A stretch of 64,000 bases of DNA, from contig JAFGWI010000033.1 in assembly GCA_016937215.1 (NCBI GenBank), forward strand, positions 1-64,000, written 5' to 3'. Source of the stretch: Spirochaetales bacterium. GTDB taxonomy: Bacteria > Spirochaetota > Spirochaetia > SZUA-6 > JAFGRV01. Position numbers and translations under genes: made by a program. The notes under the pieces are model-generated. The model was not told the origin of the DNA and ran no database searches. It saw only the letters and a program-made list of their open reading frames with translations. Below are positions 1-64,000 of the stretch, one piece after another. Each line of letters opens with the position of its first letter. Within the stretch, counting starts at the first letter, position 1.

Positions 1-109
1 AATATCCGGTAAAAAACGCTTTGGCCTGCAATTTTTGAAAAAATTGCAGGCCATGCCTCCTATCCCTAACGCATTTATAACCAAATTGTAAATTAGCTAA
101 ACAAGTACC
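1..109 (-). repeat. Family-1 structured MITE-like repeat, copy 1 (truncated by window start)
   Basis: Reads in reverse: TTGTTTAGCTAA...GCGTTAGGGATAGGAGGCATG + perfect hairpin GGCCTGCAATTTTT-GA-AAAAATTGCAGGCC (23-52) + AAAGCGTTTT; TIR GCTAAACAAGTACC at 96-109. Confidence 0.85.
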
Positions 110-234
110 TTTATTTTAATTGACTTAAATCTAGTTTTCACAAAAAAACCCCTATTCTTTCACTTAATGGCATTTCGATTTAACCCTGGGAAATATTGAC
201 ATTATGCCATCATTACTATAAAAATATTTAAATA

Positions 235-1176
235 ATGAACATAAAAAAGATAGATATTTCTATAGTCATTGTAAATTGGAATACTAAAAAGCTCCTCATA
301 GATTGTATTAAATCAATTATAAATACAACAAAAGAATCAACATATGAAATTATTCTTGTCGATAATAATTCGAGTGACGGCTCTGTTGAATATATCCGTG
401 AACACTATAAAGATACGATTATCATTGAAAATAAAGAAAATAAAGGTTTCGCTTGTGCAAACAATCAAGGGATGAAGGCTGCTCGAGGCCAATACATTTG
501 CTTAAGTAATTCTGATATAAAAATACTTGATCCATGTCTGGATAAGATGAAAAAATACATGGATGAAACACCTGACGCAGGTATGATTGCACCCAAACTA
601 TTGAATGGGGATTATACTCTTCAAAATAATTGCCGCAATTTCCCAGGTTTAATCCAAATCCTTTTAAATGCATTCTTCATAGTTAATAAAAACCAAATTC
701 CTTCAAAAATATTCAAAGACATACATGAGGTGAATGCGGTTACAGGCGCTTTTGTGATGGTCAGAGATCAAGCCCTGAATGAAGTTGGGTTATTTGATGA
801 ACGTTTCTTCTTTTACGCTGAAGATATTGATTGGTCAAAAAGATTTTGGAATAAAGGATGGAAAGTCATATATTTCCCTTTAGTCAGAGCCATACACTAC
901 GGGGGGCAAAGTTCCAGTGTTGCACCGATTCAATATCGCCTACAAATGCTTAAAGCTGATATACAATATATCGAAAAGTATTTTTCGATAAAAAAACAAT
1001 ATTTATTTTATATATTTTTAATAATTCATCATTTTATTCGTGTTTTTGCCTCTGCGATTGTCCTTTATATGAACAACAAAAATCGAAAATTTCTCACATA
1101 CTTCAAAAAAAGAGAATGGATTTGCCTAAAATGGTTAATAAAAGTTAAAATTTTGGGTTTAAAGGAAAAATCATAA
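235..1176 (+). CDS. GT2 family glycosyltransferase
   Basis: N-term ISIVIVNWNTKKLLIDCIKSI, DNNSSDGSVEYI, later FDERFFFYAEDIDWSKR typical of GT2 rhamnosyltransferase-like enzymes. Confidence 0.92.
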   Translation: MNIKKIDISIVIVNWNTKKLLIDCIKSIINTTKESTYEIILVDNNSSDGSVEYIREHYKDTIIIENKENKGFACANNQGMKAARGQYICLSNSDIKILDPCLDKMKKYMDETPDAGMIAPKLLNGDYTLQNNCRNFPGLIQILLNAFFIVNKNQIPSKIFKDIHEVNAVTGAFVMVRDQALNEVGLFDERFFFYAEDIDWSKRFWNKGWKVIYFPLVRAIHYGGQSSSVAPIQYRLQMLKADIQYIEKYFSIKKQYLFYIFLIIHHFIRVFASAIVLYMNNKNRKFLTYFKKREWICLKWLIKVKILGLKEKS

Positions 1177-3191
1177 TGAGGAAAAAAAAAATTATTTTGT
1201 CATTATTAATATTAATACCTTTTATCATCCATAGTGCAGATTATTATATTGATAGTCTTAAAGGAAATGATCTTTCGGGCAACGGCACCCAAAATAAGCC
1301 ATACAAAAGTATAGATAAAATTAAAGATACCCTTAAATCAAAAGATAAGATTTTGCTTCATAATGGTCATTATGGAAAAATTAAATTCGCTGATACACCA
1401 AAGAATCTATTTAGCGACTGGGTAGAAATCAAGGCTGCCAAGGGGCATTATCCAAAAATAGAATCCATTCAAATTGGTAATTTCAATGCTTCATTCACAG
1501 GCACAAACAATAAAGGCAGCTTTAATGCTTTTTTAAAGTTTTCAAATCTGATAATACAGGACGGCATTCAGATCAATGGGGCTCAGCATTTAATCCTGGA
1601 CAATTGCCGCATTGAAAGAACCCCCCCATGGAGAGGCAGCGTGGAAAATATAGAAAAAACAGCTGTTTTTATTCGTGCCGGATCCAATATCACAGTACAA
1701 AATTGTGAAATAACAAACACCGGAACAGCCATATCCATGCGCGGGGAAAATTTAAATATCCTAAATAATCACATCCATGATATTACCCACGACGGAATTC
1801 GATGTATTGGAGCATGGAATTCACTAGTTGAAGGAAACAAAATTCACGGGCTCGACGATGGCGTTGATGATTCAGATATGGGCGCATCAGAATGGAACCG
1901 TCATTGCGATGGCATCCATATTTACATTCCTGGCCCTGGGATAGCGGGTTATCAGAATCATAATGTCACATTCCGCTCCAATATTATCTATGACTGTGAA
2001 TCTCAAGGAGTACAGTTCAACAACTACTATAAAACCGCCGACAAAGTACAGAATGAAATGATAATTTTTGAAAACAATATTTTTGGTCCTACTAAATCCA
2101 ATGTTTTCAACAATGCTGACCCTGTAGACACTTTAATTTTCCGTCACAACACTATCGTTTACTTTCCAGAAGGGAAATCTTACATTTCACCTTTTCGAAA
2201 AATTATTTTAGATAATTATACTGTACGCATATCAGAACAATCAAAAAATGTTTTTATTTATAATAATATTTTAGGAAAATTGGATTATTATAGCGATATA
2301 AATTTTCATGATTTTAATATCATAACGACCCCACAAAAGGATTTTCCTTATGGACGTTTTTCATATACGAATAGCAATGTTGATTTTATCAACCCAGAAA
2401 GCATGGATGGCAAACTAAAGAAAGAATCAATAGCCATTAACAAAGGAACCAGACTGCTTGCAGAGCATGGCATTTATGAAAAAGATATTTACGGCACACA
2501 AAGAGACGCGCGTCCAGATATTGGGGCCTTCGAATATCCGGATTTAAAACCCCAACCAGAAAACGAAAATCAGAATTTCAAAGGACCATTGACGAAATTA
2601 ACAGATGATTTTGAAGATGGTAATCTGGGAAAAGACACCTATTTAACATCCTCAGATTCAAAAGGACTTTCATGGACAAATCTGACGGAAATGAAATTTA
2701 CTGTGCGATCGAACAATGATATCAAAGGCAACCATCTTTCCGGACCCTTTCTCAAGGGCGAATCTTTAATACTTGCAAAAGAAATTGACCTGAAAAATTT
2801 CAGCTTTGAATTCAAGGCAACAAACTTTTTTCTAAAAAAAGGCTCCGGACCTGTTATATTATATATCGATCAAAACAACTACTACAAGCTTGATATTGCA
2901 TCGGAAGCTGGTGCGGTATACCGTAATATGGATAAGAAAGTAGAAATTGTTTATATTTCTCCCTTATTGAAACTGAATCCGGCTGAGACAAAAACATACA
3001 AAATTCGAATACACCACGATAATGATTCCATTAACTTTGAATTTGTTGTTAATGATACAATTCTTAAATTTAAAGACAGCTTTACAAAAATCAATTCCAT
3101 CTTTCCGAAAGGAAAAATCGGATTTTATAAGAGCACAGACATCGATTATCACCGAATTATTTTTGATGATATAAAACTTTCGTTAGAATAA
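1176..3191 (+). CDS. Secreted right-handed parallel beta-helix protein with C-terminal lectin-like (LamG/DUF1080-like) region
   Basis: Signal peptide; YYIDSLKGNDLSGNGTQNKPYKSIDKI start motif of DUF1565/beta-helix proteins; repeated N-rich coils. Confidence 0.8.
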   Translation: MRKKKIILSLLILIPFIIHSADYYIDSLKGNDLSGNGTQNKPYKSIDKIKDTLKSKDKILLHNGHYGKIKFADTPKNLFSDWVEIKAAKGHYPKIESIQIGNFNASFTGTNNKGSFNAFLKFSNLIIQDGIQINGAQHLILDNCRIERTPPWRGSVENIEKTAVFIRAGSNITVQNCEITNTGTAISMRGENLNILNNHIHDITHDGIRCIGAWNSLVEGNKIHGLDDGVDDSDMGASEWNRHCDGIHIYIPGPGIAGYQNHNVTFRSNIIYDCESQGVQFNNYYKTADKVQNEMIIFENNIFGPTKSNVFNNADPVDTLIFRHNTIVYFPEGKSYISPFRKIILDNYTVRISEQSKNVFIYNNILGKLDYYSDINFHDFNIITTPQKDFPYGRFSYTNSNVDFINPESMDGKLKKESIAINKGTRLLAEHGIYEKDIYGTQRDARPDIGAFEYPDLKPQPENENQNFKGPLTKLTDDFEDGNLGKDTYLTSSDSKGLSWTNLTEMKFTVRSNNDIKGNHLSGPFLKGESLILAKEIDLKNFSFEFKATNFFLKKGSGPVILYIDQNNYYKLDIASEAGAVYRNMDKKVEIVYISPLLKLNPAETKTYKIRIHHDNDSINFEFVVNDTILKFKDSFTKINSIFPKGKIGFYKSTDIDYHRIIFDDIKLSLE

Positions 3192-3209
3192 CAAACAGGA
3201 GCACATAGA

Positions 3210-3800
3210 ATGAACCCAATCCTCAAAAAAGCATCTTACATTATATTACCTACTTGGTTTCGCGGTATTGTAAAACGGCTTTACTTAAAAATAATTCGTC
3301 AATTATGGCGAATGCGCAGTATAAAATATGGAAAAGGAGCTTTCATAGGCAGCTATTTCAGAATCAATAACAAAACCAGAAACAAGGCTTACCTGGGTGA
3401 CTATTCCAACACCGAAGAATATAATATTTGGGACTTAAGCCTAGGACCCATTACAATCGGTAAAAACTGCTTTTTCGGTCTACACAATATCGTTATGGGT
3501 CCTGTTGAAATTGGCGATAATTTATCTACCGGACCACATGTCAAAATCCTTGGGCCAAGACATGCTATAACCGGTTATGAAAATATCGATGTAAATAAAA
3601 AAACCATCATCGGCAACAATGTATGGATCAGTACTGATTCCATCATTTTGTCAGGTGTTACTATTGGAGATAATGCAGTTATAGGGCCTGCTTCATTAGT
3701 CACAAAGGATGTACCTCCAGGAGCCTATGTTGCAGGAAATCCAGCCCGCGATTTAACCAGAGTGACTTCTTTCAAATCAGCTGAAAAATCCAATGACTAA
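3210..3800 (+). CDS. Left-handed beta-helix (hexapeptide) acyltransferase
   Basis: Hexapeptide repeats IGDNLSTGPHVKILG, IIGNNVWISTDSIILSGVTIGDNAVIGPASLVTKDVPPGAYVAGNPAR. Confidence 0.92.
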   Translation: MNPILKKASYIILPTWFRGIVKRLYLKIIRQLWRMRSIKYGKGAFIGSYFRINNKTRNKAYLGDYSNTEEYNIWDLSLGPITIGKNCFFGLHNIVMGPVEIGDNLSTGPHVKILGPRHAITGYENIDVNKKTIIGNNVWISTDSIILSGVTIGDNAVIGPASLVTKDVPPGAYVAGNPARDLTRVTSFKSAEKSND

Positions 3801-3853
3801 AAATTTATATTTTAGTATACATATAGTAACACATTTTGAAAAAGGGGCCCTGA

Positions 3854-4681
3854 ATGAATAAAATTTTAATGTTTATGACAAGTATACTGATCCTTATAAC
3901 GTCCTGTGGGGGGAAATCTGTGAAAATAGAACAATTAGATTATAAATTAAGTGAAATTGAAAAAAAGTCACTGGAAAATAAAACATATTTTTTTGGCCAT
4001 CAATCTGTGGGTTTCAACATAATAGATGGAATGACGGCAATTTTAAATGAAAACAAAACAGAATTCAACATCATTGAGATTAAAAATAACAAAACAATCA
4101 GCAAGCCAGAAAAGGGTACCTTTCTTCATGCTGTTATGGACGAAAATTTCTACCCATTAAAAAAAATCGATAATTTTAATGCTATTTTAACAAAAGAACC
4201 ATTAAACCAATTGGATGTAGCCATGCTAAAATTCTGTTATGTCGATATCACAACAGACGGAGACATAAATGAATTATTCAAAGAATACACAAGCACGATT
4301 GCAAATCTTGAAAATAAATATCCAAATACAAAATTTATCTACATAACGACTCCACTGGTTGCCCCTGATATTGATTTTATTGCCACTTCCAAAAATTTTC
4401 TCAAAGGAATATTAGGCAAATCCAAATGGGGGTATGAGGACAATCTTAAAAGAAATGAATTTAATAATTTACTACGGAAAAACTATAGTCAAACAGGAAG
4501 ACTTTTTGATCTTGCCTTTTACGAATCAAAACTTGAAGATGGTACCCGAAATTCTGTAAGGTATAAAAATACAGAAATATTCACAATGTTACCGCAATAC
4601 ACTAACGATGGAGGCCATTTAAACGAATTAGGCAAAAAAAACATGGCTTATTACTTTTTAAAATTCCTCGCTCAATTATAA
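3854..4681 (+). CDS. Putative lipoprotein, SGNH/GDSL-hydrolase-like
   Basis: Lipobox ILITSCGGK; TYFFGHQSVGFNIIDGM; C-terminal DGGHLNELGKKNMAYYF resembling the D-x-x-H block of SGNH enzymes. Confidence 0.6.
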   Translation: MNKILMFMTSILILITSCGGKSVKIEQLDYKLSEIEKKSLENKTYFFGHQSVGFNIIDGMTAILNENKTEFNIIEIKNNKTISKPEKGTFLHAVMDENFYPLKKIDNFNAILTKEPLNQLDVAMLKFCYVDITTDGDINELFKEYTSTIANLENKYPNTKFIYITTPLVAPDIDFIATSKNFLKGILGKSKWGYEDNLKRNEFNNLLRKNYSQTGRLFDLAFYESKLEDGTRNSVRYKNTEIFTMLPQYTNDGGHLNELGKKNMAYYFLKFLAQL

Positions 4682-4685
4682 AATT

Positions 4686-5612
4686 ATGAAAACAGAAAAA
4701 ATTAGCATTGTCATTCCGACATTTAATAGAAAAAACGATATTTGTGAAGTTCTCGATTCTTTACAACAACAAAATTACGAGAATTATGAAATAATAGTAA
4801 TTGACGATTGCTCAACAGATGGGTCAAAAAATTATATACAAATAAAGTATCCAGGAATAATTTGTCTTTCGACACCTATTAATTCAGGTCCGGCAATTGC
4901 CAGAAATATCGGACTAGAAAAAGCATCTGGTTCAATCATTGTAGGCATCGACAGCGATGTAATCATCAGTGACAAAGAATTGCTTAATAAAACAATTAGC
5001 TGCTTTGAAAAACACCCTGAAGCAGATTGCCTATCTTTTAGAATTCTAAATTACTATGACAAAAAGGATGATGAAGGAAGGTGGTGGCATCCACACACAA
5101 TAGAGACTCATTTTAACAAGTATTTCTATTCAAATTATTTTAGTGGGACAGGTTATGCTGTTAAACGATCCTTGATAGAAACTGTAGGTTATTTTCCTGA
5201 TTACGTGTTTATGGACAACGAAGAGGTAGATTATTCACTTAGAATAATTAATAGTAATCTAAATATTCTCTACACACCCGAAATATTTGTGCTACACAAA
5301 ATTTCCCGAAAAGCCCGAATGAGCGATATACCATTTTTTTTCAAACGGCGCAATCAAATATGGATGGTAATTCGATACTATCCAATCATAAAAGGTATCA
5401 GTTATTTGATTCCCAGAATCATTAAAACTTTTTTACTATCGCTACGTAAGAAAAAATTAAAATTATATTTTAAAGGTTTACTTCAAGCTATAAAAGAAAC
5501 ACCAAAACACATAGCTGTTAGAAAACCATTCAATAAAAAATTCTGGAAAAGGATTGCAGCTATCAACCAAGAAAAATTCAATCCTGGAGATGAAAAATAT
5601 TATGTCCAATAA
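4686..5612 (+). CDS. GT2 family glycosyltransferase
   Basis: KISIVIPTFNRKNDICEVLDSLQQQ, DDCSTDGS, GIDSDVII. Confidence 0.92.
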   Translation: MKTEKISIVIPTFNRKNDICEVLDSLQQQNYENYEIIVIDDCSTDGSKNYIQIKYPGIICLSTPINSGPAIARNIGLEKASGSIIVGIDSDVIISDKELLNKTISCFEKHPEADCLSFRILNYYDKKDDEGRWWHPHTIETHFNKYFYSNYFSGTGYAVKRSLIETVGYFPDYVFMDNEEVDYSLRIINSNLNILYTPEIFVLHKISRKARMSDIPFFFKRRNQIWMVIRYYPIIKGISYLIPRIIKTFLLSLRKKKLKLYFKGLLQAIKETPKHIAVRKPFNKKFWKRIAAINQEKFNPGDEKYYVQ

Positions 5613-7050
5613 ATTAAATTTATTAAAAAAATTCATTACATACATACCAGGACATATTGTTCCTGCATTTTTCACGTTCTTATCTGCCTATATCTTCACA
5701 AGAATTTTTAATGAAAATGACTATGGTTTTTTTATTCTCATCCTAAGCGTTATAAATCCTATAAGACAGGTTATAGGCAATTGGCTGCAACAGTCTACAG
5801 CACGCTTCATTCCAATGGTAAAGACAAAGGATGAATTGAAATCTATTAAAATTATCATTGTATTTAATCTATGGGCTATCACAATCACAACAACAATTCT
5901 TGGAATATTTACATACATTATTGTGGGTGAAGAATTCAAACAATTTATATTACCAGCCTGTCTTATAATTATTGGTCTTGATTTTTTTGATACATTCAAC
6001 AATATATTAATGGCTGAATCTCGAGCAACAGCATTTATGGTAAACAAACTTATTAACAGTATCCTGACCTTCGGATTTCGAATATTACTTATCTTCCTAT
6101 TATACCAAGGGATAAGTGGATTAATTTGGGGTATGGCAATCGCCCCTTTGATATATATTCCTATAATGTGGGTGCAAACAGAAATGCCTCACCCATTAAC
6201 AATTCTAAATAAGGAATTACTAGCCACGCTTAAAACTAAAACAATTGAATTTTTAAAATATGGCTTGCCGATGGCCGGCTATGTGTTCGCAGCAGCATTA
6301 TTAGAGATCGGAGATCGTTATATTCTACAGTTTATGTATGGAACCAGTGCCGTAGGAGAATACAGCGCCAGCTATCAATTAATAAATGGCGGTGCCTTAT
6401 TGCTTATCGCGCCAATACATTTAACCTTCTATCCCTTTTTAATGAAATATTATAATAAAAACGATAAAGCAAGCGTAGGGAAAATTCTTGCGCAAATTAT
6501 TGAAGTTTTTCTCTTCTTCGGAATACTGATTACTGGATTAATCTATCTTTTCTCAAAAGATATAGCCTTATTTCTTGGCGAAGAATTTCGCGAGGCTCAT
6601 GTTGTCATGCCCTTTGTTTTTGCTGGAGTTATTTTATGGCATTGCGGATTATTTGTACACAAACCTATTGAGTTTAATAAGAAAACCTATATTCTTTTTA
6701 TCACAAGCATGGCTGCTGCGGCACTTAATTTTTTACTCAATTTATTTATGATAAAACAATTTGGATATATGGGAGCCGCTTATACAACATTTCTCTCGTA
6801 TTTGTTTTATCTATTTGTAACAGGTTACATTGGTCGTAAATTTCTGCCATGGAAATTAAATTTAAAAAAAATGATAATTCAAATATTTTTTATTGGAATT
6901 TCAGTCGCTATTTTATTTTTTGTGAAATATTATTTTGAAACACATTTTTCATATTTTTTGAGTATTATTATCACTTTAATATTTGCAAGTATTTTCTTTA
7001 TCATTCTCATTTATTACGTATTTAAGACAATGATTAAGAACAACAAGTAA
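5602..7050 (+). CDS. Polysaccharide flippase/oligosaccharide translocase (Wzx/MOP-like)
   Basis: About 14 hydrophobic segments; in-frame ATG at 5602 (MSNKLNLLKKF) preferred over the 5554 ORF start; context. Confidence 0.85.
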   Translation: MSNKLNLLKKFITYIPGHIVPAFFTFLSAYIFTRIFNENDYGFFILILSVINPIRQVIGNWLQQSTARFIPMVKTKDELKSIKIIIVFNLWAITITTTILGIFTYIIVGEEFKQFILPACLIIIGLDFFDTFNNILMAESRATAFMVNKLINSILTFGFRILLIFLLYQGISGLIWGMAIAPLIYIPIMWVQTEMPHPLTILNKELLATLKTKTIEFLKYGLPMAGYVFAAALLEIGDRYILQFMYGTSAVGEYSASYQLINGGALLLIAPIHLTFYPFLMKYYNKNDKASVGKILAQIIEVFLFFGILITGLIYLFSKDIALFLGEEFREAHVVMPFVFAGVILWHCGLFVHKPIEFNKKTYILFITSMAAAALNFLLNLFMIKQFGYMGAAYTTFLSYLFYLFVTGYIGRKFLPWKLNLKKMIIQIFFIGISVAILFFVKYYFETHFSYFLSIIITLIFASIFFIILIYYVFKTMIKNNK

Positions 7051-7315
7051 TTGATAAAAAATCGGAAATATGTTAGTATATATATAATTTTCCATTACAA
7101 AATATGGATATTATTATTGTCCATTCAAACTTAGTGTTGTAAATTTATTTATTATTTTTTAATGTATCCTATATTCCACAGTGAATTTAGATAATTTTTA
7201 GCAGTGAAAATGGAATATATAATAAAAAATTACTTGATTATAAATTTATTAAAGTTTAAAATACGCAAAAAGCTAATTAATATTAATTAAAAGTTCAGAA
7301 TTCTTTATCAAATTT

Positions 7316-7500
7316 TGATACTTGTTTAGCTAAATCAAAATTTAGATATAAATGCCTTAGGGATAAGAGTGCATGGCAATCAATTTTATCAAAAATTAAT
7401 TGTCAAAGTGTTTTTATTGGATAATTTTAAGTAAAAACATTTCAGAGCGACAGCGAAGTGCCATATATCCCAGACTACAACAGACAGGCAATGCCCCAAA
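7316..7500 (+). repeat. Family-1 structured repeat, copy 2
   Basis: ACTTGTTTAGCTAAATC...CCTTAGGGATAAGAGTGCATG + hairpin GGCAATCAATTTT/AAAATTAATTGTC (7375-7404) + AAAGTGTTTT...GGATAATTTT...GAGCGACAGCGAAGTG...CAGGCAATGCCC. Confidence 0.85.
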
Positions 7501-7589
7501 AGCATAGAATCTGAATAAAAAGAAATTTAATTTCTTTGTCTAAAAGTTTTTTTGTTTGGCCAATAAAAAATTTAAAGGTGTACGTTCAT

Positions 7590-8894
7590 ATGAGAATCAG
7601 TATTTTCGGATTAGGTTATGTAGGTGTGGTTTCTGCAGCATGTTTATCTTCGGCAGGTCATACTATAATTGGTGTAGATATTAATAACACCAAAATTGAA
7701 ATGATGAATTCAGGTAAATCACCCATCATTGAAAAAGATGTTGAAAAAATATTAGCTGAATCGATAAAAAACAATCTAATACGAGCCACCATTGATACCG
7801 ATGAAGCAATTTTGAACACAGACTATTCACTTATTTGTGTCGGTACTCCAAGCAATAAAAACGGTAGTTTAGACATAAAGTATATTGAATCTGTTACTAA
7901 ACAAATTGCTCAGGCGCTTAAGAAAAAAGAGAAACCCCACTTTTTAATTTATAGAAGCACAATGGTTCCCGGCACAGTAAGACAGCTAATAATTCCATTA
8001 CTTGAGCAGGAATCCAATAAAACTGAAGGAATTGATTTTTTTGTTGCATTCAATCCAGAGTTTTTAAGAGAATCCACCGCTGTATATGATTTTAACAACC
8101 CACCCAAAACTGTAATCGGCTGTGATAACGTCTCTATCGCAAACGAAATAATGGCTATTTATGAAAATGTTCCTGGTCCTAAAATTAGTACGACTTTGGA
8201 AGTAGCTGAAATGGTAAAATACGTGGATAACACCTTTCATGCATTAAAAATCACCTTTGGAAATGAAATTGGACATATATGTAAACAACTTGGCATAGAT
8301 AGTCATAAAGTGATGAGTATTTTTCTCCAAGATACAAAATTAAATATTTCAAACGCATACTTAATGCCTGGTTTTGCATTTGGTGGTTCCTGTTTACCAA
8401 AAGATCTCAGGGCAATGAACTATTTAGCAAGAAACCTAGATTTAGACCTTCCTTTGCTCAATTCGATGCTACAAAGTAATGATATTCAGATAAACGAGGC
8501 TTTCGAAAAAATTGAATCCTTTAAAAAAAGAAAAATCGGAATAGCTGGATTTGCGTTTAAATCAGGAACTGATGACTTACGAGAAAGCCCGATTGTTACC
8601 TTAATCGAAAAGCTGATTGGAAAAGGGTATCTGTTAAAATTATATGATAAAAACGTCTCAATTGCACGATTGATAGGAGCTAATAAAGAATATATTAACC
8701 AACATATATCACATATTTCTTCATTAATGGTAGATAATATAGACGATCTTAATGACTGCGATATTATCGTAATTGGAAATAAAGATAACGATTTTAAATC
8801 TTTTCTAAACAAATCCGATAAAATCATTTATGATCTTGTTCGAATCGGTGAACCAAAAAATACAGGGAAAAACTATGAAGGAATTTGCTGGTAA
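7590..8894 (+). CDS. UDP-glucose/GDP-mannose 6-dehydrogenase family protein
   Basis: MRISIFGLGYVGVVSAACLSSAGH (start at 7590), AFNPEFLRE, NTFHALKITFGNEIG, PGFAFGGSCLPKD. Confidence 0.95.
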   Translation: MRISIFGLGYVGVVSAACLSSAGHTIIGVDINNTKIEMMNSGKSPIIEKDVEKILAESIKNNLIRATIDTDEAILNTDYSLICVGTPSNKNGSLDIKYIESVTKQIAQALKKKEKPHFLIYRSTMVPGTVRQLIIPLLEQESNKTEGIDFFVAFNPEFLRESTAVYDFNNPPKTVIGCDNVSIANEIMAIYENVPGPKISTTLEVAEMVKYVDNTFHALKITFGNEIGHICKQLGIDSHKVMSIFLQDTKLNISNAYLMPGFAFGGSCLPKDLRAMNYLARNLDLDLPLLNSMLQSNDIQINEAFEKIESFKKRKIGIAGFAFKSGTDDLRESPIVTLIEKLIGKGYLLKLYDKNVSIARLIGANKEYINQHISHISSLMVDNIDDLNDCDIIVIGNKDNDFKSFLNKSDKIIYDLVRIGEPKNTGKNYEGICW

Positions 8895-10071
8895 AAAAAT
8901 ACTTATATGCGTAGAAAATTTGCCGAGTCCTTTTGACAGAAGAGTCTGGCAAGAAGCTACCGCATTACGCGATAAGGGCGCAACCGTATCCATCATTTGT
9001 CCAACAGGAAAAGGATATGAAAAGAAATTTGAAATAATCGATGATATAGCAATTTATAGATATAAATTACCATATGAGGCTGATGACACAAAGGGATATT
9101 TAATAGAATATTCAGCAGCACTATGGAATCAATTTTGCCTCACATGGAAAGTACTTATAAAAACAGGTATCGATATAATTCACCTTTGTAATCCACCAGA
9201 CTTACTATACTTAGCAGCACTTCCATTCAAAATATTCGGATGCAAACTACTCTTTGATCATCATGATATAAATCCTGAATTATATCTCGCAAAATTCGGC
9301 AAAAAAGATTTTGGCTATAAACTAATGTTGTTTTTTGAAAAAAGAACATTTCGTAATGCTAAAATTTGTATTGCCACAAATGAATCATACAAAAAAATAG
9401 CTATAGAACGCGGAGGTAAAAAACCTCAAGATGTCTTTGTTGTAAGAAGCGGGCCTTGTCTTGAAAGACTAAAAATAATTAGTCCAAAAATCGAATTGAA
9501 AAAAAAGAAAGATTATGCGTTAGGATATTTAGGTGTAATTGGAAAACAAGAAGGTCTTGAATATTTAATAAATGCCTTGAAATATATGAAAGAAAAAATG
9601 AATACAAATAATGTGCACTTAATCTGTGTTGGTGGCGGGACCGAACTTGAAAATATAAAAGCATATGCCAAAAAATGCGGGTTATCAGAAGATGTAACAT
9701 TTACAGGAAGAATTCCTGATAATGAAATGCTCGAAGCATTAAACACTGCTGACATTTGTATAAACCCAGATGAATACAATGAAATGAATGATAAATCCAC
9801 TATGAATAAAATAATGGAATATATGGCTTTAAAAAAACCAATTGTACAATTCGACTTGACTGAAGGAAAATTTTCAGCACAAAAGGCTTCACTTTACGCA
9901 AAAAAAAATGATTATATTGATTTAGCAAAAAAAATTGTGGAATTATTGGCAGATCCACAAAAAAGAAAAGAAATGGGGGAATTTGGATATAATCGCGTAA
10001 AAAATGTACTTCAATGGAAATTCGAGAAAGAAAATTTATATAACGCTTATAGAAGAATATTTAAAAAATAA
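8875..10071 (+). CDS. GT4 family glycosyltransferase
   Basis: KILICVENLPSPFDRRVWQEATALRDKGATVSIICP; GGGTELENIK; GYNRVKNVLQWKFEKENLYNAYR; likely start ATG 8875. Confidence 0.93.
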   Translation: MKEFAGKKILICVENLPSPFDRRVWQEATALRDKGATVSIICPTGKGYEKKFEIIDDIAIYRYKLPYEADDTKGYLIEYSAALWNQFCLTWKVLIKTGIDIIHLCNPPDLLYLAALPFKIFGCKLLFDHHDINPELYLAKFGKKDFGYKLMLFFEKRTFRNAKICIATNESYKKIAIERGGKKPQDVFVVRSGPCLERLKIISPKIELKKKKDYALGYLGVIGKQEGLEYLINALKYMKEKMNTNNVHLICVGGGTELENIKAYAKKCGLSEDVTFTGRIPDNEMLEALNTADICINPDEYNEMNDKSTMNKIMEYMALKKPIVQFDLTEGKFSAQKASLYAKKNDYIDLAKKIVELLADPQKRKEMGEFGYNRVKNVLQWKFEKENLYNAYRRIFKK

Positions 10072-10269
10072 GGATACATCGCTTCATATAAATCAAAACA
10101 CTTTGAAAGTTTTAAGTTTTTACATTTGTAAGAAACCCTACTTTGCTGATATTTTTTGTCTTTACAAGATATTACCTTCCCTGTAGCCGAATAAAAGTAT
10201 AATCAATACTCTGTTCACGCTGAATCCGAAAAATTATCAAGTTGAAACAAAAAATTACCTAATTTCATA

Positions 10270-10460
10270 GACCAATGCCAACACAGCGCAAAAAAATAAT
10301 ATACAAATTCAAGCGCTGTAATCAACATTCTTTCGGCAAGTCGGTCTATTCCAAACTTCTCTATCGCTTCAAAGGTATTCTACCGGAAAATAGATTAGTC
10401 AGAAAAAACTTAGTTGTGCCAATTTTGAAAAATTGGCACATTCTGCCTGCTATATATATC
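10270..10460 (-). repeat. Family-1 structured repeat, copy 3
   Basis: Reverse: GGCAGAATG + perfect 12-bp hairpin TGTGCCAATTTT/AAAATTGGCACA (10415-10440), then AGTTTTTTCTGACTAATCTATTTTCCGGTAGAATACCTTTGAAGCGATAGAGAAG. Confidence 0.75.
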
Positions 10461-10510
10461 ACAACTACTTTAAATCACAATTTTAAAATTATCAAAAAAA
10501 TCACCTTTTT

Positions 10511-11986
10511 TTATTTATGACAACCTAAAAATGTAACCCCCAATGGTTTTTGACCTACAACATACCTATCATATGAATAGTCGAAAAAATGAAAATTATC
10601 AAAGACTACATTTTTCGCTGTGAACGGTTGGGCTAAATTTTCGACATTCATTTGTATCTGTTGTTCAGATAAATTAATATTTTTGAATAACACATTCTCA
10701 AAGTTACCAAGAAGGAATGAAAATGGAGGACCGCCTCTTTTTTCATCTTCAGGGTTTTTATAATAATTATCAATAGAAATATCGATAAAAGCACTATTCC
10801 TAAGAGTTTCAATTCCAGGTTTATTTTCTCGATCTGGTTCCAGAATAAAGGACTGACAGAAAATATTTGTCCCAGTTAATCCATATATTAGGATGTTATC
10901 CTTTTCATCCCACAATTGATAAATATCGGTATGGTGCTCTACTACTTCCCAATCAATATCAGAAACAGTGCAATTTAAAATACATTTTGACATTTGATAA
11001 CAATCACCAATAATATTAGAAACTGAGCTATTCCTTACTAAAGCAGTATAAATAAATCCGAATTTTCCTCTTTCAGCCACACTGTCAGTAACGTAATAAA
11101 AGGTCCGCTCAAATATATTGCCTACATATGTACTACCTTCCATATCTGCTAAATTGGGTATGTTATCAGTAATCCTGCAACGATCAAACCAAAGATAATC
11201 ATTGTCTCTCGTCATGTATCTAAAAAAATGATTACTCTCATAAGTAAAATCCAATGTAACATTTTCCCATTTTAAATGGGACACTTTAGGTAGAAATGTA
11301 CGTAATTCGGTGTTACTGCTAATAATCACCACTTCATCCCGGTCGAGATTGGGGGCAGGCTTTATGGTGATATATCTATCAACCATAGTGTATTGATCAC
11401 CACCAGCATTTCTATAAGGTGCTTCATAGTGTCCTTCCACCATTAGTATAACATTATCACCACCAGAAACGGTATTATAATCCAGCGCGCGTGTTAATGT
11501 TCTAAATGGAGACTGCGAACTTCCATCTCCACTTATGTCGTTTCCATTTGTAGGATGAACATAAAAATTTTTATATAAAAGCGAATGTTTTGAATTATTC
11601 ATTATGGTAATATCCAAATGACGGGTAACACCATTGTTTGGTTTCACATCAGCAAATACCATAAGCGGGCCATCTGACAATTCTGATAGATTGAACTTGA
11701 CCCAATATTCATTTATTCCTGTTCGATCATTAAAAGTCATAACATTTACAGAATCCATTAATGTGTCACCATTTTTATCAACAATGGTATATTCTACCTT
11801 TTCAATTCCATCAATATGGAATGCCACTACACCCAACTTAGTCAAAGACTCAAAGGTTCTATATGGAACAATATTAAAATGGGCTGTAGGATGTTCTGTT
11901 ATATAGTTTTCGTCTTGAGACGGAATATGCAACAAACAGCTCCCTAATAAAACCATAATTAAAAATAAATATGCTATTTTCAACAT
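10511..11986 (-). CDS. Lipoprotein with parallel beta-helix fold
   Basis: Lipobox VLLGSCLLH; FYVHPTNGNDISGDGSSQSPFRTLTRALDYNTVSGGDNVILMVEGHYEAPYR matches the start motif of the 1176-3191 protein. Confidence 0.75.
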   Translation of the reverse strand: MLKIAYLFLIMVLLGSCLLHIPSQDENYITEHPTAHFNIVPYRTFESLTKLGVVAFHIDGIEKVEYTIVDKNGDTLMDSVNVMTFNDRTGINEYWVKFNLSELSDGPLMVFADVKPNNGVTRHLDITIMNNSKHSLLYKNFYVHPTNGNDISGDGSSQSPFRTLTRALDYNTVSGGDNVILMVEGHYEAPYRNAGGDQYTMVDRYITIKPAPNLDRDEVVIISSNTELRTFLPKVSHLKWENVTLDFTYESNHFFRYMTRDNDYLWFDRCRITDNIPNLADMEGSTYVGNIFERTFYYVTDSVAERGKFGFIYTALVRNSSVSNIIGDCYQMSKCILNCTVSDIDWEVVEHHTDIYQLWDEKDNILIYGLTGTNIFCQSFILEPDRENKPGIETLRNSAFIDISIDNYYKNPEDEKRGGPPFSFLLGNFENVLFKNINLSEQQIQMNVENLAQPFTAKNVVFDNFHFFDYSYDRYVVGQKPLGVTFLGCHK

Positions 11987-12075
11987 ATCCCACCTTTCTC
12001 CAGTTTCACATCAAGCATTTTTATTTCTTAAAATTTCTTTTTTTCATTCTTAATAAGAAAAGTTTTTTTGGATAA

Positions 12076-13233
12076 TTATTCATTATAACCAAGTATTTTA
12101 GCCATTAAATACCAAAACGCCTTCGCCTTAATTTCAGCATGTTCAGGTCTTGTATGATAAGGATTACCGGTATAGCCCGTAATTTCTGGATATTTAAGTA
12201 AATTGTTAGCAGAAAAATCATAGGGGCCCCACACTTCATGACAGGAACGAAATTCAATAGATTGTGTAATTCCATCAAAATTAATTTGAGCTCTTCTCGA
12301 AGGCGACAAACTCCATGTTCCTTCCCAGTCGAAATTACCAAAGAAATTGCCGCGGCCATTGGTCAAACCCCAATAATCCATATCAGCAAAGTCAAAGAGC
12401 CAGCGCTTATTCTCAATACAATGATTTCTAATTAGTTCATTACATTTCCACACCATTGCTCCTTGTTGATCAGCATAAGAGCTAACCGGATTACTTCCAT
12501 ATTTAGCTTTACTATATTGTCCATGAGCAGTGGCAAATACAAAGATTACAGCAGTATAATCTGTCCTTCCTTTAGAACCTCCAGATTCATACATTGTAAT
12601 GAGGTTCTCCATGGCTCTTAAATATCCTTTTGCCATGTTATCCCCATTATTATTACCTCCCCAAATCGAACCCAGTTCTGAACAAAACATATATACACAG
12701 ACATTTATCAATGGCTCCTCATTTATTAAAAACTTATTAAAATTAGAATCTAGATAGTTTTCTATGATATATGGCCCCTGATTTCTGTCCCAATTCACAT
12801 CCGATTTGGGCCCTCCAAAATAATGATGGGGTTCAATAAAACTTTCATCTTCATATCTTTCACTTTTATCCAACTCACTTATGAAAGGAAGCCCTCTTGT
12901 GACATTGATAATTTGATTATTATGAGTTGGAATACTCTTGGTTGTATTTTCAACATATTCAAATTTTGAATCCCCTTTAGCAAGTTCCTTAAGGCCAAAA
13001 GCACTAACCTGAGCCGCATGAGATCTTCCTGCAAAATGGATATTTAAATTTTGCTTTATTTTTGTAATATATTCCTCTGCAATATCTAAATTTACAACAT
13101 TATGATTTGCAATAAAGGGTTCTGTTATATTTTCATTTTGCGAATTTTTTGTATGGTTATTATTAAAAAAACCCTGACTGGAAATATCACAAGAGGCCAA
13201 AGACACCAAAAAAATCAATAAAAAATATTTCAT
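12076..13233 (-). CDS. Lipoprotein, SGNH-hydrolase-like (weak)
   Basis: Lipobox LVSLASCD; NIHFAGRSHAAQVSAFGLKELA and the C-terminal region parallel the 3854-4681 product. Confidence 0.5.
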   Translation of the reverse strand: MKYFLLIFLVSLASCDISSQGFFNNNHTKNSQNENITEPFIANHNVVNLDIAEEYITKIKQNLNIHFAGRSHAAQVSAFGLKELAKGDSKFEYVENTTKSIPTHNNQIINVTRGLPFISELDKSERYEDESFIEPHHYFGGPKSDVNWDRNQGPYIIENYLDSNFNKFLINEEPLINVCVYMFCSELGSIWGGNNNGDNMAKGYLRAMENLITMYESGGSKGRTDYTAVIFVFATAHGQYSKAKYGSNPVSSYADQQGAMVWKCNELIRNHCIENKRWLFDFADMDYWGLTNGRGNFFGNFDWEGTWSLSPSRRAQINFDGITQSIEFRSCHEVWGPYDFSANNLLKYPEITGYTGNPYHTRPEHAEIKAKAFWYLMAKILGYNE

Positions 13234-13719
13234 CTCAACCCATCCTCATCTCATTCAAATATAGCTTTTTAAGTTGTTTTGAACAAGAAAATCTTGTCGA
13301 TTTGTACGCCTTTTACAGTAAATTATACCAAATGGCATAACCCATTCACTCATAGAACCGATAAAAAGATTCAATGCTATAGCCATTTACCCAGCACCTC
13401 AAAAAACAAATTTTGATTATTTTTGTTAGAATTACTCATTTTCCTACAAGAAAAAAGGCAAATATTGTCAAAAACCTGCTTTTCAGTACACCAGCCTACC
13501 TTCCACGACTTAGTAAGATAATTTCTTATATTATTAGGAATTAGAAAATTGAGATTCTTAAAATCGCCTTTTCTGCTTTTCCAAAATATAAGAAACTGCT
13601 GTTTCAGCACATAACATAAAAAAAGTATACCATATTAAAGCTTTCATGAAAACCTTGTTATCTGTGAGTTGATGATTTTTGACGATAGTTTTGATTTTTA
13701 ATGAAGAAATCGATAAAAT

Positions 13720-13810
13720 GGTAATTGTTAAGCTAAATCAAAATTTGGCTAAAAATGCTTTTAAGATAGAAGACATGCCCCGAATCCCTAAATCATTCTG
13801 GAATAAAATC
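13720..13810 (+). repeat. Family-1 repeat, copy 4 (5' part only)
   Basis: GGTAATTGTTAAGCTAAATC...AATGCTTTTAAGATAGAAGACATG aligns to the first ~70 nt of other copies. Confidence 0.55.
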
Positions 13811-14007
13811 CAAATTAGCCTTACAGATGCTTATTAGGGGGGCTCAAAGGGAACAACTTTTTCCAAGGATATAAACCCATCACGGCCAAGAGTGGCAATT
13901 CCATCATTATTGTCTATGGATTAGAATATAAGGTTCGAAGGCTATTGTCATGTATTGGCAGACAAGATTGATTGACATTAAAGAAATAAAGAGTATAGAC
14001 TGCTTAT

Positions 14008-15303
14008 GTGGAAAATACAGGCGAGTACAATAGCAGCAATATCCATCCATTAGCATTACTTGTATTACTAATATTAGGTATTTGTATTTTGGTTTTAAAA
14101 CGAGATTACACCTTAATACCTATTGTAGTGGCTGTTTGCTTTATTCCCTTCGCTCAACGCTTGGTCATCGCCGGGTTTGACTTTACAATTTTAAGATTTC
14201 TGGTGCTATTTGCATGGATTCGGATGATACTACGAAACGAATTTAGTGGGTACAAATGGCATTATCTCGATATTTTGCTCGTGTTATATATTATTATTGA
14301 TGGGTTGATTTTTTTTATTGCGGTTCCTGTAACCAATGCTCTCGTTTATAAACTCGGCAAAGCCTTTGATTATATTGGCCTCTATTTTCTATTTCGAATC
14401 GCTCTTAAAACAAAAGATGATATAAAAAAAGCAATCTGGATATTTATTATACTCAGCATACCTGTAATGATATTTTTCTCAGTTGAAAAAGTAACCGGTG
14501 TTAATATGTTTTCAATTTTTGGAGGCGTTCCTCAATTCACCCTTATGCGAGAAGGCACCCTTCGTGTCCAAGGTGCCTTTAGCCACCCTATTTTAGCTGG
14601 AACCTTTTGGGCATTGGTACTCCCTCTTGTAATCCCTTGTATACAGGATAAAACCGGAATACAACGAACCATAGGCTACATTGGTTTGTTCAGTATCATT
14701 TTATGTATTTTTTTGACAGCATCCAGCACTCCATTAATGGTTGCCTTCTGCACGGTTGTGGGAATGGCTATGTTTTATTTCCGCTATAAAATGAAAAAAG
14801 TTAGATTAGCAATCCTGGCAGGATATATCGGCCTTGATTTAATTATGGTAGCACCCGTATATTCATTAATTGCGCGTATCGACCTTACTGGTGGATCTAC
14901 AGGATGGCATAGGTATAATTTGATTCATCAAGCTATTTTACATTTCCCCCAATGGGCAGTCCTTGGAATGGGTACAGTCTCAACTGAAACTTGGGGCTGG
15001 GGGCTTTGGGATGTAACATGTGAATATGTGGCAATAGGCATATCAGGCGGGGCACTGACATTAATTGTGTATTTATTAATTTTAATTTTCGCGTTTCGAG
15101 AAGTTGGCATTGCCATTAATAACAGCATAGACAATTCTCCAGATCAAAAATTTTGTTGGCATTTTGGAATAATGCTGCTCTCACATACCATAGCTTTTCT
15201 GGTTATATCTTATTTTGGCCAACTAATGATATTATTTATATTTTCAATAGCAGCCATCGCAGGGTTTAACAACTATCGAACAAAAGAACAATCAAACCAA
15301 TAG
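14008..15303 (+). CDS. O-antigen polymerase/ligase-like (Wzy/WaaL) membrane protein
   Basis: Polytopic; GAFSHPILAGTFWALVLPL and HQAILHFPQWAVLGMGTVSTETWGWGLWDVTCEYV; GTG start. Confidence 0.8.
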   Translation: MENTGEYNSSNIHPLALLVLLILGICILVLKRDYTLIPIVVAVCFIPFAQRLVIAGFDFTILRFLVLFAWIRMILRNEFSGYKWHYLDILLVLYIIIDGLIFFIAVPVTNALVYKLGKAFDYIGLYFLFRIALKTKDDIKKAIWIFIILSIPVMIFFSVEKVTGVNMFSIFGGVPQFTLMREGTLRVQGAFSHPILAGTFWALVLPLVIPCIQDKTGIQRTIGYIGLFSIILCIFLTASSTPLMVAFCTVVGMAMFYFRYKMKKVRLAILAGYIGLDLIMVAPVYSLIARIDLTGGSTGWHRYNLIHQAILHFPQWAVLGMGTVSTETWGWGLWDVTCEYVAIGISGGALTLIVYLLILIFAFREVGIAINNSIDNSPDQKFCWHFGIMLLSHTIAFLVISYFGQLMILFIFSIAAIAGFNNYRTKEQSNQ

Positions 15304-15335
15304 CCTCACTTAAATATGTGAAACAACAGAACTGA

Positions 15336-16220
15336 TTATCTTTTTTTAAATAAATTTAAAATTTTATTTTTTTGCTCTACAAAACCCAATTTTAAAAATA
15401 TCACCTTTCCTAAAGTTAATATAAACTCTCTGACCATCCGCAGTGGAAAAAGAAATAAATTTTCAAGATAAATATTAATAGAAGATTCATTATGGGTTGG
15501 AATAATAAATTTTTTATCTAATAAATTCAAACTTACTCGTTTATTTTTTACACGATTTGAAACATTTCTATCATGAATAATCTGCACCCATACTTTATTG
15601 TCCAGCTGGGAAATAGGACTCAATTTTCCAATATCTCTATGTTGAGCATACCACACAGTACGAAGATTGGGTGTAATCCGTTCAATCAAACTGATGAATG
15701 GACCAGACCTGTCAACATGCTTGTATAATTTCCCTTGATAGTAAGCATATCCAATGGGAAAATTCAAAGCCATTTCATCGCATTTTATAAAATTCTTCTG
15801 AATATTTTCTATAAAATCACATGAGACAGTATCATCATTATCCAATCTTGTGGTAATTATATATTCAACTTTAGAGTTTTGCAGTTGTTGCTTAACTAAA
15901 TTTGAGACGATTAATGGATTAAATTCATCTGAATATATAATCTCAATATTTTTATTTTTTGAATAAGCCAAAATTGCTTTATCGAATTGATCAGGAGTAT
16001 TTTTATCAAAAAAAATAAACCATTTGTATTTAGAATTTGTCTGATTTTGCATTGCTTTTAAACAATATTTTTCAAATAGTGAAAATCGATTTAATTGCCA
16101 TTCAATTCCTGGCAAAGAATTCATATCATCCTTCTTTAAACGCACGTTAAAACGTGTTATTACATAATGATCGAAAATATTATTTTCCATTTTTATTATT
16201 CCATTCAGCAAATGATTCAT
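15336..16220 (-). CDS. Putative rhamnosyltransferase (PF11316-like)
   Basis: HYVITRFNVRL...WQLNRFSLFEKYCLKAMQNQTNSKYKWFIFFDKNTP...TTRLDNDDTVSCDFIENIQ. Confidence 0.82.
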   Translation of the reverse strand: MNHLLNGIIKMENNIFDHYVITRFNVRLKKDDMNSLPGIEWQLNRFSLFEKYCLKAMQNQTNSKYKWFIFFDKNTPDQFDKAILAYSKNKNIEIIYSDEFNPLIVSNLVKQQLQNSKVEYIITTRLDNDDTVSCDFIENIQKNFIKCDEMALNFPIGYAYYQGKLYKHVDRSGPFISLIERITPNLRTVWYAQHRDIGKLSPISQLDNKVWVQIIHDRNVSNRVKNKRVSLNLLDKKFIIPTHNESSINIYLENLFLFPLRMVREFILTLGKVIFLKLGFVEQKNKILNLFKKR

Positions 16221-16302
16221 AAAAAAAATTTCTATTTATAATATAAGAAATTACTATTTTGTTACAGATAGCAAGTGCAAATGTTTTCTTAATTAAATAA
16301 AT

Positions 16303-16599
16303 TGTACTAGTTTAACTAAATGGGGGCCTTTGTTTTAAACACGCATTAGGGATAGAAGGCATGACTGGCTTGCTATTTTTTAAGAAATAGCAAGCCAAAG
16401 CGTTTTCTGCCGAATAATTTCCGATAGAAAACCTTCATAGTAACAGCGAAGTTAGGATTCAGACTTATAGTGAATGCCAATGAGCATCCACCCCATCGAG
16501 CAATAAATGCGGAGCATTTATGACCAGAGGCTGGATAAACCGGCCTGCCATGCCTCTGGGTAGCAAGTAAGGCCTGGAGTATTCTGCTTAACAAATACA
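16303..16599 (+). repeat. Family-1 structured repeat, copy 5, full length with TIRs
   Basis: TIR TGTACTAGTTTAAC (16303-16316) / GCTTAACAAATACA (16586-16599); flanks ATAAAT/ATAATT; hairpin GGCTTGCTATTT...AAATAGCAAGCC 16367-16396; GCATTAGGGATAGAAGGCATG. Confidence 0.88.
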
Positions 16600-16610
16600 A
16601 TAATTTACTA

Positions 16611-16739
16611 GAACTAATTTTAACAGTATTGACATTAGCAATTAGTACGCAACGCTATATTATTAACCTATTTTGTGCTAATAAGAATGTGCATACGCAA
16701 TTTTCATTATCCTTACCAAACCGCAGTTCTGGATAAGCC
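16611..16739 (+). repeat. Family-2 structured repeat, copy a
   Basis: CTAATT..CAGTATTGACATTAGCAATTAG and TACGCAATTTTCATTATCC-TTACCAAACCGCAGTTCT-GGATAA. Confidence 0.65.
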
Positions 16740-16840
16740 AAATTAACACAAACTTGTAAAGATAATCATATAAAATTCAGGTTTTGTAACCACCCATTGT
16801 TAAATATTTTTTGTTCAAAAAATATTTAACAGAATAGAGA

Positions 16841-18172
16841 TTAATCAACCACAGAATCATAGGCTTCCGTAAAATCACAGACCCATTGGTACAATTCTTT
16901 AGAATTACGTCGCTCGATTACCAATTCATCTTTGGGTTTTTTAGCAAACTTCTCTTTCAAACTCTTAAAAACCAAGGATAATATTGTGGGAATTGTCATA
17001 AAAATAATTTTCAGATCGAAAAACGGACTCATGCGACGTCCATAGGTAATATCCAATCGTATCATCTGTTTAAAAGTCAAATCATTTTTCCCACTAACTT
17101 GCCACAATCCGGTTAAACCAGGCACATAGTCAAAACGCCCCTGATGCCAGCGCAAATACTCCTTTGCTTCATATGGTATACATGGCCGCGGCCCTACCAG
17201 GCTCATATGACCAAAAAATATGTTCAAAAGTTGTGGTAATTCATCAATACATGTTTTTCTTAATATATTTCCACCAGGAATAATTCGTTTATCATTTTTA
17301 TCATCCAGTTTCGTAATCTTGCTACCAGAAGCAATGACATTCTTCATCAAGTTCATATGTTCGTTTTCATCATTATTAACCTTCATGGTACGGAATTTAT
17401 ATAAGGTGAATATTTTACCCTTATGACCGACTCTCTTCTGAGTGAAAAAAACAGGACCGGGTGACACAATTTTTATATAAATCCCCACAAGCAATAGAAG
17501 AGGCAAACTGATTAAAATACTAAAACCCGACACCACAATATCCATAGTTCTTTTCCATAAAGGCATTTTTTTAGAGATAATCGACTTAAATTGGTCGGAA
17601 CTTTGTAGAATATTATTTCCATAGTCAATTGATGAGGCATTTTTATCATTCAATAGAGTACCGAGGTTCATAACAGTAAGGTTTTCATCAGGCTTTCCCC
17701 TTTTACTATCTTTCTGATCATCAAAATCCGATTTCTGAATCCAATGATCAGGATAAATGAAGACAGTAAAGGGAGGAGGCGCTTGAGAAACAAATATTTC
17801 CGCGCTGACGTCAACAGCAAGATGCCAAGCTCCTCTTAATGAAGAACCATGCAGGATGACACCGATTATATTTTTATCAAACCATCCGATTATATCCACT
17901 TTTCGAATACGATCATATAAATGATGTATGAATTTTTTCAAAATCTTTTTATGCTTAATGTTTTGCAATTCAAACAAAACCAAAGCAAATTGAGATTCAT
18001 TTCTATCAGAACGAGCACGCTCTATTTTAAGATTGTAGTGGAAATGCGCAGTATCGAGTATCCCAATATTGTTCTGGCTAATCTGGGATATTAACTTGAT
18101 TCTTTCTTTAATACTTGGCATATTCATCCCCTTTAATAAATAATCTAATTTTTTATTCAAAATATCAGTCAT
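16841..18172 (-). CDS. Bacterial sugar transferase (undecaprenyl-phosphate sugar phosphotransferase) with extra N-terminal domain
   Basis: KRTMDIVVSGF...PGPVFFTQKRVGHKGKIFTLYKFRTMKVN...DELPQLLNIFFGHMSLVGPRPCIPYE...VPGLTGLWQVSGKND. Confidence 0.95.
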   Translation of the reverse strand: MTDILNKKLDYLLKGMNMPSIKERIKLISQISQNNIGILDTAHFHYNLKIERARSDRNESQFALVLFELQNIKHKKILKKFIHHLYDRIRKVDIIGWFDKNIIGVILHGSSLRGAWHLAVDVSAEIFVSQAPPPFTVFIYPDHWIQKSDFDDQKDSKRGKPDENLTVMNLGTLLNDKNASSIDYGNNILQSSDQFKSIISKKMPLWKRTMDIVVSGFSILISLPLLLLVGIYIKIVSPGPVFFTQKRVGHKGKIFTLYKFRTMKVNNDENEHMNLMKNVIASGSKITKLDDKNDKRIIPGGNILRKTCIDELPQLLNIFFGHMSLVGPRPCIPYEAKEYLRWHQGRFDYVPGLTGLWQVSGKNDLTFKQMIRLDITYGRRMSPFFDLKIIFMTIPTILSLVFKSLKEKFAKKPKDELVIERRNSKELYQWVCDFTEAYDSVVD

Positions 18173-18282
18173 TTTTATTTTTTATAAATCTGAATCCATT
18201 TTAAGAATTTTATATAGAGAATAGTACCACTTCAAAATAGAAATAACCATAATACGAAAGTATGATTTTGCTGTTATCCATA

Positions 18283-18545
18283 TGTATTTGTTTAGCAATG
18301 GCTTATTTGGGCGTTTCCCCATTCCGCTTTTTTATGAGCGGTTTATCATTTGAGTACAAAGGAACAAACCCTGCCTGGCTTCATGGGGTCGGGCTTTTCG
18401 CTTCAACTCCTCGCAGAACCTGTATCCGCTGCTGTAATTGTCCAAAGAAATGGCAAATGATTAAAATACAACGGTCTGCTGCGGGGTTTTCGCTGCAATC
18501 CCTAACGCGGTAAAAGCTGAAAAATGAATTAGCTAAACAAATACA
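18283..18545 (-). repeat. Family-1 MITE-like repeat, copy 6, with TIRs and 6-bp target-site duplication
   Basis: TGTATTTGTTTAGC (18283-18296) and GCTAAACAAATACA (18532-18545), perfect 14-bp TIRs; flanked by TCCATA (18277-18282) and TCCATA (18546-18551). Confidence 0.92.
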
Positions 18546-18972
18546 TCCATATTATCATTGTCTTGATTTTACGTAATATCATAGTTTAATCATGCAAAAT
18601 CATTAGATCGAAAGCCCTTATACAAATATTATAGCCAACCTTAATGAATAAAAAAACAAAGCCTTTTTCTTTATCTTTTGGAAAAGTAAAAATATAGCTT
18701 CCTTTAAAATAAATGTCTAAAACCTCAAAGAAATTGAACTAATCCCATAAAACAAAGAAACATCTCGCATTCAGCAATGAATTAAGGTAATATTAATATT
18801 ATTTAGACTTAAAGAATTGTGATTTTAGTACAAAAAGCAGAATAATTGCAGCTCGTTAAAAAAAATATATAGGGTGCCTCAGCCCCACAAAATGCGAATT
18901 ATGTGTTGATGTGAATAATAGAAAACACTCATTTCTGAATTTATAGTTTTATAATAAATAGACAATCAGATT

Positions 18973-19671
18973 TCAAAGGTATTTAACTGCCCACAGGGCT
19001 GCTTGAAGACGATTTTTGACCTTGATTTTTTTATAAATGTTATACAAATGTGTTTTAACAGTATTAGGTGTAATAAACATTTTGTCGGCTATTTCCTCAT
19101 TATTCACACCAAGTGAAATCATTTGCAAAATTTCAATTTCCCGTTCAGTAAGATTGGTTTGCTTTTGAATATAGAATATTTTTTGCTTAAAGCCGTTAAA
19201 GGCACATTTTAATAAAATATCTCTAGCAACCCAAAATTCCCCCTTTATCACTGTTTGGACACCACGTAGAAACAAATTTAACTTATCGTCGGTATAAAAA
19301 AACCCCTTAATTTTTTTTCCTAAAGCTTTGTGCTCCAAACCTGATCCGATATGTAAATTAAACAATGCCAAAATAAATGAATCATCATCTGGAGTATTTG
19401 TTGAGATAAATTTAATGACATATTCAAAACTGGCATCTCTATTATTGATTAAAAAGAGCTTTTTTTTATAGTTTTTAACTAAATCATAGTTTAAATTGCC
19501 AATATCCTGTAATAAATCACATTGACAATTAAATTCCTTTGAAACCACATATTGAATCAATTCATTTTTTAGATTTGGCGAGCCTAAGACAAATGATATT
19601 AGCTCCTTTTGCCCCATGCCCTCTTTGGTATTCAAAATCGACTTGGAATTACCGAGCTTAAAATCTGACAA
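18973..19671 (-). CDS. LuxR/CsgD-like transcriptional regulator
   Basis: C-terminal LTEREIEILQMISLGVNNEEIADKMFITPNTVKTHLYNIYKKIKVKNRLQAALWA, LuxR HTH; overall layout recalls CsgD. Confidence 0.9.
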   Translation of the reverse strand: MSDFKLGNSKSILNTKEGMGQKELISFVLGSPNLKNELIQYVVSKEFNCQCDLLQDIGNLNYDLVKNYKKKLFLINNRDASFEYVIKFISTNTPDDDSFILALFNLHIGSGLEHKALGKKIKGFFYTDDKLNLFLRGVQTVIKGEFWVARDILLKCAFNGFKQKIFYIQKQTNLTEREIEILQMISLGVNNEEIADKMFITPNTVKTHLYNIYKKIKVKNRLQAALWAVKYL

Positions 19672-19731
19672 AAAATACCCCTTTTTCGTTCAATATAAAA
19701 TCATTATCGTAAAAAAATGTTGAAAATATTA

Positions 19732-19837
19732 GAGCTAATTGCAATAGTCCTGACATAGTCATTAGCGGGCAATTGCAAATGGATAACTTGTCCGCAATCT
19801 TCATGATTCTTGCCAAACCTCAGCATTGCAAGAGCCT
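19732..19837 (+). repeat. Family-2 structured repeat, copy b
   Basis: GCTAATTGCAATAGTCCTGACATAGTCATTAGC ... CCGCAATCTTCATGATTCTTGC-CAAACCTCAGCATT-GCAAGAGCC. Confidence 0.72.
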
Positions 19838-19907
19838 TATTAATAAATAAGAATTAATTATAGGCAAACAAAATTAGTTTAGCAAGAAAAATAATGCTTC
19901 AGAACAA

Positions 19908-20032
19908 AGCTAATCGCAAAAGTCCTGACATTAACAAATAGCCTCAAAGATATAACTATTTATCCAGTAAAAAAATAATTTATCCGAAATCCTTAAAACT
20001 TTTACAAAACCTCAGTTTTGTAAAAGCCTCTT
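19908..20032 (+). repeat. Family-2 structured repeat, copy c
   Basis: AGCTAATCGCAAAAGTCCTGACATTA...TAGC ... 11-bp perfect hairpin CTTTTACAAAA-CCTCAG-TTTTGTAAAAG (19999-20026). Confidence 0.72.
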
Positions 20033-20222
20033 AACTCTAAATAATATAACAAATTCCCTAAATTCACTGCAAAATATGGGCAAGATTGTTTAAAAACAAT
20101 ATAAATTATATCAATCTATGGTTCTAATACCCCCCACAAAAAAGCACAATTAACTTAGCTTTAAATCTCAGATTACTTATTAATTCAAAAAGCAATCTTA
20201 ATTTTATTCCATCATTCAATTA

Positions 20223-21713
20223 TCAATCAGTAGAATTTCCAAACAAATTAACAAAAGCAATTACAGTTGTAATCATGGCTAAAATAGAAGTTATGACAGG
20301 CGCATATTCACCAAAACTGAAAGAAAAAGAATTTTTCAATACGATAATAGTATCACCTGCTTCAATCACATCTTCAGGGCTTTTATTTTTTCCATCCTTA
20401 CCTCGCACTACAAATTGAAAATTAGTATTCAATTCTGTATCAATTCCTCCTGCTTGAATAATATAATACATGGCCGTTTTTCCCCGGACATAGGAAAACA
20501 CACCTTCAGAATAAACAGCGCCAATAACATTAACCCTAAATTCAATTTCAGGAATGACAATTATGTCAAATGGGTGTAACAACCGGTCTTTTTCACTGCT
20601 ATATTGAAACAATAAAGAAGCACAATCAACATAATGGAGCTCTGTTGAATTTTCCTCGATTATGTAAACCGATTTCAGATCTGCATAGGTGGATATTCTA
20701 GAAATATTATTCTGAAGCACATCATATAAAGTAATACCAGGATTAAATGAATAGGATATCCTATTTACTTGATTTTGAAGAGTATTTAATTCATCAATTT
20801 CATCTGTTTGCTGAGAAGAAATGGCTCCTTCAATATATACAACCTTTTGAATACGCGAAACAGAAAAAAGCTCAATAATATCACCATTTTTTGGAATATA
20901 ATTTGCGAAATCGGATTTGTTTTCACTATCCAAATAAGTAATATTATAATCATCCAGAGTATTATGAGTAATTTTGATACGCTTCAAATTAGCATCTTCA
21001 GTAAAACCTCTTCCATAATAATTAATTACTTTAATCAAAGAATCATCAGATAAAATTTGATATTCACCTGGCCTGTGAACCTGCCCCACTAATCGAATAT
21101 TTTTTACACTCTTATCAACATGTATGATATCACCTGGTTTCAACAAAGGATCTTGATCCAAATCCCCTTCAAATATTGATTTGTACAAATCAAATTGCTC
21201 GATCTCACCAGAGGAGTGATGAATCTGAATGTTTCTTATTGAGGAATAGGATTGAAGCAGTCCACTAATTGCTTGGCTCAATCGGGTTAACCCCCACACT
21301 GTAATACGTTGAGACATATCAAGCTCACCTACAATAAAAACCTGAAAAATTCCTACCGACTCAATGGATACAAAAGGAATGCTACCCGGATAAGCATCAA
21401 TAACTTTAGCTTCAATTTCTTTCTTTAATTCAGGAAAACTTTTATTATAGCCGTTAATATGGCCAAAAACATTCAATTCAACATTATAGTCGCTTTCCAC
21501 AACAATCTCGTAAGTAGCTAATGTTCCAGCAGATAAATAAGATAATTGATAAACATCACCTGGTGTTACTGGGTATTCAATGGTTGATATGGCTAATTGT
21601 AGCCGGTCATGCTCCAATGCATACCTGTCATTACCAAGGAAAACAGGCAATTCTTGGGAAAAAACCGTAAAAAGCAAATTTATAAAAAACAATAAAAAAA
21701 TGAATTTCTTCAT
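20223..21713 (-). CDS. Polysaccharide export outer-membrane protein (Wza-like, SLBB domains)
   Basis: YPVTPGDVYQLSYL, DPLLKPGDIIHVDKSVKNIRLVGQVHRPGEYQI, DIIVIPEIEFRVNVIGAVYSEGVFSYVRG; signal peptide. Confidence 0.9.
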   Translation of the reverse strand: MKKFIFLLFFINLLFTVFSQELPVFLGNDRYALEHDRLQLAISTIEYPVTPGDVYQLSYLSAGTLATYEIVVESDYNVELNVFGHINGYNKSFPELKKEIEAKVIDAYPGSIPFVSIESVGIFQVFIVGELDMSQRITVWGLTRLSQAISGLLQSYSSIRNIQIHHSSGEIEQFDLYKSIFEGDLDQDPLLKPGDIIHVDKSVKNIRLVGQVHRPGEYQILSDDSLIKVINYYGRGFTEDANLKRIKITHNTLDDYNITYLDSENKSDFANYIPKNGDIIELFSVSRIQKVVYIEGAISSQQTDEIDELNTLQNQVNRISYSFNPGITLYDVLQNNISRISTYADLKSVYIIEENSTELHYVDCASLLFQYSSEKDRLLHPFDIIVIPEIEFRVNVIGAVYSEGVFSYVRGKTAMYYIIQAGGIDTELNTNFQFVVRGKDGKNKSPEDVIEAGDTIIVLKNSFSFSFGEYAPVITSILAMITTVIAFVNLFGNSTD

Positions 21714-21716
21714 AAA

Positions 21717-22925
21717 CTAAAATTCCTTCTTTCTCTTTATCCTGTCTACAAGATTACGAATGTAATAACTGATCAGCACAATCAACGAAGACAGCACAAA
21801 AACAATCGCAATACCCGCAACAATGATCAGCGAACGTGAAGGGGCGTCCCGTTCATCTGGGGTTTCAGCCCATTCTATGATATTAAAAACGTTTTCAGAT
21901 TCTACAGACAGTTTTACAAGCTCATATTGCTCTGAAAGATGTTGATAAATAGCTCTCTGAATATCAAGATTCAAGTTCATTCGGTTGAATTCCAAGGCCA
22001 AATCAGGAAGTTGATTCATGGAAGGAATTTTATCTCCTAATGAAGAACCTGATTCAATCTCGCGTATGGATGTAATCAGATTATCTCTTTCGCTTTTCAG
22101 ACGGCGCAAATTGGGATCTTCGATTTTTGAAAACTCTTCGTAATTTTTAATTTGCAACTCAATAATTATCAGATTGGATCTTAATTCCGACAACATACCC
22201 GTCTGAAAACTTGCCAGATCCTGAATCGAAAAAACACCGTAGGTTTTCTGAAAATTTTTAATCTGCACTTCATATTCAGCAATTTTGGGAAATACCTCTG
22301 TTAGTTTCTTCTCCAACAAATTTTTATATTTTTGCCTTTGTGATAATCCATATTCAGAAAACCAAGTGTCCAGTTCCTCAACAACAATATTCGCCATGAC
22401 CTTTGATCTTTCTGGCTGGATATCAAGAAAACTGATTATCAGTGTTCTAAAATTGGGATCGTAGGACACTTCAATTTTTGAAGATAAGAATTGACGAAGA
22501 TCTGTTTGAGAAGCTTTGGGGTCCAGGTTGTTTTCAAAGGATTCCTTGAAAATATCCTTTTTTATAATTCTATCCAAAAACCCTCTTGTTCTAATTATTC
22601 CGAGAGCTGTAACACCAAAATCAACCGCTGTATCATCATTTGTAAAAGGTTGTTCGGCGCCAATCGCTGAATAAACGCTTGACTGAGATTCATTTCCTGA
22701 AATCAGTATCAAACAATTGGCACGATAGATATTAGGCAAAGGGCTTTGTTCTGGTGGTAACTGCATGGATATATACATAAAAACCGATAGCAAAACCCCG
22801 ACAACAACAGTCGGGATAATAATAAACCATTTTTTAGTGAATAAAATATTTAAAAAATACAAAAGGCCTTCGATTAAGCCTCTTTCATTACTAGTTTCGT
22901 TAAGATTTTGATCACTCATAGGCAA
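21717..22925 (-). CDS. Chain-length determinant/Wzz-like protein
   Basis: Two TM segments flanking a coiled coil; RSLIIVAGIAIVFVLSSLIVLISYYIRN. Confidence 0.85.
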   Translation of the reverse strand: MPMSDQNLNETSNERGLIEGLLYFLNILFTKKWFIIIPTVVVGVLLSVFMYISMQLPPEQSPLPNIYRANCLILISGNESQSSVYSAIGAEQPFTNDDTAVDFGVTALGIIRTRGFLDRIIKKDIFKESFENNLDPKASQTDLRQFLSSKIEVSYDPNFRTLIISFLDIQPERSKVMANIVVEELDTWFSEYGLSQRQKYKNLLEKKLTEVFPKIAEYEVQIKNFQKTYGVFSIQDLASFQTGMLSELRSNLIIIELQIKNYEEFSKIEDPNLRRLKSERDNLITSIREIESGSSLGDKIPSMNQLPDLALEFNRMNLNLDIQRAIYQHLSEQYELVKLSVESENVFNIIEWAETPDERDAPSRSLIIVAGIAIVFVLSSLIVLISYYIRNLVDRIKRKKEF

Positions 22926-23069
22926 AAGCTTATCCTAATTATGTAGAAAAGTAAAGTATGGTATCATCAGGGTCTTTAAATCTCAATCTGAATTTTCATA
23001 ATCAGCGGCTTGTAATTGGTTCCAGACAACAACTTGACACAAGCCATCACAGTTGTTATTTAATTAAAC

Positions 23070-23594
23070 ATGATAAGCATTCAAGACCTTACAATCTGGC
23101 TGACAAGCTTCCACATCCCCATTCTAGTCGCCCTGATTCTGATACCTATAGCAGCGTTTTTAAACGGGCAGGTCTTCATTAAAGGGCTTAAAAAAAACAA
23201 AGGGGGTGCTGTTATTTATTCCATTCTCACTTATCTCACAGTTATTCCCGGAATTTGCGCCAGTATTACCATAGCTTATTTGCTGTTTTTTACTCGCGTC
23301 AATCTTGTACAGCAACTGGATGTGATTATCCACATCGGCCCGGTTTTGTCCATGATCGCGACTCTAACCATCACAGGGCATTTCATGGATTTTGCCATTA
23401 TCCCCGGATTTCACCGTTTAAGCGGATTAATGCTGGTTACTGGCGCCAGTTTTGTTTTTGTGCTCATTTTGCACCGCATGCGTATTCTCATCGGTTTTTT
23501 TGCCGGCGCCGAGGTTTTGGCCATCATATTTATTGTTGTTTTTTTGCTCTTCAAATTCGGCTGGGAAAATTTGATCGGCAAAAAAAGGAAATAA
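23070..23594 (+). CDS. Hypothetical integral membrane protein
   Basis: 174-aa ORF with 5-6 hydrophobic helices; divergent from the wzz-like gene. Confidence 0.7.
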   Translation: MISIQDLTIWLTSFHIPILVALILIPIAAFLNGQVFIKGLKKNKGGAVIYSILTYLTVIPGICASITIAYLLFFTRVNLVQQLDVIIHIGPVLSMIATLTITGHFMDFAIIPGFHRLSGLMLVTGASFVFVLILHRMRILIGFFAGAEVLAIIFIVVFLLFKFGWENLIGKKRK

Positions 23595-23619
23595 ACAAAA
23601 GCTCCCTGTACAAAACAGA

Positions 23620-23700
23620 CGAAGGGGGTGGCGGAAGCTGCGCTGGAGCCAGGGGGGAGACGCTCCGGACTTCCTGAAGTCCAGGATCCCCCCTCATATG
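23620..23700 (+). repeat. Family-4 GC-rich repeat-like segment
   Basis: AAGGGGGTGGCGGAAGC..GGAGCCAGGGGGGAGACGCTCCGGACTTCCTGAAGTCC, shares a frame with 47265-47375. Confidence 0.4.
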
Positions 23701-23746
23701 GAAATATCACTGCATTAAAGTAAAACCTATAAAGCCTATGTAAAAA

Positions 23747-25945
23747 CTAAAGGCCGGCTGAGGCCCCAAAGGCTTTTATACGCTTTTCATAGGATTCCAG
23801 AAGCTTCCATTCGATGATCGGTATATGCTCGAGCACGGAACCGGGAATCTGATAAACCTTGGTGGTCTCAATAACCCGGGCGCGAAAAATATGGGCAGAT
23901 TTCAGCAAAATATTCTCTTCGCCGAAAAAACTGCCTCGGCTGATTTTTTCAAAAGCCTGGTCCTCAAAGACAATTTCCACCTGTCCACGCTTGATCAGAT
24001 AAAGCTTGGGGTCATTGGGATCCAGCTCTTCGCCGGCTTCGTAGACACGAGTATCCATAAGCAGGGCAATTTTATTGAGGATTCTGCTTGAAATCAATTC
24101 TCCGAAAAGCCAGGTTCCCTCAAGAAACCAGATGTTTTTATGAAATTTCACAATATCCTGAAAATTGTAATTGCGATTGATAAAGCGGACATAAAGCTCT
24201 GCCGGGATTTTAAGGACTTTCACGTAACTCTTGGCCCTATAGGTAATTTCGGAAGCTGTTTCCGTTAATCCTGAATATTCGCCAAGCATGGAACCGGCTG
24301 AGAGAACATGATTGATATGGTTTTCCGCGTCGATCAGCTCCACAACCCCGTTCAAAAGCAAATAGATATGTTTATTCTGCTCGCTTTTCCGGATAATGTT
24401 CATACCCACGTTAAAATCCAGGCATTCGCAATTGAGCAGCATGGCAAGATCATGACTCGGGGCTTTTGGAAAAAAACTCCGCAAAAATCGGGAGGCCGAT
24501 TGCATGGAATAATCCTGATGTGCCGGAATCAGGATATCGATGGCGCCGAAAGTGGCGTTTGAACCGATCTCCTTTTCCTTGGGGGACAATTCCCTGTCAA
24601 TGTGAGCCAGAATAATCTTCGGCGATTTGTCTTCAATAAAATCCAGAGCAGAGCCGTGAATCATGCCCCCTCCGGAATCGATTTTCTTGAGATTCACAAA
24701 GGCATTATAAATATCCCGGGTGCGGTAGAAAACCCGCGGATGCACTCCTTTAGGATTCTCCTTGGAGCGCACCATTTTTTTTAAGCCATCCAATGAAATA
24801 ATGTCCGCCAGGTGACCATATTTTTTATAGCCCCCTTCCCAGAAGGTTCGAAAGAAAAAGGCATTGTTTTCCACCGGATGGGGTGTAAAAACAGGCATAA
24901 CCTCGAGCCCTTCAATATTGTTCCATTTGTTAAACTCCAGATCACAGACTTCAAAGTATTTGCTGAAACTGGATTCAGGAAAACCCATGAGGGCTGATAA
25001 TTTTTTGGTTACGCTTGAACGCACCAAAGGAGTAGCATAATACTTTATCATGTGGTCGGAACGCACCAGGGTTGTTAAGCCGGCAAAATGGTCATCATGA
25101 GCATGGGTATGAAAAACACCCTCTATTTCGTTGATACTGATGCCAAGGGCAACCAAAGTGGCAGTAATATTAGGTCCTGTATCAATCAAATAAATCTTGC
25201 CTTGAAACACCAGGATGCTGGCCATACAGGGGTTATTAATGTCCCAACCATTTCCTTCTCCCGTATGAATCACAGAAAAATATTCACGCTTGATACGGTG
25301 GAAATCGAGGCGCACCGCAGGCTTGTATTCTTCGCTGGGTTCCAGGTTCATATCCACATCAATGATCTTGCCGGCGCAATTAAAGCGGTATTTATTCAGA
25401 CCCAATCGTTCAAGTTTAACTCCGTTGCGAAGCTCCACAGGGTCGGTTTCGATCACGCGAAAATCGAGAAGCTCTTCGGTTTTTTTAATTTTACCAAAGG
25501 CAAAGGCCCGCTTGAGCTTCAGAATATCCCTGGCCATTTCCTGGGTCACCCCGGTTGCCAGAAGCTCCTTTTCCGAAAGCAGCCCATAGGTCCCGCGGTA
25601 AATATACTGACTCTGAGCCATTACCTGATTGGGAATTCCTGCCAGAATGGGTTTTACCCCCCGGTTATTGGGGTGCCCGGGAATCAACATTCCCTGGCGG
25701 TAAAACATCTGTAGCACAGGGAATTCAGCCAAATTCGAAAAACTGCCGTTTTGGACCGATACATCAGAAAGCAGAATCGCGTTAGGACCAGTTTCATAGG
25801 TGTAGCCATCGGTTTCCCGGGCCACAATCAAACCCCTCAGCATCAAATGCTTCACCACATCAGCCGGACAACCGCAAAGCACAAAAAGCCCGGCTTCGGG
25901 CATAGAGAGATAATACACACCATTGGTTACCTTAATTTTTTCCAT
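23747..25945 (-). CDS. MBL-fold metallo-hydrolase with cyclic-nucleotide-binding domain(s)
   Basis: VFHTHAHDDHFAGL metal motif; C-terminal LSAGSMLGEYSGLTETASEITYRAKSYVKVLKIP and ISRGSFFGEENILLKSAHIFRARVIETTKVYQIP cNMP-binding-like blocks. Confidence 0.88.
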   Translation of the reverse strand: MEKIKVTNGVYYLSMPEAGLFVLCGCPADVVKHLMLRGLIVARETDGYTYETGPNAILLSDVSVQNGSFSNLAEFPVLQMFYRQGMLIPGHPNNRGVKPILAGIPNQVMAQSQYIYRGTYGLLSEKELLATGVTQEMARDILKLKRAFAFGKIKKTEELLDFRVIETDPVELRNGVKLERLGLNKYRFNCAGKIIDVDMNLEPSEEYKPAVRLDFHRIKREYFSVIHTGEGNGWDINNPCMASILVFQGKIYLIDTGPNITATLVALGISINEIEGVFHTHAHDDHFAGLTTLVRSDHMIKYYATPLVRSSVTKKLSALMGFPESSFSKYFEVCDLEFNKWNNIEGLEVMPVFTPHPVENNAFFFRTFWEGGYKKYGHLADIISLDGLKKMVRSKENPKGVHPRVFYRTRDIYNAFVNLKKIDSGGGMIHGSALDFIEDKSPKIILAHIDRELSPKEKEIGSNATFGAIDILIPAHQDYSMQSASRFLRSFFPKAPSHDLAMLLNCECLDFNVGMNIIRKSEQNKHIYLLLNGVVELIDAENHINHVLSAGSMLGEYSGLTETASEITYRAKSYVKVLKIPAELYVRFINRNYNFQDIVKFHKNIWFLEGTWLFGELISSRILNKIALLMDTRVYEAGEELDPNDPKLYLIKRGQVEIVFEDQAFEKISRGSFFGEENILLKSAHIFRARVIETTKVYQIPGSVLEHIPIIEWKLLESYEKRIKAFGASAGL

Positions 25946-26294
25946 AACACCGGCCTATACACAAATAATACTTCATTATTTTGCTACTTCCACTATATTT
26001 TTTGGCTGTTTCCCCGGACAAAAAATAAGGGTCCTCTGATTCCATTATCGGGCAGAAAAACCATAAAAACCACTAAAAAGCAGCAATTCCTGGTCTCATT
26101 ACTTCTTCGTTAACATGCCCAATAATGCTTATTTTATTTAATTATTTATAGTGTCAGGAATTGCCATAGCCAACACTTCGGCCGCATGCAATTTCCGGTA
26201 ACTTTTTCACTATTTTTTGTACAATAACTGAAAAACACAATATCCTATATTATAAACAGACAAGGTTGTTACCGGAAATTGCTGACCAAAATAA

Positions 26295-26444
26295 TTTACA
26301 CGGCTGGTCCGGGGCCGGGCTTTTCCGCAGCTCCGCTTTTGCTCCGACCAAAGCTTTCGCGAAAAAAGCGCGAAAGCTTTGTTGCTTTGCTTTTTTTGAA
26401 AAAAAAGCAAAGCCTGCTCCAATCCCTAACAGTTGCTAAACCAC
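26295..26444 (-). repeat. Family-1 structured repeat, copy 7
   Basis: Reverse: TTTAGCAACTGTTAGGGATTGGAGCAG + hairpin 26384-26413 (GCTTTGC..GCAAAGC) + hairpin 26350-26380 (AAAGCTTTCGCG/CGCGAAAGCTTT) + GGAGC.AAAGCGGAGC...AAAGCCCGGCC. Confidence 0.85.
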
Positions 26445-26531
26445 CGTCAAATATTGTAAAAAAATATCAATAAATATTGCTTATCTGCTGATGTTTTCAC
26501 AATTCTGTGATATTATTTAAAACAATTATTT

Positions 26532-26807
26532 ATGAAAAGGGAGAAAAAAATGAATAAAAAAATTGCACTAATCCTTTTAATCGTTATTGCAGGCCTATTT
26601 ATGGTATCATCATTACATGCCACTGATCTAAGTTCAACCATAAAAAAAATTGAATCTGATCAGGAAACAATAAGAAACGCGCGAACCAGCGCGAGTACGG
26701 CCTTCCAGAATTTTGACCAGAAAGCAAATCAGTTATATAATTTACTTTCAACTGTCCTGAAAACGATGAAAGAAATGAGATCTGGTACAATACGAAACAT
26801 GTTATAA
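26532..26807 (+). CDS. Small secreted protein of unknown function
   Basis: RBS-like AAGGGAG upstream; signal peptide KIALILLIVIAGLFMVSSLHA; coiled-coil-like body. Confidence 0.7.
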   Translation: MKREKKMNKKIALILLIVIAGLFMVSSLHATDLSSTIKKIESDQETIRNARTSASTAFQNFDQKANQLYNLLSTVLKTMKEMRSGTIRNML

Positions 26808-26825
26808 TTTTTGATTATACCCTTC

Positions 26826-26862
26826 TTCAGCCAGGGCACTGTGACCTATCCCTGGCTGAAGG
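26826..26862 (+). terminator. Perfect 12-bp hairpin downstream of the 26532 gene
   Basis: CTTCAGCCAGGG cactgtgacctat CCCTGGCTGAAG; no strong T-tract. Confidence 0.55.
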
Positions 26863-27007
26863 ATCATTTATCCACTGAAAACCATCGATACTATTGCCCG
26901 GCACAATTTTATAATAATTCCAGGCTATAGTTCCTTTTGTATTTGCAAATATCATGGTTCACATTTGGAATTGTAGTCTTGCCTATTTCACGATTTAACG
27001 GCATGAT

Positions 27008-27730
27008 GTGATCATGATTAAAGCAGTTATCTTCGACAAAGACGGAACCATTATCAATTTTGATTCATTCTGGGTGGGAATAACCCGGAGCGTGATCCAC
27101 GATTTACTGGATAACCAGGGTTTGGAAAAAAATGTCATAGACCGATGGCTCGAGGTTGTAGGAATTCACGGCGAAGTGATAGACCCTCACGGCATTTTGG
27201 CTGCCCAAACCGGTCACGACGCGGCTAAAGCCTGGTACAACCTGATAGAGAACCCGAGCATGGATTTCACCTCTTTTGCTGAATTCACAGTCAGCCGCTT
27301 TGATCACCACAGCATTAACCAGAAGCACGAAACCCATCTTTTTCCCGGCCTTAAGCAAGCTATAGCGCAATTAAAGGCGCGGAACATGATCATAGGCGTG
27401 GTTACAGCCGACACTTTTCCATCCACCCGGGCCGCTTTGAAAAACACAGGGCTCATCGATTTTGTGGATTATATCGGCGCTGATGACGGGCACAGCCCTA
27501 TCAAACCCCATCCCTTTTGGGGCGAAAAATTTTGCAGGCAATTCTTTCTTTCGCCAGAAGAAGTCATTATGGTAGGCGACACACCCACGGACATGCAATT
27601 TGCCAAAAACTGCGGTTTTTATGCCATTGGGGTGTCCTCAGGCACATCGGGCGATTCATTACTGGCCCCATTGGCTGATGAAATATTGCCTTGGGCAGCG
27701 GAAATATTGAAAAGCAAGGTGCTTGCCTAA
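27008..27730 (+). CDS. HAD-superfamily hydrolase (phosphoglycolate phosphatase-like)
   Basis: KAVIFDKDGTIINFDSFW, GVVTADTFPSTRAALK, KPHPFWGEKF, VIMVGDTPTDMQFAKNCG. Confidence 0.93.
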   Translation: MIMIKAVIFDKDGTIINFDSFWVGITRSVIHDLLDNQGLEKNVIDRWLEVVGIHGEVIDPHGILAAQTGHDAAKAWYNLIENPSMDFTSFAEFTVSRFDHHSINQKHETHLFPGLKQAIAQLKARNMIIGVVTADTFPSTRAALKNTGLIDFVDYIGADDGHSPIKPHPFWGEKFCRQFFLSPEEVIMVGDTPTDMQFAKNCGFYAIGVSSGTSGDSLLAPLADEILPWAAEILKSKVLA

Positions 27731-27812
27731 CCCTCTTCAGACTTTTTGCCTAGGTATTTTTAAACAGACCCCTATTTTATCCACAACCAGAACAATTCTC
27801 CCTTTATTGAAT

Positions 27813-28628
27813 CTAAAAAAGCGGAAATTCAGGTTTTAAAATAATCTGATAGGAAATTTTAATGTCTGAATTAATGTGGTTCTCGGCAAATTCAATCTTA
27901 AAAAAAGGCGTAGAACTTGAATCAATATAAAACTCATGGCCGCAGCAATCAAGATTCAAGGCAAGGCCTTCATATACCAGGCGTAAATCCTTGATAGCAG
28001 GGTTTTTCTCGGGAAAAGTAATGATGAGTGAATATATACCGCTGTTTTCACGTACACGATAAATATCGCTATCCTGAATTTGCCCTTCATTCAATTTGTA
28101 AATCAGGGCATTATGCTCTCCTGGTTCAAGTTGCCAGGATTCTTTATAATGATTATTCGGTTCAAAATTATCGCCAAGACTGCTGAATATGGCAGGAACA
28201 AATTGATTGGTCATTTCAGTAATGGCACCTGCTTTTATAAAAGCAAGGCGATAATAATAGATTCGGTTGGGAAGGGCTGTTTTATCCACAAAACTGGAAG
28301 TATTGATATCAGGAAAAGAGGTGTCCAGGTTGTTTTCATGGGCTGATGTATAGCGATAAATTCGGTAGCCATCAACACCTGGGTTAAGATTCCACCAAAG
28401 ACAAATCCCTTCGGTACATTCAAAGGGAATACTATATAATTCATTATCATCTTCCAGGTTAGCGCTTTTATCAAGCAACACATTATCATACCCTTCTGGT
28501 TCAATCTCCTCGGGATTCATGACCGGGCAACCGCCCAAAAAGCCCACACAATTGGCCAAAACCAAAAATAACCAAAATTTATTCATCCTTTTGTTCATAA
28601 TACGATCCTTTTTTAAATACCCTTTCAA
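27813..28628 (-). CDS. Lipoprotein with FN3-like and PPC-like segments
   Basis: VGFLGGCPVMN lipobox; LWWNLNPGVDGYRIYRYTSA; DNFEPNNHYKESWQLEPGEHNALIYKLNEGQIQDSDIYRV. Confidence 0.65.
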   Translation of the reverse strand: MKGYLKKDRIMNKRMNKFWLFLVLANCVGFLGGCPVMNPEEIEPEGYDNVLLDKSANLEDDNELYSIPFECTEGICLWWNLNPGVDGYRIYRYTSAHENNLDTSFPDINTSSFVDKTALPNRIYYYRLAFIKAGAITEMTNQFVPAIFSSLGDNFEPNNHYKESWQLEPGEHNALIYKLNEGQIQDSDIYRVRENSGIYSLIITFPEKNPAIKDLRLVYEGLALNLDCCGHEFYIDSSSTPFFKIEFAENHINSDIKISYQIILKPEFPLF

Positions 28629-28802
28629 CAGCCATCTCTTTTAAGAAAGGCTAGAATAATTAATTGTCTCTGAATTTTTTAATATTGCTCTTTAATATTT
28701 ACTGCAATTTTTATGCCAAGTTTATGAAAGCAAAATATCTTCTTTACAGAACAGTAAATAAAAGATTTTTTTCAGGAATCACCATTGTTTTTTAAAGGGT
28801 TC

Positions 28803-28907
28803 GAGCTATGCAAAATGCATAGCTCAGCTGTTTTTTTAACATAATTTTAATTATCATAAGGAATTATCACATTATGCAAAATGCATAGACCTATGAAATT
28901 TGCATAG
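28803..28907. repeat. Cluster of three TGCATA-type palindromes
   Basis: GAGCTATGCA-AAA-TGCATAGCTC (28803-28825), TATGCAAAATGCATAG (28873-28888), CTATGAAATTTGCATAG (28891-28907). Confidence 0.7.
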
Positions 28908-28950
28908 AAAAATTGAAAAAAACCTTTGGAATTGAGCCATTTATCTGGAA

Positions 28951-29003
28951 TTCTAAAAATTTTGTGCTATATTTCGGAAAATTTTTAGAAATTATTTTTT
29001 TTT
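28951..29003 (+). terminator. Hairpin + T-run (possibly bidirectional terminator)
   Basis: TTCTAAAAATTTT gtgctatatttcgg AAAATTTTTAGAA followed by ATTATTTTTTTTTT. Confidence 0.55.
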
Positions 29004-29029
29004 GCATAACAAATCTCTTTTTTTGCCAT

Positions 29030-29105
29030 TAATAAATTAGAGACAGAAGGTATGGTCGTTAATTTTTTCAAAAATTGTCGACCAAAACACTTTTTGCATA
29101 AAAAC
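29030..29105 (+). repeat. Family-1 repeat, copy 8 (partial)
   Basis: AAATTAGAGACAGAAGGTATG + hairpin TGGTCGTTAATTTTT/AAAAATTGTCGACCA (29053-29083) + AAACACTTTTT. Confidence 0.7.
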
Positions 29106-29215
29106 AGAGATTCTTGTACAAAATCAAAATAAAAAATTGTGGACTAAGAACTTTCGCGGACTCGGCAGGCATGTTGAAATACCCAAAATGATGGTTATGC
29201 CACCATTTCAGCAGT

Positions 29216-30367
29216 CTATAGCAGTTTGTTTTGTTTTAAATAGGCAAGGAGATAATCCTGGGACACATGTTCCTGTTCCAGACGCCCTTTTTGAGGATGG
29301 TCCAGTAAATATTGGCACATTTTTTTTTCATGGGGGTTCAGATACTGCGGAAGCCCGGTCATGGAAACACCGGGAAGGGGAACCGCGAATTGCTGAAAGC
29401 TCTCGTAACACTGAAAGTCCATGAGCATAGATCGGGTTTGGGGAAAAATCGAACGAACGAGGGACAAAATTCCAAAACCAGGGGGATCAAGATCGCCCCA
29501 ATAAAAAAGGGATTTATTGCAAAGCCATTGTACCTTTTTCAATATACCTGCCCGAAATCCGCTTCCCCACATCACAACAGAATCACTCAGCAAAGGAAAA
29601 CTGAGAAAATTGGTTTTGTTTTCTATAATGAAAACACGTTGTCCCTGAAGTTCCTTGTTACAGAAAATTCCCAATGGTTTTGAAACATCAACTTCCGTGG
29701 TATTTTCGATGTACCGGCAGCGAATAAGGGGTTCATCATATTTTAATTTATAACGTTTTGAAAAATCGCTTTCAGCCCATTCAATGCGATTAGGGGGAAG
29801 TAAAAAATCCAGCAGAGAACGAAGGATTTTCCGGTTTTCCTCGACAAATTTGCTGTGAATCTCCAGGGGGATTTCACGAAGATAAATATCGGGCTCAGGA
29901 TTGTTCATAAACCAATGGCAGACCAACAAAAGATTCGGCCAATGCCGCGGATCTGTTTCAAGAAGACTGATGTTTTTTTCAAACCACTCTTCGAGTTCCG
30001 GCAGGGATTGCCTTATCAGCTCCACATTGCAAACAAAACGCTTAAAATCCGCTGTTTTTTCTATGAAACGAAGAAAATGGCTTTCCTGGGAGAAATAGAT
30101 TCGTTTTATACGGCTTTGAAGGCCGTATTTTTTGGAATTCACTGTTTCCCAGTCTATGGAATATCCAAAACCCCTTTTTTCCAAGGAACGGCTCAATAAA
30201 AGTTCGATGGATTTTTTTCGTTCCACAAAGGGATCGGTGAGTTTTCCTTTATTGCAGGATATTTCAAGGGGGAAAAAATCTTCTTTTTTTAAAAAAGCCC
30301 TGCAAAAAGCCAGATACTTTGCCCTGGCTTTTTTCTTAACTTCCTGTGGGCTGACCATTTTGCTCAA
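29216..30367 (-). CDS. jetD: Wadjet JetD (DUF3322/DUF2220, Toprim-like nuclease)
   Basis: N-term VSPQEVKKKARAKY; FIIENKTNFLSFP and LFYWGDLDPPGFGILSLVRSIFP Toprim-like acidic motifs; position after jetC. Confidence 0.92.
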   Translation of the reverse strand: MSKMVSPQEVKKKARAKYLAFCRAFLKKEDFFPLEISCNKGKLTDPFVERKKSIELLLSRSLEKRGFGYSIDWETVNSKKYGLQSRIKRIYFSQESHFLRFIEKTADFKRFVCNVELIRQSLPELEEWFEKNISLLETDPRHWPNLLLVCHWFMNNPEPDIYLREIPLEIHSKFVEENRKILRSLLDFLLPPNRIEWAESDFSKRYKLKYDEPLIRCRYIENTTEVDVSKPLGIFCNKELQGQRVFIIENKTNFLSFPLLSDSVVMWGSGFRAGILKKVQWLCNKSLFYWGDLDPPGFGILSLVRSIFPQTRSMLMDFQCYESFQQFAVPLPGVSMTGLPQYLNPHEKKMCQYLLDHPQKGRLEQEHVSQDYLLAYLKQNKLL

Positions 30368-33300
30368 TTATCGCGAATTCCTTTTTTTTCTCACGGTATT
30401 CTTCAAGAGTCATGTTATAAAGACTGGATCGTTGGCCGTCACTTTCAACAAAATGCACTGCCTTTATATAATCCTCAACTATGTTGATTTTATCAAGGGG
30501 TGTAACAACCATTAACTGCAGTTCCAGCTTTTTAAAGAGGTCCATGGCATAAACCGAGTTTTCAGGATCCACCTTGCTGAAGGCTTCATCAACAATGGCA
30601 AATCGGAAAGAGCGATGGTGGCTGCCTTCACCGGAAATATTAAATTGATAGGCAATGGCTGAGGCCAATATAGTGTAGGCCAGCTTGGCTTTCTCGCCTC
30701 CGGAAAGGCTTTGGGAATCCTGATAAAACTGTTTTTCCTTATCATCTTCGCGAAAACGCTCGATAGCGGAAAAATTCAGCCAGTTTCTCACATCAAGCAG
30801 TTTTTTGCGCTTATAATTGTCCTCCTGGAGTTGAAGAATAAACCTTTGCATGTTTGAAAAAAGCTTTTCCAGGGCCCCTTCGTCGCGGTTGGCCAAATCC
30901 AGGACATTGCCCAAAATGTTTTTAAGCTGGCCTTTGAAAGTCAAAATCGCGTTGTCTCTGGCTGGTTCATAATGCAAAATAATGTAAGTTGAAGGGGATT
31001 TGTTATATTCAATTTCGCCCAGGGCGCTGTTAAGTTCGTCGATGCTCTTTTTAATCTCGTTTTCCGCGTCCTCCAGGCTTTGACGGAAATTGACCAGATC
31101 TTCAATCATTTTTTCGTTTAAAAATTCCTTGAAGTCCTTTTTATAACGGGGCAGATCATCATGGTTCAAAACCTCGAATATCCGCTTGTATTCATCTTTA
31201 AATTCAACGTCAGCCGCCAGTTCAATGGTCAATTCCTCCCAGCCTGGATATTCCCGCAAAATATCACCGCCCGGCGACTTAAATTTTGTCATGGTTTTTA
31301 CCAGCTTTTTTTCCACAGCGTGGAATTTTTCTTCAGCTTCGTTTAGCAAAACCTCTATTTTTTCAAAACTATCAAGTCGCGCGTTTTTCAATCCTTCTAA
31401 AGATAATGAAGACAAGCCTTCCATGGTTTTCCCGATTAAACGGCAAATTTTTTGCTCATCAAACACAATTCCGGCAAAATGTTCCAGAAGCTGTGAATAA
31501 CTTTCTTTTTCCGATAACAGGTTTTTCATCACCTCTTCCAGGCTGCCGATATACTGATCAGTATCCTTTATTTCATTCCGCAATTTTTTTATTTCTGCTT
31601 CCAGGTTTTCCAGCTTTTTCTGAAGCTGCTGAAGCTCTTTTGAAGCCGCGGCCAGCTCCTTTTTATCATTCTCCAGTTTAAGCACGCGTTCCTGGGATTC
31701 CCACCAATTCAGTTCATTGAAATTCCTGAATTCGTTAAAACGGGTCAAATCAGCTTTGATTTGATGATACTCATCCTGCCGTCCGCGTAATTGTTCAAAG
31801 GTTTTTTGGCTTTCACTTAAATCTTCGGACAATTGACGAACTTGCTCCCGAAGCATGGAAATTTTATTATAATTGTCCCAACCCAGAACAAAATTCTCGC
31901 GGCCCCTGTCGGCTTTCCGGTCATCCTTTTCATGCCGTTCGCCCGATTTTACCAAACCCTCAGGGGTTACAGCTTTGTTAAAATGAGAAAAATCATCGAC
32001 CTTTTCAACACAGCGATAATCAAAATGATTATGAAGATGATTTTCCACCCAATGAAAAAAGGGAGATTCCTTTTTGATTTCCAGTTTATAAATAAGGCTT
32101 TCAGCATCTATATCCCTGTCATGAGTCCAGAATGCTTCCTGACCTGTCCGGTAATAAATCAAGCGCCCCTTTAAATTATTCTTGTTTACAAAACGGTTCA
32201 CCTTTAGGTAATGCTCTTCATTCACCAGCAAACAAAGAGCGAAGTTGTGAAGAATCCTTTCAGCGGCAAGTTCCCACTGAAGCTCGCTATCCTTAACCTG
32301 AATAAGCTCACCAGCAAAGGGTAATTCCTTTTCCGTAAGCCCAAGGGCTTCAAGAATGGCATGACGCATTTCAATATTTGTTCGGGGTATATTATTCTTC
32401 CGTTTCATGAGGGAAAGAATATCTGCTTCGCGGTTTTCCTTTTCTTCAACGATTCGACTGATTTTCTGACGATTCAAAAACAAACGTTCTTCAAGTTCAT
32501 GATATTTATCATCGATTTCCTTTTCTTTCTGCCTGGCCCATTGCTTGTTTTCCAGGTAATCAGCCTCTTTTTTCAGTTCACCGATTTTCAGCCTTTGCGC
32601 CACTTGGTTATAACGTTTAAAATTGTTCAGTTTGCTAGTCTTGATTTCTTCGTTGTGACGGATTTCATCTTCAATGCGTAATATCTGTTGGGCCGCGTCA
32701 TTCTTGTCAATGGCATTCTGTAAATCGCGCCTCTCCCTGTCATAATCATCATGTTTTTTTTCAAGCCCCTGTCTTTTTTCCTGCCCGAGATTCAATTCTT
32801 CGGTTTTAAGATCCAATTCAAAATCAACCCGCTGGCAAATCATGGACGCGAAAAAACCGGGTACAAGCTGTTTGTTTTCCCTGTACTCGGTAATTTTCAG
32901 ATGGGATTTCTCAAACTCTTCGATGCAATCGATAACCGGTTCAAGGTACTCAAGCTGCTTTCCCGCCAGTTCGATTTTCCGATGGGCATTGAACAATTGC
33001 TGATAATTGGAATGGAGCCCCTGAAATTCGTTTTCCATATCCGGCGTGTCCAGCATATTGTCCCTGATAAATTCATTCAAATTACCAAGAACCTTGACAC
33101 CGACAATATGAGAAAAAAGATTTAATGCTTTTTCAGAGCGAAGACCAAGGATGGGCAGAAAATACCTCGCGTATAGAGAAAAACTTTCATAAAAATTGAT
33201 TCCATGATTCAAATGCCAGTTTTTTCTGAAATTGCTGTTAAAATCCAGGGGCAGCAAATGCTCTTTTAATGAAAGTTCCATGGGGCTGGAAAAATAAAGC

Positions 33301-33728
33301 TGAGACAAGCCTCCTGATGTGAATCGCCGGATTTGCCCAAGACAGAGCTCTCGCTGAAGAGCTTCGTTTTTAAACACACCAAGCAGCACGGAATAATCTT
33401 TTTTATCGCGAAGATATTCGGCAACAGCACTGGTCTGCTCTTCACTTCGGCGACTACCAATCGCGCCCAGCACATAGGAACGCTCTGTTCGCTCTCGCTT
33501 ACGGTCCGCGCCGGAAGACTGATTATAATGGCGTTTGGACGAGGGCACCAGCAAGGTAATAAGCGCGTCCACAAGGGTTGTTTTTCCGGAACCATTGGCG
33601 CCTGTCAACAAGGAGGATTCACCCCCTGGCGCCAGTTGATAGATTTTTCCGTCAAAGCAACCCCAATTGTAAAACTCAAAACGATGCAGTTTATAACCGC
33701 CTTGTCCCAAATCAAAGAGCATTGACAT
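30336..33728 (-). CDS. jetC: Wadjet JetC (SbcC/MukB-like SMC ATPase)
   Basis: LLTGANGSGKTTLVDALITLLVP (Walker A), long coiled coil, SLSGGEKAKLAYTILASAIAYQF signature, FRFAIVDEAFSKVDPEN (Walker B); likely start MSMLFDLG at 33728. Confidence 0.95.
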   Translation of the reverse strand: MSMLFDLGQGGYKLHRFEFYNWGCFDGKIYQLAPGGESSLLTGANGSGKTTLVDALITLLVPSSKRHYNQSSGADRKRERTERSYVLGAIGSRRSEEQTSAVAEYLRDKKDYSVLLGVFKNEALQRELCLGQIRRFTSGGLSQLYFSSPMELSLKEHLLPLDFNSNFRKNWHLNHGINFYESFSLYARYFLPILGLRSEKALNLFSHIVGVKVLGNLNEFIRDNMLDTPDMENEFQGLHSNYQQLFNAHRKIELAGKQLEYLEPVIDCIEEFEKSHLKITEYRENKQLVPGFFASMICQRVDFELDLKTEELNLGQEKRQGLEKKHDDYDRERRDLQNAIDKNDAAQQILRIEDEIRHNEEIKTSKLNNFKRYNQVAQRLKIGELKKEADYLENKQWARQKEKEIDDKYHELEERLFLNRQKISRIVEEKENREADILSLMKRKNNIPRTNIEMRHAILEALGLTEKELPFAGELIQVKDSELQWELAAERILHNFALCLLVNEEHYLKVNRFVNKNNLKGRLIYYRTGQEAFWTHDRDIDAESLIYKLEIKKESPFFHWVENHLHNHFDYRCVEKVDDFSHFNKAVTPEGLVKSGERHEKDDRKADRGRENFVLGWDNYNKISMLREQVRQLSEDLSESQKTFEQLRGRQDEYHQIKADLTRFNEFRNFNELNWWESQERVLKLENDKKELAAASKELQQLQKKLENLEAEIKKLRNEIKDTDQYIGSLEEVMKNLLSEKESYSQLLEHFAGIVFDEQKICRLIGKTMEGLSSLSLEGLKNARLDSFEKIEVLLNEAEEKFHAVEKKLVKTMTKFKSPGGDILREYPGWEELTIELAADVEFKDEYKRIFEVLNHDDLPRYKKDFKEFLNEKMIEDLVNFRQSLEDAENEIKKSIDELNSALGEIEYNKSPSTYIILHYEPARDNAILTFKGQLKNILGNVLDLANRDEGALEKLFSNMQRFILQLQEDNYKRKKLLDVRNWLNFSAIERFREDDKEKQFYQDSQSLSGGEKAKLAYTILASAIAYQFNISGEGSHHRSFRFAIVDEAFSKVDPENSVYAMDLFKKLELQLMVVTPLDKINIVEDYIKAVHFVESDGQRSSLYNMTLEEYREKKKEFAIIEQNGQPTGS

Positions 33729-34314
33729 ATATTTCCAACCTTTTTTTAAAATCATTCAAGAATTCGGGGTCGACCTTGGCCTTAATAATGCGGCGGACTT
33801 CATAGACATCTTCGTTATCCTGGGACCCGGTTAAATTTATTTGCTTTAAAAAACCCAGAGATTCCACTTGATGTATATATTTATCTAGCTCACGGAAAAG
33901 ACTGGTTTCATCGGTTTTTTCCTTAAAATAAATCCTGATTCGTTCGCGAATTTCCTTCTTTCGAATAAAAAGGCGAGTACTCTCGCTGCTGGATGTGTCA
34001 AAACGCTCGAGTTCTTCCCTAAGAATAACACACAACAGGGTCGCTTCAAAGGTAATTCTTCGACGGGTTACAAGGCGGGGAATGCGGCTTTCCGGGCTGT
34101 CTTCCTGAGCCTCCATCTGCCGTAAATAACAAAAACCTTCGGCTTCCTGCAAATCGATTTCAAGACCTATAAGCCCTAAATAATCGGTCACCTTGTTCCG
34201 CATTACCAGCAACAAGGACCAGTCGCTGTCCTCTTCATAAACAGGTCCGCGTAACAGTTTTATAACAAGAGCAGCCAAATCCACATCAATGTCTTTTTTT
34301 CCATCCATTATCAT
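33712..34314 (-). CDS. jetB: Wadjet JetB (DUF4194, kleisin-associated KITE-like)
   Basis: 200 aa between jetA and jetC; LIRGPVYEEDSDWSLLLVMRNKVTDYLGLIGLEIDLQEAEGFCYLRQ-like DUF4194 pattern. Confidence 0.92.
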   Translation of the reverse strand: MIMDGKKDIDVDLAALVIKLLRGPVYEEDSDWSLLLVMRNKVTDYLGLIGLEIDLQEAEGFCYLRQMEAQEDSPESRIPRLVTRRRITFEATLLCVILREELERFDTSSSESTRLFIRKKEIRERIRIYFKEKTDETSLFRELDKYIHQVESLGFLKQINLTGSQDNEDVYEVRRIIKAKVDPEFLNDFKKRLEIYVNAL

Positions 34315-35753
34315 CGTAAAAATATCACCTCCGGTGCCCTTAAACTCTTTCTGATATTATTAAACACATAATCGATTGTAACCGATGTCTCATCCATAAT
34401 TCGGCTGCTTCGGGAGCTTGAGGCAATTTCGTAATAAACCAGTATCTCGGACAAACCTTTTTCCGGGGGAAAAGCCTCTAACACATCTTTGATGCGGACT
34501 TCCGGTTTTTCCATAAGGAGCTTGCGGATATTTGCTTCCAGTTTGCGGCGGTCCACATAAAATTGATTAAACAGACCCGCGACCTGGCCCAAATTCATGG
34601 TATCATCGCTTAAATCTATATTTTTATAAACCGTTTCTTCTTCAGGAAAACGCAAGGGCCGCTCCATGGGCATGGTGATTTCTGCGTCTCCATCAAGCTC
34701 CATAAAAAAATCATCCCCCGGCGGGGTGTCCTTGGCCGCGAACACAAGCTGTTTGATCTCCTGCATGAGCTCCTTGATACGACGGCGCTGCAACAAAGTG
34801 TTCTCAGAAAGAAGCCGGTTGATTTTATCACCCAACCTGTGATTGGAATCGATAATCCGTTTTCCTGCCCGATGGAGGTAGGTTTTGAGATTTTTAAGAA
34901 AACTGTCTTCGCTTGAAAGCGATTTAGCTTCGAGAACATCATAAACCTTTTCCACCAAACGGCTAATACTGTCTGTCCCCGAGTCGGTAATCAGAAAAGA
35001 CCAAAAGGAGTGAAATGTTTTTCCCTGGGGCGATTGCTTTAAATCCTGATGGGCATCCAGTGTGGCGCCAAGGATATCGCCTCGGCTCAGACCCATATTG
35101 GCCTCTTCTTTGTAAATCTGGTCCACGATGAATTTAAAATTCTCTTCAACTTCCTTAAAATCGGCCAGCAGGTCCCGGGAGCTTCGGCTGATTTCCTCAA
35201 AGCGCTCCTTGATTTGCCAATTATCAAAACTACGCACCATTCCTGATTTTTCAATCTCCTTCATTTCCTGATCAATGGCCTTTCGTTTTTCTTTAAGTTC
35301 CTTGATTTTTTCTTCAGGATTTTCAAGACTCTTTGAAACCAGTTCTTCAAGACGCCTTAAAATATCATAAAACCGAGATTCCGTTCCCACTGATTCGCGA
35401 GGTTTTAAATCCTCGAGCCAGCGGAACACACGTTCAATATAGCCTGTCAATTCGTGAACAATCACACCGCGTTCATTCACATATTTTCTCAAATAGCGGT
35501 TTTCTTCGCGGCACCAGGAATCGATCATCCTGGCCGCATTATCCAGATATTCGGGTATTTCATCGTCCGCTTCATCATGATTTTCCAGAAAAGCGCTCAG
35601 GGAAATGATTAATTCCTCGGCTGGAATTGTAATTTTTTGCCGACTTTTAAACTCCTGCCATAAAAAAGCCAGGATCTGGGGGGCTTTTTGAGCTCTGAGA
35701 ATTTTTAAAGCTGGATTATCCTTGATCATGATGGACAATTCCTGAACAGTCAT
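34311..35753 (-). CDS. jetA: Wadjet JetA (DUF3375, kleisin-like)
   Basis: 480 aa; first gene of the four-gene operon, ATGA overlap with jetB; architecture and RYVNERGVIVHELTGYIERVFRWLEDL block typical of DUF3375. Confidence 0.92.
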   Translation of the reverse strand: MTVQELSIMIKDNPALKILRAQKAPQILAFLWQEFKSRQKITIPAEELIISLSAFLENHDEADDEIPEYLDNAARMIDSWCREENRYLRKYVNERGVIVHELTGYIERVFRWLEDLKPRESVGTESRFYDILRRLEELVSKSLENPEEKIKELKEKRKAIDQEMKEIEKSGMVRSFDNWQIKERFEEISRSSRDLLADFKEVEENFKFIVDQIYKEEANMGLSRGDILGATLDAHQDLKQSPQGKTFHSFWSFLITDSGTDSISRLVEKVYDVLEAKSLSSEDSFLKNLKTYLHRAGKRIIDSNHRLGDKINRLLSENTLLQRRRIKELMQEIKQLVFAAKDTPPGDDFFMELDGDAEITMPMERPLRFPEEETVYKNIDLSDDTMNLGQVAGLFNQFYVDRRKLEANIRKLLMEKPEVRIKDVLEAFPPEKGLSEILVYYEIASSSRSSRIMDETSVTIDYVFNNIRKSLRAPEVIFLR

Positions 35754-35782
35754 CGCTTATATCCTTTTTTTAAAAAAACAGC

Positions 35783-36163
35783 TGTATTTGTTTAGCAGAA
35801 ATTTTCAGGGCATTGCCTGATATATCCAGGGGCTTTCAGGCCAGGCTTTACTCGACTTTGTTTTGCTCCCAAAGCCCCAGGCCGCAAAGCTTGTTGCGTA
35901 ACCTCGAGATACGAAACTATTGTGCTATACCTGGAGGGCCCATGCGTATATACCCCCCTATATAGTGTCACAATAGTTAACCTATCGGTCGCGTAACCAT
36001 TTTGGCATGGGCAAGCAATCAATATCAAGCGTTTATGACCAGCAGCGCCTGCCGGCTTAAACAGATTTAGGATTTCAGAAAGCCATTTTCAAAAAAATGG
36101 CTTTCTGCCGCTCCAATCCCCAAGGCTTGTCCTTGCAATTGAGCATATAGCTAAACAAGTACT
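35783..36163 (-). repeat. Family-1 MITE-like repeat, copy 9, full length, with nested insert
   Basis: TIRs TGTATTTGTTTAGC (35783-35796) / GCTAAACAAGTACT (36150-36163); hairpin CAGAAAGCCATTTT/AAAATGGCTTTCTG (36076-36107); CTTGGGGATTGGAGCGG; CCTGA..TCAGGCAATGCCC. Confidence 0.9.
35893..35998. repeat. 84-bp inverted-repeat insert (35904-35987) flanked by 11-bp direct repeats, nested in copy 9
   Basis: GTTGCGTAACC (35893-35903) ... GTCGCGTAACC (35988-35998); internal TIR-like GATACGAAACTATTGTG / CACAATAGTTAACCTATC. Confidence 0.7.
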
Positions 36164-36234
36164 GACAGATTATTATTGAAGAAAATATAGCATCATTTTC
36201 CGAAAGAACGCAATACATTTACCCATGAAGAAGC

Positions 36235-36290
36235 CGCTTATTAGCGCTAGGGATAGAAGCTATGGCCGATAATTTTTTATTCGCGGTAAT
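36235..36290 (+). repeat. Family-1 repeat, copy 10 (degenerate)
   Basis: GCGCTAGGGATAGAAGCTATGGCCGATAATTTTTTATTCGCGGTAA. Confidence 0.5.
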
Positions 36291-36725
36291 TTCTCAAGTT
36301 AAACCAATATCTGATACATGAAGATGATTGTTATTCTAGCTATGCCTAAAACGGCTCACCCATGAAATTTTCACTTCGCTGAATGAGAATTAACAGCTGC
36401 TATAAAATGTTACTCCTCGAATCGAGAAATAAACGCCATTCTGCAAGCCGAGTCTCTTTTATAAGGGCTGATTTATTGGATATTATGAAAACAAGGTGTA
36501 TAATAAAGAGCAGCATTGGAAACAATTCATTTTAGAGAAATCCCTTTTTTTTGAACGGCAAATCAAGCTCCTGCTTTATTTACAAACGGTTGACAAGGTT
36601 TGAAGACAAAAAAGGATTGCTTTTCTCGAAAATAACCATTGGGGCTCAAGAAAAATTGAGTTTCTCTTAATAGCCCTTGATAGGGCAATTAAGAACTGTC
36701 TATAATCAGATTTTCATTTATTTAG

Positions 36726-37145
36726 ATGGAGGCAATTTTGAACACAAACACCAAAAATCATCCTGTGATCATGATCATTACTTTTCTGGCAATTATATTT
36801 TTCAGCACGCTTCCTTCCATTCAGCCAGACATGGGAATACAAAACAGTGATAAATTTTTTCACGGCCTGGCCTATTTCATACTTGCCTTGAGCATTATTC
36901 TATCCTTTGATCAGCTCAAATATATGATACTCTTCATGGTCATTGGTTTGTTACTCAGCATATCACTGGAATTCCTTCAGGAAATGATACCAAGAAGGCA
37001 TTTCTCAGTTTTTGATATGTTAGCTAATGGTATTGGTCTTTTTTTGGGATCAATGGTAGGTTTGGTTTTTAAAAAAACCCTTCATGGTTTACTAGAAAAA
37101 TTAAAGCTCATGAAATTTTTTAATGGCACTTCCAAAAATCCATGA
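36726..37145 (+). CDS. VanZ-like family membrane protein
   Basis: MQNSDKFFHGLAYFILALSIIL-like and ISLEFLQEMIPRRHFSVFDMLANGIGLFLGSMVGL. Confidence 0.85.
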   Translation: MEAILNTNTKNHPVIMIITFLAIIFFSTLPSIQPDMGIQNSDKFFHGLAYFILALSIILSFDQLKYMILFMVIGLLLSISLEFLQEMIPRRHFSVFDMLANGIGLFLGSMVGLVFKKTLHGLLEKLKLMKFFNGTSKNP

Positions 37146-37461
37146 TAATGAATTTTGAGAACTAGAAAAACATTAGCCTATACTGGCCAATGGCAAAAAT
37201 ATATTTATGGCCCTTAAAATAAGCTGTCATTTTTGTGACTTTACAAATATTTATTTTTTAGTTAGCCTGAATCTTTATAAGAAGTAAATTCTATTTCATC
37301 CAATAAAAACAACAGTATTTTACCTTAAACAACATAAAAAATAATATTCATTATTACTCCTATTTGAATCGTGTTCAAAAAAGGCGATAGAATGGATTTC
37401 CATTTCAATAAACCGGGTTTTCCGAAAGGTCATCCCAAGCTAAAAAACCAGGAGGTATGAG

Positions 37462-37788
37462 ATGATAGAAAAAACAGCTTCTCAGCTTGGCCGAAAAGAT
37501 GAGGAGCCAAACATCCAGCTGGCATTGGAACTCATTCGCGATAACGGACAAGGTATTGAAGAAATTATTGATGGTTTTAAACAAACTGATAAAAACAATT
37601 TCAAACAATTAAAGCGGGCTTGGCCCACATCCGAGCCTAAACAACAGATTTATTTTGACAATACAAAGCAAATCGACCTTGACACAATAGGATTTCAAAG
37701 CTATTATAAATTCATGTTTAATATTTTTAGCCGAGGAATCATAATTATTATTAGTATTCTCAATTTCGGGAACAGCCCCTCGGTCTAA
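37462..37788 (+). CDS. Hypothetical protein; possibly truncated HEAT-like protein
   Basis: Strong AGGAGGT RBS at about 37450; N-term MIEKTASQLGRKDEEPNIQLALELIRDNGQGIEEIIDGF, C-terminus looks unrelated. Confidence 0.5.
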   Translation: MIEKTASQLGRKDEEPNIQLALELIRDNGQGIEEIIDGFKQTDKNNFKQLKRAWPTSEPKQQIYFDNTKQIDLDTIGFQSYYKFMFNIFSRGIIIIISILNFGNSPSV

Positions 37789-37811
37789 GGGATTTTAATT
37801 TTAAAATAACG

Positions 37812-37842
37812 AGCCGTGGGTTAAAAGCCACGGCTTTTTTTT
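37812..37842 (+). terminator. Rho-independent terminator
   Basis: AGCCGTGG gttaaaag CCACGGCT + TTTTTTTT. Confidence 0.9.
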
Positions 37843-37865
37843 GCGGTCAAACCAAGGAGGACAGA

Positions 37866-39383
37866 ATGATAGAATTCATGGACACAACCTTACGTGATGG
37901 CGAACAAATGCGGGATGTGAGCTATAATGCCAAGGAAAAACTGACTATTACCAAAATGCTGCTGGAAGATTTAAAAGTCAGCCGCGTTGAAATTACAAGC
38001 GCCAGAGTAAGCGAGGGAGAGCAGGAAAGCTTATCACAAATTATTCAATGGGCAAAAAAACATGGGTACATTGATAATATTGAAATCCTGGGTTTCACTG
38101 ATAAAAACAAATCCATTGACTGGCTTGACCAAGCCGGAGGCAAGGTCATCAATCTTTTAGCCAAAGGCTCACTGCGTCACTGCGAAATTCAGCTTCGCAA
38201 AACACCAGCCGAACACTTCAAGGACATCATGGAAACAATCGATTACGCTTCCTCCAAGGGAATAGCCTGCAATATTTATCTGGAAACCTGGTCCAATGGA
38301 ATGATTGAATCCTTGGATTATGTTTACCAAATGATCGACACTTTAAAAAATAGCTCTATCAAACGCTTTATGCTGCCGGACACACTGGGCATTCTGGACC
38401 CTGTGGCCACTTATGAGCACATGAGCAAGCTGGTGCAGCGTTATCCTGATTTGCACTTTGACTACCACGGCCATAATGATTACGGACTGGCTACCGCCAA
38501 TACCCTGGCTGCCGTTCGAGCCGGGGCCAAGGGGGTCCATTGCACCATCAACGGCATGGGTGAAAGAACAGGAAACACATCTTTAGATGAAGTTGCTGTA
38601 GGAATTCGTGATTTTCTGAATATGGATATCGCGATTAATGAAAAAAAGCTTTTTTCAGTAAGCGAAACCGTTGAAGCCTTTAGCGGCAAACGAATTCCCT
38701 TTAACAAACCTGTTGTCGGTTCAAATGTTTTTACCCAAACAGCCGGTATTCACGCTGACGGCGACAGCAAAGGCGATTTATACGCCAACCGCTTGCTACC
38801 CGAACGTTTTAACAGAAAGCGACATTATGCTTTGGGGAAATTATCGGGCCGTTCCAATCTGGATTATAATTTGAAAGAATTGGGAATTGAATTAACAGCA
38901 GATCAGAAAAAGCAGGTACTCAACAGAATCATCGAATTAGGCGACAAGAAAGCCGCCATCACCCAGGATGATCTTCCCTATATCATCAGCGATGTGTTGG
39001 AACAATCGGAACATAAGCTTTTTTCAATCGACTCGCTGATTGTCGTGACAAGCAAAGGCGTAAAGTCCATGGCTACTATCAAGGTGCGTCACCGCGAACA
39101 AACAGGCGAAGACTACAGTGAACATGAAGAAATTGGAAAAGGCGATGGCGGCTACGATGCCATTATGGATGCAGTGGGGAAAATTACCAGCCAGCTTGGA
39201 TACCAACTTCCCCAACTGGTGGATTATCAGATTACCATTCCGCCCGGGGGTAAAACAGATGCCCTTGTTCAATGTTCCATTACATGGCGTTCTTCACGCA
39301 CCTTTGTAACCAAAGGAGTGAACCCGGACCAGGTATTAGCCGCGGCAGAGGCCACGGAAAAGATGCTTAATTCATTAGCTTAA
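37866..39383 (+). CDS. Alpha-isopropylmalate synthase/citramalate synthase-family protein
   Basis: MIEFMDTTLRDGEQMRDVSYNAKEKL; LPDTLGILDP; FDYHGHNDYGLATANTLAAVRAGAKGVHCTINGMGERTGNTSLDEV; AAGGAGG RBS; C-terminal LeuA dimer-like region. Confidence 0.93.
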   Translation: MIEFMDTTLRDGEQMRDVSYNAKEKLTITKMLLEDLKVSRVEITSARVSEGEQESLSQIIQWAKKHGYIDNIEILGFTDKNKSIDWLDQAGGKVINLLAKGSLRHCEIQLRKTPAEHFKDIMETIDYASSKGIACNIYLETWSNGMIESLDYVYQMIDTLKNSSIKRFMLPDTLGILDPVATYEHMSKLVQRYPDLHFDYHGHNDYGLATANTLAAVRAGAKGVHCTINGMGERTGNTSLDEVAVGIRDFLNMDIAINEKKLFSVSETVEAFSGKRIPFNKPVVGSNVFTQTAGIHADGDSKGDLYANRLLPERFNRKRHYALGKLSGRSNLDYNLKELGIELTADQKKQVLNRIIELGDKKAAITQDDLPYIISDVLEQSEHKLFSIDSLIVVTSKGVKSMATIKVRHREQTGEDYSEHEEIGKGDGGYDAIMDAVGKITSQLGYQLPQLVDYQITIPPGGKTDALVQCSITWRSSRTFVTKGVNPDQVLAAAEATEKMLNSLA

Positions 39384-39403
39384 CGGCAATATATAATTTC
39401 CTT

Positions 39404-39438
39404 GGGGTTCTGACTATAATAAAGTGGAACCCCTTTTT
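39404..39438 (+). terminator. Rho-independent terminator
   Basis: GGGGTTC tgactataataaagtg GAACCCC TTTTT. Confidence 0.8.
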
Positions 39439-40711
39439 AAGCCGGATAATCATAGTCAGGCTTTTCATTATTACCAAGCGGTTTTATATTGCTTTGCCAT
39501 GAATCGGGGTTTAATTCCGGAAAAAGCCAGCGCTGAAAATAACCGGGAGTCAAATCCGAATCCTTTTTGCCTGAAAACATAACATAAGCTTCAGCCCATG
39601 AAACAAAAGCCCCTGTTTTTTTAAGATCATTCAAACCACGAAAAAGAGTTGTCTCACGTTCCTTGACAATGCGTCGGGCAGATCGCAAACCAATTCCCGG
39701 CACTTTTAAAAGTTGATTCTCTGACGCCGCATTAACATCCACAGGAAATAATTCAGGATGATGAATCGCGTAGGCTGTTTTTGGATCAACATGAATCGGC
39801 AGGTTTCCGCTTTGGTCAAAAACCAGATCCTTCAAGCGAAAGCCATAACCCCGAAGCAGAAAATCACATTGATATAAACGATGTTCCCTGATCAACCTTT
39901 GGGATACTTCTTCTCTGGCAACAAGATTTTTTTCAAGTGGCTGGTAGGCAGAAAAATAGGAACGAAAAACAAAGAGTTTTCTGTATATCCAGTCAACACA
40001 TCTCAGTATGTCCAGATCCAGTTCGTTTCCGGCACCAATCACAAACTGGGTACTTTGGTTTTTTGCCCTGAAACCAGGCTTTCTTAAAACAGAAGCCCTG
40101 CGTTGCATGGTAGGGATTAATTCATCCACCAGATTTTTATCAGGTGCTATAGCCTTGAGAAAATCCCTGCCCGGCGCTTCCAGATTCAGAGAAACCCGGT
40201 CTGCGTATAAAGCTGCATTCTCAATTAGATGTTGAGGTGTGCCAGGAAGCAGTTTTAAATGAATATAACCTTCAAAATAGTATTTTTTCCGCAAAATTTC
40301 GGCTGTAGCGATCATGTTTTCCATGGCCCCGCCTTTGGCATCATCAACCCCGGAGGATATAAAAACCCCCTGCACCAGTTTTTTGTAATAAAGCTCAATA
40401 AACAATCGGGCTAATTCTTCTGACCCTAGACGCTCTCTTGCCGTGTTCTTTTGCATTGCAGAAAAAGCACAATAGGAACAGCGGTTTTTACAAAAATTAC
40501 TTTGGAGAACCTTCAAAATATGCATGGTTCCTTGTCCCGGAAGAGCTGTGGGATAAATCCAGGCATTTAAGGAATCATGAGAATCCCTGACCCGGCCTGC
40601 TCCACCTTCAGGGTTTGAATTGCATGAAGACAAGCATACATCATATTGAGCTGCTTGAGTCAGAATATCCAGGCGCTCTTCTTTTGAAGGGCGAATGATT
40701 CCAGCTACCAT
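39437..40711 (-). CDS. Radical SAM protein with helix-hairpin-helix (putative DNA modification/repair type)
   Basis: SNFCKNRCSYCAFSA (CxxxCxxC); LLKVPGIGLRSARRIVKERE HhH. Confidence 0.9.
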   Translation of the reverse strand: MVAGIIRPSKEERLDILTQAAQYDVCLSSCNSNPEGGAGRVRDSHDSLNAWIYPTALPGQGTMHILKVLQSNFCKNRCSYCAFSAMQKNTARERLGSEELARLFIELYYKKLVQGVFISSGVDDAKGGAMENMIATAEILRKKYYFEGYIHLKLLPGTPQHLIENAALYADRVSLNLEAPGRDFLKAIAPDKNLVDELIPTMQRRASVLRKPGFRAKNQSTQFVIGAGNELDLDILRCVDWIYRKLFVFRSYFSAYQPLEKNLVAREEVSQRLIREHRLYQCDFLLRGYGFRLKDLVFDQSGNLPIHVDPKTAYAIHHPELFPVDVNAASENQLLKVPGIGLRSARRIVKERETTLFRGLNDLKKTGAFVSWAEAYVMFSGKKDSDLTPGYFQRWLFPELNPDSWQSNIKPLGNNEKPDYDYPA

Positions 40712-40797
40712 ATCTCCATATTATACTAAACATTTGTTGAGTGCAAGTGATAATGACAAATGCATAATTTGAAATTAAAATAAATGCAAAGAAGAAG

Positions 40798-40829
40798 TCC
40801 TGACTCTTTCAAAATCAGGGCTCCTTTTT
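40798..40829. terminator. Hairpin downstream of the tolC-like gene
   Basis: AGTCCTGA ctctttcaaaa TCAGGGCT then CCTTTTT. Confidence 0.6.
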
Positions 40830-40838
40830 AATTCAAAA

Positions 40839-42128
40839 TCATTCAAAAAGACGGTTCAAATCGCGTAATGCTTTATACAAACTCACCAATGCCAGGTATT
40901 GCCTGCGGCCCGCGGCTGATACTTCAAGTTTAGCCTGAGAAATTTCAAAAGTGCTCCTTTCGCCAATTGTTGCCAAATATTCAATTTCCATCTGGTTCGT
41001 CAGCGACTTCTCCAGATCAAGCCTGGCTGATTCAATCTCATCACGGGCCATTTCAATGTTCTGCATCGTAAGCGCAGTCTGTTTTTGCAAGCTTGATTTT
41101 ACAAGAGCAATTTCTTTTTCCTTTAAAATGATTTTCTTACTCAACTGACTTCGTTCATCTAATTTAATCTGGTTCTTTTCAAGTGTGATCGAGGCATTCA
41201 CATTAATAGCTCCGGTGTTGAAAGAATAATCAGAGCTTAAATTTAAAGAAGGTTCTATAATCGGTGTTTGATCAAGCTGCCGCTTCAATGCTTTTAATTC
41301 AATTTCCAAAGTTTCCAGATTCTGATTAATCGGTAATTTATTTTCATAATCCGGCTCTGCAAAGAGGGAAATATATTTCTGAATCATATCATTATCCACC
41401 AGATGTAAATCTGTTTCATCATAATCGGGGCCAAGCACTGACAATAACTGTTGTTGAATTTTAATCAACTCAACTTCGCTGTTATAATAATTTTGCCGGG
41501 CACTTAATAATTGCTCTTTACCAGAAAAATATTCATCATAGCCAATCGCATCTGCCTTATATTGTTTTTGAAGAACATCGCTCGCAGTCACCTGCCAATT
41601 GTAATAGGCCTCATAATAATCTTTACTTACAACTACCGCATTCCAGCTCAAGATAACATCTTCAACCTGATCTTTCAAATCAAATTCCTGGTACTTTAGA
41701 GCAAGAAGCGCTTTTTGATAAGCCGACTCACTATTAATAGAGTTAAGATCATTCAGAAAGGGCGAATAGGAAATACCAATGTTTGCTGAATTATCCAGAC
41801 TATAGGATGCAGACATCTGCAATTGAGTAAATAATGGAACAATCACTTTTACAGAACCTGATTCTGGTAAATGGTTTGCGCCAGGCTGGACTTGCTCCTG
41901 TTGAGTGAATCGATAGCTGCCACTCACAGTCACTTTAGTCTGATCAAGTTTCCAAAATCGCTGTAAAGAATCTTCAGCTGATTGAGTTTCCATTATTTTG
42001 TATTGAAGGCTGATATTTGAATCTTTGGCAGAATCCACAATCCCGGCCCATTCATCTGAAATGTCTCCAAAACAGAAAATTCCTGATATCAGAAACAGAA
42101 CAATAAAAATTCCATCTTTATTCATCAT
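40839..42128 (-). CDS. TolC-family outer-membrane efflux protein
   Basis: Signal peptide; repeated coiled-coil helices; GERSTFEISQAKLEVSAAGRRQYLALVSLYKALRDLNRL. Confidence 0.85.
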   Translation of the reverse strand: MMNKDGIFIVLFLISGIFCFGDISDEWAGIVDSAKDSNISLQYKIMETQSAEDSLQRFWKLDQTKVTVSGSYRFTQQEQVQPGANHLPESGSVKVIVPLFTQLQMSASYSLDNSANIGISYSPFLNDLNSINSESAYQKALLALKYQEFDLKDQVEDVILSWNAVVVSKDYYEAYYNWQVTASDVLQKQYKADAIGYDEYFSGKEQLLSARQNYYNSEVELIKIQQQLLSVLGPDYDETDLHLVDNDMIQKYISLFAEPDYENKLPINQNLETLEIELKALKRQLDQTPIIEPSLNLSSDYSFNTGAINVNASITLEKNQIKLDERSQLSKKIILKEKEIALVKSSLQKQTALTMQNIEMARDEIESARLDLEKSLTNQMEIEYLATIGERSTFEISQAKLEVSAAGRRQYLALVSLYKALRDLNRLFE

Positions 42129-43444
42129 CCCTCCTTGATTTCCTCGGCGATGTTATTACGCAACACTGAAAAAATCGGAAAAACTCCAAACACGCCGCCA
42201 ATCACAATCGTGGATGTCAAAGTAATAAATATGGCTTTTGGATAAATAAGCAGTTCAGTATAAGTATCAATATTCGATACAATCGGAAGAATTACTTTCT
42301 GAATCGGATTAACAAAAACAAAACTAAGAATGAGTCCGATTACGATACTAATGAATACGACAACCTGGGAGTGCATGATATACTCAGCAATAATCATTCT
42401 TTTAGCCGCGCCAAGGGCCCGTTCAATAGCAATATCGTGACTTTTACCCAAAACTTCAACTAACATAATACTCAATATTCCGATAGATCCGGTTATCAAC
42501 AACAAAAAACCAAGAAGATTAACCACAATAGTAAAAGTTGTAATGCTCTGTCGTGTTTCCGCTAATACAGTTCCCTGGCCGTCTGAAGAACCTTCCCAAA
42601 CATAAATATCAAGATCGTCTCCATATTGCCCTTTTAATGCAGTAACTATTTGTGATTCAGTTTTCTCAAAACTCAAGCCTTTGACTTTTAGCAAATAGCT
42701 TGAATTCAAAAACATTCTCGCCATTTGACTGTTCATTTCTAATGGCAGTATACTTGTATAAGGAACTACAAAATCTGCAAGTCCATAGGCTTTTCGTTTT
42801 AATTCGCTAAAGTCATGAAAAATGCCAGTTATAGTAAAACCCTGAGACTGGCGTACTTCTCTCGTAGCCGAGTTATTGGAATGACCATTTTCTCTCATAC
42901 GAATAGCCATAGATGGCGGACGAATGGTCTGTTGCAATGCACTCTCAGCTGAACCGAACAGTAATTTGGCAAGTGATTCTGATATCACAACAGCCTTTAT
43001 TCCTTTTTCAACATCTTCCTCTGAGAAAAAAGTTCCTAGAATCATTTTCATTCCTGTGATATCATCATATTCACAGTTTGTAGCAATGGCATTACGAATA
43101 CGATAATGTTTACTGTCAACCAAAACTTCCTGCCAGAAGGGATGGGCCAAAGGGCTGACACCCAGCACACCACTTACATCGGTTTTCAAAATGGATAAGG
43201 CGCTCTCATTCCATTGAGGAGGACGGGTTACCTCCAGCTCACCACTGTCTGAAAACTTTCCATTCATAACAGAAACCAATAATCCTTCCTGCTCAAGTTC
43301 ATTATGTAAAATATTGGAAAAAAACTGACTGATGCTCAATACAATAATTAATACTCCCACACCCAGCCCAAGAGTGAACAAGGTTAAAAATGATTTTACA
43401 GGAGATTTTCCCAAACTACTTAAAACACTCATGATAATTTTCAT
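42125..43444 (-). CDS. MacB/FtsX-like ABC transporter permease
   Basis: KSFLTLFTLGLGVGVLIIVLSISQF; EVLGKSHDIAIERALGAAKRMIIAEYIMHSQVVVFI. Confidence 0.92.
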   Translation of the reverse strand: MKIIMSVLSSLGKSPVKSFLTLFTLGLGVGVLIIVLSISQFFSNILHNELEQEGLLVSVMNGKFSDSGELEVTRPPQWNESALSILKTDVSGVLGVSPLAHPFWQEVLVDSKHYRIRNAIATNCEYDDITGMKMILGTFFSEEDVEKGIKAVVISESLAKLLFGSAESALQQTIRPPSMAIRMRENGHSNNSATREVRQSQGFTITGIFHDFSELKRKAYGLADFVVPYTSILPLEMNSQMARMFLNSSYLLKVKGLSFEKTESQIVTALKGQYGDDLDIYVWEGSSDGQGTVLAETRQSITTFTIVVNLLGFLLLITGSIGILSIMLVEVLGKSHDIAIERALGAAKRMIIAEYIMHSQVVVFISIVIGLILSFVFVNPIQKVILPIVSNIDTYTELLIYPKAIFITLTSTIVIGGVFGVFPIFSVLRNNIAEEIKEG

Positions 43445-43455
43445 TTTAAATCTCC

Positions 43456-44886
43456 TTATTCATATCTTATAGCTTCAGAAGGCGCGATCTTTGAGATCTG
43501 AAAAGCCGGAATACCGGTTACAACCATAGTAAATATCCATGAAATAAAAACTCCAAGAACCAAAATCAATGCATTATAACCTGATGTACCCAAACTGTTT
43601 TTTATGATCTCCGAAAGAACCACGGCAATAACCGTCCCTGTCAAAGCCCCGCATACCCCAATAAAAAGCGCTTCATACTCCAAGGATATCAGAATTTTAT
43701 TAGTACTTGCCCCAAGGGCTTTTAAAATCCCCAATGATTTTCGGCGACGCTCCATCCGGCTTACCAAAATATTGGTCACATTCACAATGGCAATAAGCAG
43801 TCCCGAAATTGATAAAATCAGAATAACAGTTATCAAGCGAAGATTTCTGTCAGAAACAGCTTCAGCCTCAACTTTCGGAATACTAATATCCACATTTCCC
43901 TCACCATATTCCTTGTCAAAATAAGTCGCGATTTGTGCTTTAACAGAAGTAAGGCGTGATAAATCCTGCACAATGAATCTGAGAGTTGTTCCCCAGGCTT
44001 CAAAACGGCGAAAATCATTTCCTGATAAATCAGGAACAACAGCCGGTATAAAAGCTTCGTTATCAAAAGCCGTTCCTGTTTCTGCAAGAACACCAGTAAT
44101 TGTGTATAAATCCCGCATCACCTGAATTTTCCTACCATAGGCTATTGCATCTTCAAAAATCTTTTTGGCCAATTTACTGCCCAAAATTAAAGACGGAGTA
44201 TCTGATTTAATATCCTGCTCACTAAACACACTACCTGAAACAGCATTCAGACCATAGGCTGAAAAAAATTCAGGTGTAACCCTATAAGCATCTGCTTCCT
44301 CAACCTGAGGTTCTTCCAGACTGGTTAATTCATCTGCATCAATATTTGTATGAAAAGGATCAAATCCATCATCAGAAGGAGGTCCAGGCATAGCTTCTGT
44401 ATTTGTGTTTCCTGTCGCATCTCTTGGCTGGAAATTGCCAGTCACAATAGTTCTGTTATTCTGATTATTGACCGACCCTTGTGTGCTTGTATTTGTTCCA
44501 TTATTGTCAGAGCCAGGCAGCCTCATATTACCAAAACGCAAATGAGTCCGGTTCATAACATAAGCATATTTCACATCAGGAACCTCTTTTCTTGCTGCCA
44601 AATCATTTACCGTTAAAATCAGATTATTATCATCACTTACCAGACTTGCCGCTATATCCATGCCATCTGAATTTTGACGAGTACCAACAACAATCTCGTG
44701 GTAATAAGTAGAGCTTAATAATTTATCTGCTTCACTCAAGGATTGGTTCACAAGAGCAAAACCTGAAACTGTGGCCCCAATCCCCAGGGCTATTCCTAAA
44801 ATCAATAAAATCGATTCAACAGGCCGCCCTTTTATGGACCGAATCATCAATAATTGATCTTCCTTTATGCGCATACCTTCCTCCAC
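43456..44886 (-). CDS. MacB/FtsX-like ABC transporter permease
   Basis: GRPVESILLILGIALGIGATVSGFAL; VSRMERRRKSLGILKALGASTNKILISLEYEALFIG. Confidence 0.92.
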   Translation of the reverse strand: MEEGMRIKEDQLLMIRSIKGRPVESILLILGIALGIGATVSGFALVNQSLSEADKLLSSTYYHEIVVGTRQNSDGMDIAASLVSDDNNLILTVNDLAARKEVPDVKYAYVMNRTHLRFGNMRLPGSDNNGTNTSTQGSVNNQNNRTIVTGNFQPRDATGNTNTEAMPGPPSDDGFDPFHTNIDADELTSLEEPQVEEADAYRVTPEFFSAYGLNAVSGSVFSEQDIKSDTPSLILGSKLAKKIFEDAIAYGRKIQVMRDLYTITGVLAETGTAFDNEAFIPAVVPDLSGNDFRRFEAWGTTLRFIVQDLSRLTSVKAQIATYFDKEYGEGNVDISIPKVEAEAVSDRNLRLITVILILSISGLLIAIVNVTNILVSRMERRRKSLGILKALGASTNKILISLEYEALFIGVCGALTGTVIAVVLSEIIKNSLGTSGYNALILVLGVFISWIFTMVVTGIPAFQISKIAPSEAIRYE

Positions 44887-45578
44887 TCAATTTTGCCATC
44901 TTTGATATGAATGCGTTTATGCGCCCTATCACCCTGAGCATCATTATGGGTTACCATAACAATGGTCACGCCATTACTATTCAGCTTTTCCAGAGTCTCA
45001 AGTATTTCCTCACCCTTATCACTTGGAAGATTACCAGTCGGCTCATCAGCCAGAATCAAATCAGGATCATTACTTAAAGCCCTGGCAATAGCAACCCGCT
45101 GCTGTTCACCACCGCTCAACATACTGGGAAGATGATAAAGCCTGTCATTTAACCCAAGCCAATCCAGAAGCTCGCCAGCTCGTTTTTTTCTGGCATTATA
45201 TTTAACACCTGCATAGGACATTGGCAGCATAACATTTTCTATTGCGCTTAATTCTGAAAACAAATTAAAGCTTTGAAAAACAAAGCCAAAATGCTTGTTA
45301 CGAATCCTGGCTTGTTCCTTATCAGGCAGGCTTGAAATTTCATAATCTTCCAAAAAATACTGCCCACTGGTTGAAAAATCCAGAATACCCAGAATATTCA
45401 AAAAGGTTGATTTACCTGAACCCGAAGGCCCCATCACAGCAAGATAGTCGCCCCGGTTAATGGTTAAATTGATATTATCCAATGCCTTGATCTTAATCTG
45501 CCCCAGATCAAATTCTTTTTCAATATTTTCCAAACGAATCATATCATTCTCCTTGTAATAAAATTTCTTTATGGTCAA
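44865..45578 (-). CDS. ABC transporter ATP-binding protein (LolD/MacB type)
   Basis: [53 protein letters not shown]. Confidence 0.96.
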
Positions 45579-46860
45579 TAAAATTCTGGTAACCGCTGGC
45601 GATAATCACATCACCTTCATTCAAACCTTCAAGCACCTCCACTCTGTTGGTTTGAGTCTCTCCAAAGGACACCTCAATCCTCTCTGCCTTAACCCCCGAC
45701 ACTTTGTAAACAAAACGCTGGCTACCCGTAGTAAGATAAGGTCCACGTGGAAGAAATAATGCATTTTCTTTTTTATTTATTTCAATGGTTCCAACAGCTG
45801 TTGAACCAAGCAGCAATGACTGGCCAGTATCAGGCTTGACCTTGACCAAAACAGTGGCCCCCAAACCATCGGACGACATTTCTGCTACTTTACCAATGTT
45901 CAAAATTATTCCATACATTTCAATACCGGAAATAGTCAACACTATTTTCTGGCCTTCCTGAATAACGCCCGCATAATCCTCCAAAACCTCAAGTTCCACA
46001 ATAGCGCTTACAGGATCACTGATGGTGAATAACACAGAATTGGCGGTAATTAAACTTCCCGGCACACTTAACGAAGATTCCATAGACAAAATTTCTCCAT
46101 TCATAGGGCTGGTCACTCTTAAATCCTTGATATTCTCGTTGGTTCTTTCTATTTTCGTTTCATACTGTTTGATTTCAGCTGCCCTGATTTCAGAATCAAT
46201 CTTCTGAAGCTCAATTTCCTGATTCAGGGAAATCTGGGTTTCATATCTGCTCTGCTTGAGTTCATTCAATTTATCAATCGCAGCATCCAGATCAGACTGA
46301 CGCCCGGCATTAATAGCCGCCAAATCCTGGTACTTCCCGACCTCTTCTTCAGCCTCCTTAATGTCCGCGTCAAACTTGGCCACATCCCTTTGCAATTTAT
46401 CTAAATTGAATTTATTCTGGGCTATCGTTTTTTTAGAATTCAATTCAGCATTCTGGGTATTAATCTTCAAATCTTCAAGCTGCTCTTCCAGATCAGGCGC
46501 ATATAACTGCGCCAGCAATTGGCCCTTGTAAACCGAATCACCCTCATCAGCAAAAAGCGATTCGGCATAAGCCTGCACAGAACTAATCACTTTAAACTGT
46601 GTGGGAATCACCACACTTCCCGAAGCCTGTACTGATTGAAGAAACTCTCCTTTCTGGACCTTGGCTGTCTGATAATTTTTTAAAACAAAACTATTCTGCT
46701 TTGGTAAAATGGTAAAATAAGCCACAATCCCCCCAAGAATGATCACAGCCATAATGAGCAAAAGCATCTTCAGCTGTTTCTTCTGCTTTGGCGATTTAAA
46801 GGCTGTTATATTGGCATTCACAATCGAAACTTTATGCTCTCGTTCCCGCACTTGTTCCAT
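45544..46860 (-). CDS. HlyD/RND-type periplasmic adaptor subunit
   Basis: N-terminal TM; VQASGSVVIPTQFKVISSVQAYAESLFADEGDSVYKGQLLAQL; coiled coil; beta-barrel region. Confidence 0.92.
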   Translation of the reverse strand: MEQVREREHKVSIVNANITAFKSPKQKKQLKMLLLIMAVIILGGIVAYFTILPKQNSFVLKNYQTAKVQKGEFLQSVQASGSVVIPTQFKVISSVQAYAESLFADEGDSVYKGQLLAQLYAPDLEEQLEDLKINTQNAELNSKKTIAQNKFNLDKLQRDVAKFDADIKEAEEEVGKYQDLAAINAGRQSDLDAAIDKLNELKQSRYETQISLNQEIELQKIDSEIRAAEIKQYETKIERTNENIKDLRVTSPMNGEILSMESSLSVPGSLITANSVLFTISDPVSAIVELEVLEDYAGVIQEGQKIVLTISGIEMYGIILNIGKVAEMSSDGLGATVLVKVKPDTGQSLLLGSTAVGTIEINKKENALFLPRGPYLTTGSQRFVYKVSGVKAERIEVSFGETQTNRVEVLEGLNEGDVIIASGYQNFIDHKEILLQGE

Positions 46861-47041
46861 ACTCTCCCCCTAAAAAATTAAATACTTTTCACTCAGTTCA
46901 CATTGGACATTTTAAAAATACGACATTCCAAGGTAAAATGGGTTAAGGCTGTGTAAAAGCAATGTTAACTATGTAAAATTTTGCAGCTTTTAAACAAATA
47001 TTCTTTATAATGGATTGTTCAAATGTTATAATTATAACAGA

Positions 47042-47225
47042 AGTATTTATTCAGCTTTTTTGGGCGTTACCCTATTCCGCTCCGCTCCAAAGGGCCCGGG
47101 CTTTGCGCTGCTCCGCTGTCGCTCCGAAATCCTCGCCTGCCAAATAGGCAGGCTGCGGGTTTCATAAAAGCTTTTTTGAAAAAAAGCTTTTATGCCGCTC
47201 CAATCCCTAACGCGTTACGCAAGGC
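47042..47225 (-). repeat. Family-1 structured repeat, copy 11
   Basis: Reverse: CGCGTTAGGGATTGGAGCGG + 15-bp hairpin CATAAAAGCTTTTTT-GA-AAAAAAGCTTTTATG (47163-47194); GCCTGCC TATTT GGCAGGC; GGAGCGACAGCGGAGCAGCGCAAAGCCCGGGCCC...GGGTAACGCCC; TIR-like AGTATTTATTCAGC. Confidence 0.9.
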
Positions 47226-47264
47226 AGCTTTTAAATAAGCAGATAATGCACTTTATGAATATAA

Positions 47265-47375
47265 CGGGGGTTTGGGGGCAGAGCCACCAGGAGAGGGGGC
47301 AGCGGAATAATCACAGCCACGGTGAAACCTGGTTGTGATTATGGAGCGAGGGGGAGACTTCCCCCGACCTGAAAC
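47265..47375 (+). repeat. Family-4 GC-rich repeat-like segment
   Basis: GGGGGTTTGGGGGCAGAGCC...GAGGGGGCAGCGGAATAATCACAGCC...GGTTGTGATTATGGAGCGAGGGGGAGACTTCCCCC; internal inverted repeat ATAATCACA/TGTGATTAT. Confidence 0.45.
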
Positions 47376-47405
47376 ATTTTACCAATTCGGAAAAGAGACA
47401 AGGAA

Positions 47406-49133
47406 ATGAAAAACCATTTTGTAATTTATGTTATGGGTATTCTTTTATTTATAGCTGTCATTACTTTGGCCATACTGCAATCGGGTTGGGTTGATCAGGC
47501 GGCAGAAGCCAAAAAAGAAAACATCTATCGCAACATGCAAAACCGGACCAACCAGGCTAGTGACCAAATCAGGAGGGATTTCCGGCTCATCGAATCCATG
47601 TTGTCAATCGAACCTCAAATATATAAAAACAAGGACTGGTCTGGTTTTTATAAAAACATTCAGTTTCTACTGGATGACACTAATCTGAAGGAATATCTTC
47701 AGGATTTATATTTACTTCCTTTCAATCAATCAGAAGCTCCCTATCAATACAATTACGATACCGGCAAATTTGAAGTCATCACCATTCCGCCGAACTTTAT
47801 CAAAATAAAGGAAATTGATACCAATGCCTGGATACCTTTCCCAATGCATTACAATAATAAATTTTATATTATTCCCATAAACGAACATCTCCAGAACAGG
47901 CGGCCCGACCGGGCAGGCAGCACACTGGCTGTTATATTAATCAAATTCGATCTGGACTTTTTTTATTCAACCATAATGCCTGCTTACTTAAACCAGATCT
48001 TCCCGGAATATGCCTTTTCCATTACAGATGGTGCTAAAATTTATTTTAAAACAGCTTCACTAAACAATTCCCACAGCCGTAAGCCCGACTTTGTATTTCC
48101 TTTATATGATACCAACCGGGTAAAAATTGAAGCACCACCGCCTGACCCGACAACTTTAGAGGGTCAAAACTCAGAACATCCTGAATCAGAAATACGAAAG
48201 AATTTCCTTTTTTTCCGTTATTTTCAAAACATCGACAATCCGGCTCAAGCCATTGTCCTTGAAATATTTTATCCGGATATGTCCTTTGAAGATTCCATTA
48301 ACCAGCAAACATTGACCAACAGAATACTAAGCATAAGTATTTTAACTCTACTGTTTTTCAGCTCGCTTTTTTTATACTGGCTCTATTCCAGGCTTACCAG
48401 AATCAGAAGCCAGGAACAGGAATTCGTCGCTTCCATCAGTCATGAACTCCGAACACCACTTGCAGTTATCACTTCCACATCGGACAATCTTCTGAGCGGG
48501 ATTATCAATGATCAGGAGCAGATTAAAAAATACGGCAATGTTATCAATGGCCAGGCCAAGCGCTTGTCCCAGATGGTGGAAAATATTCTTTTTTATTCGG
48601 GCCTTGAAAAAACACAAAGGCATTTTGATTCAAAAAGCGCTACTGATATTATTAATTTAGCTGATCAATTAATAAATATTCACAGGGATTTTTACCCGGC
48701 CATCAATTTTCAACATGAATACTCTCTGCACCATTCAATGGTCCAGGTCGATCCAAAAGCCCTTAATTTGATAATGGAAAATCTGTTCATTAACGCCATT
48801 CGACACGGTACAATCAATAAATCTGGTATAGTACGAATCATTTTACGACCCAATATTCCCAAAGGAATCAAAATAATTATTGAAGACGAAGGGCCTGGCA
48901 TTCTACAGAAGGATCAAAAACGAATTTTCCAGGCTTTTATCCGTGGTGAAAGAACCGTCAAAAACCAGACACCCGGTAATGGACTCGGGCTTCATCTTGT
49001 AAAGCGAATATGCGATTTACTGAGCGGAACTATTAAAATCGAAAGCCCCTATTATAATATTACTAATAGCAAAATCAAGGGCAGCCGGTTTATAGTCACC
49101 CTTCCCATAGAGGCCATAGAAAATGAATCCTAA
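47406..49133 (+). CDS. Sensor histidine kinase
   Basis: Two TM segments; EFVASISHELRTPLAVITS H-box; LIMENLFINAIRHG N-box; PGNGLGLHLVKRI. Confidence 0.95.
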   Translation: MKNHFVIYVMGILLFIAVITLAILQSGWVDQAAEAKKENIYRNMQNRTNQASDQIRRDFRLIESMLSIEPQIYKNKDWSGFYKNIQFLLDDTNLKEYLQDLYLLPFNQSEAPYQYNYDTGKFEVITIPPNFIKIKEIDTNAWIPFPMHYNNKFYIIPINEHLQNRRPDRAGSTLAVILIKFDLDFFYSTIMPAYLNQIFPEYAFSITDGAKIYFKTASLNNSHSRKPDFVFPLYDTNRVKIEAPPPDPTTLEGQNSEHPESEIRKNFLFFRYFQNIDNPAQAIVLEIFYPDMSFEDSINQQTLTNRILSISILTLLFFSSLFLYWLYSRLTRIRSQEQEFVASISHELRTPLAVITSTSDNLLSGIINDQEQIKKYGNVINGQAKRLSQMVENILFYSGLEKTQRHFDSKSATDIINLADQLINIHRDFYPAINFQHEYSLHHSMVQVDPKALNLIMENLFINAIRHGTINKSGIVRIILRPNIPKGIKIIIEDEGPGILQKDQKRIFQAFIRGERTVKNQTPGNGLGLHLVKRICDLLSGTIKIESPYYNITNSKIKGSRFIVTLPIEAIENES

Positions 49134-49815
49134 AAAAATACTAGTAATTGAAGATGAAGAAGGTTTGGTGCTTTCTCTGGAAGACCGTTTAAAAACCGAA
49201 GGATTTGAGATAACATCCTGTAGCGATGGTAATTCAGGAGAAACAGAAGCACTCTCAGGAAAATACGATTTGATTCTTCTGGACATCATGCTTCCTGAAA
49301 AGGACGGTTATCAGATTTGCGAATCCATTCGAAAAGCAGAACTCCTGGTCCCTATTCTTATGCTGACGGCCCGAAGCACCAATCTTGACCAGGTATTAGG
49401 ATTACGAATAGGCGCTGATGATTATCTGCCCAAGCCCTTTGACATGCAGGTATTACTGGCTCATGTCAATGCCCTTCTCAGACGCGCGTCATATAACAAC
49501 AAAGAACATGGTGTGAATATTATCAGCTTCGGTCATTTCACATTGGATATTTCAAAACACATTCTTAAGAAAAAAAACAAAGCTGTTCCCTTGAATGCAC
49601 AGGAATATCGATTACTGGAGTTCTTAGTCAAAAACCCGGACCGGATTTTTTCCCGAGATGAGCTTCTGGATAGTGTGTGGGATTATGACAGCGTACTTAC
49701 TACTCGGACAGTAGACGTACATATTGCCTGGTTGAGACAAAAACTGGAAGAGAAGGAAATTCCCCGGCATATAAAGACGATCCGGGGTTATGGTTATAAA
49801 TTTAATCTAAAATAG
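49123..49815 (+). CDS. OmpR/PhoB-family response regulator
   Basis: KILVIEDEEGL, DLILLDIMLPEKDGY, KPFD; winged helix VKNPDRIFSRDELLDSVWDYDSVLTTRTVDVHIAWLRQKLE. Confidence 0.96.
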   Translation: MNPKKILVIEDEEGLVLSLEDRLKTEGFEITSCSDGNSGETEALSGKYDLILLDIMLPEKDGYQICESIRKAELLVPILMLTARSTNLDQVLGLRIGADDYLPKPFDMQVLLAHVNALLRRASYNNKEHGVNIISFGHFTLDISKHILKKKNKAVPLNAQEYRLLEFLVKNPDRIFSRDELLDSVWDYDSVLTTRTVDVHIAWLRQKLEEKEIPRHIKTIRGYGYKFNLK

Positions 49816-50007
49816 CTTTTTACGAATAAATTAAATATATTTTAGAAGAATTATAATTATAATCTAACCTGAAGATACGCGAAGTTTCGCAGGCTGTTGA
49901 AAAAACCCTTGTTTTAAATATTTTCTCTTCCTCTTATTTTCTAAAATTCATGAAATAAATCTTATTATGTTGCTGTAATTTATAATGCGCCTTAATTATA
50001 GACCTGA

Positions 50008-50163
50008 CATTCATTCTGAACGCGGCGAAGCGAAGAATCTCAGTTGACGATGAGCATGTTGATTCTCCAGTTGATTCTCTAATAGAGTGGTTGCGAGTAG
50101 GAAGGAAGCAATGCAGGATGAGAATCTTGTAGATTCTTCGTCGTACCTCCTCAGAATGACATC
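50008..50163. repeat. Dispersed palindromic repeat of the ATTCTGAACG...GAAGAATCT...AGATTCTTCGTCG...CTCAGAATGACAT type
   Basis: Inverted ends CATTCTGAACG..CGAAGCGAAGAATCTC and GTAGATTCTTCGTCGTACCTCCTCAGAATGACAT. Confidence 0.65.
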
Positions 50164-50499
50164 GGTAACCATTTTTTAGTCCTGCTAGATGTTAAATATA
50201 AATCCAAAAAAAATGGGGGCAAAAAATCATGTGTAAATGCTTCAGATTTTACACCCCAGGGCAACGCCCAAAACTGGGATCATTAATCGGGAAATTTTTT
50301 CCCATATTTCCAGTTTGAGTGATTTTTTCCCACTTTACAAAGCGTAATTTTTTATTCGCGCTCCAGCAATTTGAAAAAACTCGACGCGGAATCATTCCAG
50401 TTTTTTTATCCCGAATAATATTTCCTTCCAGTAAAACAAATTAACATAAGATTCCAGATTCTGAATCCACGCGCGAACATTTAAGCCCGCCAAGGCACC

Positions 50500-50516
50500 T
50501 TGGCACATTTATTGCA
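50500..50516 (+). promoter_or_regulatory. Sigma-54 (-24/-12) promoter
   Basis: TTGGCACATTTATTGCA: GG-N10-GC spacing, near-consensus YTGGCACNNNNNTTGCW, about 48 bp before ATG 50564. Confidence 0.85.
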
Positions 50517-50563
50517 ATACTAAAGATAACAGAAATTATTATGATCCAATAGGAGGAATCATT

Positions 50564-51085
50564 ATGAAAAGAACACTTTTAATCAGCCTTTTAATTATTG
50601 TCAGTTTGGTGACCTTTGCCAATGGCGATTCAGAATCACAAAACAATTCTGACAATACCCGCCCAATACATGATAGCATTTTACAAGATGAAGCGATCAT
50701 AACACTCACCGGTTCTGTTGCATTCGAAAACAGGATTCATCCGGAATTGACTGTGGGCGGCCAAAAATACCTTCTCATGGTTGGGCCTGCTATGCGCGAT
50801 TATCCTGACACCTTAAAAGAGGGCCAGCAAGTCACAGTAGAGGGCTATGTTCTAACAGAGGAGCTAATCAAAAAACTGGAGGACGCTCGCGCTGATTATC
50901 AATCCAACCGAGGCAAAGGAAACATGATGGGCCCCTTGTACAACAGCACCGGCGATGAAAAAACAGTGATTGTTGAAGCAGTAACCATCGATGGCAAGCG
51001 TTATGAAATTGATTATGACAATTCCCGAAGAGGCAATATGCGCGGCAAATTCAACCGGGGCAAGGGTATGGGAAGAATGATGTAA
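50564..51085 (+). CDS. Secreted OB-fold-like protein with Gly/Arg/Met-rich tail
   Basis: RBS AGGAGG; signal peptide; tail RRGNMRGKFNRGKGMGRMM. Confidence 0.8.
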   Translation: MKRTLLISLLIIVSLVTFANGDSESQNNSDNTRPIHDSILQDEAIITLTGSVAFENRIHPELTVGGQKYLLMVGPAMRDYPDTLKEGQQVTVEGYVLTEELIKKLEDARADYQSNRGKGNMMGPLYNSTGDEKTVIVEAVTIDGKRYEIDYDNSRRGNMRGKFNRGKGMGRMM

Positions 51086-51102
51086 AAGAGCATTTATTTT
51101 AC

Positions 51103-51135
51103 AGGCCGAATATTTTATTATTCGGCCTTTTTTTT
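51103..51135 (+). terminator. Rho-independent terminator
   Basis: AGGCCGAATA tttta TTATTCGGCCT TTTTTTT. Confidence 0.9.
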
Positions 51136-51176
51136 ACTGGAGCAATGGATCAAATCCTATTATGATTTGAGGAATC

Positions 51177-52406
51177 ATGATGTCAAAGCTTAAAGATTTT
51201 GGGATATATTTTGTTTTTATTATCATCTATGCAATTCTCCTTGGAACCATTACCTTTTTATTTCACAATGTCAAAACCAGGGATTCTGTTCTTTATGAAT
51301 ATGAAGCCTTTAGAAATGCTTTTGGCCTGCTGGAGGCCGCGCGTCAGAATATTCTCGATAGTGATTACCTTGAAGAAAGGGGAGTCATCGGCTTCGGGGT
51401 TTATAATTTAAAGGGACAGATGATTTTCCAGTGGGGCAACGCGCCGGCCTTTATTGATACCAGCAAACCTATCATGAGCGAAAATCAGCTGCGACGAAAT
51501 TCCCCGAGCAGAATTTATCAGTTTATCCAAGCAATCGGAAATATGCAGCCTTTTTTCAACCGCATGGAAAGACGAATGATGAACATGGAGCGCCTGCCTG
51601 CTTATCTGTTCATGAATATTGATGCCAAAGAATATTTCAGGGGCCTTGATAAATTAAATATCACTGAATTCATTCTTCTAACATTAATCACTTGCATCAT
51701 GGGGGCAGCCGCCTTTTTTTACCACAAACTAAAGCGCTCACAGCAAATACTCGCTCAAAAAGAAGAATTGGCGCGTCTTGGTGAAATATCAAGGACCCTT
51801 TCGCATGAAATCAAGAACCCTTTGGGGGCCATGCGAATCCAGACCGGGCTTTTAAAAAAAACAACAGATCCCAAGCATCACCAGGATATTCTGCTGATAG
51901 AAGAGGAAATTGACCGTTTAAGCTTGTTAACCCGGAGAATAGGCGACTTTGTCAGAGATCCTTTAGGTCAGAATGACAAAATTGATCTGCCCGCTTTTTT
52001 AACACAAACACTAAAAAAACGAAATTCTTCAGTAAATTACCAGAATCATTTAAATGACAATGTTTATGTTGTATTTGACAGGGAACGACTACGTTCAGTT
52101 ATCGAAAACCTGGTTCAAAACGCCATTGAAAGCCACGAGCTAAAACAGGAACACACCAGCGTTCCTGAACTTCTTCTTCATAAAGATAATAATCATTATA
52201 TTATATCCATACTCGACAGAGGCATAGGATTGCCCGAGGGCCAGGAAAACAGGATATTTGACCCGGCTTTTTCAAGTAAATCCTTTGGCTCCGGAATAGG
52301 CCTGTCCATTGCCAAACGCTTTATTGAAGCGCGTGACGGAAAAATCATTCTTCATCCCCGTGAAGGGGGAGGCACTGAAGCTCATGTGTATCTCAAAATT
52401 ATTTAA
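51177..52406 (+). CDS. Sensor histidine kinase (NtrB/ZraS-like)
   Basis: LGEISRTLSHEIKNPLGAMRIQTGLL H-box; LVQNAIES; GSGIGLSIAKRFIEARDG; periplasmic Met-rich RMERRMMNMERL. Confidence 0.94.
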   Translation: MMSKLKDFGIYFVFIIIYAILLGTITFLFHNVKTRDSVLYEYEAFRNAFGLLEAARQNILDSDYLEERGVIGFGVYNLKGQMIFQWGNAPAFIDTSKPIMSENQLRRNSPSRIYQFIQAIGNMQPFFNRMERRMMNMERLPAYLFMNIDAKEYFRGLDKLNITEFILLTLITCIMGAAAFFYHKLKRSQQILAQKEELARLGEISRTLSHEIKNPLGAMRIQTGLLKKTTDPKHHQDILLIEEEIDRLSLLTRRIGDFVRDPLGQNDKIDLPAFLTQTLKKRNSSVNYQNHLNDNVYVVFDRERLRSVIENLVQNAIESHELKQEHTSVPELLLHKDNNHYIISILDRGIGLPEGQENRIFDPAFSSKSFGSGIGLSIAKRFIEARDGKIILHPREGGGTEAHVYLKII

Positions 52407-52416
52407 AGGTTGACCC

Positions 52417-53742
52417 ATGAAAATACTGGTTGTTGATGATGAAAAAAACATAAGGGAATCCATTGTTCGCTATCTGAAACTTGAAAAAATAGAGGCGTTA
52501 TCCGCTGAAAACGGCTTATCAGCAAAAAGAATGCTGGAAGAAGATTCTTTTGATGCCGCGGTGATTGATCTTAAAATGCCGGGCATGAACGGCCTTGAAT
52601 TGCTTGCATGGATCAAGGAACAAGGCCCCAGCATTCCTGTTATCATGATATCCGCTTTTGGCGAGATCAACGACGCGGTTGAAGCCATGAAAAAGGGAGC
52701 AAAGGATTATCTGGTAAAACCATTTGACCCTGAAGAATTGATGATACGCATTAAACGCCTGGTCATGGAAAAAGTGAATCAGGACAGAGTGAACCTGGGC
52801 ATGTCGGACAGCAATCCTAAGCTGGAATTATACGACAATAGCAGTTTGAGTAAAAAGCTGATGCATTTAATCAATAAGGTAGCGCCCACTGATTCGACAG
52901 TATTGATAACTGGCGAAAGCGGTACCGGCAAAGAGGTTACAGCACGATTGATTCACAGCAAATCTCTCAGAGCAGACCGGGCTTTTGTGCCAATCAACAT
53001 TGGAGGCATGCCAGAAAACCTTCTGGAAAGCGAACTCTTTGGCTATGAAAAAGGCGCCTTTACCTCAGCCAACACACAAAAAAAGGGAATCGTGGAAATG
53101 GCCTCAAGGGGCACACTTTTTCTTGATGAAATCGGCGACATGCCCCTCAGCCTTCAGGTGAAATTATTGCGTTTTCTGCAGGATAAAAAAATTCAACGCC
53201 TGGGCGGAACTCAAAGCATACCCATTGACCTGAGAATCATCGCTGCCACCAACAAAAATCTGAAAAAGCTGATCGAGCAAAATCTCTTCAGGGAAGACCT
53301 TTATTTCAGGCTGAATATTATCTCCATTGAACTCCCTCCTCTTCGAGAAAAAATTGAAGAAATCGATCAGCTTACAGGAATTTTCATAAAAAAATTCAAC
53401 AAAACAATGGGAAGGTCCATTACCGGAATCACGCAAAAAGCCTTAAAAAAACTCAAGGACTATCATTATCCCGGCAACATTCGAGAGCTGGAGAATATCA
53501 TCGAAAGAGCCTTTATCCTCGCTGATACAAACGAGATCAGCGAAGGGGATATTGATTTATCATCAGACAATAAGCGAAAAATAACCATAACAGGCACCCT
53601 TGCCGAGCTAGAAAAAGAAACCATCCTTCAAGCACTCAATCGCTGGGAAGGAAATCGAACCAAAGCCGCTGAAGAACTGGGTATCACGCGGCGAACCCTT
53701 TTCAACAAGATCAAGGAATATCATCTTGATCCTGAGCCCTAA
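52417..53742 (+). CDS. Sigma-54-dependent response regulator (NtrC family)
   Basis: ILVVDDEKNIRES; GESGTGKEVTARLIH; ESELFGYEKGAFTSA (GAFTGA-type loop); GTLFLDEIGDMPLSLQVKLLR; C-terminal Fis-like HTH. Confidence 0.97.
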   Translation: MKILVVDDEKNIRESIVRYLKLEKIEALSAENGLSAKRMLEEDSFDAAVIDLKMPGMNGLELLAWIKEQGPSIPVIMISAFGEINDAVEAMKKGAKDYLVKPFDPEELMIRIKRLVMEKVNQDRVNLGMSDSNPKLELYDNSSLSKKLMHLINKVAPTDSTVLITGESGTGKEVTARLIHSKSLRADRAFVPINIGGMPENLLESELFGYEKGAFTSANTQKKGIVEMASRGTLFLDEIGDMPLSLQVKLLRFLQDKKIQRLGGTQSIPIDLRIIAATNKNLKKLIEQNLFREDLYFRLNIISIELPPLREKIEEIDQLTGIFIKKFNKTMGRSITGITQKALKKLKDYHYPGNIRELENIIERAFILADTNEISEGDIDLSSDNKRKITITGTLAELEKETILQALNRWEGNRTKAAEELGITRRTLFNKIKEYHLDPEP

Positions 53743-53854
53743 GCATTTAAAAACCAAATGATAGGCCTTCCCATTACAAGATAAGCTATAGACAATTCGT
53801 ATGATTCTGTCAAAGCCTCCATTCCGCAAAAGCCCCATTCAATTGAATATCAAC

Positions 53855-54020
53855 GGGAGGTTGCCCCAGCCCTGGAGGGCTCGGGCCGGGCTCTCCACCA
53901 CTCCGCTATCGCTCCGAAGGTTTTCGCGCTGAAATAATCAGCGCGAAAACGCTTTGGCAAGGCATTTTTAAAAAAATGCCTTGCCATGGCTTCGATCCCT
54001 AACCCCTTAATACGCTGCCG
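53855..54020 (-). repeat. Family-1 structured repeat, copy 12
   Basis: Reverse: GGTTAGGGATCGAAGCCATG + 14-bp hairpin (53956-53985) + AAAGCG + 12-bp hairpin TTTTCGCGCTGA/TCAGCGCGAAAA (53921-53949) + CCTTCGGAGCGATAGCGGAGTGG...GCCCGGCC..AGCCCTCCAGGGCTGGGGCAAC. Confidence 0.9.
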
Positions 54021-54100
54021 CAGCCCTTGGTGGAATAGCGACAAATAAATTTATTTCTTGACAATTACCAAAAACATTGTATATTAAAGAGAGGACAAAA

Positions 54101-54790
54101 ATGACCAATAACGGACAAACAGGAAACGAACAAATCTATACCCTTACTGAAATAGCCCAATTTTTCAAAGTAGCAGAAAAAACCATTATCCGCATGATTC
54201 AACGGGGCGAAATACCTGCCATTAAAATCGGCTCACAATGGCGCTTTATCAAAGAAGAAATCGACCAATGGCTGCATCAGCAAGGTTCTTCAAATAAAAA
54301 AGATCCCCTTGTACAGCTTCTTGAAAACAGCCCGGAAGAACTTCCTGTATCCCGATTAATCAAACCGGAACATATCATCCTCAACCTTAAAGCGGGCTCA
54401 AAAGAGGATATTTTAATTCAGCTCACAGAAAGCCTTGTCAAGGAAGGCCTGGTTGAAGACCGCGACTGGTTTGTAGAAAAATTACTGGCCAGGGAAGAAA
54501 TGGCTTCCACAGCCATTAATATGGGTGTAGCGGTTCCACACTTCAGGCATCCCCAGGAAAACCGGATTCTGGCCCCATTAGTGGTGCTTGGAATTTGCCC
54601 TGAAGGCACTGATTTTCAATCCCGGGATGGCGAAAAAAGCACAGTTTTTTTTCTGATTTGCACATCCAGCGAAATTGCCCATTTGCGTATTTTATCCAAA
54701 ATCGCGACATTTATCCAATCGAAAGAAAATTTACAACCGCTGATTGAATGTAAAACAAAAGAAGAGGTTATCAGCTTTTTTCTTTCATAA
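54101..54790 (+). CDS. HTH (excisionase/MerR-like) domain fused to PTS EIIA (PtsN-like)
   Basis: YTLTEIAQFFKVAEKTIIRMIQRGEIPAIKIGSQWRFIKEEIDQWL; then LIQLTESLVKEG..EEMASTAINMGVAVPHFRHP EIIA histidine motif. Confidence 0.92.
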   Translation: MTNNGQTGNEQIYTLTEIAQFFKVAEKTIIRMIQRGEIPAIKIGSQWRFIKEEIDQWLHQQGSSNKKDPLVQLLENSPEELPVSRLIKPEHIILNLKAGSKEDILIQLTESLVKEGLVEDRDWFVEKLLAREEMASTAINMGVAVPHFRHPQENRILAPLVVLGICPEGTDFQSRDGEKSTVFFLICTSSEIAHLRILSKIATFIQSKENLQPLIECKTKEEVISFFLS

Positions 54791-54859
54791 GCGCAGCTTT
54801 GTGTACTTTCCTTTATCATGATTATTTTGGACTAGCATCAAGAAAGGCTCAAAAAAAAT

Positions 54860-54933
<74 letters not shown>

Positions 54934-55064
54934 AATAGATGCAAAGTTTAGCCTGTTGAGTCATGGATGTCAACGGGGGCTTTAAAAAAATATTGAGTCC
55001 TCTTTATCCGTCGAAAACCATTCTAAAATAGAAGGACCACTAGAGCAGTCCCAGTCAATCACAT

Positions 55065-56633
55065 TCAGTAGGTTTTTTTCTCGGCAGCCTTCATGGCTCT
55101 GAAAACCTCAATTTTTTCATCAATAATGGCTCGCGCGCCTAGATCCATATACTCAACGACCAATTTATCATAGACCTTATCAAAATTATCCGGCTCGGCT
55201 GTAATGGATTTAATGAAAATCTCAACAGACTTTGATTTCAAATTGGAGCTATACTTGGCTTCCGATTCAATCACAACATCAAAATAAGGGGCCAGAAAAG
55301 CATCGGTGTAAGCAATTTCCATGGCTCTCACGATGTATTTTTCAAAACCCGGATAATTCATGGCCTGAGCCTTCATGTTCAAAGCATCATCACCATAATC
55401 AAAAGCGCCGGTAGATATTATGGCAAAATCATGCCAGTTGATTTTATACTCCAGCGGCAGGTCATCGTTTGAAACCTTTTGAATGGGAATCCCATCTGCA
55501 TTAACGGTTTTATAATGAATACCAATTTCTCCATTTTGAAGAATCTTGAGAATTTCCTTATCAGAGGCCATCCAATCGAGATATTTAATGACTGCTTCAA
55601 GCTGATTTTTATTAAAACTCGGCACAAACATATGCAGACCCGCGGGAGAATACTTCATTTTCACATGCTTCCCTTCATAATTTTCAAAGGGATCAAAGGG
55701 AATAATTTCCCCATCAGCCACATTTTTTTTCAACTCAGGAAACACACCATCCGAACGATAGGGCAGATCATAATTGCCGATCCATGCTCCAACAAGCCCT
55801 TGTATTTGATGCCGCCGCAACAAATCTCCAGTTTTATCTGTATCAAAATCAAGATTAATTAATTTTTCATGATAAAGCCTGTTTAGAAAACGGAACCCTT
55901 CTTTATAGCCCGGCATCACCCAACGTCCTTGATCATATTTTGAAGCGAATTCTTCTTCCGACATTTTTTCCACAAAAGACCAAACCAGAGTGTGCACATT
56001 CCAGTCAATAATATTCTCATAAATCTGAATCCCGAAGGGTATAGGATTTTCGACCTTTCCCGGATTTTTATCCCGGAAAGCCACGAGGGCTTCGTAAAAT
56101 TCCTGCTTTGTTGTCGGAATACCCAAGCCCAGTTTATCAAGCCAGTCCTTTCGTATGAAGGAACTGAAAGCCGGTGTCAAGGGGCGTTTAGCCGGAATCG
56201 TATACTGAATACCATTCCAGCATCCATATTTCAAAAGATCCTCACCCAGATATTCCTTTAAATGGCTTCCGTATTTTTTCAATGCCGGCCCAAGATCAGC
56301 CAGACTCTCCGATTTGATATAATTGGAAATTGTTGGAATATCATAGAGAAAACACAAATCCGGCGCTTTTTGAGCGGTCATTAAGGCATTTAGTTTCGGG
56401 ACCTCCTCCCAACGGGGGACCGGAACAAAAGAAAGCGAGATATTTTGACTTTTTTTAATTTTCTTCATTATATAATGAGCCTGATATCCGTCATCTATAG
56501 CTAATCCCGGTGTATCACGATCAAATAATTCCACAGACAAATTCTGCTGAGGTCCAAAGTGATCATAACATCCGGAGAGTAGAAGCAATAAGCTTACTGC
56601 CCACAAAACAGGACTCCTCGAATTTGACTTCAT
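55065..56633 (-). CDS. Extracellular solute-binding lipoprotein (carbohydrate ABC transporter type)
   Basis: LLLLSGCYDH lipobox; FIRKDWLDKLGLGIPTTKQEFYEALVAFRDKNP; WMASDKEILKILQNGEIGIHY. Confidence 0.88.
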   Translation of the reverse strand: MKSNSRSPVLWAVSLLLLLSGCYDHFGPQQNLSVELFDRDTPGLAIDDGYQAHYIMKKIKKSQNISLSFVPVPRWEEVPKLNALMTAQKAPDLCFLYDIPTISNYIKSESLADLGPALKKYGSHLKEYLGEDLLKYGCWNGIQYTIPAKRPLTPAFSSFIRKDWLDKLGLGIPTTKQEFYEALVAFRDKNPGKVENPIPFGIQIYENIIDWNVHTLVWSFVEKMSEEEFASKYDQGRWVMPGYKEGFRFLNRLYHEKLINLDFDTDKTGDLLRRHQIQGLVGAWIGNYDLPYRSDGVFPELKKNVADGEIIPFDPFENYEGKHVKMKYSPAGLHMFVPSFNKNQLEAVIKYLDWMASDKEILKILQNGEIGIHYKTVNADGIPIQKVSNDDLPLEYKINWHDFAIISTGAFDYGDDALNMKAQAMNYPGFEKYIVRAMEIAYTDAFLAPYFDVVIESEAKYSSNLKSKSVEIFIKSITAEPDNFDKVYDKLVVEYMDLGARAIIDEKIEVFRAMKAAEKKTY

Positions 56634-56991
56634 TTATTTCTCCTTAGCTTTTTATTGTTTATAACTCAAATATAGTCAATAGTGCTATTGTTTTTTCACA
56701 ACCCGTCTATTTTCTCTAGGTTTTTATAATCACCCTCTGATTATAGCTAAACAAAAACCACAAAAATCAAAGAAACAGGCAATCCTATTGAAAAATTTAT
56801 GAAATTTTACCCTCCAGCAAATAGACATTTCGCTTTACAGATATCAAAGTTTATGTCATTATATTAAACCTTTCTTTGTTTATTAAACCAGAATAAAGAA
56901 ATGACTGACTCAGAAATATTCTGTTCATACCATGAATATCAAAATATCCAGGGCTAGACAATGTGTAGCCTCTTCTGCTTAGGAGCTAAAA

Positions 56992-57516
56992 ATGAAACCT
57001 AGAACTCATAATCGATTGGACAAACCACGATCATTCAAAAAAAACAAGGATTTCTCAAAACCAACCTTCTTTAAGGCTGTTTGTGATCAGTGCGGAGCCA
57101 ATTGTGAAATTCCTTTTAAACCGACCCAGGGGAAACCCGTTCTGTGCAGCAATTGTTTTGAGCATAAACCAAGGGATAATTCGGGCGAAAGAAGAACAAG
57201 CAACAGAGAAACAAGTAAATACCAGGCAATTTGCGACAGCTGCGGAAATGAATGCGAAGTACCTTTCAAACCGACCAAGGGTAAACCCATTTTTTGCGAC
57301 GCTTGCTTTGAAAGTAAAAAAGTTAACGAAATGGATGAATTAAAAATGGAGATAGCCATTTTAAACACCAAAGTTGACAAGGTTTTGGAAATTCTAAAAA
57401 CCCTCTTTGCCGTAAAAAAATACAAAAGTGAAATAAAGGAAGAATTGGAGATTCCCAAGAAACGTAAAGTTGTTGTGAATAGAGACGACGAAGATGAAGA
57501 ATCCGATGATATATAA
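56992..57516 (+). CDS. Protein with two CxxC-x17-CxxC zinc-ribbon repeats
   Basis: CDQCGANCEIPFKPTQGKPVLCSNC and CDSCGNECEVPFKPTKGKPIFCDAC. Confidence 0.88.
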   Translation: MKPRTHNRLDKPRSFKKNKDFSKPTFFKAVCDQCGANCEIPFKPTQGKPVLCSNCFEHKPRDNSGERRTSNRETSKYQAICDSCGNECEVPFKPTKGKPIFCDACFESKKVNEMDELKMEIAILNTKVDKVLEILKTLFAVKKYKSEIKEELEIPKKRKVVVNRDDEDEESDDI

Positions 57517-57774
57517 TCAGGGGCGTTTTTATCTTTTGACTTGTTGATAAATTCCTTACTTCATGATAATATTTAATGAAGTGTCATCTTCTTCAGTGAA
57601 TCGAGGTAATTTTCCATATTATTTTGATTCAAGTAAGCGCGATTTGTAAAATCGCCTTTTCTGTTTCTTTGTAATAGAAGAAAAAAATTTCGTTGCGCGG
57701 GAAGCTGGCTACATATATTTTTAGCATTGATTAAACCATTGAATAATGAGCACAATGCGTAAAACCTTTTGAAT

Positions 57775-57915
57775 CACGATTTTAACAGCCCTTTTTATCA
57801 AAATCGGCTGTTAAAGCGTTTTTAACTGGATAATTTTCATCATAATGCTTCAAAAACAAAAGTCGAAACAGGTCACCACTACAGAGCGATCCATTTGAAT
57901 CATTTATGACCAAAG
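57775..57915 (+). repeat. Family-1 repeat, copy 13 (degenerate)
   Basis: TTAACAGCC...GGCTGTTAA (57782-57814) + AGCGTTTTTAACTGGATAATTTTCATCATAATGCTTC. Confidence 0.65.
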
Positions 57916-57980
57916 AATAAAAATTGTGGTCTCTTGGAATAAAACCAGGTGAAAAAACGCTAAAAGGAATTTGTATAGAA

Positions 57981-58760
57981 ATGAAGTTCATTTTATTGCC
58001 TATTCTAATTTGTTTTTCTGTTAATTTTTACGGGCTTCCATATGATAAATCCTGTTTACTGATTCAGTTCGAAATTTCGGCCGATTCATTTATCCGGGCA
58101 GATATCGTCTCATCAGCCAATTGGTATTCAACAATCATGCCGGCTTATACACTGGGAATCAGTACCTATATTCCCCAAAAAGAAATGTTGCTCCATGAAA
58201 TTAGCTTGGCTCTCTATTATTTTGAAAGTAACAGCTTTAATTTTAATACAGAAACCTTGGATGTCGGCACAATAAGGCTTCTATTATTCAAGAGCCCCAT
58301 CAATTACTTATGCCATTTGTCGTTAAATCCCATTTTTTCTCTCATTGTCGGCGGAAAAATAATCCCTCAATATGAATCTATTAGCAATATAGTCACTTAT
58401 TCGAATTACATGACCCACGAAGATTTCTCGATCAACCTGTGTCCTACATTCGGTTTTTCTATTGCGGCTCCAAAATCCTTTAATTTTCAAACGGAATTTT
58501 CTCCTGGCCTGGCATTACCGGTTATAAATAAACTCACATTCCCCAATGCTCCAGCTGACACCTTTGAGGCTATTCATGGTTCACTACAAATAGGCAGTTT
58601 TTTCGCTATCCACATAAGTCAATTTCGTATCAAGGCTTCCTACAACTACACTCTCAATGCCGATATATATTTTATATCGGAAAAGTATAACAGTCATTTA
58701 TTGAATGCTAAAATACAACATTATAATTCCTTTGGCATAAGTATTGGATATCATTTGTAA
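57981..58760 (+). CDS. Secreted/outer-membrane beta-barrel-like hypothetical protein
   Basis: ATG 57981 MKFILLPILICFSVNFYG signal peptide; alternating strands, terminal aromatic-rich SFGISIGYHL. Confidence 0.6.
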   Translation: MKFILLPILICFSVNFYGLPYDKSCLLIQFEISADSFIRADIVSSANWYSTIMPAYTLGISTYIPQKEMLLHEISLALYYFESNSFNFNTETLDVGTIRLLLFKSPINYLCHLSLNPIFSLIVGGKIIPQYESISNIVTYSNYMTHEDFSINLCPTFGFSIAAPKSFNFQTEFSPGLALPVINKLTFPNAPADTFEAIHGSLQIGSFFAIHISQFRIKASYNYTLNADIYFISEKYNSHLLNAKIQHYNSFGISIGYHL

Positions 58761-58761
58761 A

Positions 58762-59481
58762 ATGAAATACCTTATCTTTTTTTATTTATCTGTGATTTAT
58801 TCATGCTCAATTTTATCTCCTATTAAGCCCTATGAAATTCTTTCGAGTGATCACTGTATGATTACTGTTTCTGATGAAAAAATTTCCCGGAATCAATTTA
58901 AGCGCATTCTTGATAATGCCGAGACAGCATTCCTCAAGGTAACAAACGAAACAGGTTTAAAATACTCGCTAAAAATACCAATCATCTATGATGAAAATCG
59001 CACAGAACTTTCTATCCCTTCATCAGCTTATGTTCATTTTAATACTATTTATATTCAGTCGGTCTTATTCAATCAATCTGATAATCAATTGATTGAAACT
59101 TTATGCCACGAAATAACTCATGTTTTGATGATCGGAATATTCGGAATTTCAGATAGCTTCCTCACCACCGAAGGCTCTGCCATGTTCTGGAATAAACCTA
59201 AAAACACCAGGGAAGTCCAAAATCTTTCACTCAAAAATCTCGTCGAATTATCCTATTATCAGTTATTCCTTGACAACACACGTCAAAAAAATCCTGACTA
59301 TATTTACTATTGCTATCAATTAAGCGGTTTATTTGCAGTATACTGGATAAATGAATTTGGCTGGGACCATCTGTTTAAATTGTATCGGGAATTAACACCT
59401 CAAAACGCGATTCAAAAAATAGCTGAACTTAGCGGCAAGCCCTTTATTGAAATTGAAAACATCATAAAAGAAAGGTTTTAA
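58762..59481 (+). CDS. Lipoprotein with HExxH zinc-metallopeptidase motif
   Basis: SVIYSCSIL lipobox; LIETLCHEITHVLMIGIFGISDSFLTTEGSAMF. Confidence 0.7.
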   Translation: MKYLIFFYLSVIYSCSILSPIKPYEILSSDHCMITVSDEKISRNQFKRILDNAETAFLKVTNETGLKYSLKIPIIYDENRTELSIPSSAYVHFNTIYIQSVLFNQSDNQLIETLCHEITHVLMIGIFGISDSFLTTEGSAMFWNKPKNTREVQNLSLKNLVELSYYQLFLDNTRQKNPDYIYYCYQLSGLFAVYWINEFGWDHLFKLYRELTPQNAIQKIAELSGKPFIEIENIIKERF

Positions 59482-59482
59482 T

Positions 59483-60916
59483 ATGCGTCGAATTTTTTCA
59501 TTCTTAAAAGCACTAGCAAAACCAAAGTTTTACAAAAATCATGGAAATTACGGAAAAATTATCTTATTACCGGATGTTAAATTAATATTTCACAACACTC
59601 TGCGATCTTTTAATTTCAAGACTTTCGCGATTATCTCGTTAATTTGTTTTTTTATGAGCTGCCTTCCTTTAAACATACCGCCAGAGAACAAAGCACCTGT
59701 TAACAATGCAGGTGAACCTGTTATCAAGACTATCTTGCTGACAACAGAAACAAAAAAGGAAATCCAGTTTTTAAAAGGCGAATTATCAAACCATATTTTA
59801 CAGCTTCCTGAATTAATCGAAGGCAAATTCTACAGCATCAACCTTGTCGCGCTCAACTATGACAGCAATGAAATTCTTTATCCAGCTGATAAAGACGAAA
59901 CAGGTTTCACTCTTAAATATTCATTAAAAGATAATGATAGCGACATCCCCTATTTCACCGAAAATTACTCAGATGATGAAAATCACCGCTGTATTTACAT
60001 CGCTTTTAAAGCCTATAATCAAACTAGAGCTTACTTATCATTAAAATACCTGTTTAACAATAATTATCGGAACTCCAATATAATCATTCAAGCTGGACTC
60101 TCCATAGTTACCCTCAACTATCCAGAGCAGGACTTACCCGGCATATTGGAAATTAGCAGGCCTTACACAGGCTTTTTCACTGAAAAAAAGGATAACTCAA
60201 GTGTATCTTTTAATTTTCAGACCTTGGATGAAAATACTTGGTATAAAGCCAGGATAGAAGCTGATTTCTCGAATAGTATTTTCCCTAATTGTCTGAACCT
60301 GAATTTCCGTTCTTCTCTTAATATCAATTCCGATGCTATTGAATTCCAAAATTCATATACCAGTCTATATTATTTTAAAGTTAATCATTCTACCCCTTCA
60401 CTCCATATAAAAGGAGACATTGGCACGAGGTACACGATATTAATGAGCGAAGCCTCATATTCATTTGTTACTGATTCATACGAACCCGATGATGGTCCGC
60501 TATCATCAAATATTGACTCTATTTCGGGAACCGATATTCAAAGCGCCTCGCATACACTCATTAAACAATACGAATCCGACTGGATTCAATTTACGCCAAC
60601 AGAGTCGGGTTATTATTCACTGGACTTTATAATTGAAGACAGTTTTACCGAGGCTGATCTGGATTTAATCGATACTCCCTATATCGATATAAAAATAATT
60701 CACCCTAACGGCTCTACTATAATAAAACAAGCAATGGCAAAGCCGGATCAAAAATGGATAATGCCTGTAAATATGACAAACATCTTATCCTGGAATATCA
60801 GCGCGGAAAACCTTTCCTCGCCCTGGTTTATTCATTTGCTTAATTCAAGCTACGGTAATAATCCAATTCCAATAGAGTATTCAATTCGCATCCATTTGGA
60901 GTCATCACCTTATTAA
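59483..60916 (+). CDS. Lipoprotein with PPC-like C-terminal domain
   Basis: ISLICFFMSCLPLN lipobox (true start may be downstream of 59483); DSYEPDDGPLSSNIDSIS...YESDWIQFTPTESGYYSLDFII. Confidence 0.6.
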   Translation: MRRIFSFLKALAKPKFYKNHGNYGKIILLPDVKLIFHNTLRSFNFKTFAIISLICFFMSCLPLNIPPENKAPVNNAGEPVIKTILLTTETKKEIQFLKGELSNHILQLPELIEGKFYSINLVALNYDSNEILYPADKDETGFTLKYSLKDNDSDIPYFTENYSDDENHRCIYIAFKAYNQTRAYLSLKYLFNNNYRNSNIIIQAGLSIVTLNYPEQDLPGILEISRPYTGFFTEKKDNSSVSFNFQTLDENTWYKARIEADFSNSIFPNCLNLNFRSSLNINSDAIEFQNSYTSLYYFKVNHSTPSLHIKGDIGTRYTILMSEASYSFVTDSYEPDDGPLSSNIDSISGTDIQSASHTLIKQYESDWIQFTPTESGYYSLDFIIEDSFTEADLDLIDTPYIDIKIIHPNGSTIIKQAMAKPDQKWIMPVNMTNILSWNISAENLSSPWFIHLLNSSYGNNPIPIEYSIRIHLESSPY

Positions 60917-61152
60917 GGTTTTCCGGGCTTGAATTCGGGTGCGGGAAATGGGAACTTACCAATTTCAACTATCAGGTACGACTTCAAAAGGCGCGCACAA
61001 GCAAATGCTTATTCTCAGTTTTAGAGGATCACTGTTATGGGAATCATCATGATACAAAGACCTAAATTTTGTTTCAGGGAAATTCAAAAACCCTTAATGT
61101 CAACTCCTTTCGTCCTATTTTATTTTTTTCACAGATAAGATAGGATAAAGCC

Positions 61153-62154
61153 ATGGCACAACACGAAATAAGACAAAACAAAATTTCCCGGGAATGGGTT
61201 ATCTATTCCACAGGACGGGGAAAACGCCCCCATGATTTTATCAAGCAAGAAGAATTTCACTTAGCCTCGGAACCGGACAAAAAGTGCCCTTTTTGTCCGG
61301 GAAATGAAGAAATTCTGGGTCCGATTTTATACCAGTTACCTGGAGAAAATCAATATACCTGGGCTGCAAGATGCGTTCCAAACAAGTACCCGATTCTGGA
61401 TTCCTCATCATCATCAAAAAGAATTCACGAAGGAATCTATCTCAAAACCCAAGGTTACGGTGAGCACGAACTCATTATCGAAAGTCCTTTTCACAATAAA
61501 GATTTGGCAGATTTTTCACAACAGGAAATGGAAATAATCATCGAATGCTACCATAGCCGAACCTTAACGCTTTTTGAACATCCTCAAAATCAGATGGTAC
61601 AGATTTTCAGGAACCGCGGGCCAAAGGCTGGCGCTTCACTGATTCATCCCCACTCGCAAATTATCGCATCCTCCATCGCGCCTCATTATATGCGTTACAG
61701 AGAAGAGATCGCGCAAAGCTATTATGATGATCACGGCTGCTGCATATTCTGTGAACTTTTAGAATATGAAATCAAAGCTGAACAACGAATGGTATACCAA
61801 AACAAGCATTTCACAACCCTCGTTCCCTATGCCGCTGAGGTTCCCTATGAAATGTGGATTATTCCCCATCATCACGATGCCAGCTTTGCCGCCCTGGCTT
61901 CAGATCATAAGCCATATCTGGCGGAATCCATCTCTCAATCGATAAAAAGGCTTTACGCCTGCTATGAAAAGCCGAACTACAATATGGTAATTCACTCCTG
62001 CATGCGCTACAAACAGGATGAACCACAGCTGCATTGGTACATACAGATCATGCCGCGGCTCAGCACTCCCGCGGGTTTTGAAATCGGATCCCGAATACCC
62101 ATCAATTCGCATATTCCCGAAGAAGATGCTCTTGAACTAAGGCAAAAATTCTAA
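61153..62154 (+). CDS. galT: Galactose-1-phosphate uridylyltransferase
   Basis: CPFCPGNE; FRNRGPKAGASLIHPHSQIIAS (HPHSQ); HWYIQIMPR. Confidence 0.95.
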   Translation: MAQHEIRQNKISREWVIYSTGRGKRPHDFIKQEEFHLASEPDKKCPFCPGNEEILGPILYQLPGENQYTWAARCVPNKYPILDSSSSSKRIHEGIYLKTQGYGEHELIIESPFHNKDLADFSQQEMEIIIECYHSRTLTLFEHPQNQMVQIFRNRGPKAGASLIHPHSQIIASSIAPHYMRYREEIAQSYYDDHGCCIFCELLEYEIKAEQRMVYQNKHFTTLVPYAAEVPYEMWIIPHHHDASFAALASDHKPYLAESISQSIKRLYACYEKPNYNMVIHSCMRYKQDEPQLHWYIQIMPRLSTPAGFEIGSRIPINSHIPEEDALELRQKF

Positions 62155-62158
62155 AAAA

Positions 62159-62190
62159 AGGGGCTGTGAATATTCTTCACCAGCCCCTGA
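62159..62190. terminator. Hairpin terminator, best T-run on minus strand
   Basis: AAAAAAAGGGGCTG tgaatattcttcac CAGCCCCTG; minus strand ends CAGCCCCTTTTTTT. Confidence 0.7.
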
Positions 62191-62212
62191 TTCTTTAAGG
62201 TATTAAAAAAAA

Positions 62213-62415
62213 ATAACTTGTTCAGTTAAATCGATTTCCCGCTCTTAGCGCGTTAGGGATTGGAGCCATGTTCAGTCATTTTTTTAAAAATGACTGAACA
62301 AAGCGTTTTTGGGCGGATAATTTCCGCCCGAAAACCTTCAAAGTGGCGCAAAGCCCGGCCTGCTGAAATGTAATGAAAGCAGGCAACGCCCGAAAAATCA
62401 GACCAAACAAATAGA
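62213..62415 (+). repeat. Family-1 structured repeat, copy 14, near full length
   Basis: ACTTGTTCAGTTAAATC...TTAGCGCGTTAGGGATTGGAGCCATG + 15-bp hairpin TGTTCAGTCATTTTT/AAAAATGACTGAACA (62269-62300) + AAAGCGTTTTT + GGGCGGATAATTTCCGCCC (62311-62329) + CCTGCT..AGCAGGCAACGCCC + CCAAACAAATAGA. Confidence 0.92.
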
Positions 62416-62421
62416 AACGAT

Positions 62422-64000
62422 TTATTTTACAAACTGGAGCTCAGCCAGATTAATTCCCTGCCAGCAGTCATTAAAACCGAAAACAGGATACTGCTGCGAT
62501 TCACGGCTTTCAGTGCCATCATTATCAGCAAGAGCGATGTTAAAACCGATAATGCCCAATTCTTTTGCATCTGCTGTTAATCCAATTGAAAACTCAAGAA
62601 CAGTGCCATCAGCGCTCCATACCGCTTTATGAGCTGGTTCATAGGAACTTTCGTCCCAATCCTTGCCCACAAGGGTTCTCAATTGTATAAAATTATTATT
62701 CATATCGAGGAAAACCTCAACATTGTCATTTTCCCATACATTAGGCGCCTCTGTATAGGTGATATCATCAGACCGAAGAACATAACCGTAAATTGTATTA
62801 CCATTATAAACTATTCCCCATTCGCCGCGGAAATCCTTGTAATCCCCCGTATAAACAAGATTATCTTCGGAGAGTTGATTGAAAATCAATGGGTACTTCA
62901 CAGCTTTGGTCCATTCACCATCGCTGATTTTACCATCAACTTTAACGATAGAGGATTCATTGGCATGAAAAGGAATCACCACTCTTGGCGGCTCAGGAGG
63001 ACGAGGTGAAGTTCCTTCAAATTTAAGGCTGCCGAGGTTCACGCCCTGCCAGCTGTCATTCTGGCCAGTTATAGAATAAAGCTGCCATTTCCTGCTTTCA
63101 CCATCATTATCGCTGAGCGCGATATTCCATCCTGCAATAAGATTGGCTAAATTGGCATCAGGCAATTCAATACTCAATTCAAGCACTGTTCCATCCTTGT
63201 TCCAGACAGCTTTATGCGCTCCCGCGTAGGAGGAGTCTTCAAAATCGCTTCCGATTAATGTTCTGAGCTGGACAAAGGTCCCGTTCAGATCAAAAAAAAC
63301 TTCAACATTATCGCTTTCATAGGAATTGGCTGCTTTTGTGAAAGTTACATTATCCACGCGTTTCAAAAAAACATAAACTGTATTTCCCTTGTACAACACA
63401 GACCATTCACCTGATAATTCAGCAGGATCCTTAGGCGGTCTAAGATCATCAACATTAAGTTGATTAAACCCTAAAGGATAGTTAACAGCATTGGCCCATT
63501 CATCAGCGTTGATAACACCATCAACAACAGGAGCTGTCTTTGCTTCGCGAGCCACAAAAGGCGGAATAGCACGTCGGCTATTATCAGCCGAATCGCTCAT
63601 ATTTTCATAACCTGTTTCAACAGGACCAGCAACCAAAGCATCACGCACCGCGTAAAAAGAAGGCTTTGGATTATAATCGTGGTCAAAAAGCAATGAATCG
63701 CCATAACCCGGAGAAAAACCCGGAATCCATGAAACAGCATCGGTAAAACCCCAGGTAATAAAAGTATCACACTCGGGAAAAGCCAGCATTATTTGCGTCA
63801 ACTTTTGGTACATTTCCGCCTGAAGCTGATAATCTTCAGGAGTAAAGGGTTCCTGCATTTTGATATCCAGTTCAGTAATATCCACTTTCAAACCAAGATC
63901 AACAAAACGCTTGATGTTTTTATAAAAACTGTCAAAGGGCCAGCTCTTCGCCACAGTTAAATGGCACTGAAGACCAACACCATGAATGGGAACACCTTGA
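62422..64000 (-). CDS. GH10 endo-1,4-beta-xylanase C-terminus with two CBM9-like domains (N-terminus beyond window)
   Basis: Reverse of window end encodes QGVPIHGVGLQCHLTVAKSWPFDSFYKNIKRFVDLGLKVDITELDIK; FITWGFTDAVSWIPG; two tandem repeats VDGVINADEWANAVNYPLGFNQL / VDGKISDGEWTKAVKYPLIFNQL. Confidence 0.93.
   Translation of the reverse strand, partial: QGVPIHGVGLQCHLTVAKSWPFDSFYKNIKRFVDLGLKVDITELDIKMQEPFTPEDYQLQAEMYQKLTQIMLAFPECDTFITWGFTDAVSWIPGFSPGYGDSLLFDHDYNPKPSFYAVRDALVAGPVETGYENMSDSADNSRRAIPPFVAREAKTAPVVDGVINADEWANAVNYPLGFNQLNVDDLRPPKDPAELSGEWSVLYKGNTVYVFLKRVDNVTFTKAANSYESDNVEVFFDLNGTFVQLRTLIGSDFEDSSYAGAHKAVWNKDGTVLELSIELPDANLANLIAGWNIALSDNDGESRKWQLYSITGQNDSWQGVNLGSLKFEGTSPRPPEPPRVVIPFHANESSIVKVDGKISDGEWTKAVKYPLIFNQLSEDNLVYTGDYKDFRGEWGIVYNGNTIYGYVLRSDDITYTEAPNVWENDNVEVFLDMNNNFIQLRTLVGKDWDESSYEPAHKAVWSADGTVLEFSIGLTADAKELGIIGFNIALADNDGTESRESQQYPVFGFNDCWQGINLAELQFVK

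Follow-up and report, generated by a model that had tools for sequence, protein, structure and literature searches.

Evidence for a MITE carrying a Flavo-1-like structured core in a Spirochaetales bacterium

The window analysed here, a stretch of 64,000 nucleotides from a Spirochaetales bacterium, contains a 261-bp repeat at positions 18284–18544 (forward strand). The question is whether this repeat is mobile DNA, a structured RNA, or both. An earlier note, made from the letters alone, described it as a copy with perfect 14-bp terminal inverted repeats (TIRs) and a 6-bp target duplication (TSD). The letters it quoted are exactly those found at this place, and both features are present, but their lengths had to be revised. 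As defined from the letters and from full-length relatives elsewhere in the genome, the element reads ATCCATAT, GTATTTGTTTAGC ... GCTAAACAAATAC, ATCCATAT. The left TIR GTATTTGTTTAGC (18284–18296, forward strand) and its perfect inverted copy on the right (18532–18544, reverse strand) are 13 bp long and have no mismatch, and they are enclosed by the left and right copies of an 8-bp target duplication (18276–18283 and 18545–18552, without strand). The outer T and A that had been counted as TIR are part of this duplication.

The parse of 13 plus 8 is preferred over 14 plus 6 because the identity of the flanks exceeds that of cross-paired flanks at a length of 8 bp alone. Flank lengths from 3 to 12 bp were tried on 41 full-length TIR pairs (up to 700 bp apart and with no more than three mismatches in total) from 1.56 Mb of the own genome. 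The left and right 8-bp flanks have an identity of 0.634, compared with 0.397 when cross-paired (z 7.7), while 6-bp flanks do not rise above the control. This signal was already visible in an earlier set of 26 pairs. Exact 8-bp duplications number 8 in the same 41 pairs, with 0.08 expected, so duplications in other copies, whose absence had been named as refuting transposition, do exist. Examples are CATTTTTT (L002 = L084), AATAATTT (L079), GAAGTATT and AAATTGTT (both L090), GAATAGCT (L130), GGCTTTTT (L152), GATTTTAT (L214) and ATTTTTCT (L246).

The window holds several other copies. The second complete one (16304–16598, reverse strand) had been described as having the same geometry with one mismatch in 6-bp flanks; the geometry and the single mismatch stand, while the flanks are 8 bp long, AATAAATT/AATAATTT, and agree at seven of eight positions. 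In the third complete copy (35784–36162, forward strand) both TIRs are intact and the duplication has decayed to five of eight. Three copies are older: the one at 7318–7500 (reverse strand, far limit approximate) keeps the right TIR ATACTTGTTTAGC and has a degenerate left end, the one at 47043–47213 (forward strand) keeps the left TIR GTATTTATTCAGC and the core and has lost the right TIR, and the one at 62212–62408 (reverse strand, limits approximate) has degenerate TIRs and intact hairpins. None of the copies in the window contains an ORF of at least 100 aa, and TIR-bounded copies in the own genome are 188–439 bp long. Finally, positions 1–109 (forward strand) are the right end of a copy truncated by the contig start, with its TIR at 97–109. 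Of 220 TIRs, 65 are no more than 400 bp away from the end of the stretch analysed and point off it, which is expected because repeats break assembly; the first base of the window is also that of its contig and falls in one such copy.

When the genome (5.09 Mb, 335 contigs) was searched with the element, seven full-length relatives (L002–L008) were found at 98, 95, 90, 86, 87, 87 and 86% identity. In all of them the homology stops at the TIRs, and the flanks beyond differ and are unrelated. The copy number in the genome is a couple of hundred; the counts given here rest on 1.1–1.56 Mb of own-genome sequence and on genome-wide pattern counts. The TIR pattern, with at most one mismatch, occurs 405 times genome-wide and the reversed control 38 times, an excess of about tenfold. 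None of 60 relatives has a comparable excess over the control, and the expansion is therefore lineage-specific. No copies were found in plasmid or phage records, and the pattern of TIR plus core was absent from viral contigs.

Insertion can also be seen directly. Relatives provided no intergenic alignment, as the available genomes are distant (about 67–75% DNA identity in genes), and a scan of GTDB contigs for relatives gave one distant protein relative. Empty sites, the lack of which was the other condition named as refuting transposition, exist, however, within the genome itself, and these are direct evidence of insertion. The L006 element, 87% identical to the copy at 18284–18544, has inserted into a different interspersed repeat, of which uninterrupted copies lie in L173, L236, L119, L115, L232 and L144; when its flanks are joined, they restore the empty site and leave a single additional 9-nt direct repeat (AAAATAATT/CAAATAATT). 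The L148 element sits in the same interspersed repeat, with a decayed duplication. A further copy, L090:16396–16601 (TSD GAAGTATT), has inserted into the interior of a second element of its own kind. This host is uninterrupted in the window (16467–16546), L222, L210 and L219, and once one GAAGTATT is taken out, the two flanks can be joined to give a gapless alignment with it. The interspersed repeat that serves as target for two of the MITEs is about 120 bp long (GCTCTTTCAAAACTGAGGTTTTGAAAGAAT...), is unrelated to them and is found in the window at 19900–20035 and in L173, L236, L119, L115, L232, L144 and L213.

The TIRs, the 8-bp duplications, the dispersed, near-identical and sharp-ended copies, the empty sites and the nesting all agree with the earlier reading as non-autonomous mobile DNA. 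We suggest, with high confidence, that the element is a MITE with 13-bp TIRs and an 8-bp TSD, mobilised by a trans-supplied transposase of the DDE type and carrying a structured cargo related to Flavo-1. In the proposed mechanism the transposase, whose DDE class is our inference, would be supplied in trans, bind the 13-bp TIRs and move the element, leaving the 8-bp target duplication behind. A/T-rich intergenic DNA would be favoured as a target, and the copies are indeed intergenic. The cargo would be the multi-hairpin core related to Flavo-1, which may benefit the element or may be tolerated as harmless between genes.

The earlier note had proposed looking for a transposase gene bounded by the same TIRs. 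None was found in 1.56 Mb (31%) of this fragmented assembly, in contigs of at least about 2.6 kb. No contig in this sample was shorter than 2.6 kb, so short interior contigs, perhaps with an autonomous copy among them, may be missing from the assembly. A search of the whole assembly covered four transposase domains (IS1595, IS6-type, IS66 and DDE_Tnp_1), and the IS1595 and IS6-type DDE domains gave no match in it. IS66 is represented by a single C-terminal fragment on the edge of a contig (L093, the first bases of contig C119), with no GTATTTGTTTAGC end nearby, and DDE_Tnp_1 has one copy in the whole assembly, with IS ends that differ from the TIR of the element.

Y1 (RAYT-like) transposase genes do exist in the genome, but there are only two, at L246:1471–1950 and in L247. 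The former is close to NCBIfam REP_Tyr_transpos, and an element (L246:2124–2336) lies about 170 bp downstream of it. It could thus be speculated that the element is REP/REPIN-like and mobilised by RAYT, the Y1 tyrosine transposase, through its hairpins, with no duplication left; the richness in hairpins, the intergenic location and the high copy number would all fit. Y1 transposition leaves no TSD. The TIR-bearing copies, however, have precise TIRs and an 8-bp TSD, and so has the very copy beside the L246 gene, where the duplication is exact (ATTTTTCT/ATTTTTCT). Insertion without a TSD, by which REP/RAYT systems are recognised, is thus not what these copies display, and we regard this origin as very unlikely for them. 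For the TIR-less cores alone, described below, mobilisation by RAYT is a possible reading. High-copy intergenic palindromes and RAYT-like genes are shared with the REP/REPIN systems (PMC3116915, PMC3733652), from which the element differs by its TIRs and 8-bp TSD.

The interior of the MITE contains a structured core at 18383–18516 (reverse strand) that matches the Rfam family Flavo-1 (RF01705) over the full length of the model, positions 1–76 of 76. The match scores 32.5 bits, with an E-value of 3.6e-5 on 441 nt and of 0.0053 over the 64-kb window and all families. We call the core Flavo-1-like because the score is below the gathering threshold of 42 bits, which L002, L003 and L006 (31.5–32.6 bits) also miss. 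The order GGGATTG-AGCG-AAA...TTGAAGCG-AAAGCCC and the paired strands are the same in both; the differences are the lower score and that the core lies here inside an element with TIRs and TSD, whereas Flavo-1 is catalogued as an sRNA. The own genome has 14 Flavo-1 matches at E ≤1e-3, and another genome of the same class, G072, has 42. In the 1.56 Mb of sequence, 143 of 152 TIRs with at most one mismatch (about 94%) are followed by the same core, which carries GGGCGTTnCC towards one end and GCGTTAGGGAT towards the other, the latter located exactly 23 nt inside the TIR in 67 of 77 cases. An inner inverted repeat (ACAATTCCAAATATAAAC...) splits the first hairpin of some copies, as in L073:15771–16209 and around 19.7 kb from the reverse end of L074, and resembles a nested mini-element.

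A common structure of nine similar-sized elements has 60 pairs, with 97.8% of the cells paired, and 26 of the 60 pairs have changed on both sides. None of 500 shuffles reached any of five structure measures; as these nine sequences also served to derive the structure, a slid control leans in its favour, which the shuffles do not. The helix formed by the TIRs has no double change while the inner hairpins have many, i.e., the TIR is conserved in sequence and the interior in pairing. The earlier note had set mobile DNA against structured UTRs. Mobility stands, but this opposition was too sharp, as the stems of the interior covary and its structure is related to Flavo-1. One might go further and regard the repeat as a chromosomal family of structured RNAs or UTRs that spread by recombination or selection without transposition. 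The strong covariation, the Rfam similarity and the roughly one half of cores that lack a TIR could be read in this way. The TSDs, sharp ends, empty sites and nesting could not, and double changes confined to the inner helices and never seen in the TIR helix fit recognition of the TIR by a protein rather than pairing. We therefore give this explanation almost no weight, even less than mobilisation by RAYT.

Not every core belongs to a recognisable MITE. Of 161 cores, 84 (about half) have no good TIR nearby, i.e., at least four mismatches and close to the control distribution, and neither inverted nor direct repeats at their borders exceed the cross-paired control. The core density in the sample extrapolates to about 620 for the whole genome. 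ORFs of at least 150 aa make up 77% of the sequence, yet they contain only 11 of 188 cores. The TIR-less cores have a mean folding energy of -18.9, compared with -10.4 for shuffled sequences, and it is equally low in TIR-bearing copies. Their arms have an identity of 0.30 between copies and a self-complementarity of 0.65, against 0.28 across copies. Either the structure was retained after mobility was lost, or another process spreads and repairs the palindromes. TIR-less hypervariable palindromes of the Flavo-1 type with a constant loop of a T-run and an A-run are found for example in L074, L076, L084, L091 and L131.

These near-random yet self-complementary arms, together with folding energies as low as in the TIR-bearing copies, are what quasipalindrome correction would produce: template switching would maintain the complementarity of the arms even if neither an RNA nor a DNA structure were under selection. 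This explanation bears on the interior and not on the mobility of the element. Correction alone does not explain why the motifs adjacent to the stems are conserved across genomes, as captured in the Flavo-1 model, and we consider it possible but rather doubtful.

Flavo-1 cores inside mobile DNA are also found in G072, where six matches above the gathering score (50.8–55.3 bits) are each enclosed by a short element with TIRs. Two kinds of these elements occur. The first has a GAGCCTGTTYAAAATC-like TIR and 3-bp duplications (TTA, TGA, TAA and TAA, exact in four of four), the second the TIR GAGCYGGTTCCAAAAT and 4-bp duplications (GAGT and AGAT). One G072 contig starts within the terminal part of a transposase gene of the IS5 family (NF033580, E 8.8e-15, a partial sequence below the whole-protein cut-off of the model). 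Directly behind its stop codon follows GAGCCTGTTCAGAATCTTCTC (reverse strand), a near-match to the MITE end GAGCCTGTTCAAAATCTCCTT. The end of the IS5-family gene thus matches the MITE end, and therefore at least one Flavo-1 MITE has a recognisable autonomous partner. A core of this kind in a MITE whose end matches that of an IS5-family transposase gene is an example of mobilisation in trans and supports the mechanism proposed above.

The G072 elements resemble the one described here in having a Flavo-1 core (51–55 bits there) between TIRs and a TSD. They differ in their ends: one kind has GAGCCTGTTYAAAATC, a 3-bp TNA duplication and a partner of the IS5 family, the other has GAGCYGGTTCCAAAAT and a 4-bp TSD, and both TIRs are unrelated to GTATTTGTTTAGC. 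The two genomes thus suggest separate captures of Flavo-1 by unrelated MITEs. We are inclined to see Flavo-1 as, in part, a structural module that mobile DNA carries: no fewer than three unrelated MITE chassis would have acquired it (one with a 13-bp TIR and an 8-bp TSD here; in G072, one of the IS5 type with a 3-bp TSD and another with a 4-bp TSD), and several hundred TIR-less cores would persist with stems that are randomised but still complementary.

Prokaryotic MITEs with RNA structure are known, such as ERIC, NEMIS/Correia and RUP (reviewed in PMC2229807, PMC10969869). Like these, the element is short, non-coding, intergenic, TIR-bounded and TSD-making, with the potential for RNA stem-loops and a dependence on a transposase in trans; it differs in its 13-bp TIR GTATTTGTTTAGC, the 8-bp TSD and the Flavo-1-like core, a combination for which a limited search of open-access papers gave no example. 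The MITE itself is of a known kind; what is surprising is that a catalogued RNA family is linked to more than one MITE chassis. In 2010 Flavo-1 was described from Bacteroidetes as a probable RNA without a cis-regulatory role (Weinberg 2010, PMC2864571). RNA-seq of F. psychrophilum found that its matches lie "indistinctly" in sense or antisense orientation relative to transcripts and gave no hint of a function (PMC9723704). No link between Flavo-1 and transposons was found in a limited search of open-access text. Flavo-1 may in part be cargo of mobile DNA, and residence in transposons would explain both its scatter and its missing orientation. It would also make testable the question whether the core is cargo that aids MITE survival near genes or a hitch-hiker, and caution is advised, as covariation alone can mark mobile DNA as an RNA family. 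The 65 viral contigs with the Flavo-1 sequence pattern yielded only one flanking inverted repeat of at least 11 bp, which we take as chance. In another genome, G069, three Flavo-1 copies above the gathering score (L157, L171 and L176; 45.0–48.4 bits) have a right flank of about 50 bp in common.
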